Assembly (NCBI RefSeq): GCF_003612555.1
Contig: NZ_RAZF01000027.1
Location: 1-39,818 of the forward strand
Direction of reading: 5' to 3'
DNA: 39,818 nucleotides
DNA from: Acutalibacter sp. 1XD8-33
Lineage (GTDB): Bacteria; Bacillota; Clostridia; Oscillospirales; Acutalibacteraceae
Part shown: positions 1 through 39,818 of the stretch, piece by piece
Layout of the letters: every line of letters begins with the position of its first letter
How positions within the stretch are numbered: the first letter of the stretch is position 1
Notes under the pieces: generated by a model
Told to the model about the DNA's origin: nothing
Databases searched by the model: none
The model's input: the letters and a program-made list of their open reading frames with translations, nothing else
Translations under genes and position numbers: made by a program

Positions 1-154
1 ACGAAACTCAGCTGGCTCATTTCTCCATTCTTGGCGTCATGTGCGACGAACACAGTGAGGAGTGGGTAAAATGTTTCGTAGACTTCGTTCTACGAAGTCT
101 TACCTTTCTCAAAGGTTGCGGGGGTTTGGGGGCGGCGCCCCCAAGGTCTTGGGG
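1..154 (+). repeat. Intergenic hairpin module, left terminal copy
   Basis: A string of hairpins: GACTTCGT/ACGAAGTC near 90-108, ACCTTT/AAAGGT near 102-117, and TTGGGGGC/GCCCCCAA at 126-144. It ends in AAGGTCTT directly before the htpG stop codon. Bases 1-120 are the exact reverse complement of the last 120 bases of the window. Related modules lie at 3882-3960, 7960-8225, 8967-9505, 15555-15770, 18555-18725 and 29230-29705. No coding sequence is supported here. Confidence 0.85.
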
Positions 155-2053
155 CTAGATCAGCTCGCAGACCTGGCGGGCGAACTCAGAGGGATCCTCC
201 AGGGGGACGCCCTCCACGAGCAGAGCCTGGCCGTAGAGCACCTGGGCATAGAGGGCCAGCCGGTCCTTGTCGTCCCGGGCGGCACGGAGCTTCTGGAACA
301 CCGGATGCTCGGGGTTCAGCTCCAGCACCCGCTGGGCGTGGACCTTCTCCCCGGCGGGCATGGCGTTGAGCACCTTCTCCATTTCCGTGGAAATCATCCC
401 CTCTGTGGTGATGCAGGCCGGGTGGCTCTTCAGCCCGCCGCTGAGCTTGACCTCCTTCACCTTGCCGGAGAGGGCCTCCCCCATGGCCGCCAACAGCTCC
501 TTGTTCTCGTCCGCCAGCTCCTGGGTGCGCTGCTTCTCCTCGTCGCTCTGTAGGTCCAGCCCCTCGGAGGAGAGGTTCTTGAAGGGCTTCTCCTGGTACT
601 TCTCCAGAATCCGCAGGGCGAACTCGTCCACGTTGTCCGTCAGGCAGAGGATCTCGTAGCCCTTCTCCTGCAGGGCCTCCGCCTGGGGCAGGGCCAGAAT
701 CCGCTCCGGCGTCTCCCCACAGCCATAGTAGATGCTCTCCTGCTCCGGCTTCATCCGGGAGACGTACTCCGCCAGGGTGACGTTCTTCTTCTCATGGGAG
801 CTCACGAAGAGCAGCAGGTCCTGGAGCTCCTCCTTCTTGGCCCCGTAATTGTCATAGGCCCCGTATTTCAGCTGGAGGCCGAAGCTCTTCCACAGCTCCT
901 CGTATTTCTCCCGGTCGTTTTGCAGCATGGACTTGAGCTCGCTTGCGATCTTCTTCTCCAGCCGCCCGGCAATGAGCTTCAGCTGGCGGTCGTGCTGGAG
1001 CATTTCCCGGGAGATGTTCAGGGACAGGTCCTGGGAGTCCACCAGGCCCCGCACAAAGCTGAAGCAGTCCGGCAGCAGGTCCGGGCATTTGTCCATAATC
1101 AGGACCCCGCTGGCGTACAGCTGTAAGCCCTTCTCGAAGTCCCGGGTGTAGTAGTCATAGGGGGCGGTCTTGGGCAGGAAGAGCAGCGCCGTGTAGGTGG
1201 CCGCGCCCTCGGTGGAGGTGCGGATCACCCGCAGGGGGTCCTGCCAGTCGTAGAATTTCTCCTTGTAGAAGGCGTTCATCTCCTCGTCCGTGGTCTCAGA
1301 CTTGGCCTTCTTCCAGATGGGAGTCATGGAGTTGAGGGTCTCGTCCTCGAAATAGGTCTCATACTCCGGGTCCTTGCCGTCCGTGCCGGTGCCCTCTTTC
1401 AGCTTGGACTTCTGCATCTCCATCTTGATGGGATAGCGAATGTAGTCGGAGTAGCGCTTCACCAGGCCGCTGAGCTTGTACTGCTCCAGGAAGTCCGAGT
1501 AGTTTTCCTCGTCCCCGTCGGGCTTCAGGGTCAGGGTGATCCGGGTGCCCCGGTGGGGGTAATCGCTCTCCACGATCTCGTAGCCCTCCAGGCCCTCAGA
1601 CTGCCACGCCCAGGCCTCGTCCGCGCCGAAGGCCCGGCTCTCCACCACTACCTTGGCGCTCACCATAAAGGCGGAGTAGAAGCCCACGCCGAACTGGCCG
1701 ATGATGTCCACGTCCTCGGGCTTCTCCTCCCCCATATCCTCTTTTTTGAACTGCAGGGACCCGCTCTTCGCGATGACGCCCAGGTTGCTGTCCAGCTCGT
1801 CCCGGGTCATGCCCACGCCGTTGTCGGTGATGGTGAGGGTGCGGGCGTCCTTGTCCACCTCCAGGCGGATGAAGAAGTCCTCCCGGTTCAGGCCGGTAGC
1901 GCCGTCGGTCACACTGCGGTAGTAGAGCTTGTCGATGGCGTCGCTGGCGTTGGAGATCAGCTCCCGCAGGAAGATCTCCTTGTGGGTGTAGATGGAGTTG
2001 ATCATCAGGTCCATCAGGCGCTTGGATTCCGCCTGAAATTCTTTTAGTGCCAT
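155..2053 (-). CDS. htpG: Molecular chaperone HtpG (Hsp90 family)
   Basis: A 632-residue Hsp90-type ATP-dependent chaperone of the cytosol, close to the roughly 624 residues of the E. coli protein. The N-terminal GHKL ATPase fold shows the expected motifs: E31, N35 and D38 in ELISNASDA, DNGVGM at 77-82, and a GQFGVGFYSAF glycine-rich lid. The middle and C-terminal dimerisation domains follow in order and ATP-contacting residues look intact. The ATG at 2053 was chosen because AAAGGAG lies 11 bases upstream; an upstream in-frame extension to 2116 would run through the promoter. The gene is monocistronic with its own promoter at 2107-2135. No CIRCE element was seen, so HrcA control is not indicated. 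The stop codon abuts a hairpin repeat that may serve as 3' end. Confidence 0.97.
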   Translation of the reverse strand: MALKEFQAESKRLMDLMINSIYTHKEIFLRELISNASDAIDKLYYRSVTDGATGLNREDFFIRLEVDKDARTLTITDNGVGMTRDELDSNLGVIAKSGSLQFKKEDMGEEKPEDVDIIGQFGVGFYSAFMVSAKVVVESRAFGADEAWAWQSEGLEGYEIVESDYPHRGTRITLTLKPDGDEENYSDFLEQYKLSGLVKRYSDYIRYPIKMEMQKSKLKEGTGTDGKDPEYETYFEDETLNSMTPIWKKAKSETTDEEMNAFYKEKFYDWQDPLRVIRTSTEGAATYTALLFLPKTAPYDYYTRDFEKGLQLYASGVLIMDKCPDLLPDCFSFVRGLVDSQDLSLNISREMLQHDRQLKLIAGRLEKKIASELKSMLQNDREKYEELWKSFGLQLKYGAYDNYGAKKEELQDLLLFVSSHEKKNVTLAEYVSRMKPEQESIYYGCGETPERILALPQAEALQEKGYEILCLTDNVDEFALRILEKYQEKPFKNLSSEGLDLQSDEEKQRTQELADENKELLAAMGEALSGKVKEVKLSGGLKSHPACITTEGMISTEMEKVLNAMPAGEKVHAQRVLELNPEHPVFQKLRAARDDKDRLALYAQVLYGQALLVEGVPLEDPSEFARQVCELI

Positions 2054-2106
2054 ATTACTGGTCGCTCCTTTGGGAAATAATGTTAAAAAGTATATATTTA
2101 ATAGAA

Positions 2107-2135
2107 ATGATATCACAGTCCCGCTGTAAAGTCAA
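2107..2135 (-). promoter_or_regulatory. Sigma-A-type promoter of htpG
   Basis: On the minus strand TTGACT (2130-2135) and TATCAT (2107-2112) are separated by exactly 17 bases, about 50 bases upstream of the htpG start. The 5' leader is short and A/T-rich. Confidence 0.75.
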
Positions 2136-2172
2136 TCTCTCTGTGCAGAGCGGGAATCCCCTCTTTGCCCTC

Positions 2173-2200
2173 TTGACAAATCTCCCACAATCGATATAAT
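2173..2200 (+). promoter_or_regulatory. Near-consensus sigma-A promoter reading towards the EIIC-like gene
   Basis: TTGACA (2173-2178) and TATAAT (2195-2200) with a 16-base spacer, both perfect consensus hexamers. It points right, into the repeat-like element 2205-2520 and then the permease gene at 2612. A transcript starting near 2207 would carry a leader of about 400 bases. Confidence 0.75.
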
Positions 2201-2204
2201 AGTA

Positions 2205-2520
2205 TCAAAACCTAACACGGCCCGGACCGAGCGGGAACCGCCAGTAACGGCGGGAACGACCACTCAGCTGGAAAAACTCCGGCGGCGCTCCCATAAGTGA
2301 AACCGGCTGCTCTCTCCGCGCAACATAGCGAATATAGATCTCGAACTTATCCCGAAATGATCCGCGCACAGCTTGCCGTGGATTTTCCGCCATAACCAGT
2401 CGATTTCGCTTGCCAATCGCGAGATTGACGGCGCTCAATCTACCGGCTCTGACGAAAAATCTCCTTGGCGATCTGCGCACGCCTAATTTTGTGATAAGCT
2501 CTTAGGCTCTGCATATCACC
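2205..2520. repeat. MITE-like intergenic element, diverged relative of 3707-3871
   Basis: About 300 non-coding bases between htpG and the permease. It contains GCCAATCGCGAGATTG at about 2411-2426, also present in the element at 3707-3871, and the similarity continues through an AAAAATC-containing arm. A hairpin CCGCC/GGCGG lies near 2239-2254. Terminal inverted repeats are weak, so the borders are approximate. A 91-codon minus-strand ORF here is very arginine-rich and has no clear ribosome site; I do not regard it as a gene. Confidence 0.5.
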
Positions 2521-2611
2521 ACAGAATACATACCACATGGTTTGCCGGAGGGACGGGCGCGCCCCTTTTCCCGGCCTTCCGCCCCTTCCGGCAATGGAAG
2601 GAGTGCGCAAT

Positions 2612-3694
2612 TTGAATCAGAATTCACAGGCCCCCGCCAGGGAATCCGGCGCCCGGGCCGCGATCCAGCGCTATCTGCGCCTGTACTTTGTAGACGCCAT
2701 GAGCGCCATGGCCCAGGGGCTTTTCGCCTCCCTGCTGGTGGGCACCATCATCTCCACCCTGGGCTCCCAGCTGAACCTGCCTGTTTTGGAAGAAGTGGGC
2801 GGCTTTGCCAAGTCCATGGCGGGCCCGGCCATGGCGATTGCCATCGGCTGCGCCCTGAAGGCCCCGCCCCTGGTCCTGTTCTCTCTGGCCGCAGTAGGCT
2901 CCGCCGCCAACTCTCTGGGGGGCGGCGGCGGTCCCCTGGCCGTGCTCTTCATCGCCATCGCCGCCGCGGAGCTGGGGAAGCTGGTCAGCAAAAAGACTCC
3001 GATGGACATTCTCGTCACCCCCCTCACTACCATCGGCAGCGGGGCCCTGCTCTCCTATCTCTGCGCCCCGGCCATCGGCTCGGTAGCCACGGCCTTCGGC
3101 CAGCTGATCAAGAACGCCACGGTGCTGCAGCCCTTCTGGATGGGCATTGTGGTGTCCGTGCTGGTGGGCGTGGCCCTCACCCTACCCATCTCCTCCGCCG
3201 CCCTGTGCGCGGCCTTCGGGCTCACCGGCCTGGCGGGCGGGGCGGCTGTGGCGGGCTGCTGCGCCCAGATGATCGGCTTCGCGGTGATCAGCTTCCGGGA
3301 GAACCGCTGGGGCGGGCTGCTGGCCCAGGGCCTGGGCACCTCCATGCTCCAGGTCCCCAACATCGTGAAGAACCCCCGGATCTGGATTGCCCCCACGCTG
3401 GCCTCGGCCATTACCGGGCCCATCGCCACCTGCCTGTTCCGCCTGGAGATGAACGATCCCTCCGGCGGCGTGGCCTCGGGCATGGGCACCTGCGGGCTGG
3501 TGGGCCAGATCGGGGTCTACTCCGGCTGGGTCAGCGACGTGGCCTCCGGCGCGAAGGCGGCCATCACCCCCTTCGACTGGGCGGGGCTGCTGCTGATCTG
3601 CTTTGTCCTGCCGGCTCTTTTGGCCTGGGCCTTTGACCTGGGCCTGCGGAAGCTGGGCTGGGTGAAGCCCGGCGACATGAAGCTGGATGTATGA
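2612..3694 (+). CDS. PTS EIIC-like membrane permease (PTS_EIIC_2 type), orphan
   Basis: A 360-residue, strongly hydrophobic protein with about eight to ten membrane segments. It is recognised as the EIIC_2 type by its glycine-rich stretches (AAVGSAANSLGGGGGP, VTPLTTIGSGALLSY, FRENRWGGLLAQGLGTSMLQVPNI). Relatives are annotated as PTS transporter subunit IIC, but no EIIA, EIIB or HPr-like gene lies nearby, so the substrate and even true PTS function are unknown. TTG at 2612 is preferred because GGAAGGAG ends 8 bases upstream; ATG 2594 lies just before that site. The gene is alone on the plus strand, behind the promoter at 2173-2200, and is bracketed by two related MITE-like elements. Confidence 0.8.
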   Translation: MNQNSQAPARESGARAAIQRYLRLYFVDAMSAMAQGLFASLLVGTIISTLGSQLNLPVLEEVGGFAKSMAGPAMAIAIGCALKAPPLVLFSLAAVGSAANSLGGGGGPLAVLFIAIAAAELGKLVSKKTPMDILVTPLTTIGSGALLSYLCAPAIGSVATAFGQLIKNATVLQPFWMGIVVSVLVGVALTLPISSAALCAAFGLTGLAGGAAVAGCCAQMIGFAVISFRENRWGGLLAQGLGTSMLQVPNIVKNPRIWIAPTLASAITGPIATCLFRLEMNDPSGGVASGMGTCGLVGQIGVYSGWVSDVASGAKAAITPFDWAGLLLICFVLPALLAWAFDLGLRKLGWVKPGDMKLDV

Positions 3695-3706
3695 ACGCGC
3701 TCCGGC

Positions 3707-3871
3707 TAGGGCTTGTTTGAAAAATCGAAAAGGTCGTCTTTTTGTCCTTAAGGGGTCACTTTCTGCGTTGGAAATCCTCGCCAATCGCGAGATTGGCTTG
3801 CGGTTTCCGCCTTGAAATTAACCTCTTCTGGTCAAAAATCCGTCATTTCCTCTATTTTCAAACAATCCCTA
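3707..3871. mobile_element. MITE-like element with terminal inverted repeats
   Basis: About 165 bases, non-coding, bounded by TAGGGCTTGTTTGAAAA on the left and, inverted on the right, TAGGGATTGTTTGAAAA: 16 of 17 bases match. The centre holds a hairpin GCCAATC-GCGA-GATTGGC at about 3780-3797. It starts 12 bases after the permease stop. No transposase is present, so it would be mobilised in trans. A diverged relative lies at 2205-2520. Confidence 0.75.
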
Positions 3872-3881
3872 ACTGAACGGC

Positions 3882-3960
3882 CGGTAAAAGTTTTTGCGGG
3901 TTTTCAGGGGGCTTTTTTCAAAAAGCCTCCTGAATGGAGGTTTGGAGGCAACGCCTCCAA
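3882..3960 (+). repeat. Intergenic hairpin module
   Basis: GGTAAAAGTTTTTGCGGG is followed by a long stem (CAGGGGGCTTTTT against AAAAAGCCTCCTG, 3905-3932) and by TTGGAGGC/GCCTCCAA (3942-3960). It has the same layout as the module at 1-154 but different stem sequences. Confidence 0.7.
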
Positions 3961-3979
3961 CACACCCGTATCACAGAAA

Positions 3980-4008
3980 AACCCCTCCATCGCTTTGGTG
4001 GAGGGGTT
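3980..4008 (-). terminator. Rho-independent terminator of walJ-rlmH
   Basis: A perfect 10-base stem, AACCCCTCCA (3980-3989) against TGGAGGGGTT (3999-4008), with a 9-base loop. On the minus strand it runs into TTTTT, three bases downstream of the rlmH stop. Confidence 0.85.
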
Positions 4009-4010
4009 CT

Positions 4011-4481
4011 CTATTTATGGTACGGCGCGCCCCGGAGGATCTGCATCCCCCGGTAGATCTGCTCGCAGAGCATCACCCGGGCCAGCTGGTGGGGGAAGGT
4101 CATGGCGGACATGGAGATCCCCCGCCCCGCCTGTTTCACCGCATCCCCCAGGCCGAAGGAGCTGCCGATGACAAAGCTCACCGCCCCCGGGCTCTCCATG
4201 GCCCGCTCCAGCAGCCTGGCCATGCCCGGGGAGTCCAGGGCCCTGCCCTCGATGCACAGGGGGTACACCGTGCCGGAGAGCCTGGGCAGGATGGCGGCGG
4301 ACTCCTTCTCCAGGGCGGCGGCGATCTCCCCAGGGGTGGGGGCGGCGGGGAGCCGGGCCTCCGGCAGTTCGGTGATCTCCAGCCGGCACAGGGCGGAGAG
4401 CCGCTTGGCGTACTCCTCCACCGCGGCCCGCCAATAGGCCTCTTTCAGCTTGCCCACGCAGACGATTTTCACAGAAAGCAT
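4011..4481 (-). CDS. rlmH: 23S rRNA (pseudouridine-1915-N3)-methyltransferase RlmH
   Basis: A 156-residue SPOUT-class methyltransferase that methylates N3 of pseudouridine 1915 in helix 69 of 23S rRNA using S-adenosylmethionine. Length is typical for the family. Diagnostic parts are FVIGSSFG at 103-110 (SAM-binding knot) and the C-terminal FPHQLARVMLCEQIYRGMQI followed by LRGAPYHK, which closes nearly every RlmH. It follows walJ by only 10 bases and is the last gene of the pair, ending at the terminator 3980-4008. walJ and rlmH are neighbours in many Firmicutes, which supports both calls. Confidence 0.96.
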   Translation of the reverse strand: MLSVKIVCVGKLKEAYWRAAVEEYAKRLSALCRLEITELPEARLPAAPTPGEIAAALEKESAAILPRLSGTVYPLCIEGRALDSPGMARLLERAMESPGAVSFVIGSSFGLGDAVKQAGRGISMSAMTFPHQLARVMLCEQIYRGMQILRGAPYHK

Positions 4482-4491
4482 ACCGTTTCCC

Positions 4492-5274
4492 CTAAAAAAT
4501 CACAGTTTTCCCGGCGCTGTTTTCCACAGGGGCCGCGTCCAGCAGAAAGTCCACGTCCCGCACATAGCCCGCCTGGGTCAGGGCGGAGAGGGCCGCGCTC
4601 AAGGCCATCTGGGGGGAGTTGTTCTCCCGGCTGAGATGGGCCAGCAGGAACCGCCGCACCCCGCTTTTCAGCAGCTGGGGCAGAAAGGCCGCGCAGGCCC
4701 CGTTGGAGAGATGCCCATGATCCGAGAGGATCCGCCGCTTGAGATGGTAGGGATAGGGGCCGCTGCGCAGGGTCTCCACGTCGTGGTTGGACTCGATCAC
4801 CACCATGTCGCAGCCCAGCAGGGCCTCCTGAGCCTCCGGGGACAGATACCCCAGGTCCGTGGCCAGGCAGAAGTGCCGGCCGTCGCCGGTGCGGATCCGG
4901 TAGCCCACCGGCTGGACGCAGTCGTGGGACACCGGGAAGGGCCGGATTTCCATGTCCCCCAGGGAGAGCCCATCCCCCACCGGCCGCAGGTCCACCCCCT
5001 CCAGCTGGCCCCCCGCCGCGCTCAGGGTGCCCTCGGTGGCGTACACCGGCAGGCCGTACTTCCGGGCGAACACCCGCAGACCGCTGATGTGGTCGCTGTG
5101 CTCGTGGGTCACCAGCACCCCCTGGATGGCCAGGGGGTCGATGCCGCAGAGTCTGAGCATCCCGTCCAGCTGGCGGGCGCTGCGCCCGGCGTCGATGAGC
5201 ACCCCGGCCTCCCGGGACCCTATGTAGTAGCTGTTCCCCGAGCTCCCGGAAAACAGCGGGCAGAGCCTTGCCAT
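4492..5274 (-). CDS. walJ: MBL-fold metallohydrolase, WalJ/YycJ type
   Basis: A 260-residue metallo-beta-lactamase-fold hydrolase. THEHSDH at 56-62 supplies the dinuclear metal site; further ligands are the histidine in FPVSHD and the aspartate in LATDLGY. The opening LFSGSSGNSYYI is typical of the YycJ/WalJ family, which B. subtilis encodes next to the WalRK genes and which has been linked to coordination of division and replication. No WalRK genes are in this window. The ATG at 5274 is chosen because GGAGG sits 9 bases upstream; the ATG at 5292 overlaps that ribosome site. It is the first gene of walJ-rlmH. Confidence 0.88.
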   Translation of the reverse strand: MARLCPLFSGSSGNSYYIGSREAGVLIDAGRSARQLDGMLRLCGIDPLAIQGVLVTHEHSDHISGLRVFARKYGLPVYATEGTLSAAGGQLEGVDLRPVGDGLSLGDMEIRPFPVSHDCVQPVGYRIRTGDGRHFCLATDLGYLSPEAQEALLGCDMVVIESNHDVETLRSGPYPYHLKRRILSDHGHLSNGACAAFLPQLLKSGVRRFLLAHLSRENNSPQMALSAALSALTQAGYVRDVDFLLDAAPVENSAGKTVIF

Positions 5275-5379
5275 GGGTCCATTCCTCCTCACAAAATATC
5301 CCCCGCGGGGCCTTCCGCCACCAGCAGGGGTTCTTTTTCTAGTTAGTGTTTTACAAAAATATTATTCTTGCGTATTCGT

Positions 5380-5550
5380 GGGCCTCCGGGGCAAAAACCG
5401 GTCTCGCTTCCCGGCTCGGCCGGCGATTGTCGCCGCCAAACCCTACCATAGGGCCGAAACTTGGCAAAGCCAAGTTTGCCGCCCCCGGACCGCGCAATTT
5501 TGACCGCTTTATCTAAATTTTGCAACAGGTCAACTATACTAATTCGGTCC
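5380..5550. repeat. Intergenic hairpin module (part)
   Basis: The 294-base gap 5275-5568 has no gene. It contains AACTTGGC-AAA-GCCAAGTT with the flanks GGGCCGA and CCGCGCAAT, found again at about 9004-9048, and a GGTCTCG-CCGGCTCGG block shared with 7970-8000. The loops differ between copies (AAA, AA, TTT) while the stem is kept. Confidence 0.7.
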
Positions 5551-5568
5551 GGCGCCATCCGGCGCCCG

Positions 5569-6432
5569 TTATGGTCCGGGCTCCAGGCTTTCCAGGACGC
5601 CGCCCGCCCAGCGGGTGCAGTCGGCCTTTCGGGCTCCCCGTTGCCGCCAGGAGTCTGAGAGGGGCAGGGAAACGCCGTCTTTGGCCTTGGGGCCCAGGTC
5701 CCAGCAGCCGTCCGGATCCCGGCAGGCCCTGAGCCAGTCCGCCGCGAAGCCCAGCCGCTTCCGGGCCTGTTCATACCCGGCCAGCAGCTCCAGGCCGCGC
5801 AGATACCCCACCGTCTCCCGAGAGGCGAACTCCCCCGGCAGGCGGGTCATGGGGCCATTACAGATGTAGTAGATCCCCTCCGGCTTTTCCAGCACATAGT
5901 CCACAAAGGCGCACTCCGTCTCCTCCATGAGCAGGCCCTTCACCAGAGCCACGTGGTAGAAATCCACGAAATCTCGCTCCCGGCCGCCCCGTATGGGCGA
6001 GGCGAACGCCTCCCCATAGGCCTCCCGGTAGGCGGCGACGTCGTAGCGGCCCCCTTGGAAGGCTTTCTCCAGCACGCCCGCCCAGCGCCGGGCAAAGGCC
6101 AAGGCATTGGGCTCCTCCGGCCAGAACTCCCGCACCCAGGCGGAGAGCATCAGCCGGGTAAAGAGGGCCCAGTCGTGGCCCTTCTCCCAATAGTCATCGA
6201 TCTTCCGCTCCCCCCGCAGGCAGGCGGTCATGCAGTCCACCGCCCGGCGGATTGGCTCGTCCTCCAGGGTGAAGCCCAGAACCTTCAACCGCCGCAGGGC
6301 CTGCTCCGTGGTGGGCAGTCCCCGCCTCCGGTCCGGCATGGACAGGGTGTGGAACTGACTTCCCCAGGTGCCATCCGGGTTTTGCAGGGCGAGGAGCTCC
6401 CGGGCCCATCTGCCCTCTGAAAACTCAGCCAA
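5569..6432 (-). CDS. Alpha/alpha-toroid (prenyltransferase/squalene-cyclase repeat-like) protein
   Basis: 287 residues if started at TTG 6432. LLALQNPDGTWG near the start and a second copy-like CRDPDGCWDLG near the end resemble the glycine/tryptophan-rich repeats of the terpenoid cyclase/prenyltransferase alpha/alpha-toroid fold. The DxDD motif of squalene cyclases was not seen, so a cyclase reaction should not be assumed. Acid/aromatic-rich stretches such as RERDFVDFYHVALVKGL are unrecognised. The start overlaps the murA stop by 8 bases (TTGGCTGA), and no clear ribosome site precedes it, so translation is probably coupled to murA. The reading frame upstream of 6432 is only the murA shadow. 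Function unknown; no signal peptide. Confidence 0.7.
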   Translation of the reverse strand: MAEFSEGRWARELLALQNPDGTWGSQFHTLSMPDRRRGLPTTEQALRRLKVLGFTLEDEPIRRAVDCMTACLRGERKIDDYWEKGHDWALFTRLMLSAWVREFWPEEPNALAFARRWAGVLEKAFQGGRYDVAAYREAYGEAFASPIRGGRERDFVDFYHVALVKGLLMEETECAFVDYVLEKPEGIYYICNGPMTRLPGEFASRETVGYLRGLELLAGYEQARKRLGFAADWLRACRDPDGCWDLGPKAKDGVSLPLSDSWRQRGARKADCTRWAGGVLESLEPGP

Positions 6433-7717
6433 TGCGGTACATATAGCTGTCCGGGGTCTTTTGCAGGTAGATATCCGCCCCCAGGCCCGCCAGCTTGTCC
6501 ACGATATTCTCGTAGCCCCGCTCGATATATTTGATGCTCTCCACCTGGGTGACGCCGTCGCACATGAGGCCAGCCAGCACCATGGCGACGCCGGCCCGCA
6601 GGTCAAGGGCCCGCACCGGCGCGCCTTTGAGCACCGGCACGCCCTCCACCACGGCGAGGCTGCCCTCCACGGTGATTTTCGCCCCCATATTCCGCAGCTC
6701 GTCCACGTACTTGAAGCGCCCGCCGCTGAAGATGCTCTCGGTCACCATGCTGATGCCCCCCGCTGTGGACAGCAGGGTGGTGATCTGGGGCTGCATGTCC
6801 GTGGGGAAGCCTGGATGGGGCAGGGTTTTCACGTTGCACTTGCGCAGCTGCCGGTCGCAGGTGACCCGCACGGTGTCGTCCCCCTCTTCCACCCGCACGC
6901 CCATCTCCACCAGCTTGGCGGAAATAGACTCCAGGTGCTTAGGCGTCACATTTTTCACGGTGATATCTCCGTGGGTGGCCGCGGCGGCCATCATGTAGGT
7001 GCCCGCCTCGATCTGGTCCGGGATGATGGTGTAGGTCACGCCCCGCAGCTGCTGGACCCCGTGGATCTTGATGGTGTCCGTGCCCGCTCCCCGGATGTCC
7101 GCCCCCATGGTGTTCAGGAAGTTGGCCAGATCCACCACATGGGGCTCCCGGGCGGCGTTCTCGATCACGGTGACGCCCCGGGCCTTCACCGCCGTGAGCA
7201 TGATATTCATGGTAGCTCCCACGGAGACCACGTCCAGATAAATATGGGCCCCGTGGAGGTCGTTGTCCGCAGTAACGGAAATCATGCCGCCGTTGTCCAG
7301 GCTGTGCTCACAGCCCAGAGCCTCGAATCCCTTCAGGTGCTGGTCAATGGGACGCACGCCAAAGTCGCATCCCCCGGGCAGGGGGACCAGGGCCCGGCGG
7401 CACCGCCCCAAAAGCGCGCCAATAAAATAATAGGAGCCCCGCATCCGCCGGGCTACTTCGGCGCTGACAATATGGGTGTCAATGGGTCTGGGGTCAATCT
7501 CCATGGTGTGGCGGTCCGGATAGGCCACGTGGGCGCCCATCTCCTCCAGGATATAGGCCGCGTTTTTCACATCGGAGATGTCGGGAAGGTTTTCAATCCG
7601 GCATGGAGAATCAGAAAGAATAATAGCGGGCAAAATCGCTACCGCAGCGTTTTTCGCCCCGCTGATATTGACCTCGCCAGAGAGGCGCTTGCCTCCATGA
7701 ATCACATACTTATCCAA
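6425..7717 (-). CDS. murA: UDP-N-acetylglucosamine 1-carboxyvinyltransferase MurA
   Basis: A 430-residue EPSP-synthase-fold enzyme that transfers enolpyruvate from PEP to UDP-GlcNAc, the first committed step of peptidoglycan synthesis. SGAKNAA (19-25) and RMRGSYYFIGALLGR near 91-105 are family signatures. The catalytic cysteine is present as C117 in LPGGCDFGVRP, so the enzyme should be fosfomycin-sensitive by family rule. TTG 7717 is preferred: AGGAAGTG lies 5 bases upstream and the protein then opens LDKYVIHGGKRLSGEV, as MurA does; the longer frame to 7774 has no ribosome site. A good promoter lies at 7795-7823. Its stop overlaps the toroid gene. Confidence 0.96.
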   Translation of the reverse strand: MDKYVIHGGKRLSGEVNISGAKNAAVAILPAIILSDSPCRIENLPDISDVKNAAYILEEMGAHVAYPDRHTMEIDPRPIDTHIVSAEVARRMRGSYYFIGALLGRCRRALVPLPGGCDFGVRPIDQHLKGFEALGCEHSLDNGGMISVTADNDLHGAHIYLDVVSVGATMNIMLTAVKARGVTVIENAAREPHVVDLANFLNTMGADIRGAGTDTIKIHGVQQLRGVTYTIIPDQIEAGTYMMAAAATHGDITVKNVTPKHLESISAKLVEMGVRVEEGDDTVRVTCDRQLRKCNVKTLPHPGFPTDMQPQITTLLSTAGGISMVTESIFSGGRFKYVDELRNMGAKITVEGSLAVVEGVPVLKGAPVRALDLRAGVAMVLAGLMCDGVTQVESIKYIERGYENIVDKLAGLGADIYLQKTPDSYMYRIG

Positions 7718-7794
7718 ATTTTCACTTCCTATGGGCTGGGCCGCTGGCCGGATGCCCGGAATTTCGTCCTCCAATAGTATGGTAACTTAAAGCT

Positions 7795-7823
7795 ATAATA
7801 ATACATTCCGGCCAAAAAGTCAA
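7795..7823 (-). promoter_or_regulatory. Sigma-A-type promoter of murA
   Basis: Minus-strand TTGACT (7818-7823) and TATTAT (7795-7800) with a 17-base spacer, giving a leader of about 70 bases before the TTG start. Confidence 0.8.
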
Positions 7824-7959
7824 TCCCTGGTTCTGCTTCCAGCGATTCTATTGAGATAGTTTGTGAATTTTTTGTAAACTTTTTTTGTCAGTCCGAAGGT
7901 ATGGAGGAGATGGGGAACGGGCGCTCCGAGCACGGGACGCACAGAGCCGGCTGACTCCG

Positions 7960-8225
7960 GTTCCTAGGGGTCTCGCCTGCCGGCTCGGTCGGTTCGCAGC
8001 GTGCCTGCAATACTTGGCTTTGCCAAGTTTTGACCAGCTGGACCGGTCATTGTTATCCATCGTAAAAGTTTGTGGGGGTTGAGGGCAACAATCGCCAGTG
8101 GCGATTTCCCGTCGCCGAACGAAGCGGGGAAGCTCCCCAGTGGGGGAGAGTTCATGCAAGCAGGAACTCTCCCGACCGAGTTGGCAGACGAGACCAGCTG
8201 AGACAACCCCAAGATCTTAGAAAGT
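7960..8225. repeat. Inverted pair of intergenic hairpin modules
   Basis: The 513-base gap 7718-8230 holds the murA promoter and this block; no gene was found. The left part carries ACTTGGC-TTT-GCCAAGT (8013-8029) and a CCGGCTCGGTCGG arm. The right part, in the other direction, carries AATCGCC-AGT-GGCGATT (about 8091-8107), the stem GAGAGTTC/GAACTCTC (about 8144-8169) and CCGAC-CGA-GTTGG. It stops just before the plsY stop codon. A very similar right part precedes metG (29600-29705). Confidence 0.75.
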
Positions 8226-8230
8226 CCGCG

Positions 8231-8938
8231 CTACTTTTTCTCCTTGGCGCGGATGATAGGCTTCTCTTCCCCCCGCAGGAGCCGGCCGATATTGCTCCGG
8301 TGTTTGAAGAGCACCAGACCGCCAATGAACGCCGCGATTCCCGTGGTAAAAATGAGCTGCCCGACCGTGCAGAAGCCCCGGCTGAAATCCGCGAAAAACA
8401 CCAGCAGGAAGGTGTACACCGGGTAGAGGGCCGCGCAGGTCACAGAGGCCAGGGAGATGATTTTTTTCCAGAGAAAGAGGATGCCGAAGGTGGCGATCAC
8501 CAGCAGGAACACCCGCCAGTCCGTGAGGGCGATCATAGCCGCGGCGGCCACGATGCCCTTGCCCCCCCGAAAGCCGTAGTATGCCGGGAAAATGTGCCCC
8601 ACCACGCAGGCCACGCCCGCCAGGAATTTGGCCACGTCCAGCAGCTCGCCTGTGGGGGCCGCGTCCGACGCCAGGAGAACGGCCCAGTACATGATCAGCT
8701 GGCTGAGCAGCACCGCCGCCACGCATTTCAGGAAATCCCCCAGGAAGGTGAGGATGGCGGGCAGGTTGCCCACGCTGCGCAGGACGTTGGTCATGCCCGC
8801 GTTGCCGCTGCCCTCTGTGCGGATGTCCTTGCGCTGGTAGAGCTTTGTGAGGATGATGGCCCAGTTGATGCTGCCCAGAAGGTAGCCCGCCGCCCCGCAG
8901 AGAAGCAGCGCAATCCCGATCGCCATGTTCGTGTTCAT
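8231..8938 (-). CDS. plsY: Acyl-phosphate:glycerol-3-phosphate acyltransferase PlsY
   Basis: A 235-residue membrane enzyme that acylates glycerol-3-phosphate from acyl-phosphate, the first step of phospholipid synthesis in Gram-positive bacteria; PlsX is not in the window. The conserved loops are GSGNAGMTNVLR (43-54), GHIFPAYYGFRGGKG and a C-terminal FKHRSNIGRLLRGEE. Five or more membrane segments are evident. GGAGG precedes the ATG at 8938. In many clostridia plsY follows der directly; here 578 bases of hairpin repeat separate them, so it may need its own promoter, which I could not place with confidence. Confidence 0.95.
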   Translation of the reverse strand: MNTNMAIGIALLLCGAAGYLLGSINWAIILTKLYQRKDIRTEGSGNAGMTNVLRSVGNLPAILTFLGDFLKCVAAVLLSQLIMYWAVLLASDAAPTGELLDVAKFLAGVACVVGHIFPAYYGFRGGKGIVAAAAMIALTDWRVFLLVIATFGILFLWKKIISLASVTCAALYPVYTFLLVFFADFSRGFCTVGQLIFTTGIAAFIGGLVLFKHRSNIGRLLRGEEKPIIRAKEKK

Positions 8939-8966
8939 CTGTCCGCCTCCAATTTTTTGCTTTTCT

Positions 8967-9505
8967 TAAGACCTTGGGGGCGCTGCCCCCAACCCCCCTG
9001 CAATGGGGCCGAAACTTGGCAAGCCAAGTTTTCCGCCCCTTGACCGCGCAATGTCACTCCTCATTTCATTCGTCGTGAACGTTTCATGTTGTTTGACGAG
9101 CTAATCGAACAACCGTAAAAGTTTTGCGCGAGCTTTTTCAAAAGCTCGCGGAGTGTGAGGCAGAGCCTCACGACCTTGCCCTTGACCTCAACACCTAAGA
9201 AGCGCAATTTTTGCGGGTGGTGAATAATAGGTTAACACTCTCTGCGCTCGGTTAACTATACAAGAGGGGTGCGGAGAGTTCATCTCGTATAACGAGATGA
9301 AACTCTTTTGCAACTGAATAAAAAGCACCCCTGGAAACCGGAGAAAGCCAGCTCCGTGAATCAATGCACCCAGCTTGGCAGAGTTTTCCGCAGGAAAACG
9401 GAAAGATAAACCAAGCCGCGCGAGTGTTTATCTTTTTGACACCACGGCGAAACTCAGCCATATCCTTTCGCCATTTTTCGCGCCATGTGCCGTTCCCCCC
9501 ATACC
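8967..9505. repeat. Long composite of intergenic hairpin modules between der and plsY
   Basis: This fills the 578-base gap 8939-9516; no gene was found. In order: TTGGGGGC/GCCCCCAA (8974-8992), AACTTGGC/GCCAAGTT (about 9013-9030), an 11-base stem CGCGAGCTTTT/AAAAGCTCGCG (9127-9150), GTGAGGC/GCCTCAC (9155-9171), GTTAAC pairs (9231-9256), TTCATCTCGT/ACGAGATGAA (about 9279-9301), and a segment near 9448-9500 resembling window bases 1-50 (GAAACTCAGC, CCATGTGC). Bases 9125-9320 reappear inverted at about 29260-29470. Confidence 0.8.
9402..9437. terminator. Hairpin downstream of der, possible terminator
   Basis: A perfect 10-base stem, AAAGATAAAC (9402-9411) against GTTTATCTTT (9426-9435), with a 14-base loop. 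The plus strand continues with TT. On the minus strand, where der transcription arrives, the T run is short, so termination of der is plausible but not certain. Confidence 0.45.
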
Positions 9506-9516
9506 AATCCAAAAGC

Positions 9517-10845
9517 CTACTCCTTCTGATCCTTCTTGTCCCGGATCATCAGCCGCACAGGGGTGCACTCCAGCCCAAAGGTCTCCCGGATGCGGTTCAC
9601 CAGATACCGCTGGTAGGAGTAGTGGAACAGCTCGTGGTCATTGCAGAAGCACACAAAGGTGGGCGGCTTGGTGCCGGCCTGGGTCATATAGTAGATCTTC
9701 AGCCTGCGGCCCTTGTCCGTGGGGGGCTGCACCCGGGCCGTGGCCTGGGCCAGCACGTCGTTGAGGGCCCCGGTGGTCACCCGCATGGCGTTGCTCCTGG
9801 CGGCCATCTGGATCAGCTCAAACATGCGGTCCAGCCGCTGGCCGGTTTTCGCGGAGATGAAGATGATGGGCGCGTAGCTCATGAAGGAGAAATCCTCCGC
9901 CAGCTTCAGGCGCATCTGCTCCATGGTCTTGTCGTCCTTCTCCACCGCGTCCCATTTGTTCACGCAGACAACGCAGCCCTTGCCCGCCTCGTGGGCAATG
10001 CCCGCCACCTTGGAGTCCTGCTCCGTGAAACCCACGGTGCCGTCGATGAGGATCAGGCACACGTCCGCCCGCTCCACCGCCATCTCCGCCCGAAGGTTGC
10101 TATAGTACTCCACCGCGTCCTCCACCTTGGACTTCCGGCGCAGGCCCGCCGTGTCGATGAAGGTGAAGGTGCCGAAGCTGTTCTCGATGGTCATGTCCAC
10201 CGCGTCACGGGTGGTGCCCGCCATGTCGGAGACAATGCACCGGTTCTCCCCGGCCACCCGGTTCACCAGGGAGGACTTTCCCACGTTGGGCTTGCCGATG
10301 ACGGCCACCTTGATGACCTCGCCCTCGGGCTCCTCCTCCGGGGTCTCGGGCAGAGATTCCACCACCCGGTCCAGCAGGTCCCCGGTGCCGTGGCCGTGGA
10401 CAGAGGAGACCATCACCGGGTCCCCCAGGCCCAGGTTGTAGAACTCGTAGAACTCGGCGGGGGGCTGGCCCACGCTGTCGCATTTGTTCACGCAGAGCAC
10501 CACCGGCCGGCCGCTTTTCAGCAGCAGATCCGCCACCTCCTGGTCCGTGGCGGTGACCCCGGCCCGGATGTCCGTGACAAAAATAATGGCGCTGGCGGAG
10601 TCGATGGCGATCTGGGCCTGCTCCCGCATCTGGCTGAGGAGCACGTCCCGGGAGGCGGGCTCCAGGCCCCCGGTGTCCACCAGGGAGAACTCCCGGCCGC
10701 ACCACTCCCCGTCCCCGAAGATCCGGTCCCGGGTGACGCCGGGGGTGTCCTCCACAATGGACAGCCTGCGGCCCACGATTTTATTGAACAGGGTGGACTT
10801 GCCCACATTGGGCCTGCCCACAATGGCTACAATGGGTTTTGGCAT
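9517..10845 (-). CDS. der: Ribosome biogenesis GTPase Der (EngA)
   Basis: A 442-residue double-GTPase required for 50S subunit assembly. Two tandem G domains are visible: GRPNVGKS at 10-17 with NKCD at 120-123, and GKPNVGKSS at 184-192 with a second NKWD motif. A C-terminal KH-like domain ends RLMIRDKKDQKE. Length is typical. AAGGAGG precedes the ATG at 10845. The PHP gene ends 67 bases upstream; DUF512 and der are usually adjacent in clostridia, so the PHP gene looks like an insertion in that operon. Confidence 0.97.
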   Translation of the reverse strand: MPKPIVAIVGRPNVGKSTLFNKIVGRRLSIVEDTPGVTRDRIFGDGEWCGREFSLVDTGGLEPASRDVLLSQMREQAQIAIDSASAIIFVTDIRAGVTATDQEVADLLLKSGRPVVLCVNKCDSVGQPPAEFYEFYNLGLGDPVMVSSVHGHGTGDLLDRVVESLPETPEEEPEGEVIKVAVIGKPNVGKSSLVNRVAGENRCIVSDMAGTTRDAVDMTIENSFGTFTFIDTAGLRRKSKVEDAVEYYSNLRAEMAVERADVCLILIDGTVGFTEQDSKVAGIAHEAGKGCVVCVNKWDAVEKDDKTMEQMRLKLAEDFSFMSYAPIIFISAKTGQRLDRMFELIQMAARSNAMRVTTGALNDVLAQATARVQPPTDKGRRLKIYYMTQAGTKPPTFVCFCNDHELFHYSYQRYLVNRIRETFGLECTPVRLMIRDKKDQKE

Positions 10846-10912
10846 TTTCCTGCCTCCTTTTTGATTGGGATATGGGGGCTTCTTTGCGGGTCAGAATGGA
10901 ATCAGCGGTTCC

Positions 10913-11701
10913 TTACATACAGACGCCCGCGGCCAGATCGTTCAGTTCCCTGATTTTATATCCAACATCCTCCGGACAATGGGCGTCCGATGAGGAAATG
11001 ATGTCCACATTTTTCTTTTTCAGCATCCGAAGCAGCTCCTGGTCCATGCCGAGCGAAGCCGTTTCAGGGCATCTTCTGGCGGCCCCGCTGTTTTGGTCCG
11101 CATACATCTTGCTGTCTGAAAGCGCCTGCGCTAAGCTCTCATAGCAGTCCAGCAGGGAGTAGGACGGTTTATGGCCGAATAATTTGATTGCGTCCGGATG
11201 GCCGATCCCGTCAAAAATCCCGCTCTCCGCCAGGGAAACAGAATCCTCAAAATATCTGCGGTATATCTGATCCACATCCAGCCCCGTCCAATGCCCAGCC
11301 TTATGATCGAAGGCGAAATCATCCACAAAATGAATGCTTCCTATCAGGAAGTCGAAGCCTTTGTCCTTTGTAAGCGCGGAAATAAAGGGTTCAAACTCCT
11401 TGAAATAGCATATTTCCAGGCCAAACTTGACTGTCACCGGGAACCGTCTGCTTCTAGCCTGTTCGATCAGGTCCAGATACTCCGCGAGCTGATGGGCGCC
11501 CGCGCTTCTGCGAAACCACGCGTCAACATACTCGCTATACGCGCGCACAGAATCATACATGGGGGCGAATTCTTCAAATATATAATTGTGCTCAAGCAGG
11601 CGTATTTCATCGATCCCCACTTCCACCGCTTTCTCTACAAACTGGCCGATCCACTCAAGGGTATACGGTCCCCGTTCTATGTGGATATGTCCATCTGTCA
11701 T
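10913..11701 (-). CDS. PHP-domain phosphoesterase (histidinol-phosphatase HisJ-like)
   Basis: A 262-residue PHP-fold metal-dependent phosphoesterase. Metal-ligand motifs appear in family order: DGHIH near 3-7, EHNYIF, KFGLEICYF, IGSIHFVDD, GIGHPDAIKLFGH and SSSDAHCPEDVG. It resembles HisJ-type histidinol-phosphatases, but no his gene is nearby, so the substrate is unproven. The ATG at 11701 has AGGAGGAG just upstream; the longer frame begins inside the DUF512 gene. GC content is about 50 % in sampled lines against 65-68 % in neighbouring genes, and it sits between DUF512 and der, which suggests later acquisition. Confidence 0.82.
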   Translation of the reverse strand: MTDGHIHIERGPYTLEWIGQFVEKAVEVGIDEIRLLEHNYIFEEFAPMYDSVRAYSEYVDAWFRRSAGAHQLAEYLDLIEQARSRRFPVTVKFGLEICYFKEFEPFISALTKDKGFDFLIGSIHFVDDFAFDHKAGHWTGLDVDQIYRRYFEDSVSLAESGIFDGIGHPDAIKLFGHKPSYSLLDCYESLAQALSDSKMYADQNSGAARRCPETASLGMDQELLRMLKKKNVDIISSSDAHCPEDVGYKIRELNDLAAGVCM

Positions 11702-11747
11702 ATTCTCTCCTCCTGGGTATGGGGCATTCCATGCTGAGGCCCGGCCC

Positions 11748-13103
11748 TTAGGCGCGCTCTGCTTCATAGGGGTTGTGCCCGGCCCCGCCCGGCTGCTCCC
11801 GGCCCAGGATGGCCATGAGCAGGTCCTCCCCGCTGCCGCCCACCCGCAGGGCCGGCGTGCCCAGCCTCTCCGAAAGCTCCGAAAGGGTCATGTCGTCCAG
11901 GAAGATATCCTCCCCGGCCTTCAGCATGTTTCCGGCGATGAGGATCTGGTCCCCCAGATCCCGGCCCGTCAGCCGGGCGCAGATGTCCTGGCCGGTAAGC
12001 AGCCCGGTGACGTTCACCGTGCCGCCGAAGAAATCGTTGGGCACGGGGACCAGCTCTATCTTTAAATTATGGCACCGATTCCGCAATTCGTCAAGCATTT
12101 TGTTGAGAAAACTCCAGGCGCACTCCCCCGTGGGGATGGTCACCTTCCGGGGGGCGGCGGGCAGGTCCTCCTCACAGAGATCCTCCAGGGCCCAGCGGAA
12201 GCCCTCCTCCAGGTCCCGGAGCATCCCCACCCCGTTCTCGATCTGGGGGAAGTCCTCGTAGAACTCCGCCGGGGGCAGCTCCCGCCCCGCCAGCAGGTAG
12301 AGCTCGTCCGAGGCGTAGACCCGGCGGGCGCCGCTCTCCCCCTTGCAGGCCTCCCCCCACTTTTCGATGACGGCCAGGGCCGCCAGGGCGCTCTCCCGGT
12401 CAAAGGGTGTCAAGGGGTAGAGCCCCTCCCGGTAGCGGGTGAGGCCCACCGGCACGCAGGCCACGCTCTGCAAGCCCTCGCCAAGTTTACATAATTCAGA
12501 TAAGCTATACTCCAGGGCGGAGCCGTCGTTCAGGCCGGGGCACAGCACAATCTGGCAGTTCAGCCGGATGCCCCCCTCCGCCAGCCGGTAGAGATGGCGG
12601 AGGGATTCCCCGGCAAACCGGTTGTTCATCATCCTGCACCGCAGCTCCGGGTCCATGGTGTGGACGGAAATATTGATGGGGCTGATGTGCATTTGCAGGA
12701 TCCGGTCGATCTCCCTATCGTCGATATTGGTTAACGTAATATAGTTGCCGAAGAGGAAGCTCAGCCGGTCGTCATCGTCCTTGAAATACAGGGTCTCCCG
12801 CATCCCCTTTGGCAGCTGGTCGATAAAGCAGAACACGCATTTGTTCCGGCAGGAGCGCTGCCGGTCCATGAGATAGCTCTCGAATTCCAGCCCCAGGGCC
12901 GCGTACCGGGGCTTGGCCAGCTCCACCTGAAAGTCCTCCTCTCCCCGGCGCAGGTCCAACCGCAGCTCCCGCTCCGTCTCATAAAAGCGGTAGTCCAGCA
13001 CGTCCCCCACCGGGTGGCCATTGATGCTCACCAGCAGGTCTCCGGGCAGAATTCCCGCCCGCTGGGCCCGGCTGCCCGCCTCCACTCCATCAATTCTAAC
13101 CAT
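11748..13103 (-). CDS. DUF512-family PDZ/radical SAM protein
   Basis: 451 residues. An N-terminal PDZ-like domain (about 1-65, AGILPGDLLVSINGHPV) is followed by CRNKC-VFC, a CxxxCxxC radical SAM iron-sulfur motif with C85, C89 and C92, then the DUF512 C-terminal domain (PVPNDFFGGTVNVTGLLTGQ). The family is widespread in Clostridia next to der; its reaction is not established. GGGAGG precedes the ATG at 13103. The PHP gene starts 46 bases downstream on the same strand. C-terminal residues are intact. Confidence 0.9.
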   Translation of the reverse strand: MVRIDGVEAGSRAQRAGILPGDLLVSINGHPVGDVLDYRFYETERELRLDLRRGEEDFQVELAKPRYAALGLEFESYLMDRQRSCRNKCVFCFIDQLPKGMRETLYFKDDDDRLSFLFGNYITLTNIDDREIDRILQMHISPINISVHTMDPELRCRMMNNRFAGESLRHLYRLAEGGIRLNCQIVLCPGLNDGSALEYSLSELCKLGEGLQSVACVPVGLTRYREGLYPLTPFDRESALAALAVIEKWGEACKGESGARRVYASDELYLLAGRELPPAEFYEDFPQIENGVGMLRDLEEGFRWALEDLCEEDLPAAPRKVTIPTGECAWSFLNKMLDELRNRCHNLKIELVPVPNDFFGGTVNVTGLLTGQDICARLTGRDLGDQILIAGNMLKAGEDIFLDDMTLSELSERLGTPALRVGGSGEDLLMAILGREQPGGAGHNPYEAERA

Positions 13104-13136
13104 CGCCGCCTCCCTATTCTTTCATCTGTCCCCAGG

Positions 13137-13976
13137 CTATTTTTGACCGGTCCGCGCGCCCCGCGCGCATTTTTGGGCGAAGCTCCGACAGCCTCCCTGA
13201 AAAACCGCAGCCAATTCCGGAATCCCGGCGGACTCCCCATCCTTCCGGGAGTACCGCCCCGCCAGATACAGCATTCCCGCCATGCAGGCGAATTTCTCAT
13301 AATAGGGGCCCTGCTGGGCCTTTTCCAAATATTCCTTCTGCTCCGCCGGATTCTGGCAGGCCAGGGCCCGGCAGAGCTCTCTTTGGCTCTTCTCCCCCAC
13401 CTCCGCCAGGGCGGGATCCTTCCAGTCCACAGCGTCAATCTCCCGGCCCTGGTAGGAGATTAGGTGGGCGAAGCCCTCGTGAAAGGCGATGCCGTCCAGC
13501 CGCTCTAGATAGCCGCCCTCCAGGGCCCGGTCGGCTTCCGGATAATCCATACTAATCAGCGCATGCGTGAGTTCGTGGGTCAACAAATTCCGGGCGGCGG
13601 CGGCCAGCTCCACCTTCCCCAGATACTGGGTCCACCGGACCATATCCAAAATAATATACGGAATTCCCTCCGGGCTCTTCGTGGACATGGCGTCGTAGGG
13701 CTCCGGATAGCCCGCGATCAGCGCCACGGTCACCTTGCCTGTTTTCTCCCGCCACTGGGGGAACAACGCCTCCCAGACGGCCTGGTTCACGGGATGGAAA
13801 TCCTCCAGCGCCGCCCGCACCTGGGCCAGCACTTGAGCGGCCTTTTCCCGCTCCTCCGGGTCCCCCGCCGGGGCGGAGAAGGGCGGGTTGTCCCCCTGAA
13901 AAAGCCAGGAATCTACATAGGCATCCAGCGGCTTTTCCGCCAAATAGTCCTTTATAATTTCATCTTCAACGCGCAT
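13137..13976 (-). CDS. Putative zinc-dependent protease with HELTH motif
   Basis: 279 residues, no signal peptide, so probably cytosolic. HELTH at 134-138 and E167 in HEGFAHL, about 29 residues later, fit a gluzincin-type zinc site (two histidines plus a downstream glutamate). The remainder resembles clostridial proteins called putative Zn-dependent protease, but I cannot name a characterised relative. The ATG at 13976 has AGAGGAAGAG upstream. It lies 33 bases before DUF512 on the same strand and behind the terminator 14002-14054. No promoter was identified in the 25 bases between that terminator and the start. Confidence 0.7.
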   Translation of the reverse strand: MRVEDEIIKDYLAEKPLDAYVDSWLFQGDNPPFSAPAGDPEEREKAAQVLAQVRAALEDFHPVNQAVWEALFPQWREKTGKVTVALIAGYPEPYDAMSTKSPEGIPYIILDMVRWTQYLGKVELAAAARNLLTHELTHALISMDYPEADRALEGGYLERLDGIAFHEGFAHLISYQGREIDAVDWKDPALAEVGEKSQRELCRALACQNPAEQKEYLEKAQQGPYYEKFACMAGMLYLAGRYSRKDGESAGIPELAAVFQGGCRSFAQKCARGARTGQK

Positions 13977-14001
13977 TTTCTCTCTTCCTCTCGTCCAATC
14001 A

Positions 14002-14054
14002 AAAAAGGGAAGCACCCGCTATGTTGGCATTGCCAATCCGGGCGTTCCCTTTTT
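14002..14054 (-). terminator. Terminator of the yceD-rpmF operon
   Basis: AAAAAGGGAA (14002-14011) pairs with TTCCCTTTTT (14045-14054), with further GC pairs inside and a small TTGGCATTGCCAA hairpin at the tip. On the minus strand it ends in a T run. The stretch 14055-14246 between rpmF and this site holds nothing recognisable. Confidence 0.75.
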
Positions 14055-14246
14055 AATCATTCCTATGGAAACCAGCTTCAGAATCTCTATTCACAACCTG
14101 CAAACCGCATCGAAACGGTCCTTTTAGCGCCACGCATCGTCGCTTTTGCTTGGTATCCATATATCAAATATGTCCGCGCAAACTTATCCTGATCCGCACG
14201 AAAAGTCCTCGTTTTTCCACTATTTCCGGTTACAAATTACAGATTC

Positions 14247-14429
14247 TTACTGATCTACCTCGACCACTTTCCGGCTGTTATAATAACCGCAGGTGGGGCA
14301 AACCCGGTGGGGAGCCTTGTAGCTGCCGCACTGGGAGCACTTCGTCAGAGCGGGAACTTGCAGCTTCCACACATTGGAGCGCCGCTTGTTCTTTCGCGCG
14401 CTAGACAGTTTTCTCTTGGGTACCGCCAT
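14247..14429 (-). CDS. rpmF: Large-subunit ribosomal protein bL32
   Basis: 60 residues, the normal length for bL32. It opens [19 protein letters not shown], the universal L32 signature, and keeps the zinc ribbon CSQC...CPTC, so it is the zinc-binding form. AAGGAGGTG lies 6 bases before the ATG at 14429. It follows the yceD-like gene by 33 bases, the near-universal yceD-rpmF pairing, and is read from the promoter at 14989-15017. Confidence 0.97.
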
Positions 14430-14462
14430 TTTCAGCACCTCCTTATGCCAAAGGATTTTTCC

Positions 14463-14963
14463 TCATTCTTTTTCCAACAGCTGTCTGAGGACTTCCAGCC
14501 TGGGGTCCGCAGCAGGAGCGCCGCAGGCGCAGAGACCTTCATTCCAATTCTTTCCGCAGCGGGGGCACAGCCCCTTGCAGTCCTCCCTGCAAAGAAACTG
14601 GCCAGGCAGGTCCAGCAACACATCCTCCAGGATGAGCCCGTCCAGATCCAGCCGTTCCTCCGGCACAAGAATCAGCCTGTCATCTTCCTCGTTCTGGGTT
14701 TCCCGAACAAGGGTATGGACGAAGCTCTTTTCATAGTCCCGGACCACCATTTCGGCGCAACGGTCACAGGGCATGGAGAGAGTATAGGCTACTTGCGCGC
14801 GGAAATCTACTGATCCCGCAAAGCTCCTCATCCGAGCCTGGACCTTCACAGGCGCACAAAACGGCTTGGCACCGCCCAATTCCACCCCGGAAAAATCCAG
14901 CTCACAGGCGGCGCTTTCCTCCACGCCGTCCCCACGAAAGAGCTTTTTTAAGTCTAAAACCAT
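14463..14963 (-). CDS. YceD/DUF177-family protein
   Basis: 166 residues. YceD proteins are encoded just upstream of rpmF throughout bacteria and are implicated in 23S rRNA maturation. Recognisable parts are MPCDRCAE in the middle and the C-terminal cysteine cluster CREDCKGLCPRCGKNWNEG with a following CACG, probably a metal site as in Gram-positive members. The ATG at 14963 has GAGGTGG just upstream; the longer frame would run through the promoter. Confidence 0.92.
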   Translation of the reverse strand: MVLDLKKLFRGDGVEESAACELDFSGVELGGAKPFCAPVKVQARMRSFAGSVDFRAQVAYTLSMPCDRCAEMVVRDYEKSFVHTLVRETQNEEDDRLILVPEERLDLDGLILEDVLLDLPGQFLCREDCKGLCPRCGKNWNEGLCACGAPAADPRLEVLRQLLEKE

Positions 14964-14988
14964 ACTCCACCTCACGCCGTACTGATAT

Positions 14989-15017
14989 AGTATAAGACGC
15001 CCGGGAAGATTTGTCAA
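14989..15017 (-). promoter_or_regulatory. Sigma-A-type promoter of yceD-rpmF
   Basis: Minus-strand TTGACA (15012-15017) and TATACT (14989-14994), spacer 17 bases, starting RNA about 20 bases before the yceD ATG. Confidence 0.85.
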
Positions 15018-15069
15018 GCACTTTATAGGATTCCCGAGAATATTTTGCCTATTCCCGGCTGACAGCTCT

Positions 15070-15483
15070 TTATTTCAGCACATATTCGGCCACGGAAGCG
15101 GGGATTTCCTCCTCGGCGGCGGAGATTGAGAGCACCACATTGGTATCCGCAGAGGCGCTGAGCTTTTTCAGCTCAGACACCAGATACTCGCAGATCTCCG
15201 CGCCGGTGCCGGTGATCTTCAAAGTGGAGTCCACGATGATGTCGGTGACGTCGTAGTTTCCGGCGCAGATGCCGCTGATGAAGCCCAGAAGGGCGTCGGC
15301 GCCCTTGATGTCATAGGCGTCGGAGTCCACCAGCCGGGCGGCATAGGGGATGGTATAGGTCATCTGCTGGCCCTTCTCAATGACCACCACGTTGCCGTTG
15401 GACTTCTCCAGGGCGGCGTTCGCCATCTCGATGAGCTTCTTGGTCTTGCCGGAACCTTTCTTGCCAGTCAAAAGAGTAACCAT
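15070..15483 (-). CDS. Small P-loop ATPase of unknown function
   Basis: 137 residues with a Walker A motif GKKGSGKT at 7-14 and a Walker B-like DIIVDST. Similar clostridial proteins are sometimes labelled PilT-like, but the protein is far too short for PilT and no pilus genes are near. The ATG at 15483 is preceded by AAAGGAG. The upstream leader is A/T-rich. It lies downstream of a hairpin module that separates it from pgi. I would treat it as an ATP-binding protein without assigned role. Confidence 0.75.
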   Translation of the reverse strand: MVTLLTGKKGSGKTKKLIEMANAALEKSNGNVVVIEKGQQMTYTIPYAARLVDSDAYDIKGADALLGFISGICAGNYDVTDIIVDSTLKITGTGAEICEYLVSELKKLSASADTNVVLSISAAEEEIPASVAEYVLK

Positions 15484-15554
15484 TTTGAACTTCTCCTTTA
15501 TATTTATATATTTGTGTTTTTGGAAGTTATTTTTTATGTGTTGAGGGCCTCCGG

Positions 15555-15770
15555 CGGGACGGGGGGGGGCCACCCCCGCAACCTTTGAGAAAGGTAAGAC
15601 TTCGTAAAACGAAGTCTACGAAACTTTTACCCTGGTTGGCTGTGTGCGGTAAAGCTAACCACATTGCATTACGCAGTCCAGGTGCGGGGAAAATCGCCAG
15701 TGGCGATTACCCGTCGCCGACCAAGGTGGAAGCCGAAACCCAAAGCCCCACGGTCTTGCCGTAGGCCCCA
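15555..15770 (-). repeat. Intergenic hairpin module
   Basis: Reading on the minus strand it carries the same TTTCGTAGACTTCGT / ACGAAGTC and ACCTTT/AAAGGT hairpins as window bases 70-120, plus ATCGCC-AGT-GGCGAT at about 15691-15706. It fills most of the 333-base gap 15484-15816, which has no gene. Confidence 0.75.
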
Positions 15771-15816
15771 TATTACTCAAAAAATAATTTTTGCACGAAC
15801 TCCAAATATGCTTCGC

Positions 15817-17157
15817 TTATCCCTTCAGCCGCTCCTCCAGCTTGGCCTTCTGCTCCTCGTAGCCGGGCTTGCCCAGAAGGGCGAACATGTTCTTCTTGTA
15901 GCTCTCCACCCCCGGCTGGTCGAAGGGGTTCACCCCCAGCAGGTAGCCGGAAATGGCGCAGGCCTTCTCAAAGAAATAGATCAGCTGGCCCAGAGTGTCC
16001 TCGGAGAAGTCGCTGGCGTGGACCACCACGTTGGGGACGCCGCCGTCGTTGTGGGCCAGAAGCGTGCCCTCAAAGGCCTTTTCGTTGATGAAGGCCATGG
16101 CGCGGCCCTCCAGATAGTTCAGGCCGTCCACGTCCGTGGGGTCGTTGCCCAGGGTGACCTGATGCACGGGCTGGTCGATGAACACCACAGTCTCGAAGAG
16201 CTGCCGCCGGCCGTCCTGGATATACTGGCCCAGAGAGTGCAGGTCCGTGGAGAACACCACGCTGGCCGGGAACAGGCCCTTCTGATCCTTACCCTCGCTC
16301 TCGCCGTAGAGCTGCTTCCACCACTCGTTCATCATGGCGTAGCGGGGCTCGTAGCTCACCATAACTTCTACGGATTTTCCCTTGTTATACAGGATGTTGC
16401 GGATGGCCGCGTACTTGTAGCAGTCGTTCTCCTCCAGAAGATTGCTGCCGTAGGCTTTCATGGCCTTGCGGGCCCCGGCCATCAGGGCGTCGATATCGCA
16501 CCCGGCCACGGCGATGGGCAGCAGGCCCACGGCGGTGAGCACGGAGAAGCGCCCGCCCACGTCATCGGGCACCACGAAGGTCTCGTAGCCCTCTTTGTCC
16601 GCCAGCTGCTTCAAGGTGCCCTTCTGCCGGTCGGTGGTACAGAAAATCCGCTCCTTGGCCCCCTCCTTGCCGTATTTCTTTTCCAGAAGCTCCCGGAACA
16701 CCCGGAAAGCAATGGCGGGCTCCGTGGTGGTGCCGGACTTGGAAATCATGTTGATGGACACGTCCTTGCCCTCGCAGAGGGTGACCAGCTCCTGCAAAGC
16801 GGTGGAGCTGATGGAATTACCGGCAAAATAGATATCCGGGGTATCCTTGGGCAGGGCATTATACTTGTCGGACTTCAAAAATTCAATAGCGGCTCTGGCT
16901 CCCAGATAGGAGCCGCCGATGCCGATCACAATAAAAATCTGGGAATTCTCCTTCACCCGCCGGGCAGCGGCCTTGATGCGGGCAAACTCCTCCTTGTCAT
17001 AGTCCTCCGGCAAAGTCACCCAGCCCAAAAAGTCGTTGCCAAGACCCCTGCCAGAAGCCAGCAGTTCTCCGGCGGCCTTTACCTGGGCCTGGATTCCATC
17101 ATACTCATGCTGGGAAATAAAGCCTTTTAAATACCTGTCATCCAATTTTAGCGGCAT
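15817..17157 (-). CDS. pgi: Glucose-6-phosphate isomerase
   Basis: A 446-residue cytosolic enzyme interconverting glucose-6-phosphate and fructose-6-phosphate in glycolysis; length fits the Firmicutes type. Sugar-isomerase motifs include [18 protein letters not shown] (phosphate loop), [14 protein letters not shown], the catalytic region [15 protein letters not shown], and [19 protein letters not shown] near the end. ATG 17157 is preferred with AAAGGAG upstream; the longer in-frame extension to 17286 overlaps the promoter. It is monocistronic. Confidence 0.97.
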
Positions 17158-17224
17158 TTTCAAAACTCCTTTGCTCAATACGTCCGCCAGAGGGCGTTCT
17201 CGGGGCGGCGGCTGTTTCGTTTCT

Positions 17225-17253
17225 ATTGTACAATATGCCGCGGAATTTTGCAA
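17225..17253 (-). promoter_or_regulatory. Sigma-A-type promoter of pgi
   Basis: Minus-strand TTGCAA (17248-17253) and TACAAT (17225-17230) with a 17-base spacer; leader of about 60 bases. Confidence 0.8.
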
Positions 17254-17343
17254 GGCTTTTCCAAATTGCCTAAAAATATTTTTCACGGGCCGGGCCCCGC
17301 CCTTTTCTGCCGCCGGATGGCGGCGGACCCCATATCAAAAGCC

Positions 17344-18477
17344 CTAAAGCCCCAGGAACCCTCCCAGCAGATAGAGGAACGCGGACTGGAAGGTGATGGC
17401 CTCCACGTCTCCGGCGGCGGTGATGTCCACCTGGGCCAGGCTCTCGCTCCCCAGGCGGTAGTCGATCCGGCCCACGATGTCCCCCTCCTTTACCGGCGCG
17501 GCGATGTTCTCCCGCCAGGAGATCTTCTCCTCGATCTCCCCTCCGGCGGCGGATTCCATGAGAATTTCCGGCATCTCCCCCGCCCGTACTTCCACCTGCT
17601 CCTCCATGCCTCCCGTTACCGGCACGGGGGGCAGTTCCGGGCTCTCCGGCACGGTGACGCTCCACCCGGCGAAACCGTAGTCCAAAAGGGCGGCGGCGTC
17701 CCGGAACCGGTCGTCCGTGCTGGGAGCGCCCAGCACCACCGCGATGAGCTTGAGGCCGTTGCGCTCCGCCGTGGCGGAGATGCAGCTGCCCGCTGCGGAA
17801 GTGGTGCCGGTTTTCAGGCCGGTAATTCCCTGGTAGCTGCGGATGAGCTTGTTGGTGTTCACCAGCTGGGTGGCGCCGTCCCGCACATAGTCCATCCAGG
17901 TGAGGGTGTAGTCGGTGATCTTTTCATGGGTCAGCAGCGCCCGGCTCATGAGGGCCACGTCATGGGCGCTGGTGATGTGCCCCTCCTCGTCCAGGCCGTT
18001 GCAGTTTTTAAAAACCGTATCCTCCATGCCCAGTTCCTGGGCCTTGCCGTTCATTCTCTCCACAAAGGCCTCCTCGCTTCCGGCCACGTTCTCCGCCAGG
18101 ACCACGGCCGCGTCGTTGGCGCTCATAATTACCGTGGCCTTGATCAGGTCGTCCACGGACATCTGCTCCCCCTCCTTCAGCCAGATATCGGAGCCGCCCA
18201 TAGAGGCCGCGTGGGCGGAGGCGGAGAGCTGGTCCGAGAGGTTCAGCTGCCCGGCCTCAATGGCCTCGAAGGTAAGGCAGAGGGTCATCACCTTGGTGAT
18301 GGAGGCGCAGGGCCGGGCCTCGTGGGAATTTTTTTCAAAGAGCACCCGCCCTGTCCCGGCCTCCATCAGCACCGCCGCCGGGGCGGAGATCTCCAGCACC
18401 TCCCCGTGGGCGGGCAGGGCGGGCAGGCAGAGGGCGGCTGTGAACAGACAGAGCAGAAGGGCCAGCGTTTTCTTCAT
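17344..18477 (-). CDS. D-alanyl-D-alanine carboxypeptidase (DacF/PBP5-like)
   Basis: A 377-residue low-molecular-weight penicillin-binding protein that trims the terminal D-alanine of peptidoglycan stem peptides outside the membrane. A signal peptide covers about 1-27. The active-site triad of motifs is complete: SITK (S59-K62), SAN (119-121) and KTG (222-224). A PBP5-type C-terminal beta domain follows and the end (SAFLYLLGGFLGL) is hydrophobic enough for membrane anchoring. ATG 18477 is chosen; the ATG at 18486 touches the AAAGGA ribosome site. Sporulating clostridia often carry a DacF of this kind, but no spoIIA operon is here. Confidence 0.93.
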   Translation of the reverse strand: MKKTLALLLCLFTAALCLPALPAHGEVLEISAPAAVLMEAGTGRVLFEKNSHEARPCASITKVMTLCLTFEAIEAGQLNLSDQLSASAHAASMGGSDIWLKEGEQMSVDDLIKATVIMSANDAAVVLAENVAGSEEAFVERMNGKAQELGMEDTVFKNCNGLDEEGHITSAHDVALMSRALLTHEKITDYTLTWMDYVRDGATQLVNTNKLIRSYQGITGLKTGTTSAAGSCISATAERNGLKLIAVVLGAPSTDDRFRDAAALLDYGFAGWSVTVPESPELPPVPVTGGMEEQVEVRAGEMPEILMESAAGGEIEEKISWRENIAAPVKEGDIVGRIDYRLGSESLAQVDITAAGDVEAITFQSAFLYLLGGFLGL

Positions 18478-18554
18478 GGGGATCATCCTTTCTGAAAGTG
18501 CCAGAGGTTTTTAGTCATACGGAGTGGCCTCCGGGCGCACAGATCGCGCCCTAC

Positions 18555-18725
18555 GGCAAGACCTTGGAGACGCCGTCCCCAAACCCCTGCAACCTTTGAA
18601 AAGGTTGACGAAACCTTTTCCCTGGTCAGCATTGACCGGTCCAGCTGGTCTTAAGCTGGCGGGGGTGTGGGGCGCGGAGCCACCTTGCCGTAGTCGCCGA
18701 CCTTTGCGACGAAGGCCACACAGTA
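18555..18725 (-). repeat. Intergenic hairpin module
   Basis: TTGGAGAC/GTCCCCAA at 18564-18582 (one pair is a G-T wobble on the minus strand), then AACCTTTGAAAAGGTT at about 18592-18607 and CCAGCTGG blocks. It lies in the 287-base gap between the D,D-carboxypeptidase and the phage-like block; no gene was found. Confidence 0.75.
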
Positions 18726-18764
18726 TTCCTTCAAATTAGTATGCTTCCTCGCCTCTTTCCATGC

Positions 18765-18804
18765 AAAAAGCAAGGGGGCGGGACCAAAGCCCCGCTCCCT
18801 TTTT
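18765..18804 (-). terminator. Terminator of the phage-like structural operon
   Basis: AAAAAGCAAGGGGGCGGG (18765-18782) pairs with CCCCGCTCCCTTTTT (18790-18804). On the minus strand it ends in a T run, 6 bases after the last structural gene. Its tidy position supports an intact, transcribed unit. Confidence 0.85.
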
Positions 18805-18810
18805 CGCTCT

Positions 18811-19272
18811 CTATTCCGCCGCAATCTCCCACTCCAGGTGGGCGGGCAGCAGCCGGTTCAGCATCCGCTCCGCCTCCGCCTGAGACACCCCCAGGCAGCG
18901 CTCCACCGTCAGCTTCACCTTTCCACCCTCCAGCGTCACCGTCCCCAGGATTCCGGCGGCCTCCACCAGATCCTTCAGCACCGCCAGAGTGACGGCGCCG
19001 CCGTACCCGGCCAGGGCCTTGGCCACCGTGCGCCTGCGGTCCGCCAGCTCTCCCGAGGAGGCCTGGGGCCGGTAGAGCCCCTCCCACCGGTCCAGCTGCC
19101 GGGCGGAAGCCGTGGCCGCGAAGAGGTCCTGTTCCAGCGCCTCCATCTCCTCCTCCAACGCCTGCAGCCCCGCCTCATAGGCGTTGATCTCCCAGTCCAC
19201 GGGGGTTTCCCCTGTCAGCTGATAGACGCCGCTTTCCGAAAGAATCCGGCGGATGTTCTCTCCCCCGGTCAT
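18811..19272 (-). CDS. Phage tail protein I-like (XkdU/YmfQ, DUF2313)
   Basis: 153 residues. DRWEGLYRP near the middle, the GRRRT-like ADRRRTVAKALAG, and the C-terminal VSQAEAERMLNRLLPAHLEW fit the YmfQ/XkdU family, peripheral baseplate proteins linking gpJ to tail fibres in contractile phages. The ATG overlaps the gpJ stop (ATGA) and GGAGGAGG lies 3 bases upstream. It is the last gene of the block: no tail fibre, holin or endolysin follows, only the terminator. Confidence 0.82.
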   Translation of the reverse strand: MTGGENIRRILSESGVYQLTGETPVDWEINAYEAGLQALEEEMEALEQDLFAATASARQLDRWEGLYRPQASSGELADRRRTVAKALAGYGGAVTLAVLKDLVEAAGILGTVTLEGGKVKLTVERCLGVSQAEAERMLNRLLPAHLEWEIAAE

Positions 19273-20333
19273 ATGCCTCCTCCTATCACAGTACCCCCGG
19301 CCACAGGCACAACGCCCGCCGTCCCTTCCACATCCGCGTTGCCGCTGGGAAAGGTCACCCGGCTGATAGCTGGATCCGCGTCCAGGATCACCCGGTTCAG
19401 ATCCCCCAGATAGACCGCGTCCCCAATCTTCCGCTCCCCAAACCACCGGGCCAAAGCTGCCTGCACCGCTGCCTTTGCCTTGGCAAAATCCGCCTCCGGT
19501 CGGACTTTTATATAGCAAGACAGATTGCACCGCCGGGTTGTGGCTGCTTTCACCGTCACGGCGACGCCGGCCTCCCCCATCTCCTGGAAGTCTCCCTCCA
19601 AAGCGGCCAGCGTTTCTGCGGAGGGTGCGGCCTTGTCTCCCCAGACATACACCGACACCGTGCCCGCGCCGTTCTCTCTGGGCACCGCCTGGGCATCTGT
19701 GACGCCCTCCCGGCTTAGGGCGATATTCTCATAATAGGCGGCGTTTCCCCAGACCAGCGGGCGGCTGTACGCCTCCAAAATCCGCCGGCGGTAGGCCTCG
19801 TCGTCCTCCGAATCCGTTCCGCCGGTAAACGGGGCGGGGTTCACCACATAGTTGATGCCGTTCACCTCCGTCACCAGGGTGTTGATATAGCTGGCCGCGG
19901 CGTTGCCCTTGCTGCCCCCGGCTACCGCCTGGGCGGGCACCTCCACGGTCACCTTCCCGGCTGGCAGGATTCCATCCTCCGTGGTCTCGTACTCTACGGC
20001 CTCGTCCCCATAGGCGGCGCATACCGTTCCCTTGGGAATCACCAGGTCAAAGGTGATGGGCACATACCGGGAAAAGGCCAGCACCCCCGCCGCTTTCCGG
20101 CTCTCCTTCCGGAGGACTCCTCTCTGGGCGCCGTGCAGGTCCAGCTGTGGGCCGTCCGCCGTGTGGGGGAAGGCCTGCCGCCAGAGCCAGTCCATCCTGG
20201 CCTCCGCCCGGTACAGCTCCCCGGCCAGCACCAGCAGCCGCAGCCCGATGTCCGACACGTCCTCTGGGCTGACCCCGCTTTTTTCCATATAGGCCGACCT
20301 CATCCTGTCCAAAATTTCTTTATAGGTTTCCAA
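19269..20333 (-). CDS. Baseplate J-like protein (XkdT/gpJ)
   Basis: 354 residues. GAQRGVLRKESRKAAGVLAF, the EYETTEDGILPAGKVTVEVP segment and GGTDSEDDEAYRRRILEAY are hallmark regions of the Baseplate_J family, which forms the wedge periphery of contractile baseplates. TTG 20333 is chosen: GGGGGAAG lies 6 bases upstream and the start overlaps the preceding gene by 14 bases. The longer frame upstream is shadow. Length is close to XkdT (about 350). It appears complete. Confidence 0.9.
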   Translation of the reverse strand: METYKEILDRMRSAYMEKSGVSPEDVSDIGLRLLVLAGELYRAEARMDWLWRQAFPHTADGPQLDLHGAQRGVLRKESRKAAGVLAFSRYVPITFDLVIPKGTVCAAYGDEAVEYETTEDGILPAGKVTVEVPAQAVAGGSKGNAAASYINTLVTEVNGINYVVNPAPFTGGTDSEDDEAYRRRILEAYSRPLVWGNAAYYENIALSREGVTDAQAVPRENGAGTVSVYVWGDKAAPSAETLAALEGDFQEMGEAGVAVTVKAATTRRCNLSCYIKVRPEADFAKAKAAVQAALARWFGERKIGDAVYLGDLNRVILDADPAISRVTFPSGNADVEGTAGVVPVAGGTVIGGGI

Positions 20334-20652
20334 TCTCCACTTCCCCCTCTCCCAGCGGCGTAACAATGGTAAACGCCATGCCGGCTTCCGTGCTTCTCGC
20401 CTGCTCCGCTCGGATTCCCGCAAGCCCCAGCAGCGCCTCATTGGCCAGAGCCAGGGCCCGGTCCTCCCTGTGCTCCTCCTGAGGGTCCAGCTGCCAGAGC
20501 CTGCTGCCCAGCTCCCTGTTATAGGGGAACTTCCCCCGGCGCAGCTCCAGGCTTATCCGGGCCCTCTGCAAAAGCTCCTCTAACCCTGACACAGTCTCCG
20601 GAAGGCCGGTAGGGCCCAAAACAAAATTGCCCTTCTCCACTTTCAAGTCCAC
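20320..20652 (-). CDS. Baseplate wedge protein, gp25/XkdS-like
   Basis: 110 residues. LQRARISLELRRGKFPYNRELGSRLWQL fits the gp25/W (XkdS, DUF2634) family that initiates baseplate wedge assembly. Start GTG at 20652 overlaps the TAG of the previous gene by one base (TAGTG), with GGGGAGG 7 bases upstream. Position between spike and gpJ is as in PBSX. Confidence 0.8.
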   Translation of the reverse strand: MDLKVEKGNFVLGPTGLPETVSGLEELLQRARISLELRRGKFPYNRELGSRLWQLDPQEEHREDRALALANEALLGLAGIRAEQARSTEAGMAFTIVTPLGEGEVEIGNL

Positions 20653-20978
20653 TAGCCGCCCTCCCCCCAGTCAAAGACATGGCCGTTCACCACGACCTGC
20701 CCATTGTTTTTTAAAAGGATCTCCGCTCCTCCGGCGGAGTACAGCCGGACCTCTCCGGCCGCCAGCTCCGGGTCCGGCAGGCGGGAGATCCCCGCGCAGT
20801 AGCCCCCCAGCATCACCGCCTGGTTTCCTCCCGCGGCCCAGCTGGAGAGGCCGTATGGCAAAAGCTGCTCCGGCTGTTCATAGCGGCTCTCCCCCTGCAC
20901 GGCGAAGCTCTCCTCCACCACCTGGCCGCTGCGCAGCTTCACGCCCTGCTCACCGGCCAATTTCTTTGTCAGCCACAT
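20652..20978 (-). CDS. Baseplate spike-like protein (gpV/gp45 type, short)
   Basis: 108 residues. The C-terminal half, GEVRLYSAGGAEILLKNNGQVVVNG, is the beta-helical spike segment typical of gpV/gp45-like proteins. The N-terminal OB-like domain seems reduced, since full gpV proteins are about 200 residues. It occupies the position of xkdR in PBSX. ATG 20978 has GGGGGGAGG close upstream and lies 29 bases inside the hub gene. Confidence 0.7.
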   Translation of the reverse strand: MWLTKKLAGEQGVKLRSGQVVEESFAVQGESRYEQPEQLLPYGLSSWAAGGNQAVMLGGYCAGISRLPDPELAAGEVRLYSAGGAEILLKNNGQVVVNGHVFDWGEGG

Positions 20979-21867
20979 GGTCCTCCCCCCTTTCCAGTAT
21001 AAACCGGGTCCGTTCGCCGTTCCTGTCCCGGCAGTACACTCCCCGGCGTACCGGACATCCGGCAAACCGCCCCACCTGGGGGATGGCCACGTCCGCCAAC
21101 ACCCCCCGCAGGGGCCACCAGCTCCCCGCGCAGGTCACCTGGAGCAGAAAACTCCCCCTGCGGGATTCCTCCAGAAGCGCCCGGGGATTCTTCCCGCTTT
21201 GGGCGCTTATATACCGCCGGCGTACCGCCGGGGCCTCCGGGTCGCTGTAGGCCACGTCGTAGCCGCCCCGGTATCCCTGCTTCCATACCTGGCTCAGCCG
21301 CTGACAGGGCAGCCTGCAGATCTCCGCCTCCATCACCTGGGAGAGCTCGATTTTCCTCTGGGGGATTCCCCCGCAGCACACCACGCCCTCAAAATCCACA
21401 TAGGGCTCCGTGTCCAGATAGTCCCGGCAGAAACCCGCCAGCACCGTCCAGCAGGAGGTCCCCTTCTCTATGTCCAGTTCTCCCGGCCCGCAGCTCCCGC
21501 TCCCAACGATCTTCTGGAACCCCAGCGGCCCCAAAAGCCTTTGGCGCAGGCTTTCCAGAGAGGGCGACTTCATCTTTCTGGGCTCCGCCTCGCTGTCCAG
21601 CAGCAGGGCCTCCCGGCTGCGGCAGACCAGCTCCACGAAAAGCCCCGCCGCCGTGAGCCTGGTGTTCTGCTCGTCCACGATTCCCCGGAACACGCCCTCT
21701 CCTCTGTCATAGACGCTCACCTCCCGCAGCTCCTCCCAGATCCTGTCCGCCGGAAACACCGCCTTCAGCTGATCGGCGGGGGCGTCCCGGTCAAAGGCCA
21801 GCACAGCCTCCTCCGGCTCCCCCAAAAGCATCTGGCCTCCCGAGGCCAGAGTCCCCCAATAGGTCAC
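20950..21867 (-). CDS. Baseplate hub protein, gpD/XkdQ-like
   Basis: 305 residues. VFRGIVDEQNTRLTAAGLFVELVCRSREALLLDSE is the classic opening of late-control gpD / XkdQ hub proteins, which cap the tail tube and hold the spike. It is rich in cysteine for this family (about eight), which is unusual. GTG 21867 is chosen: GGAGGTG lies 8 bases upstream and the GTGA overlaps the stop of the LysM gene. The upstream part of the frame is a shadow of that gene. Confidence 0.82.
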   Translation of the reverse strand: MTYWGTLASGGQMLLGEPEEAVLAFDRDAPADQLKAVFPADRIWEELREVSVYDRGEGVFRGIVDEQNTRLTAAGLFVELVCRSREALLLDSEAEPRKMKSPSLESLRQRLLGPLGFQKIVGSGSCGPGELDIEKGTSCWTVLAGFCRDYLDTEPYVDFEGVVCCGGIPQRKIELSQVMEAEICRLPCQRLSQVWKQGYRGGYDVAYSDPEAPAVRRRYISAQSGKNPRALLEESRRGSFLLQVTCAGSWWPLRGVLADVAIPQVGRFAGCPVRRGVYCRDRNGERTRFILERGEDHVADKEIGR

Positions 21868-22379
21868 GGAGCATACACCTCCTCTCCCGCCTCCAGGCAG
21901 GCGATATCCCGAATGTGCAGGTTGGCCCGGCGCAGCTCTTCCATATTCCACCCGAACCGGCCCGCATAGTCCCACAGGCTTTCCCCGGCGGCGGCTCTCA
22001 GGGCCTCCCGGCCCGGGCCGCCTTCCCCGGCCCGGCACTCCGTAAAGCCAAAGCCGTACTTCACAAGTCCGCTCCCCTCTTCCCCCAGCAGCTTAAGGGA
22101 ATCCATCACCGCGAAAAAGGGCTCCATGCCCGGCAGCAGCAGGCTCCCCGGCCCGCCCTGGGCAAAGACCTCCTCCAGCCGCCTCCACTGTTTCATGGCG
22201 TCCGCCCCAGTAAAATACCCCTCTCCGGACACCCTGCGCTTTTTGGGCCCCAGGTCCGCCGCCCAGCTGCCCGCGAAGGGCAGGGCCGTCTCCTTGAGGT
22301 TTCTGGCGCACTCCACGTTCAGGCTGGTGGGGTTCACCCGCCAGGTAAACCCCTTGAAGCTCATGGTCATCAGATTCAT
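21864..22379 (-). CDS. XkdP/gp53-like hub protein with C-terminal LysM
   Basis: 171 residues. The N-terminal part (FKGFTWRVNPTSLNVECARN) matches the hub/tail-assembly domain found in XkdP-like proteins; residues about 125-171 (AAAGESLWDYAGRFGWNMEELRRAN) form a LysM fold, which in baseplate hubs mostly serves assembly. In PBSX this gene follows the tape measure gene; here it follows a 30-codon ORF. The ATG overlaps that ORF's stop (ATGA). Confidence 0.82.
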   Translation of the reverse strand: MNLMTMSFKGFTWRVNPTSLNVECARNLKETALPFAGSWAADLGPKKRRVSGEGYFTGADAMKQWRRLEEVFAQGGPGSLLLPGMEPFFAVMDSLKLLGEEGSGLVKYGFGFTECRAGEGGPGREALRAAAGESLWDYAGRFGWNMEELRRANLHIRDIACLEAGEEVYAP

Positions 22380-22468
22380 TCCGTCCCCCCTTCCAGCTGA
22401 GAGGGATACCGTCGGCTGTCCCTCTGGATCTCCCGGCTCAATTCTTCCGCCCGCTCCATGCTCTCCAC
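22376..22468 (-). CDS. Thirty-residue ORF in the tape-measure position
   Basis: GTG 22468 is preceded by AAAGGAGG at 7 bases, and the stop overlaps the next gene (ATGA). The peptide opens VESMERAEELSREIQRDSRR, charged and probably one helix. I recognise no family. It could be a linker ORF that keeps translation coupled after loss of the tail block, a remnant of a chaperone or tape-measure gene, or a functional micro-protein. Confidence 0.55.
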   Translation of the reverse strand: MESMERAEELSREIQRDSRRYPSQLEGGTE

Positions 22469-22470
22469 GT

Positions 22471-23157
22471 TCACTCCTCCTTTACCAAAATCCCCGTCAG
22501 CGTCCCCGCGCCTCCGGCGGAAAAGCTCTTCCACCGGCAATGGCGGTACTCTCCCGCCTGGCCCCCCAGCCGCAGGGTAAAGTCCGTCCATTCGCCCAGG
22601 CCTTCCGCCCCGCTCAGGCCTTGTAGCTCCACGGTGTATTCATTTTTGTTTTGCATGAGAAACGGTTCGTCCTCTCCAACCGCCCGCAAGGCCCGGGCCT
22701 TCTCCCCTTGGGAGGCCTTCCAGCCGCTCACTCGAAGCTCCTGGTCGTTGATCCACACCGGATAGCTCTTTTTGCTTCCCGTTCCTCCCGTCTGCCCCGG
22801 CGGGGTGAACAGATACCAGCACGAGACCGCGATTCTCCCCGTGGCCTTGTCCACAGCGGCCGCGCCCCGCTCCATCTCCGCCAGATTGGCGTCCAGGGTC
22901 CCAGCCGCCTGGTCCATCCCCGCCAAAACGCCCTCTTCCGCGCCGGGCCTGGCGCTCCTGGGGAGATACAGGGTAAACCCCAGTTTTACCTCCCAGCTCT
23001 CCCCGGCGGATTTCTCCTTGAGGACGCTGCCCGCCGCCAGGATTTTCTCCCCCAGCCGGGGGACGGCTCCGGGCTCGTAGGCTGCCCGGAAATTCACCTG
23101 GGGCATCGCCTGCCGGAAAGCCTCCAGCAGCCCCTGCAGCAGCTCATTGCCCCGCAT
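22471..23157 (-). CDS. Phage tail-completion/neck-like protein, unusual two-part
   Basis: 228 residues. The first half (NELLQGLLEAFRQAMPQ, then a beta-rich stretch ending SWEVKLGFTLYLPRSA) resembles tail-terminator or completion proteins. The second half (YPVWINDQELRVSGWKASQG onwards to GTLTGILVKEE) is beta-rich and could derive from a tube-like or other tail protein. I cannot name the family with certainty. It starts 14 bases inside the preceding gene with GGAGGAAG upstream. It occupies the place between connectors and the LysM hub where terminator, sheath, tube, chaperones and tape measure would normally be. Confidence 0.55.
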   Translation of the reverse strand: MRGNELLQGLLEAFRQAMPQVNFRAAYEPGAVPRLGEKILAAGSVLKEKSAGESWEVKLGFTLYLPRSARPGAEEGVLAGMDQAAGTLDANLAEMERGAAAVDKATGRIAVSCWYLFTPPGQTGGTGSKKSYPVWINDQELRVSGWKASQGEKARALRAVGEDEPFLMQNKNEYTVELQGLSGAEGLGEWTDFTLRLGGQAGEYRHCRWKSFSAGGAGTLTGILVKEE

Positions 23158-23476
23158 CTTCCTCCACCTGCCTTTCCAAAACCAGCCTGTCGAAAACCTT
23201 CGTCCCCCCGATCTCCAGGGCCTCCGCCTTTAATACGCCGTAACGCCGTCCCCCCTGCTCCAGTATATCTCCAGGCGCCGCCCCAGCCGCGCTGCCGGTA
23301 AAGATATAGACCGGCTGGCAGAGAGTTCCTATCTCGTGGCGCTCTCCCGGGACATGCCCGCCGCTTTGGCCCTTCAGACGCGTCACCTCTCCCCGACAGG
23401 CCGTCCTAGAGCCGTCCGCCCGGACCAGCTCCCCGGCCTCCATCCTCCTGCTCACCGTCTTGGAAATGTCCTTCAC
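23144..23476 (-). CDS. Head-closure-like protein
   Basis: About 110 residues from GTG 23476 (GGGGAGG 10 bases upstream); an alternative is ATG 23497, which overlaps the previous stop as ATGA. The C-terminal half PGDILEQGGRRYGVLKAEALEIGG is a small beta-barrel pattern like SPP1 gp16-type head-closure proteins. Position after the connector supports this. Confidence 0.55.
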   Translation of the reverse strand: MKDISKTVSRRMEAGELVRADGSRTACRGEVTRLKGQSGGHVPGERHEIGTLCQPVYIFTGSAAGAAPGDILEQGGRRYGVLKAEALEIGGTKVFDRLVLERQVEEDAGQ

Positions 23477-23493
23477 CCCGTTTGAACCTCCCC

Positions 23494-23862
23494 TCATGCC
23501 TGGCCGAAGTAAAAGCCCTCCTCCCGGAGAAAGCCCCTGCACGCCCGGCGTTTTTCCTCCCGCAGCATGGCAGCGTACTCCGCCCGCCTGCCCAGCTCCA
23601 TCTTAAGCTCCGGCGAGCTCACCACCTCCGGTCCCGCCGCCTGATCCAAAAGCGCCAGCTGATAGAACGCCTCCGCAGCCGCCAGGGCCTCTGCGGCTTC
23701 GGGAATTTCTTCCAAGCCTGGGCGCAAAAGCTCCGCCACGGCCGCCGCGCACTCATCGCACAAAGCCTGGCACAGCCGCTCCCTTGCCACATCCTCCCCA
23801 TCGGGGGCTTCTCCCGCGTACCTTTGGAACTTTTCCACTACACGCTCCACACCGATCTCCAT
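23494..23862 (-). CDS. Head-tail connector-like protein
   Basis: 122 residues, predominantly helical and acidic (EEIPEAAEALAAAEAFYQLALLDQ), the size and composition of gp6/gp15-type connector proteins that sit below the portal. Start ATG 23862 has GGAGG 5 bases upstream; a longer TTG start at 23883 lacks one. It is separated from the capsid gene by 214 bases, the only large gap in the block. Confidence 0.6.
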   Translation of the reverse strand: MEIGVERVVEKFQRYAGEAPDGEDVARERLCQALCDECAAAVAELLRPGLEEIPEAAEALAAAEAFYQLALLDQAAGPEVVSSPELKMELGRRAEYAAMLREEKRRACRGFLREEGFYFGQA

Positions 23863-24076
23863 ATTCCCCTCCTGAAACAGCAATTTGACGAATACGGAAC
23901 GCGCTGGAAAGCCGGCTGAAATAGTAACCGCGCCTGCAACTATACCGGCCTCCCAGCAGGCGGCGCGCCGCCTGTTCCGCTTCTTTGTCCGAACCCTACG
24001 AATCTATGTCCCGGCCCAATCCATCCTCAGTGCCCTTCGGGTCCGAACCGTTCTCCTTTTCCAAAAATCAGGCGGC

Positions 24077-25084
24077 TCACGCCTTAGGCGTGCAGTCCAG
24101 GCCCGCCACCGCGTTGGGGAAGATTTTCGAAAAGCCGCAGGTCATGCTGATTGCCGCCCGTTCCAGCTGCTTGTCGATGAGCTTGTCGTAGTCTACAGAG
24201 ATCTCGCCGGCCTGCACCATCTCCAAAGCGCAGTTCTTGTCCAGAGCCAAAATTTTGTTCGCCGCCATCTCCGGCACATGGATAAGGTTTGCGCCCAGAG
24301 GACTGCACAGCTTACCCGTGCCCTGGAAGTTCATCCCGGCCTGGGCGTCTTTGAACTCCGGAATCTGTAAGAGCTTCTGGATGACGGCGGTGCCGGCCAC
24401 CACGGTGTTCAGCTCATAAGGAGCCAGCGCGGCCCACAGCGCCACAAAATCACCATAGTTCGGGGTGCCTCCCTCGGTGAACTCCAATGCGTTGTCCCCG
24501 GAGCCGGTCAGTACGTCTACCGCGTCCTTGGTCTGGGCAGCGGCGATATAGGCGCCAATCTGCCGCAGCGCCACGGTAAGCAGATCCAGCTTCTGAAAAC
24601 GCAGGGCTTCATAGGAGCTCACCAGCATCCGGCCCCGCTTCTGGAGCTTCACCAGGCTGGCGCTCATTCTGATATTGGTACTGGGCAGCTGGGACCCCTC
24701 GGCCGTCACCGCCAAAGCCGGGGCCGCGGTGTCCACATCGGTGGAGATGGGGCGGTAGTCCAGGGCGTCGATCTTCGTCACAGTAGCCACCAGGTCCTGA
24801 ATTTTGTTGGCACTCTCCATGCCCAGGGCCACTGCCCTAGAGACATATTCCGGGAACAGCGCCGCGCTGGAAGAGCTCTGGAAAAATTTTTCCACCGTGC
24901 CGGAGCCGGGCCCGCTCACCCTGATGCCAAAGCGCTTCAGCTGGCGCTGATAGGCGTCCAGCCCCTCCAGAGGGGTGCCCCGGTAGTTTTCCGAGCTGTC
25001 CAACTCCTCCAGCACCTGGGTAAAGCTCTTGCCCGGGGTGGAATACATGCCCTTCTCCAAAGAAACATTTTCGTAATAAGCCAT
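24077..25084 (-). CDS. Major capsid protein (HK97-fold)
   Basis: 335 residues. The pattern QRQLKRFGIRVSGPGSGTVEKFF, ALGMESANKIQDLVATVTKID and RGRMLVSSYEALRFQKLDLL, with a domain ending MTCGFSKIFPNAVAGLD, is that of XkdG-like HK97-fold capsid proteins. Length is close to XkdG (about 311). The frame is fully open and preceded by AGGAGG. No separate scaffold gene is seen; the upstream protease gene probably supplies it. Confidence 0.82.
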   Translation of the reverse strand: MAYYENVSLEKGMYSTPGKSFTQVLEELDSSENYRGTPLEGLDAYQRQLKRFGIRVSGPGSGTVEKFFQSSSSAALFPEYVSRAVALGMESANKIQDLVATVTKIDALDYRPISTDVDTAAPALAVTAEGSQLPSTNIRMSASLVKLQKRGRMLVSSYEALRFQKLDLLTVALRQIGAYIAAAQTKDAVDVLTGSGDNALEFTEGGTPNYGDFVALWAALAPYELNTVVAGTAVIQKLLQIPEFKDAQAGMNFQGTGKLCSPLGANLIHVPEMAANKILALDKNCALEMVQAGEISVDYDKLIDKQLERAAISMTCGFSKIFPNAVAGLDCTPKA

Positions 25085-25155
25085 ACTTTCTTCCTCCTAA
25101 AAATAATTTCTTTTTATTATGCGGCTTTCACCGCGAAGTCCGTGCCAAGAAAAGC

Positions 25156-26094
25156 CTAAATCCGGAACTCCCGGTTTTCCCCCTTTTCCCGGGTCTCCTC
25201 CCGGGGCTTCAGCTGAGGCGTCAGGGGCAGAATTTTCTGGGCCATCTGCCGGTAGGTTTTTTCCATCTGGGCCAGCTCGGCAATGCCCATGCCCTTTACA
25301 GCCGCCTCCATCACCGCTCTGGGCATATCCGGCTGAACCACCGCGCTGTACTTAAACACCTCGCGTTCCAGCTCCCGGCGGTACTCCTCCCCCCAACGGG
25401 CTTTTTCCGCCAGCTGCCGGAAGCGTCGCCCAATGCCCTCAATCTGCGCTTTTGTCAGCAGGACGTCCTCCGGCTTTTCCCAGAGCTTTTCCACCTCTTC
25501 CTGCTGGAACCGTTTCACCACTCCCGCTCCCCGCTGGGCGGGCACCGCCACAAAAGAGCACTCATAGGCGTCGGTAGGCTCCAGCAGAAGGCAGTGGGCC
25601 ACGGCGCCGCCATACTCCCGGCCTTTCTGATGCTTGCACTCCTCCTTGCCGCACACGCTGCAAACCCGGCGCTTCACGCTGCAGCTCACGCTTACTTCTT
25701 TTAGAATCCCGCTTTCAATCAGCTCAATCGTCTCCCCATTTCCCTTCGTTCTGGGGAGATACGCCCTGGCCGTCAGCTGAACCAGCTCCTCCCCTGTCTG
25801 GGTAGTCCGTCCGGGCTTGTGTTCCAGCCGTGTCTGATAGATTCGGGCGGTCTGGTTGGCGCTTTTGCACTCATGATCGAAAATGCAGGTCTTTCCCAGA
25901 AAAAGCTCTTTCAGCGCTTTCAGGCTCTCCACCGGGAACCGCTCCCAGTCCCTGTCCACCTCGTTGTCGCACAGCACCAGAGAAAACGCATATACCTCCT
26001 CCGGCGCGTAGGCCCGGCGAGTATACCGGTTGATGGCCTGCATCTCCTCTGGCCCTGGGATCTCTGTGGATTTCACCACTCGGCCTTCCTTCAT
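25156..26094 (-). CDS. Prohead protease/scaffold protein (XkdF-like) with zinc finger
   Basis: 312 residues. The N-terminal half looks like a herpes/HK97-type maturation protease: DNEVDRDWERFPVESLKAL, H74 in IFDHECKS and S135 in LKEVSVS as likely catalytic residues. CSVCGKEECKH at 145-155 is a CxxC-x4-CxH zinc-binding insert. Residues about 200-300 are charged and helical, as expected for a fused scaffold. The start overlaps the portal stop (ATGA). Confidence 0.75.
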   Translation of the reverse strand: MKEGRVVKSTEIPGPEEMQAINRYTRRAYAPEEVYAFSLVLCDNEVDRDWERFPVESLKALKELFLGKTCIFDHECKSANQTARIYQTRLEHKPGRTTQTGEELVQLTARAYLPRTKGNGETIELIESGILKEVSVSCSVKRRVCSVCGKEECKHQKGREYGGAVAHCLLLEPTDAYECSFVAVPAQRGAGVVKRFQQEEVEKLWEKPEDVLLTKAQIEGIGRRFRQLAEKARWGEEYRRELEREVFKYSAVVQPDMPRAVMEAAVKGMGIAELAQMEKTYRQMAQKILPLTPQLKPREETREKGENREFRI

Positions 26095-27236
26095 TGCTCC
26101 ACCTCTTTCTCTTTTTCGTTCCCCTTTTCCTTCTCCCGCTCCAGCTCATATTCCAGCTTGGCGGCTCTGGCGTTCAAATACCTGGCGTTGGCATGGTCCA
26201 CCTCGTCCTGCATGGTGATCTCGTCCCAAAGAATCTCGCACTCCGGCCGATAGCCCTCCAGGGCCAGCCAGGTGCGGCAGATTTTCTTGGCCACAGGGGT
26301 CAGAATCCGCCGGTAGGCCTCCAGCTCGCTGGTAAGCACATCCGCCTGCTGGCTGGACATCCGCTCTGTAGACGACCAGGACAGCCCCAGCAAGAAGGGG
26401 GGCAGCCCCAGCTTTGCCACAATCTGCTCCAGCATCTGGCGCACAGGCACATCGCTCTCCAGAATCTGATTGTCCGCGCCTATGGCTTTGATGGAAACGT
26501 CCCCCACGGCCACGAAGTCCCGGGGATCCCGGCTGCTCATGGCGGATTTCCATTCCTCCGCCATTTGCCGGGCCCGCTCCGCCGCGCCGTTAAGAACGCC
26601 TTCGGGCTTGCAGGTCACGGCGAACCTCACATTGCCCAGCCGGTCCCAGTTCACCCCCAGGGTCTGGTAGATCTTCAGCAACACATCGCTGACAAAGGGC
26701 AGCCCCCGCAAAAGGGAAGTGCCCCAGGGCGAGCCCGCCGGTGGATTCAGCGCCGACACCACCAGCAGCTCCGGATACTGGCACTCCCTCTTTCCGTCCG
26801 ACTCCCAGACGGAAACTTTGACTCCCATGGCCTGGTCCGCCTCCAGGCTCAGATGCTGGAGCCCGGCATTATACAGCGCTCCCAGCCGCCCCCCGGAAAG
26901 GACCATCTCCCCCACGGCGTTGCCATACGTAATCAGTTCCTCCAGATAGATGCCCAGGAACTCGTTGATTCCGGCCCCGGCCGCGTTCACCTGCACATTC
27001 TGCAAAAAATCATTCAGCCTCTCCTGGGCCTCTTCCTCATGGCAGACCGCCTGAACTTCCCCGATCAGCCTGCGCAGTTTATACACCGACGCGTCAATAA
27101 TCGGCACCGACTCCCGCAGCGCCCGATACAGCTCCCGTTCCCCCGCTCCCAGGGGTAAGGCACTCCCTTGGAGCTTTGGCCTTGTCTGCACGCTTACCGC
27201 CGCGGCCTGGGCTTCCTTTTTCCGCAAACCCAGCAT
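26091..27236 (-). CDS. Phage portal protein (XkdE-like)
   Basis: 381 residues. Typical portal segments are YLEELITYGNAVGEMVLSGG, ALNPPAGSPWGTSLLRGLPFVSDVLLKI and the wing/crown region VRQMLEQIVAKLGLPPFLLGLSW with SSQQADVLTSELEAYRRIL. The C-terminus is highly charged. It forms the dodecameric DNA gate of the capsid in phages. No terminase lies upstream: the next genes are TM2 proteins on the other strand. AAAGGAG lies 10 bases before the ATG. Confidence 0.85.
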   Translation of the reverse strand: MLGLRKKEAQAAAVSVQTRPKLQGSALPLGAGERELYRALRESVPIIDASVYKLRRLIGEVQAVCHEEEAQERLNDFLQNVQVNAAGAGINEFLGIYLEELITYGNAVGEMVLSGGRLGALYNAGLQHLSLEADQAMGVKVSVWESDGKRECQYPELLVVSALNPPAGSPWGTSLLRGLPFVSDVLLKIYQTLGVNWDRLGNVRFAVTCKPEGVLNGAAERARQMAEEWKSAMSSRDPRDFVAVGDVSIKAIGADNQILESDVPVRQMLEQIVAKLGLPPFLLGLSWSSTERMSSQQADVLTSELEAYRRILTPVAKKICRTWLALEGYRPECEILWDEITMQDEVDHANARYLNARAAKLEYELEREKEKGNEKEKEVEQ

Positions 27237-27243
27237 AACCGCC

Positions 27244-27279
27244 TCACTCCTTTCCAGAAAGATGTTTTCTCGATCTCAT
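27244..27279 (-). CDS. Possible 11-residue leader peptide before the portal gene
   Basis: GAAAGGAGG and an ATG 5 bases later open MRSRKHLSGKE and stop 7 bases before the portal ATG; the portal ribosome site AAAGGAG lies inside the end of this mini-ORF. The arrangement would couple portal translation to it. The sequence 27280-27435 upstream is A/T-rich (T and A tracts near 27355-27372) with no confident promoter. Confidence 0.4.
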   Translation of the reverse strand: MRSRKHLSGKE

Positions 27280-27435
27280 GCAAACCTCCTTTCATATACC
27301 CCTCAAAAACCCGCTTCTGTAGCCTAGAAAAAGACAACTTTTCCCCAAAAACAAAAAATTTTTTAAAAAAATCCCGTTCTGCTTCCAAAAAACCGACCTA
27401 CTGTTTAAGAATCCCTTACTTTTGCCCGCAAGCTA

Positions 27436-27464
27436 TTGCGTCCCCCGCTCCTTCGTGCTATAGT
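27436..27464 (+). promoter_or_regulatory. Promoter of the TM2 gene pair
   Basis: TTGCGT (27436-27441) and TATAGT (27459-27464) with a 17-base spacer. The resulting RNA would begin just before the tandem hairpins at 27472-27559. Confidence 0.6.
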
Positions 27465-27471
27465 TAACACA

Positions 27472-27559
27472 GTTCAAAGAATCCTCGGATTCCTCTGAAC
27501 CCGACGGGGAGGTTAACGCCTCCTAAGCCGCCTGGCTTAAAAACCGCGTTACCGGTTTT
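27472..27559 (+). promoter_or_regulatory. Four tandem hairpins in the TM2 leader
   Basis: A nested hairpin (GTTCA..GAATCC-TC-GGATTC..TGAAC, 27472-27500) is followed by three that abut without spacing: GGAGG/CCTCC (27508-27523), TAAGCC/GGCTTA (27524-27539), AAAACCG/CGGTTTT (27540-27559). The second resembles the hairpin at about 29564-29576 (loop TAACG kept, stem changed), so this may be a member of the dispersed module family. Role unknown. Confidence 0.55.
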
Positions 27560-27616
27560 CAAGCGTGTTTCCATGGAATGTCGGCAGAGCAAAATTACGC
27601 GAAGAGGTGCATCAAT

Positions 27617-27952
27617 ATGGCAGACTATAACAATGGCGGATATCGGCCCCAAGGCCAGCAGCCTATGTACAATCCCCCTCAATACCAGCCCCAGGCGGGC
27701 ATAGACCCGCCTCCTGGCTACGTGCAGAAAAGCCGGGTGGCGGCGGGTATTCTGGGCATCCTGCTGGGAGCCTACGGCGTACACAGCTTTTATCTGGGAA
27801 ATACCTCCCGGGGGCTGGTGCAGCTGCTCGTCTCTCTGCTCACCTGCGGGTTCGGAGCCATCGCAATGGAAATCTGGGGCATCCTGGACGGCATTAAGCT
27901 GCTGGACGGCCGCATCAACACCGACGCCAACGGCGTTTTCCTGAAAGACTAG
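27617..27952 (+). CDS. TM2-domain membrane protein
   Basis: 111 residues. A glutamine/proline/tyrosine-rich cytosolic head (about 1-35) precedes the TM2 domain: KSRVAAGILGILLGAYGVHSF, FYLGNTSRGLVQLLVSLLTCG and the closing WGILDGIKLL. TM2 proteins are small membrane proteins of unknown biochemical role. ATG 27617 has AAGAGGTG 7 bases upstream. A second TM2 gene follows 16 bases later, so the two form an operon. Confidence 0.88.
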   Translation: MADYNNGGYRPQGQQPMYNPPQYQPQAGIDPPPGYVQKSRVAAGILGILLGAYGVHSFYLGNTSRGLVQLLVSLLTCGFGAIAMEIWGILDGIKLLDGRINTDANGVFLKD

Positions 27953-27968
27953 CAAAGGAGGAACCACA

Positions 27969-28700
27969 ATGAGCGAGTTTGAAAATAAAGATACCGGCCT
28001 GGAACCCACAGAACCCCAGGCTGTGCCGGAAGCCTCTTCCACCCCGGCGCCTCCCCAGGCCCCTCCGGTTCAGGAGTCCCAGCCGGAAGCGCCCCAAGCT
28101 CCTGATGCTCCGGCGGAGCAGGCCGCGCCTGATTCCCAGGAGGCCGCCGGCCGCCCTGTGCCCCAGCTCACTCTGGAGCCGGATCCCGCGCCGCCCGCGT
28201 TTGTGTTCCCCGATCCGCCCAAGGCGCCGGAGCCTCCTCCCCAGCCCGTGGAGCAGCCTCAACCGGAACCTCAGCCAGTCCAATACGCCCAGTACAACTA
28301 CAACTTCAATCCCCCGCCCCAGCCGGATCCCAACACCTACCAACAGCCGCCCTATGCCCAGCAAAACGGCTATCAGCCCCCCAACTACACCGCCCAGAGT
28401 TACCAGCCTCAGCCTCTCCAGCAGCCCAAATACACCACGCCTCCTGTGGGGTATCAGCAGAAGAGCCGTCTGGCCGCGGGCATTTTGGCTGTCGTGTTCG
28501 GCGTGTTCGGCGTGCACAATTTCTATATGGGCTTCAATACCCGGGGCACCCTACAGCTGATTCTGGCTTTGGCCGGCGGCTTGCTCACCTGCGGCATGGG
28601 CACAATCGCCGCCCTCATCTGGGGCTTTATAGAGGGCGTTTCCCTCCTGTCCTCCGCCACCCCTCGGTTCGATGGCAACGGCGTTATCATGCGGGACTGA
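27969..28700 (+). CDS. TM2-domain protein with long proline/glutamine-rich head
   Basis: 243 residues. Residues 1-155 are low-complexity, rich in P, Q, E and A (repeated PEAPQ, PQPVEQPQPEP and YQPP-like units), probably disordered. The TM2 domain follows (KSRLAAGILAVVFGVFGVHNF, YMGFNTRGTLQLILALAGG). It appears to be a tandem duplicate of the upstream gene with an enlarged head. AAAGGAGG precedes the ATG. A second reading frame at its 3' end is described at 28672-28779. Confidence 0.88.
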   Translation: MSEFENKDTGLEPTEPQAVPEASSTPAPPQAPPVQESQPEAPQAPDAPAEQAAPDSQEAAGRPVPQLTLEPDPAPPAFVFPDPPKAPEPPPQPVEQPQPEPQPVQYAQYNYNFNPPPQPDPNTYQQPPYAQQNGYQPPNYTAQSYQPQPLQQPKYTTPPVGYQQKSRLAAGILAVVFGVFGVHNFYMGFNTRGTLQLILALAGGLLTCGMGTIAALIWGFIEGVSLLSSATPRFDGNGVIMRD

Positions 28701-28779
28701 CGGGCTGGGAAAGACCTATACTCCCGACGAGCTAGAGGACCTGATCCGCGCCTATATCAAAGGTTTGGAGGAAAAATAA
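28672..28779 (+). other. Out-of-frame tail ORF overlapping the TM2 gene end
   Basis: In the +1 frame, 35 codons run from ATG 28672 to TAA 28779 and end TYTPDELEDLIRAYIKGLEEK, which reads like a genuine helical protein tail. No ribosome site precedes it. It may be a remnant tail that a frameshift removed from the TM2 protein, or a chance ORF. Confidence 0.3.
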
Positions 28780-28783
28780 CCGC

Positions 28784-28815
28784 AAGGACGGGGCATCCCG
28801 TCCTTTTCTTTTTGT
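28784..28815 (+). terminator. Terminator of the TM2 operon
   Basis: AAGGACGGG (28784-28792), loop GCAT, CCCGTCCTT (28797-28805), then TTCTTTTTG: a textbook Rho-independent terminator. Confidence 0.92.
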
Positions 28816-28833
28816 TTTCCCGGCCGGCAGGTG

Positions 28834-28862
28834 TTTACAAACCGGGAAAAAGATGGTAGAAT
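28834..28862 (+). promoter_or_regulatory. Promoter of the small membrane protein gene
   Basis: TTTACA (28834-28839) and TAGAAT (28857-28862), 17-base spacer, about 40 bases before the ATG at 28902. Confidence 0.75.
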
Positions 28863-28901
28863 ATATGTTAATTTCCATTTTGTCCCAAGGAGGCCGCTTC
28901 C

Positions 28902-29003
28902 ATGAAAAGCAGAAACGCACAAAAAATTATTGTCCGCGTTGTGGCGGGGCTCTTAGCTCTGCTGATGCTGGCCACGGTTTTTTCCGTGCTGCTTTTTCGG
29001 TAA
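28902..29003 (+). CDS. 33-residue single-span membrane protein
   Basis: AAGGAGG lies 8 bases before the ATG. The protein starts MKSRNAQKIIVRVVAG, basic, and continues as one hydrophobic helix (LLALLMLATVFSVLLF) ending in arginine. Size and layout resemble Prli42-like small membrane proteins of Firmicutes, which anchor the stressosome in Listeria, but the match is by shape only. It has its own promoter and, with the next mini-ORF, its own terminator, so it is likely to be expressed. Confidence 0.7.
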   Translation: MKSRNAQKIIVRVVAGLLALLMLATVFSVLLFR

Positions 29004-29024
29004 CGCTTCCAGGAGGAATGCAGA

Positions 29025-29078
29025 ATGAAACCATTTTGGGGAATCATAAAGAGAAACGCCTTTTCCGGGCGAATGTGA
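29025..29078 (+). CDS. Possible 17-residue ORF after the small membrane protein
   Basis: AGGAGG and ATG 29025 open MKPFWGIIKRNAFSGRM, basic and amphipathic, stopping at the first base of the terminator stem. The strong ribosome site is the only support; a competing ATG (29019) lies too close to it. Confidence 0.35.
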   Translation: MKPFWGIIKRNAFSGRM

Positions 29079-29105
29079 AGCAGCCCGCTTTTTACTGCTT
29101 TTTTT
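29078..29105 (+). terminator. Terminator of the small membrane protein unit
   Basis: AAGCAG (29078-29083) pairs with CTGCTT (29095-29100), followed by TTTTT. The stem is short but the T run is clear. Confidence 0.6.
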
Positions 29106-29229
29106 ACTGCTTATAGTATAGATTTTAAGCGTCAGCATTTTTATATGGGCGCGTGAGTGCGCGCGCTGGCTGATTGCGGAGCACAAGTCCAGGCGGGAAC
29201 TTTTGGCTGGGATACTGTGCCCAGAGCTG

Positions 29230-29705
29230 GCCGGTTCCGGGGCCCAGGGAACTTTTTTCTCAGTTGCAAAAGAGATTCATCTCACTGTGCGAGATGAACT
29301 CTCCGTCCCCTCTTGCAAGAGTTTTGCTTTGCAAAACTCGGATAGTTAATCGAGCAGAGCGAGATTAACTATTATTCACACCCTCAAAAAATGCGCTTCT
29401 CAGGTGTTTAAGGTCAAGGGCAAGATCGTGGAGCTCCGCTCCACACCTCGCAACCTTTAAAAAGGTTGACGAAACTTTTACCCTGGTTAGCTGAGCTAAA
29501 AACGTGAATTGTCTGCGACGAACGAAGTGCGGAAGCAGGGTAAAAGTTTTTGAGACTTATCGAAGGTAACGCCTTAAACTTCTTTTCAAAAAGTTGTGGG
29601 GTTTGGGGGCAACAATCGCCGGTGGGGAAGAAGTTCATGCAAGCATGAACTCTCGTTCTGACCCGACCGAGTCGGCAGGCGAGACCCAACACCCCAAGGT
29701 CTATA
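29230..29705. repeat. Composite of inverted hairpin modules upstream of metG
   Basis: It fills most of the 660-base gap 29079-29738; no gene was found. Left part: TTCATCTC/GAGATGAA (about 29276-29298), GAGTTTTGC-TTT-GCAAAACTC (about 29319-29339), TAGTTAAT/ATTAACTA (about 29343-29371), GTGGAGC/GCTCCAC (29428-29444), AACCTTT/AAAGGTT. This is the inverse of 9125-9320. Right part: AGTTCATGC-AA-GCATGAACT (about 29633-29652) and CCGAC-CGA-GTCGG, matching 8080-8225. It ends about 35 bases before metG. Confidence 0.8.
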
Positions 29706-29738
29706 AAGCACAAAAATCACCGTTATTGGGAGGAAATC

Positions 29739-31703
29739 ATGAATCCGAAAGAACCTTTCTATATCACCACCGCCATTGCCTACACGTCCGGCAAGCCTCA
29801 CATCGGCAATGTCTCCGACCCCGTGGTCGCCGACGCCATCGCCCGCTTCAAGCGGATGCAGGGCTATGATGTGTACTTTCAGACCGGCACCGACGAGCAC
29901 GGCAAAAAGAACGAGCAAAAGGCCAAAGCTCAAGGGGTCACCCCCAAGGAATTCGTAGACCAGACTTCCGCCATAGTCAAGGCTCAGTTCGATCTGATGA
30001 ACCTCAGCTACGACCACTTTATCCGCACCACGGACGATTACCACGAGCGGGAAGTCCAGAAAATCTTCAAGAAGCTCTACGAGCAGGGAGACATCTATAA
30101 AAGCTCTTATGAGGGCCTCTACTGCGACGAGTGCGAATCCTTCCTCACAGAGAGTCAGCTGGTAGACGGCAAATGCCCCGACTGCGGCCGGCCCCCCCGC
30201 CCGGAAAAGGAAGAGGCCTATTTCTTTAAAATGAGCAACTATGCCCAGCGCCTCATCGACCACATCAATAGCCACCCGGACTTTATCCAGCCTGTCTCCC
30301 GGCGCAACGAGATGATGAACAACTTTCTCTTGCCGGGCCTTCAGGACCTGTGCGTATCCCGCACCTCTATCAAATGGGGCGTGCCCGTGGACTTTGACCC
30401 CCAGCATGTGGTCTACGTGTGGCTGGACGCCCTCACCAACTATATCACAGGCCTTGGCTACCACTGCGATGGGGAGAACGGCGAGCTCTTCCATAAGTAC
30501 TGGCCCGCCGCCCTCCACGTCATCGGCAAGGATATCACCCGCTTCCATACCATCTATTGGCCTATCTTTCTGATGGCCCTGGGGCTTCCCCTGCCCAAGC
30601 AGGTGTTCGGCCACCCCTGGTTCATGATGAACGGGGGCAAGATGAGCAAATCCGCCGGCAATGTGCTGTACGCAGATGATCTGGTGGAAATTTTCGGCGT
30701 AGACGCCGTGCGCTATTTCGTCCTCCGGGAACTGCCCTTTGAAAACGACGGCAATATCACCTGGGAACTGGTCAACGAGCGGGTGAACGGGGATCTGGCC
30801 AACGTTCTGGGCAACCTGGTAAACCGGACCGTGTCCATGGTAAACCGCTATTTGGGCGGCAAGGTAGCGCACACCGGGGCGGCCGCTCCCGAGGACCAGG
30901 AGCTCCTGGAATGCGCTGCGGCCTGCCGGGACAAGGTGGCGGAAAAAATGGACCAGCTCCACACCGCCGACGCCCTCACAGAGCTCTTTGCCTTGTTCAA
31001 GCGCTGCAACAAGTATATCGACGAGACCACCCCCTGGGTGCTGGCAAAAGACCCTTCCCAGCAGTCCCGGCTCTCCACGGTGCTCTATAATCTGGTGGAT
31101 TCCATCACCACCGGCGCCTCCCTGCTGTCCCCCTTCATGCCCGCCGCCAGCGAATCCATTCTCCGCCAGCTGGGAACCGAGCCCCTCTCCTGGGACCGGC
31201 TGGACCAATCCCGCAATTACCCTGAAGAGGGCGGCCAGGTAGTCTCCCAGCCGGAAATTCTCTTCCAGCGCCGGGAACTGGAGGAAATTTACAAGGCTCT
31301 GGAAGAGAAGTATGGTCCGGCCCCAGCCGGGGCCGAAGAAAAGGCCCGGCAGAAGCTCCAGGCTGAAATCGAGGGCATCGCCAAGATCGATATCGAGCAC
31401 TTCGGGGCCGTGGACCTGCGGGTGGCGAAGATCACCGCCTGCGAGCCTATCAAACGCTCCAAAAAGCTCCTGAAGCTCACCCTGGACGACGGAACCGGCA
31501 CCCCCCGCACCGTGGCCTCCGGCATCGCTCCCTGGTATCAGCCGGGGGACCTGATTGACCATCATGTGATCGTGGTGTCCAATCTGAAGCCCGCCAAGCT
31601 CTGCGGCGTGGAGAGCCAGGGCATGATCCTGGCCGCCGACGCCGGAGAGGACGTACAGGTGATCTTTGTGGACGGCATCGCGCCCGGCTCAAAGGTCCGG
31701 TAA
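29739..31703 (+). CDS. metG: Methionyl-tRNA synthetase
   Basis: A 654-residue class I aminoacyl-tRNA synthetase charging tRNA-Met. HIGN at 21-24 is the HIGH signature, KMSKS lies at 301-305. The zinc knuckle CDEC (129-132) and CPDC (146-149) is intact. The last 110 residues form an EMAP-II/Trbp111-like tRNA-binding domain (IDIEHFGAVDLRVAKITACE), so it is the dimeric long form. GGGAGG precedes the ATG. No T-box or SAM riboswitch was seen upstream, only repeat modules. It heads metG-tatD-radical SAM. Confidence 0.98.
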   Translation: MNPKEPFYITTAIAYTSGKPHIGNVSDPVVADAIARFKRMQGYDVYFQTGTDEHGKKNEQKAKAQGVTPKEFVDQTSAIVKAQFDLMNLSYDHFIRTTDDYHEREVQKIFKKLYEQGDIYKSSYEGLYCDECESFLTESQLVDGKCPDCGRPPRPEKEEAYFFKMSNYAQRLIDHINSHPDFIQPVSRRNEMMNNFLLPGLQDLCVSRTSIKWGVPVDFDPQHVVYVWLDALTNYITGLGYHCDGENGELFHKYWPAALHVIGKDITRFHTIYWPIFLMALGLPLPKQVFGHPWFMMNGGKMSKSAGNVLYADDLVEIFGVDAVRYFVLRELPFENDGNITWELVNERVNGDLANVLGNLVNRTVSMVNRYLGGKVAHTGAAAPEDQELLECAAACRDKVAEKMDQLHTADALTELFALFKRCNKYIDETTPWVLAKDPSQQSRLSTVLYNLVDSITTGASLLSPFMPAASESILRQLGTEPLSWDRLDQSRNYPEEGGQVVSQPEILFQRRELEEIYKALEEKYGPAPAGAEEKARQKLQAEIEGIAKIDIEHFGAVDLRVAKITACEPIKRSKKLLKLTLDDGTGTPRTVASGIAPWYQPGDLIDHHVIVVSNLKPAKLCGVESQGMILAADAGEDVQVIFVDGIAPGSKVR

Positions 31704-31732
31704 ACAGCCTTTGGAAAGGAATCCCCTTCACC

Positions 31733-32551
31733 ATGGATCAGGAGCTTTACACCATCTATGATTCCCACGCCCACTATGACGCGGAGGCGTTCGACGAGGA
31801 CCGGGCCTGGCTTTTGGGCCAGTGGCTTCCCCTTAACGGCGTGAAATGCGTCATCAATATGGGCACCCGGCTGCGCACCTGCGCCTCCACTGTGGGCCTG
31901 GCGGATTTGAACCCCTATGTGTTCGCCGCTGTGGGCATCCACCCGGAGGAGATCGACGACTCTCTTCCGGAAAACTGGCTGGACTGCCTGAAGGTCTGGC
32001 TGGAGAGCAGCCCCAAGGTGGTGGCCATCGGGGAGATCGGCCTGGACTACCACTGGGAGGACTGCGCCCCCCGGCAGCGGCAGATGGAGGTGTTCTCCGC
32101 CCAATTGGCCCTTGCCGGCCGTATGGGGCTTCCTGTCTGCGTCCACGACCGGGACGCCCATGCCGACACCCTCTCCCTTCTCCGGCACTATAGGCCCCAG
32201 GGCGTGCTCCACTGCTTTTCCGGCAGCGCGGAAATGGCCCGGGAGGTAGTGGAGCTGGGCATGTATATCGGCTTGGGCGGCGTGGTCACCTTTAAAAACG
32301 CCCGCAAAGCGGTAGAGGTAGCCCGCGCGGTTCCTCTGGACCGCCTGCTGCTGGAAACCGACGCCCCCTATATGTCCCCCGAACCCTACCGGGGCAAGCG
32401 GAACGACTCCGCCAAAATTCCCTATACAGCTGAAAAGATCGCCGAAATCCGGGGAATTTCCACCAAAGACGTGCTCAATGCCTCCAATGCCAACATACGC
32501 CGTCTTTTCAATCTGGAGGGCCTGCTGGATCAGCCCTCCTTCAATACTTAA
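31733..32551 (+). CDS. TatD-family metal-dependent hydrolase
   Basis: A 272-residue TIM-barrel hydrolase of the TatD DNase family. Metal ligands are visible: H12 and H14 in DSHAHYD, the glutamate in IGEIGLDYHW, histidines in VCVHDRD and LHCFSGSA, and the aspartate in LLETDAPYMSP. Members have 3'-5' DNase or RNase activity. The gene starts 29 bases after metG, a pairing common in Firmicutes, and precedes the TatD-linked radical SAM gene. Confidence 0.95.
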   Translation: MDQELYTIYDSHAHYDAEAFDEDRAWLLGQWLPLNGVKCVINMGTRLRTCASTVGLADLNPYVFAAVGIHPEEIDDSLPENWLDCLKVWLESSPKVVAIGEIGLDYHWEDCAPRQRQMEVFSAQLALAGRMGLPVCVHDRDAHADTLSLLRHYRPQGVLHCFSGSAEMAREVVELGMYIGLGGVVTFKNARKAVEVARAVPLDRLLLETDAPYMSPEPYRGKRNDSAKIPYTAEKIAEIRGISTKDVLNASNANIRRLFNLEGLLDQPSFNT

Positions 32552-32596
32552 AGAAAGGCGGGCCAGCCCACCGGCACGCCATGGGAGTATTTTGTT

Positions 32597-33241
32597 ATGG
32601 AAAACGAAAGAAGCGAATCCAACCTCCTCTATGGGGCCAGAGCCATCTACGAACACGGACTGAATCTCTACGTCAACGTCACGAATCGGTGCCCCAACCG
32701 CTGCGACTTCTGTCTGCGCCAAAACAGCAAGGGAAGCCTGTATGCCGATAATCTGTGGTATCAGGGGGGAGAACCCTCCAAAGAGGAATTCTGGGCTCTT
32801 TTACAGCGCCGGGACCTTCACCGCTATCCAGAAATCGTGTTCTGCGGCTACGGCGAGCCCGCCTGCCGTTGGGATGACGTGATGTGGCTCTGCGACAAAA
32901 TCCGGCAAACCGGCTCCCATTTTATCCGTGTCAATACCAACGGGCTGGCAAACCTGATTACCGGGCGCAACGCCGCCCTGGACCTGGATGGCCGGGTGGA
33001 CGCGGTTTCCATCAGCCTGAACGCCAGCACTCCAGAGGGGTATGACGCCCTCTGCCACAGCCAGTTCGGCCTGCGGGCCCTGCCGGCGATTCTCCGCTTT
33101 ACCAGCACCGCCGTGCTCAATGTTCCCCATGTACGCATGACGGCGGTGAGCACCATGCCCAAGGCCGAGCTGGAGGCCTGCCGACAGGTAGCGGAAAGCG
33201 TGGGCGCGGATTTCTTTATCCGGGAATATATTCCAGAATAA
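32597..33241 (+). CDS. TatD-linked radical SAM protein
   Basis: A 214-residue short radical SAM enzyme. C32, C36 and C39 in NRCPNRCDFC bind the 4Fe-4S cluster; FCGYGEP and IRVNTNGLANL are the SAM-binding strands. The family is defined by its link to tatD genes; its reaction is unknown. It starts 45 bases after tatD; GGGAG lies 9 bases before the ATG. Confidence 0.92.
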   Translation: MENERSESNLLYGARAIYEHGLNLYVNVTNRCPNRCDFCLRQNSKGSLYADNLWYQGGEPSKEEFWALLQRRDLHRYPEIVFCGYGEPACRWDDVMWLCDKIRQTGSHFIRVNTNGLANLITGRNAALDLDGRVDAVSISLNASTPEGYDALCHSQFGLRALPAILRFTSTAVLNVPHVRMTAVSTMPKAELEACRQVAESVGADFFIREYIPE

Positions 33242-33253
33242 CCGGCACACTAT

Positions 33254-33293
33254 CCTTGAGAGGCGCTTTCCTCTGGCAAAACGTCTCTCAAGG
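33254..33293 (+). promoter_or_regulatory. Hairpin overlapping the next gene's ribosome site
   Basis: CCTTGAGAGGCG (33254-33265) pairs with CGTCTCTCAAGG (33282-33293), 12 pairs including one G-T. Its 3' arm contains the first bases of AAGGAGGTG (33290-33298), the ribosome site for the GTG at 33304, so folding would hide it. It could instead simply protect the 3' end of the upstream transcript. Confidence 0.5.
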
Positions 33294-33303
33294 AGGTGTT
33301 TCT

Positions 33304-33492
33304 GTGGGATGGCGGAAAGCGTTTTTCTCCGTTCTGGCCTGTACATTGGCCCTGTGCCTGTTTGCGGCCTGTGCGGCATCCACCAGTGGTCCGGCCGAAG
33401 GGTCCGAATTGGGCGGGCTTACCAGAATAGCTGCAATAGAATCTGAGGCCGCCGGGACTCCGGCGGCTTTCTACTTGACAGAAAGCCCTTAG
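33304..33492 (+). CDS. Short lipoprotein-like ORF
   Basis: 62 residues from GTG 33304, with AAGGAGGTG 5 bases upstream. The N-terminus WRKAFFSVLACTLALCLFAAC is a lipoprotein-type signal with cysteine after FAA. Only about 40 residues follow and no domain is visible. Its last third contains a terminator-like GCCGCCGG-GACT-CCGGCGGC hairpin (about 33449-33468) and the next promoter, so it may be the truncated start of a once longer lipoprotein. Confidence 0.5.
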   Translation: MGWRKAFFSVLACTLALCLFAACAASTSGPAEGSELGGLTRIAAIESEAAGTPAAFYLTESP

Positions 33493-33503
33493 AAGGGTAG
33501 AAT
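33475..33503 (+). promoter_or_regulatory. Promoter of the TPM-domain gene
   Basis: TTGACA (33475-33480) and TAGAAT (33498-33503), 17-base spacer, overlapping the end of the short lipoprotein-like ORF. Confidence 0.8.
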
Positions 33504-33597
33504 ATAGCATAGAACTATGGATTATGGGGTTTTCCGGCTTTTTTCGTCTGGCTTGCGGGGGCACGGCCTCCGGCCCTGGAGGAGAGGTAGATGAAGC

Positions 33598-34494
33598 GTG
33601 CTACATAGAAAAAATTTCTTTGGTTTTTTTGTAACTTTTTGCCTGGTTTTCGCGTCTTTATTGTATGTTTCCTTTTCCGCCCAGGGGCAGTCCGCAGAGC
33701 CTACGTCTCCCCCCATTCCCCAGCCCAGCCAGGCTTTCTATTACCACGATGAATCCAATCTTCTCAGCGAAAGCACCCGTTCCGCCATTTTGGAAAAAAA
33801 CACCCAACTGAATCAGAATTACGGCGTCCAGCTGGTAGTGATGGCGGTGGATACGCTCCCCGTCTCCGGCTATACCCAGCGGGTGGAATACCTTCGGAAT
33901 GTCCTGTCCTCTTGGCAGGCGGGCGGCCCAGAAGGCCGGGGGCTGATTCTGGCCCTGTCCATCTCTGACGGAGACTATCTGGCGGTTGCGGGGAAAGGGC
34001 TTCAGGAGCTTTTCACCACCCAGGCCCTAAAATCCTTGCTGGATACCCATTTGGAACCGGATTTCAGCTCCGGTTCCTATGACGCCGGCACAGAGAAATT
34101 CTTCTCCGCTGCCGCCGCCCAGGTTGAGGAATACGCGGCCGCCCATCCCGAAAAGTTCTCTCCGGGCGAACCTTCCGCAAACTCTTCCCGGGCCCAAACT
34201 TCTTCCCGCGAAAAAGACGCGGGCTCTTTGGTGCTGGTCTGGGTAGCCTCCATCGCCGGAGCCGTCGCGGTGATTTGCATCGCCGTCTACTTTTTTATTG
34301 GACACAGCACCAGAAACCGGCGCGCTGTACACCGGCGCGTCTCGATGATTACCCCGCCCCGGTCCAATGTGCTCCGGCATGAAAGCCGCCCCACCGTCCA
34401 GATCAAATCCTCCCGCCAAACCACCGGCGTCTACCGAAATCAAAAGCCCACCAGTTCCACCCGCGGCCGGAACAGCGGCGACTGGCGGCAGTAA
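33598..34494 (+). CDS. TPM-domain secreted/membrane protein
   Basis: 298 residues. An N-terminal signal sequence (about 1-32), then a TPM domain (about 45-180: FYYHDESNLLSESTRSAILEK, YGVQLVVMAVDTL, GRGLILALSISDGDYLAVAGKG), a linker, one membrane span (SLVLVWVASIAGAVAVICIAVYFF would be about 215-238) and a basic, disordered C-terminus rich in R, S and T. TPM domains occur in phosphatase-like and photosystem-repair proteins; the role in Firmicutes is unclear. GTG 33598 is used, with GGAGGAGAGG about 10 bases upstream; no ATG fits. Confidence 0.8.
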   Translation: MLHRKNFFGFFVTFCLVFASLLYVSFSAQGQSAEPTSPPIPQPSQAFYYHDESNLLSESTRSAILEKNTQLNQNYGVQLVVMAVDTLPVSGYTQRVEYLRNVLSSWQAGGPEGRGLILALSISDGDYLAVAGKGLQELFTTQALKSLLDTHLEPDFSSGSYDAGTEKFFSAAAAQVEEYAAAHPEKFSPGEPSANSSRAQTSSREKDAGSLVLVWVASIAGAVAVICIAVYFFIGHSTRNRRAVHRRVSMITPPRSNVLRHESRPTVQIKSSRQTTGVYRNQKPTSSTRGRNSGDWRQ

Positions 34495-34561
34495 TAGGAG
34501 CATGTCCTTTTAAGAACCCCGCGTCATGCTCAGGAAAAAATGCCCCTAAGGAGATCTTTCC

Positions 34562-35983
34562 ATGGTTTTTGCTGATTTGTTCTTTATCTATATTTTTCTG
34601 CCCCTGGTGCTCATCTGCTATCTTTTGGCCCGCAGCCTTCCCACAAAGAACGCGGTGCTCATTGTCTTTTCCCTGATTTTCTATGCCTGGGGCGAGCCCC
34701 TGTGGGTGGTCCTTCTGGTATTCAGCTCCCTGCTCAACTGGGCCATCGGCCTGGTCATTGAGCGAAACCGGGGATCCGGTGGGGCAAAAGCTGCGGTCGC
34801 GGCCGGCATTGTCATTGATATTGCCCTGCTGGTCATATTCAAATACAGCGGCTTTCTGGTGGAAAATCTCAATGCCCTCACCGGCCTGGGCCTGCCCGTC
34901 CCACAAATCCGTATGCCCATCGGCATCAGCTTCTTCACCTTCCAGGCCATCTCCTATATTTTGGACTGCTACTGGGAAACGGTGAAAGTTCAGCGGCATT
35001 ATACCCGCTTTCTCCTCTATCTCTCCCTGTTCCCTCAGCTGATTGCCGGGCCCATTGTGCGCTACAGCGTGGTTGAAGATGAGATTGAGAACCGTTCCGT
35101 CACGCCCACCGACCTGTGCGAGGGGGCCCTGCGGGTGATTATCGGCCTCTCAAAAAAGGTGATTCTGGCCAACAATCTCTGGGCTATCGTGGATGTCTTT
35201 TTCGGCAAGGATATCACCGGTCTTTCCGTGCTGGGCACCTGGTACACGGTGATTGTCTATTCCCTGTATGTCTACTTCGACTTCAGCGGCTATTCGGACA
35301 TTGCCATCGGCCTGGGCCGCATGTTTGGCTTTCATTTCGACGAGAACTTCCGCCACCCCTTCGCCTGCAAAACCATCGCCGAGTTCTGGCAGCGCTGGCA
35401 TATCTCTTTGGGCTCCTTTTTCCGGGACTATCTGCTCTATGTCCCCATCTTTGGCCAAAACCGGAAATACCTCAGCCTGTTTCTGGTGTGGTTCTGCACA
35501 GGGGTCTGGCATGGCGCGGCCTGGAATTACATGCTCTGGGGGCTATATTTCGGCTTTTTCATCTTCTTTGAGCAGAAGCTGGGAAAAAAGCGCATCAAAA
35601 GCTGGCCTCTTTGGTGGAAGCATATTTACAGCAAGCTGGTGATCATCATTGGCTTTGGAATCTTCTATTTTGAGGATCTGGGCCAGCTGGGACAGTTCTT
35701 CCTGAATATCTCCGGCATCAGCATGCTGGCAAACTCCGCTCCCTTCTTCGATCCCATCACCTGGTCCTCCCTGTTGAACAACCTATTCTTGGTGGCGGCC
35801 TCCATCGCCTTCAGCCTTCCCATTCTTCCTAAGGTCAAAGGGTTCTTCCTGGAAAATTCCAGCGCCGCCCTCTACACCGCCGGACGGGTAGGGTCGGCGG
35901 TGGCCTGTCTGGGCCTGCTGGCAGTTGTCAGCGTCCTTCTGGTGGATTCCACAAACAACGTCTTTCTGTATTGGAGGTTTTAG
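34562..35983 (+). CDS. MBOAT-family O-acyltransferase (AlgI/DltB-like)
   Basis: A 473-residue polytopic membrane protein. The conserved MBOAT histidine is H317 in TGVWHGAAWNYMLWG; PIGISFFTFQAISYILD and YFDFSGYSDIAIGLGRMFGF are signatures of the AlgI/DltB branch. These enzymes pass acyl groups across the membrane for O-acylation of a surface polymer. AAGGAG precedes the ATG. The DHHW gene starts 2 bases after the stop, so the two are coupled. Confidence 0.95.
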   Translation: MVFADLFFIYIFLPLVLICYLLARSLPTKNAVLIVFSLIFYAWGEPLWVVLLVFSSLLNWAIGLVIERNRGSGGAKAAVAAGIVIDIALLVIFKYSGFLVENLNALTGLGLPVPQIRMPIGISFFTFQAISYILDCYWETVKVQRHYTRFLLYLSLFPQLIAGPIVRYSVVEDEIENRSVTPTDLCEGALRVIIGLSKKVILANNLWAIVDVFFGKDITGLSVLGTWYTVIVYSLYVYFDFSGYSDIAIGLGRMFGFHFDENFRHPFACKTIAEFWQRWHISLGSFFRDYLLYVPIFGQNRKYLSLFLVWFCTGVWHGAAWNYMLWGLYFGFFIFFEQKLGKKRIKSWPLWWKHIYSKLVIIIGFGIFYFEDLGQLGQFFLNISGISMLANSAPFFDPITWSSLLNNLFLVAASIAFSLPILPKVKGFFLENSSAALYTAGRVGSAVACLGLLAVVSVLLVDSTNNVFLYWRF

Positions 35984-35985
35984 CG

Positions 35986-37851
35986 ATGGCTCCCACAAAT
36001 CAGACTCGCGGCGGCAGGCATTACGCCCAGCCGGGCCAGCCGGCGTCCGCCTCCCGTCCCTCTCAGGAGCGCTCCCATTTGGTAGAGCCTTCCACCAGCG
36101 CCTTTACCCAGTACACCGCCTACCGCTCCGATTATCCCCCGTTGTACACGCTGGACGAAGACCCGCCTCCCTCCCTGGACCTCACCGGGGAATTCCCCGT
36201 ACACCTGGACGACGCCCCTTCACCGGAGCCCGGCCCGGAGGGCTGGGAATCTTGGGAGGGCCCGGCGCCCCTGGAGGAGGAGTACCAGTCCGCCTATGTC
36301 CCTGACGGCTCCTACATTGTCCGGGACTCCACCCACCCGGCCCAATCCGCCTCTCCCCGGACCCGTGCCCGGGACCGCCGGGCAGAGAGCCGCGCCCTTC
36401 TGGAAAAGCGCCTCTCTTTGGTGGTCCTGGGCCTGCTGGCCTGCTCTTTCGGTTTGGGCGTCCTTTTGCTTCTGCTGCTGCCCCGGTCCACCGAGTCCAA
36501 AATTGAAAAACGGCTGCTGGCAGAGTTTCCGAAGTTCTCCCTGGAGAGCTATTTTTCCGGAGACTACACTGCGGGAATCGCCACCTTTTTCGATGATACC
36601 GTCCCCAACCGGGACGGCCTGAAAAACCTGCGCAGCAATATCATGTCCCTTTTTGGCCTGCCCAAGTCGGAAAACTCCGTGGAATTCGTGGGCAAGGTGA
36701 ATCAGGTAAATAAGAATGATAAGGAGACCAGCTCCGCCCCTCCGCCCTCTGCAACGCCCCTGGCGGATCCCGGCTCTCAGCCTGCCTCCCAACCCGACTC
36801 CGCCGGCCAGCCCGCCGCCGTGAGCCTAGACGGGGCCGCCGGCCGGCACATGGACGCGGCGGCCACTCCCACGCCACCTCCCCCCGCGCCCCCAAAGGCC
36901 GAGGAGGCCAACATGACGGAGAACGGCCTCATTGTGCTAAAGCTAGACGGCCACTACCGGGCCCTGGAACTTTTCGGCGGCGGCTCCGGCGACAGCTATA
37001 TCCAGGCCTTGAATAGCCTCCAGGGGCAGGTGGGCCAGGGCGTGAAGATCTGGTCCATGCCCGCCCCTCTGGCCTGCGAGTTCTACACCCCCAGCGAATA
37101 CTCCAGCTATACCAGCAGCCACTCCCAGTGCTTTGACGCCATCGCAGCCCGGCTGGATCCGGGCATCCAGTCCATCAACCTCTGCCCTGTGCTGGCCCAG
37201 CACACAAGTGAACCCATCTACTGCCGCACCGACCACCACTGGCAGGCGCTGGGAGCCTACTATGCCGCCCAGGCTTTCGCGGGCGCCGCCGGGGTCCCTT
37301 TCGACGACCTGAGCACCTATCAGGAGGTAAAAAAAGAGGGCTTTGTGGGCAGCATGTACAGCTTTACCCAGTCCGCCAACCTGCTCAACGACCCGGAGGA
37401 CTTCGTCTACTATCTCCCGGCCAAAACGCCCCAGGCGGTCTACTATGATACCGCCTTCAGCGAATGCCAGTGGGATGGCGATGACCTCTTCCAAGAAAGA
37501 GCCTCCGGTTCCGACTCCTATATGACCTTCTTGGGCGGCGACGAGTACATCGTCAAGGCCTCCGCCCAGGCTCCTAACCAGCGCAAGCTGCTAATCATCA
37601 AGGACAGCTACGGCAACGCCATCGTCCCCTTCCTTACCGGCTCTTTCCAAGAGGTAATCGTGGCGGATATGCGCTATATGGAACGCAACCTGGTCAGCTT
37701 CATCCGGGATATGGGCGTCACCGACGTGCTCTTCACCATGTCCTCCTACTCCCTGGTAGGAGAAAAGGCCGACCATCTGGACACCCTGCTCACCCAGAAC
37801 GCCGGCGAGACCATCACGGACCCCCACCCGGGAACCGCGCCGGAATCTTAA
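35986..37851 (+). CDS. DHHW/AlgX-like membrane-anchored acyltransferase partner
   Basis: 621 residues. A disordered proline-rich cytosolic head (1-140), one membrane span (about 143-166), a second low-complexity linker rich in P, A and S (about 248-305), then an extracellular SGNH-like domain. DHHW at 416-419 gives the family its name and KDSYGNA at 539-545 supplies the serine block seen in AlgJ/AlgX/DltD-type proteins. It should finish acyl transfer outside the cell for the MBOAT partner. GGAGG lies 8 bases before ATG 35986. Confidence 0.88.
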   Translation: MAPTNQTRGGRHYAQPGQPASASRPSQERSHLVEPSTSAFTQYTAYRSDYPPLYTLDEDPPPSLDLTGEFPVHLDDAPSPEPGPEGWESWEGPAPLEEEYQSAYVPDGSYIVRDSTHPAQSASPRTRARDRRAESRALLEKRLSLVVLGLLACSFGLGVLLLLLLPRSTESKIEKRLLAEFPKFSLESYFSGDYTAGIATFFDDTVPNRDGLKNLRSNIMSLFGLPKSENSVEFVGKVNQVNKNDKETSSAPPPSATPLADPGSQPASQPDSAGQPAAVSLDGAAGRHMDAAATPTPPPPAPPKAEEANMTENGLIVLKLDGHYRALELFGGGSGDSYIQALNSLQGQVGQGVKIWSMPAPLACEFYTPSEYSSYTSSHSQCFDAIAARLDPGIQSINLCPVLAQHTSEPIYCRTDHHWQALGAYYAAQAFAGAAGVPFDDLSTYQEVKKEGFVGSMYSFTQSANLLNDPEDFVYYLPAKTPQAVYYDTAFSECQWDGDDLFQERASGSDSYMTFLGGDEYIVKASAQAPNQRKLLIIKDSYGNAIVPFLTGSFQEVIVADMRYMERNLVSFIRDMGVTDVLFTMSSYSLVGEKADHLDTLLTQNAGETITDPHPGTAPES

Positions 37852-37870
37852 CCCAGAAAGGACCCGCAAA

Positions 37871-39664
37871 ATGAGAGAACTGGAATACCCCTTTGACCCG
37901 GGAACCATCATCCGTAAACGGAAGAGCCTGCGCCGGGCCCTGCTGGAGGACGGCTTCCCCCGTATCCGGAAACGGATCGCCGTGCTGGGGGGCTCCACTA
38001 CCAGCGACATCGTGAAAACCATGGAGCTCTTTCTGCTGGACGCGGGCATCCAGCCGGAATTCTACGAATCCGAGTACGCCCAGTACTACCAGGACGCCAT
38101 GTTCCCCCCAAAGGCCCTGCTGGACTTCCGCCCGGATCTGGTGTTCATCCACACTACGGGCCGGAACATCACCGCCTGGCCCGAGCCGGGGGATTCCCCG
38201 GAGGCCGTCAACGAAAAGCTGGAGGGTGAGCTTGCCAAGTTCCGGGGGATCTGGGCCAGTATCCGGGAGAAATTCCACTGCCCCATCCTTCAGAACAACT
38301 TCGAGAAGCCCTTCTACCGCCTGCTGGGCAACCGGGACGCCTGGGACCCCCACGGCCGGACCAACTTCACCGCCCGGCTGAACGGGGCCTTCGCCGCCTA
38401 CGCCCAGGAGAACCAGGGCTTCTATCTCAACGACGTAGACTACCTCTCCGCCGATTTCGGCCTGCACCGCTGGGCGGACCCCGCCTACTGGAACATGTAC
38501 AAATACGCCATGTGCTTCGAGGCCATTCCCGCCTTCGCTTTCAGCGCGGCCAACATCGTCAAGTCCCTGTTCGGCCGGAACAAGAAGGCCCTGGCCCTGG
38601 ACCTGGACAACACCCTCTGGGGCGGCGTGGTGGGGGACGACGGGGTGGACGGCATCGAGATCGGCCAGGAGACCGGCGTGGCCCAGTCCTACTACGAGTT
38701 CCAGAGCTACCTCAAGCAGCTGAAATCCACCGGTGTGCTGCTGACGGTCTGCTCCAAAAACGAGATGGAGAACGCCCTGGCGGGCCTGCGCCACCCGGAA
38801 GGGGCCCTGCGGCCGGAGGATTTCGTGGCAATCAAGGCCAACTGGGACCCCAAGGACCGCAACCTGCTGGAGACCGCCCAGGAGCTGAACATTCTGCCGG
38901 ACTCCCTGGTTTTCGCCGACGACAACCCGGCGGAGCGGGCCATTGTCCGGGCCCAGGTAAAGGGCGCGGCCGTACCGGAGATGGAGGGCGTGGAGAACTA
39001 CATCGCTGCCATTGACCGGGGGGGCTACTTTGAGGTCACCACCTTCAGCGAGGACGACCGCAAGCGCAGCGAGATGTACCGGGCCAACGCCCAGCGGGCG
39101 GCCCAGCAGGCGGAGTTCAGCGACTATAGCGAATACCTGAAGAGCCTAGAGATGCAGGCGGTGATCGACGATTTCCTGCCGGTATATCTGGCCCGGATCA
39201 CCCAGCTCACCAACAAGAGCAACCAGTTCAACCTCACCACTCGGCGCTACACCGTGGAGGAGATGGAGGCCGTGTTCCAGGACCCGGGCTACATCCGGCT
39301 CTACGGCAAGCTGACGGACAAATTCGGGGACAACGGCGTGGTCTCCGTGGTGATCGGCAAGATCTGCGGGGATGTGCTGGACATTGAGCTGTGGCTCATG
39401 AGCTGCCGGGTGCTCAAGCGGGACATGGAGCTGGCCATGCTGGACCGTCTGGCGGAGCACGCCCAAAAGGCCGGCATCCGCACCCTTCGGGGCCACTACT
39501 ACCCCACCGCAAAAAACGCCATGGTCCGAGACCTGTACGGGGGCTTCGGCTTCACAAAAACCAGCGAGGACGGAGACGGCAACGCCGTCTGGGAGCTCTC
39601 TCTGGATGGCTACGCGCCCAAATGCTCGGTGATCCAGGTCTCAGGTAACGATGCGATCGGCTAA
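37871..39664 (+). CDS. FkbH-like HAD-IIIC protein with C-terminal GNAT-like domain
   Basis: 597 residues. The N-terminal 230 residues resemble an SGNH-like fold (IAVLGGSTTSDIVKTMEL); DLDNTLWGG at 244-252 is the HAD catalytic motif; residues about 440-580 form a GNAT-like domain (ITQLTNKSNQFNLTTRRYT). FkbH proteins load a glyceryl unit from 1,3-bisphosphoglycerate onto an acyl carrier protein. No ACP gene lies before the window ends. It follows the DHHW gene by 19 bases. Confidence 0.9.
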   Translation: MRELEYPFDPGTIIRKRKSLRRALLEDGFPRIRKRIAVLGGSTTSDIVKTMELFLLDAGIQPEFYESEYAQYYQDAMFPPKALLDFRPDLVFIHTTGRNITAWPEPGDSPEAVNEKLEGELAKFRGIWASIREKFHCPILQNNFEKPFYRLLGNRDAWDPHGRTNFTARLNGAFAAYAQENQGFYLNDVDYLSADFGLHRWADPAYWNMYKYAMCFEAIPAFAFSAANIVKSLFGRNKKALALDLDNTLWGGVVGDDGVDGIEIGQETGVAQSYYEFQSYLKQLKSTGVLLTVCSKNEMENALAGLRHPEGALRPEDFVAIKANWDPKDRNLLETAQELNILPDSLVFADDNPAERAIVRAQVKGAAVPEMEGVENYIAAIDRGGYFEVTTFSEDDRKRSEMYRANAQRAAQQAEFSDYSEYLKSLEMQAVIDDFLPVYLARITQLTNKSNQFNLTTRRYTVEEMEAVFQDPGYIRLYGKLTDKFGDNGVVSVVIGKICGDVLDIELWLMSCRVLKRDMELAMLDRLAEHAQKAGIRTLRGHYYPTAKNAMVRDLYGGFGFTKTSEDGDGNAVWELSLDGYAPKCSVIQVSGNDAIG

Positions 39665-39665
39665 G

Positions 39666-39818
39666 ACCAAGACCTTGGAGGCTCTGCCTCCAAACCTCCG
39701 CAACCTTTGAGAAAGGTAAGACTTCGTAGAACGAAGTCTACGAAACATTTTACCCACTCCTCACTGTGTTCGTCGCACATGACGCCAAGAATGGAGAAAT
39801 GAGCCAGCTGAGTTTCGT
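39666..39818 (-). repeat. Intergenic hairpin module, right terminal copy
   Basis: It begins 2 bases after the FkbH stop. TTGGAGGC/GCCTCCAA lies at 39675-39693; bases 39699-39818 are the exact reverse complement of 1-120. The window ends inside it. Confidence 0.85.

Follow-up and report, generated by a model that had tools for sequence, protein, structure and literature searches.

A sheathless head-and-baseplate operon of Acutalibacter likely encodes a domesticated phage particle resembling gene transfer agents

The window, that is, the whole 39,818-nucleotide stretch of Acutalibacter sp. 1XD8-33 that was analyzed (contig NZ_RAZF01000027.1), contains 13 coding segments, all open and on the minus strand, which run from portal (27236) to gpI (18811). 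As can be seen in Table 1, their order (portal, capsid, connectors, hubs, wedges) is that given in an earlier note made from the sequence alone. Most of the protein names in that note are backed by family matches (portal, capsid, hubs and gpJ), but the protease/scaffold, for which the NCBIfam hint is weak (E 0.005), and the spike are named mainly by their position. Family searches with connector 1 returned no informative match, and connector 2 was not detected in the related loci L028 and L029, which have no room for it either. The starts in the ORF list lie too far upstream for several genes; translations and the lengths of the relatives' proteins place the probable starts at ~21867 for gpD, ~20978 for the spike and ~19272 for gpI, and that of gpJ is probably near 20345. 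The single closing terminator proposed earlier is visible as a stem-loop with a T-run, but this stem-loop is absent from the list of a consensus terminator scan (10 terminators vs. 8.8 in shuffled sequences); no promoter was found by a promoter consensus scan. Within the unit there is, as previously noted, no sign of a sheath, chaperone or long tape measure, nor of genes for terminase, fibres, lysis, integrase or repressor.

Table 1. Features of the particle locus, in window coordinates
Feature	Position	Strand	Basis or remark
Portal protein, 381 aa	26091..27236	-	phrog_30703, E 7e-120
Probable head maturation protease/scaffold, 312 aa	25156..26094	-	Position between portal and capsid; phrog_16951 (function unknown)
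Major capsid protein, 335 aa	24077..25084	-	PF25209; phrog_3922, E 9e-84
Head-tail connector 1 (adaptor position), 129 aa	23494..23883	-	Position and conservation
Head-tail connector 2 (stopper position), 132 aa	23144..23542	-	Position and conservation
Tail terminator fused to tail tube, 228 aa	22471..23157	-	Predicted structure; comparisons with stand-alone terminators and tubes
~30-aa peptide with ELSREIQRDSRRYP, stump of tape-measure-slot ORF	22376..22468	-	Motif comparison
LysM hub (DNA_circ_N + LysM), 171 aa	21864..22379	-	PF07157 and PF01476
gpD-like baseplate hub, ~305 aa	20950..21867	-	phrog_177, E 1.5e-8; start from translation
Probable baseplate spike, ~108 aa	20652..20978	-	Position; weak phrog_25991 (function unknown); kept in relatives
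gp25/XkdS-like wedge (sheath initiator family), 110 aa	20320..20652	-	PF10934 below cut-off; phrog_120, E 5e-8
gpJ baseplate wedge	19269..20441	-	Baseplate_J PF04865, E 3e-48
gpI-like wedge (Mu Gp48/gpI), ~153 aa	18811..19272	-	PF10076 below cut-off; phrog_521, E 5e-10
Closing stem-loop and T-run, 3' of gpI	18762..18812	-	Fold -27.4 kcal/mol, z -3.6
342-bp gap, portal to divergent TM2 genes	27237..27577	.	TerS-TerL site in G012, G021 and G022

The tail stem, which the earlier note had declared entirely missing, tube included, is in fact represented by a terminator and one tube domain, since the 228-aa ORF combines a tail terminator and a tube in one fusion protein, the tube making up its C-terminal half. 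In the AlphaFold model of this protein (pLDDT 89.8), ~130 residues match lambda gpU, and comparisons relate residues 1-124 to stand-alone terminators (P 7e-14) and residues 130-228 to stand-alone tubes (P 5e-13). The model of a stand-alone tube matches the tubes of RcGTA (6tba), diffocin and PVC. Searches against solved structures with the portal and fusion sequences gave nothing significant, and the fusion protein had no match in phage records. The widened TrTb model also picks up stand-alone terminators, and its column was therefore left out of the counts.

Connector 1 and gpD are only 1459 bp apart, an interval without a sheath in which the tape-measure slot holds the ~30-aa stump. Of 27 sheath-bearing loci, 20 have an ORF of 96-229 aa that ends in a motif similar to ELSREIQRDSRRYP; of 50 sheathless loci, 36 carry such a motif in a short ORF (median 40 aa). 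None of the 107 loci with both ends could accommodate a normal tape measure, because the connector-to-hub interval never exceeds 4.2 kb and the largest unassigned ORF has 229 aa; longer frames in L155 and L187 (520 and 478 aa, respectively) match the chaperone model. These data support the earlier proposal that the capsid is joined almost directly to the baseplate, and suggest that roughly one ring is all that remains of the tail between the two.

The capsid gene is present in 22 of the 29 genomes of the genus, and the gene order is identical in all genus stretches fetched. A deletion unique to strain 1XD8-33 can thus be rejected, as the relatives share the stemless layout. More broadly, of 395 genomes sampled across the order 101 have a member of the portal family, and within the bacterial family the portal is present in 51 of the 60 sampled. 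Together the relatives form a graded series, from a sheathed tail through a sheathless baseplate to no baseplate at all. The sheath was detected in only 5/29 genus genomes, which speaks against a tail borrowed from elsewhere, the alternative raised in the note; the one candidate donor in the strain's own genome was rejected, as its sheath belongs to an ordinary prophage, which has a gpJ of its own as well as a tape-measure-like ORF of 1062 aa. The structural genes are under purifying selection, with dN/dS values of 0.04-0.38, rather than near 1, for nine genes (portal, protease and connector 2 left out) in the three pairs formed by G008, G010 and G020, the closest ones. Values in deeper gene pairs (0.42-1.86) neither support nor exclude selection because synonymous sites look saturated or biased. 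Both the relatives' layout and dN/dS support a streamlined, conserved and domesticated particle; the earlier note had envisaged a streamlined, possibly domesticated one. That note covered neither the wider family with its intermediate grades, nor the original terminase kept in three relatives, nor a second locus, which encodes a terminase, a repressor and lysis proteins.

This original terminase, a TerS-TerL pair, lies between the TM2 genes and the portal in G012, G021 and G022. TerL adjoins the portal in 81 of the 99 loci (of 177 distinct loci) with more than 2.5 kb of upstream sequence, and the 18 loci without it comprise 16 from window or genus genomes (assigned by contig match), L056, which has no genus assignment, and L107 from outside the genus. 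In 19 of the 22 capsid-bearing genus genomes no terminase was found beside the portal, and the window locus has none either. A TerL on contig 106 of G000 was considered as the lost terminase and rejected, since it sits in a prophage with no adjoining gene of the particle family. The second locus, as seen in G000, encodes a TerL (Terminase_3, E 4e-53), an S24 repressor, a holin and an amidase, and its TerS matches GP3_package over the cut-off in all three cases tested. Its TerS/TerL occur in the same genome as the window locus. TerS, TerL and the S24 repressor are conserved in this locus, accompanied by lysis genes in many genomes. This different terminase (TerL2), usually with the repressor, is present in 18/19 capsid-bearing genomes without the portal-side enzyme (TerL1), and in 0/3 of those keeping it, TerL1 absence being scored at the locus and, for G014 and G020, in the genome. 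In G023, which has the particle locus, neither terminase was found. The complementary pattern amounts to few events because the three TerL1 genomes fall into a single clade and the completeness of G021 is only 81%. Distances measured at the two loci are correlated (r 0.70-0.88), which is what vertical inheritance of both would produce.

The cluster thus displays hallmarks of a gene transfer agent (GTA): it is kept vertically at a chromosomal site, its structural genes are constrained (nine genes, three close pairs), and reading of the ORFs revealed no integration or replication genes in or beside it. We consider it likely that this operon encodes the structural proteins of a GTA-like phage particle that has been domesticated and is inherited vertically, probably a relative of the particles with which some bacteria exchange DNA. 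That it packages and transfers DNA, and that the two loci are linked, are predictions. Portal, protease and capsid would form a small head, and the connectors, one terminator-tube ring, the LysM/gpD hub, the spike and the gp25-gpJ-gpI wedges a stub tail. Built from these parts, the particle would be podovirus-like though derived from a myovirus baseplate, and could not contract. DNA would have been packaged in the ancestral element by the TerS/TerL adjoining the portal, which the second-locus terminase probably replaced in this lineage. Inactivation of the S24 repressor, in an SOS-type response, would let holin and endolysin free the particles, whose LysM domain and hub may contact the cell wall, with DNA leaving via the one-ring tube.

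A DNA-free particle, either an empty-headed bacteriocin or a protein carrier, with the second locus belonging to something else, is an unlikely alternative. It would account for the nine measured genes being still constrained although most of the genus lacks TerL1 in the operon, and for the persistence of the second locus where the particle locus is not intact (G016, G018 and G024; G028 and G011 have TerL2 alone or with a weak repressor match). Moreover, no operator shared by the two loci was found, as the operator-like site of the second locus was not detected upstream of the portal. The last two points, like the absence of a terminase from the window locus, count against the GTA-like reading. 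However, the portal, connectors and terminator, which matter for packaging and retaining DNA, have all been retained, and the second TerS/TerL occurs in 18 of the 19 genomes that do not have the first pair and in none of the three that do. That the locus is instead a decaying prophage remnant on its way to being lost is very improbable. Broken copies do exist: G016 and G001 carry internal deletions, the capsid gene of G010 contains an element and that of G004 is split. Moreover, no portal was found in G018, G024, G028, G011 and G019. Yet the ORFs are open and the layout constant across species whose full-length capsid sequences diverge from that of the window by 25-37%, the three informative pairs show constraint, and the portal is found in most sampled genomes of the family. 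It is hardly credible that the locus is a mobile prophage or satellite using helper-phage parts, for although 347 relatives are catalogued as viral contigs in IMG/VR and others as phage records, and a serine recombinase lies upstream of L218, a sheath-bearing relative, the TM2 gene pair is found upstream in 17/17 genus loci with sequence reaching there, no integrase was seen beside the locus, and in MT835508, a "phage" record of 46.7 kb, 7 of the 8 large ORFs that were tested on either side of the cluster are ordinary bacterial genes. In the window, the ORF list, once read and matched to relatives, gives TM2 genes, metG, D-Ala-D-Ala carboxypeptidase and PGI as neighbors; the last two lie downstream in 7/20 genus loci, and other species have different genes on that side.

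Compared with known systems, the GTA-like particle proposed here shares baseplate proteins of the same kind with R-type tailocins, diffocins and eCIS, and the tube model matches the tubes of diffocin and PVC. Those systems are headless and have a long contractile, multi-ring tail, in contrast to the window, which has a head (portal and capsid), no sheath and a single fused terminator-tube protein. RcGTA, from Alphaproteobacteria, is likewise encoded by a vertically kept phage-like head-tail cluster, with genes in more than one locus, but has a siphovirus-like tail; its tube (6tba) is matched by the stand-alone tube model. The order portal-protease-capsid-connectors, then LysM hub-gpD-spike-gp25-gpJ-gpI, is common to the window and PBSX of Bacillus subtilis. 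In PBSX, a sheath, a free tube, chaperones and a long tape measure separate the connectors from the LysM hub, whereas the window lacks sheath and long tape measure and has its tube fused to the terminator. PBSX is named as a Gram-positive GTA-like system in PMC12946183, which also outlines what appears, by the description of its genes, to be the closest precedent, FpGTA of Faecalibacterium. According to this outline, FpGTA forms ~40 nm particles with ~9 kb of DNA and no visible tail, is called podovirus-like, and is encoded by a chromosomal TerS-TerL-portal-scaffold-capsid cluster in a related gut anaerobe, with baseplate and lysis genes in a second operon. The division of labor differs, since FpGTA has its terminase with the head genes and its baseplate with the lysis genes, whereas the window combines head and baseplate in one operon, terminase and lysis genes forming the second locus. 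Among the other titles and abstract openings retrieved from the literature, none describes this locus.

A wider reading, for and against which we find the scales about level, is that an ancient family of domesticated particles for DNA transfer exists in Oscillospirales, and that their contractile tail was dismantled stepwise. The tape measure would have been shortened, the sheath lost several times and the tube fused to terminator or connector; in some clades a fibre-like domain fused to the terminator would replace the baseplate, and in one genus the packaging motor would have been exchanged for a different terminase, encoded together with the repressor and lysis genes. The tail could thereby have been reduced to one ring without loss of function. 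If this is true, gene-transfer-like particles would be commonly inherited across a major order of gut bacteria, beyond Faecalibacterium, of which a 16S probe found no genome among the 395 of the order; the 101 with the portal family give a measure of its possible reach. The family also offers a natural series (sheathed tail, one-ring tail, no baseplate), which makes the setting of tail length and the change from myovirus to podovirus-like form testable by comparing living relatives.

The window is the entire contig C23 of the 3.6-Mb genome G000, and its particle locus encodes, in minus-strand order, a portal, a probable protease/scaffold, a capsid, two connectors, a 228-aa protein, a short peptide, a LysM hub, a gpD hub, a probable spike, gp25, gpJ and gpI. 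All of these ORFs are open, mostly overlapping or nearly so, and a strong stem-loop with a T-run ends the unit. The PBSX-type order and the openness claimed by the earlier note are therefore confirmed, as is a terminator-like structure at its end. Within the locus, no gene was seen for a sheath, a long tape measure, a terminase, a fibre, lysis, an integrase or a repressor.

Coordinates of features in the window and in other stretches
Feature	Sequence	Position	Strand
Particle locus (portal to gpI)	Window	27236-18811	-
Fusion gene (228 aa)	Window	22471-23157	-
CotJA and CotJB, adjoining the second-locus repressor	L241 (G000 contig 50)	7592-8205	
Serine recombinase of a sheath-bearing relative	L218 (viral contig)	543-1979	
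Particle locus with internal deletion, genome G016	L276	9639-15210	

The tail tube, which the same note had listed as missing, is present as the C-terminal half of the 228-aa protein. Family searches gave no match to any family for this protein. In its AlphaFold model (25-row alignment, pLDDT 89.8), ~130 residues match gpU, the tail terminator of lambda, with a TM-score of 0.55-0.65 by target length. Relatives have stand-alone terminators and stand-alone tube proteins; profile comparisons align residues 1-124 with the former (P 7e-14) and residues 130-228 with the latter (P 5e-13), and give no match between the two families. Terminator and tube are thus, as judged from profiles and models, a single fused chain. 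The model of a stand-alone tube (pLDDT 81.7) matches neck/tube proteins of phage 812, diffocin and RcGTA, among others. Four relatives (L076, L078, L081 and L084) have the tube half attached to connector 2, not to the terminator.

The short peptide occupies the slot immediately before the LysM hub. Among 27 sheath-bearing loci, 20 have in this slot an ORF of 96-229 aa that ends in a motif like LSRxxQRDARRYDGGF, which was not found there in the other seven. An ORF with a similar motif, of median length 40 aa, fills the slot in 36 of 50 sheathless loci, a few of which (e.g., L040 and L071) look like chance pattern matches. From its position and common C terminus, the slot ORF may be read as a shrunken tape measure. 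Counted from the GTG after the fusion gene, the window's peptide would have ~30 aa; the ORF list has it begin at an ATG further upstream, giving 71 aa. A helix rises 0.15 nm per residue, and 30 residues would thus span about one tube ring. There is no room for a normal tape measure in any of the 107 loci with both ends (70 loci lacking one end were left out), where the connector 1-to-gpD interval is at most 4.2 kb and contains no unassigned ORF above 229 aa; the frames of 520 aa in L155 and 478 aa in L187, which exceed this, match a chaperone model.

This layout is not a unique deletion in one strain, the outcome that the earlier note had named as fatal to its reading, because the capsid gene occurs in 22 of 29 genus genomes, and the genus stretches fetched have the identical gene order, with the same direct connector-to-hub step. 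In L028 and L029, there is no space for connector 2, the fusion gene starting ~20 nt past connector 1; connector 2 also went undetected in L032 and L046. Upstream, a pair of TM2-domain genes is found in 17/17 genus loci with sequence there. Downstream, a D-Ala-D-Ala carboxypeptidase and PGI follow in 7 of 20 loci; the other flanks, each with 3 kb or more of sequence, have different neighbours, one with a weaker carboxypeptidase. A genome scan with the portal yielded 184 stretches encoding a relative, 80 of which were kept, with matches including Neglectibacter sp. X58, Bacterium D16-76 and Anaeromassilibacillus senegalensis An867. The portal was present in 101 of 395 genomes drawn evenly from the order (51/60 in the window's family) and in 14 of 392 drawn from the class; 12 of these 14 had already come up in the order-wide search, another (471 bits) comes from outside the order, and the last is a weak match.

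Another pattern named as contrary, dN/dS near 1 in all genes, is absent from three close pairs among genomes G008, G020 and G010, which gave 0.04-0.38 over nine genes (portal, protease and connector 2 excluded), the pairs not being independent and the G010 capsid being interrupted. A portal-adjoining terminase (TerL1) was not found at the locus in any of these genomes, as judged for G020 by genome-wide search. Deeper pairs gave 0.42-1.86 and are unusable because synonymous differences were low, probably through saturation or codon bias. Broken copies also occur. In G016, the head genes have been deleted, which leaves residues 1-187 of the portal joined in frame to residue 34 onwards of connector 1; matches to the neck and baseplate genes persist. 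A larger deletion in G001 (60% complete; contig 129, L281) joins the start of the protease gene to the end of the gpD gene, keeping portal and distal baseplate genes, and could be an assembly error given this low completeness. An element carrying a Tn916-type integrase (PF02920, PF00589) interrupts the G010 capsid gene, whose pieces lie ~126 kb apart on contig 16 (L146, L046), and the G004 capsid gene is split. Such frequent loss in single species would be expected of a costly, non-essential trait. By eye, similar-looking genes lie beside a lone diverged capsid copy on G007 contig 72 (L047).

Sheath and gpJ states were both known for 97 of 177 distinct loci: 22 have both, 50 have gpJ without sheath and 25, including a copy cut by an inserted element (L058), have neither. 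The sheath of L122 was confirmed by Pfam (PF04984, E 8e-13). Some of the loci with neither (L089, L109, L117 and others) have the terminator fused to a domain resembling a small fibre-like protein found after gpI elsewhere. On a 168-locus tree built from portal, protease and capsid, parsimony, with unknown states left free, required six changes for sheath, seven for gpJ and three for terminase. Midpoint rooting places sheath-bearing lineages basally; reconstruction at the root is ambiguous for the sheath, and reading the changes as losses thus rests on phage ancestry. Within the genus, G012, G021 and G022 have TerS-TerL in the interval from the TM2 genes to the portal, and two other groups lack it. 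Of the relatives that clearly fall outside the genus, L107 alone has upstream sequence without a TerL adjoining the portal. Four stretches (L148, L150, L151 and L152) are arranged differently: TerS-TerL-portal-protease-capsid-connector is followed by small unassigned genes and a gpD-like hub, after which the stretch has no further cluster genes. In L218, a serine recombinase some 6 kb or further upstream of the terminase may indicate that this relative is still mobile. Record MT835508 (46.7 kb; L048), catalogued as a human-faecal phage, has a copy of the cluster amid apparent bacterial chromosome, 7/8 large flanking ORFs tested being NrdD, SecY, RnfC-like, ABC transporters and the like.

A Pfam search found a terminase in 27 of 29 genus genomes: 23 (16 + 7) have a single type in the fetched stretch, TerL2 (Terminase_3, E 4e-53), housed in a second locus; three have the family's own TerL, and the G001 match was left untyped. 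Of 19 capsid-bearing genomes without TerL1, 18 have TerL2, G023 being the one where it was not found, and of the three retaining TerL1 none has it; these counts rest on genomes 63-100% complete and, for G014 and G020, on genome-wide search alone for the absence of TerL1. A TerL1-family profile had no match in 13 of these 19; its match in G000 was rejected as the family's terminase, since it sits in a prophage. Among 250 family genomes, eight have a strong TerL2 match (E 1e-60 or better), four of them in the genus. Of the 16 stretches fetched earlier, 15 have a TerS gene next to TerL2, and 15 likewise have a divergent HTH-S24 repressor there; TerS matched GP3_package above cut-off in 3/3 tested. 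A holin (PF05105) and an amidase (PF01510) come next in G000. This holin type occurs in 8/16 stretches, and the following gene in L243 is of another holin type. The spore-coat genes CotJA and CotJB adjoin the repressor in 4/16 loci, including that of G000.

These parts suggest a particle with a small head, a one-ring stub tail and a baseplate, which would not contract, DNA exiting through ring and hub. Packaging would be performed by the second-locus terminase, and release by its lysis genes upon repressor inactivation. The closest precedent is FpGTA of Faecalibacterium, from a report that finds GTA-like packaging in Oscillospiraceae and other families too, with a candidate operon named for Faecalibacterium only (PMC12946183). 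A 16S probe for Faecalibacterium found no genome among the 395, and beyond that report, a search of titles and abstract openings found no description of the particle locus.

The weakest step is the functional link between the two loci, which we favor by a narrow margin. Distances at the two loci correlate (r 0.70-0.88, 13-16 genomes), as expected from common vertical descent alone, and in the single contig of G003, ~1.7 Mb separate the loci along the shorter arc, if the contig is circular. Counting against a link, the second locus occurs without an intact particle locus in G016, G018 and G024, and no copy of its operator-like site, TTGACA-N3-TGTCAA with an overlapping -35-like box, was found upstream of portal. 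G028 and G011 have TerL2 without a good repressor match or an intact particle locus. About 175-250 nt upstream of portal, genus loci including L033, L036, L038, L040, L042 and L043 carry a 24-bp inverted repeat, AAGTTGTCCTC-N2-GAGGACAACTT, whose arms vary in other species and of which the window has no clear copy; with the T-run that follows it, this repeat looks like an attenuator or operator.
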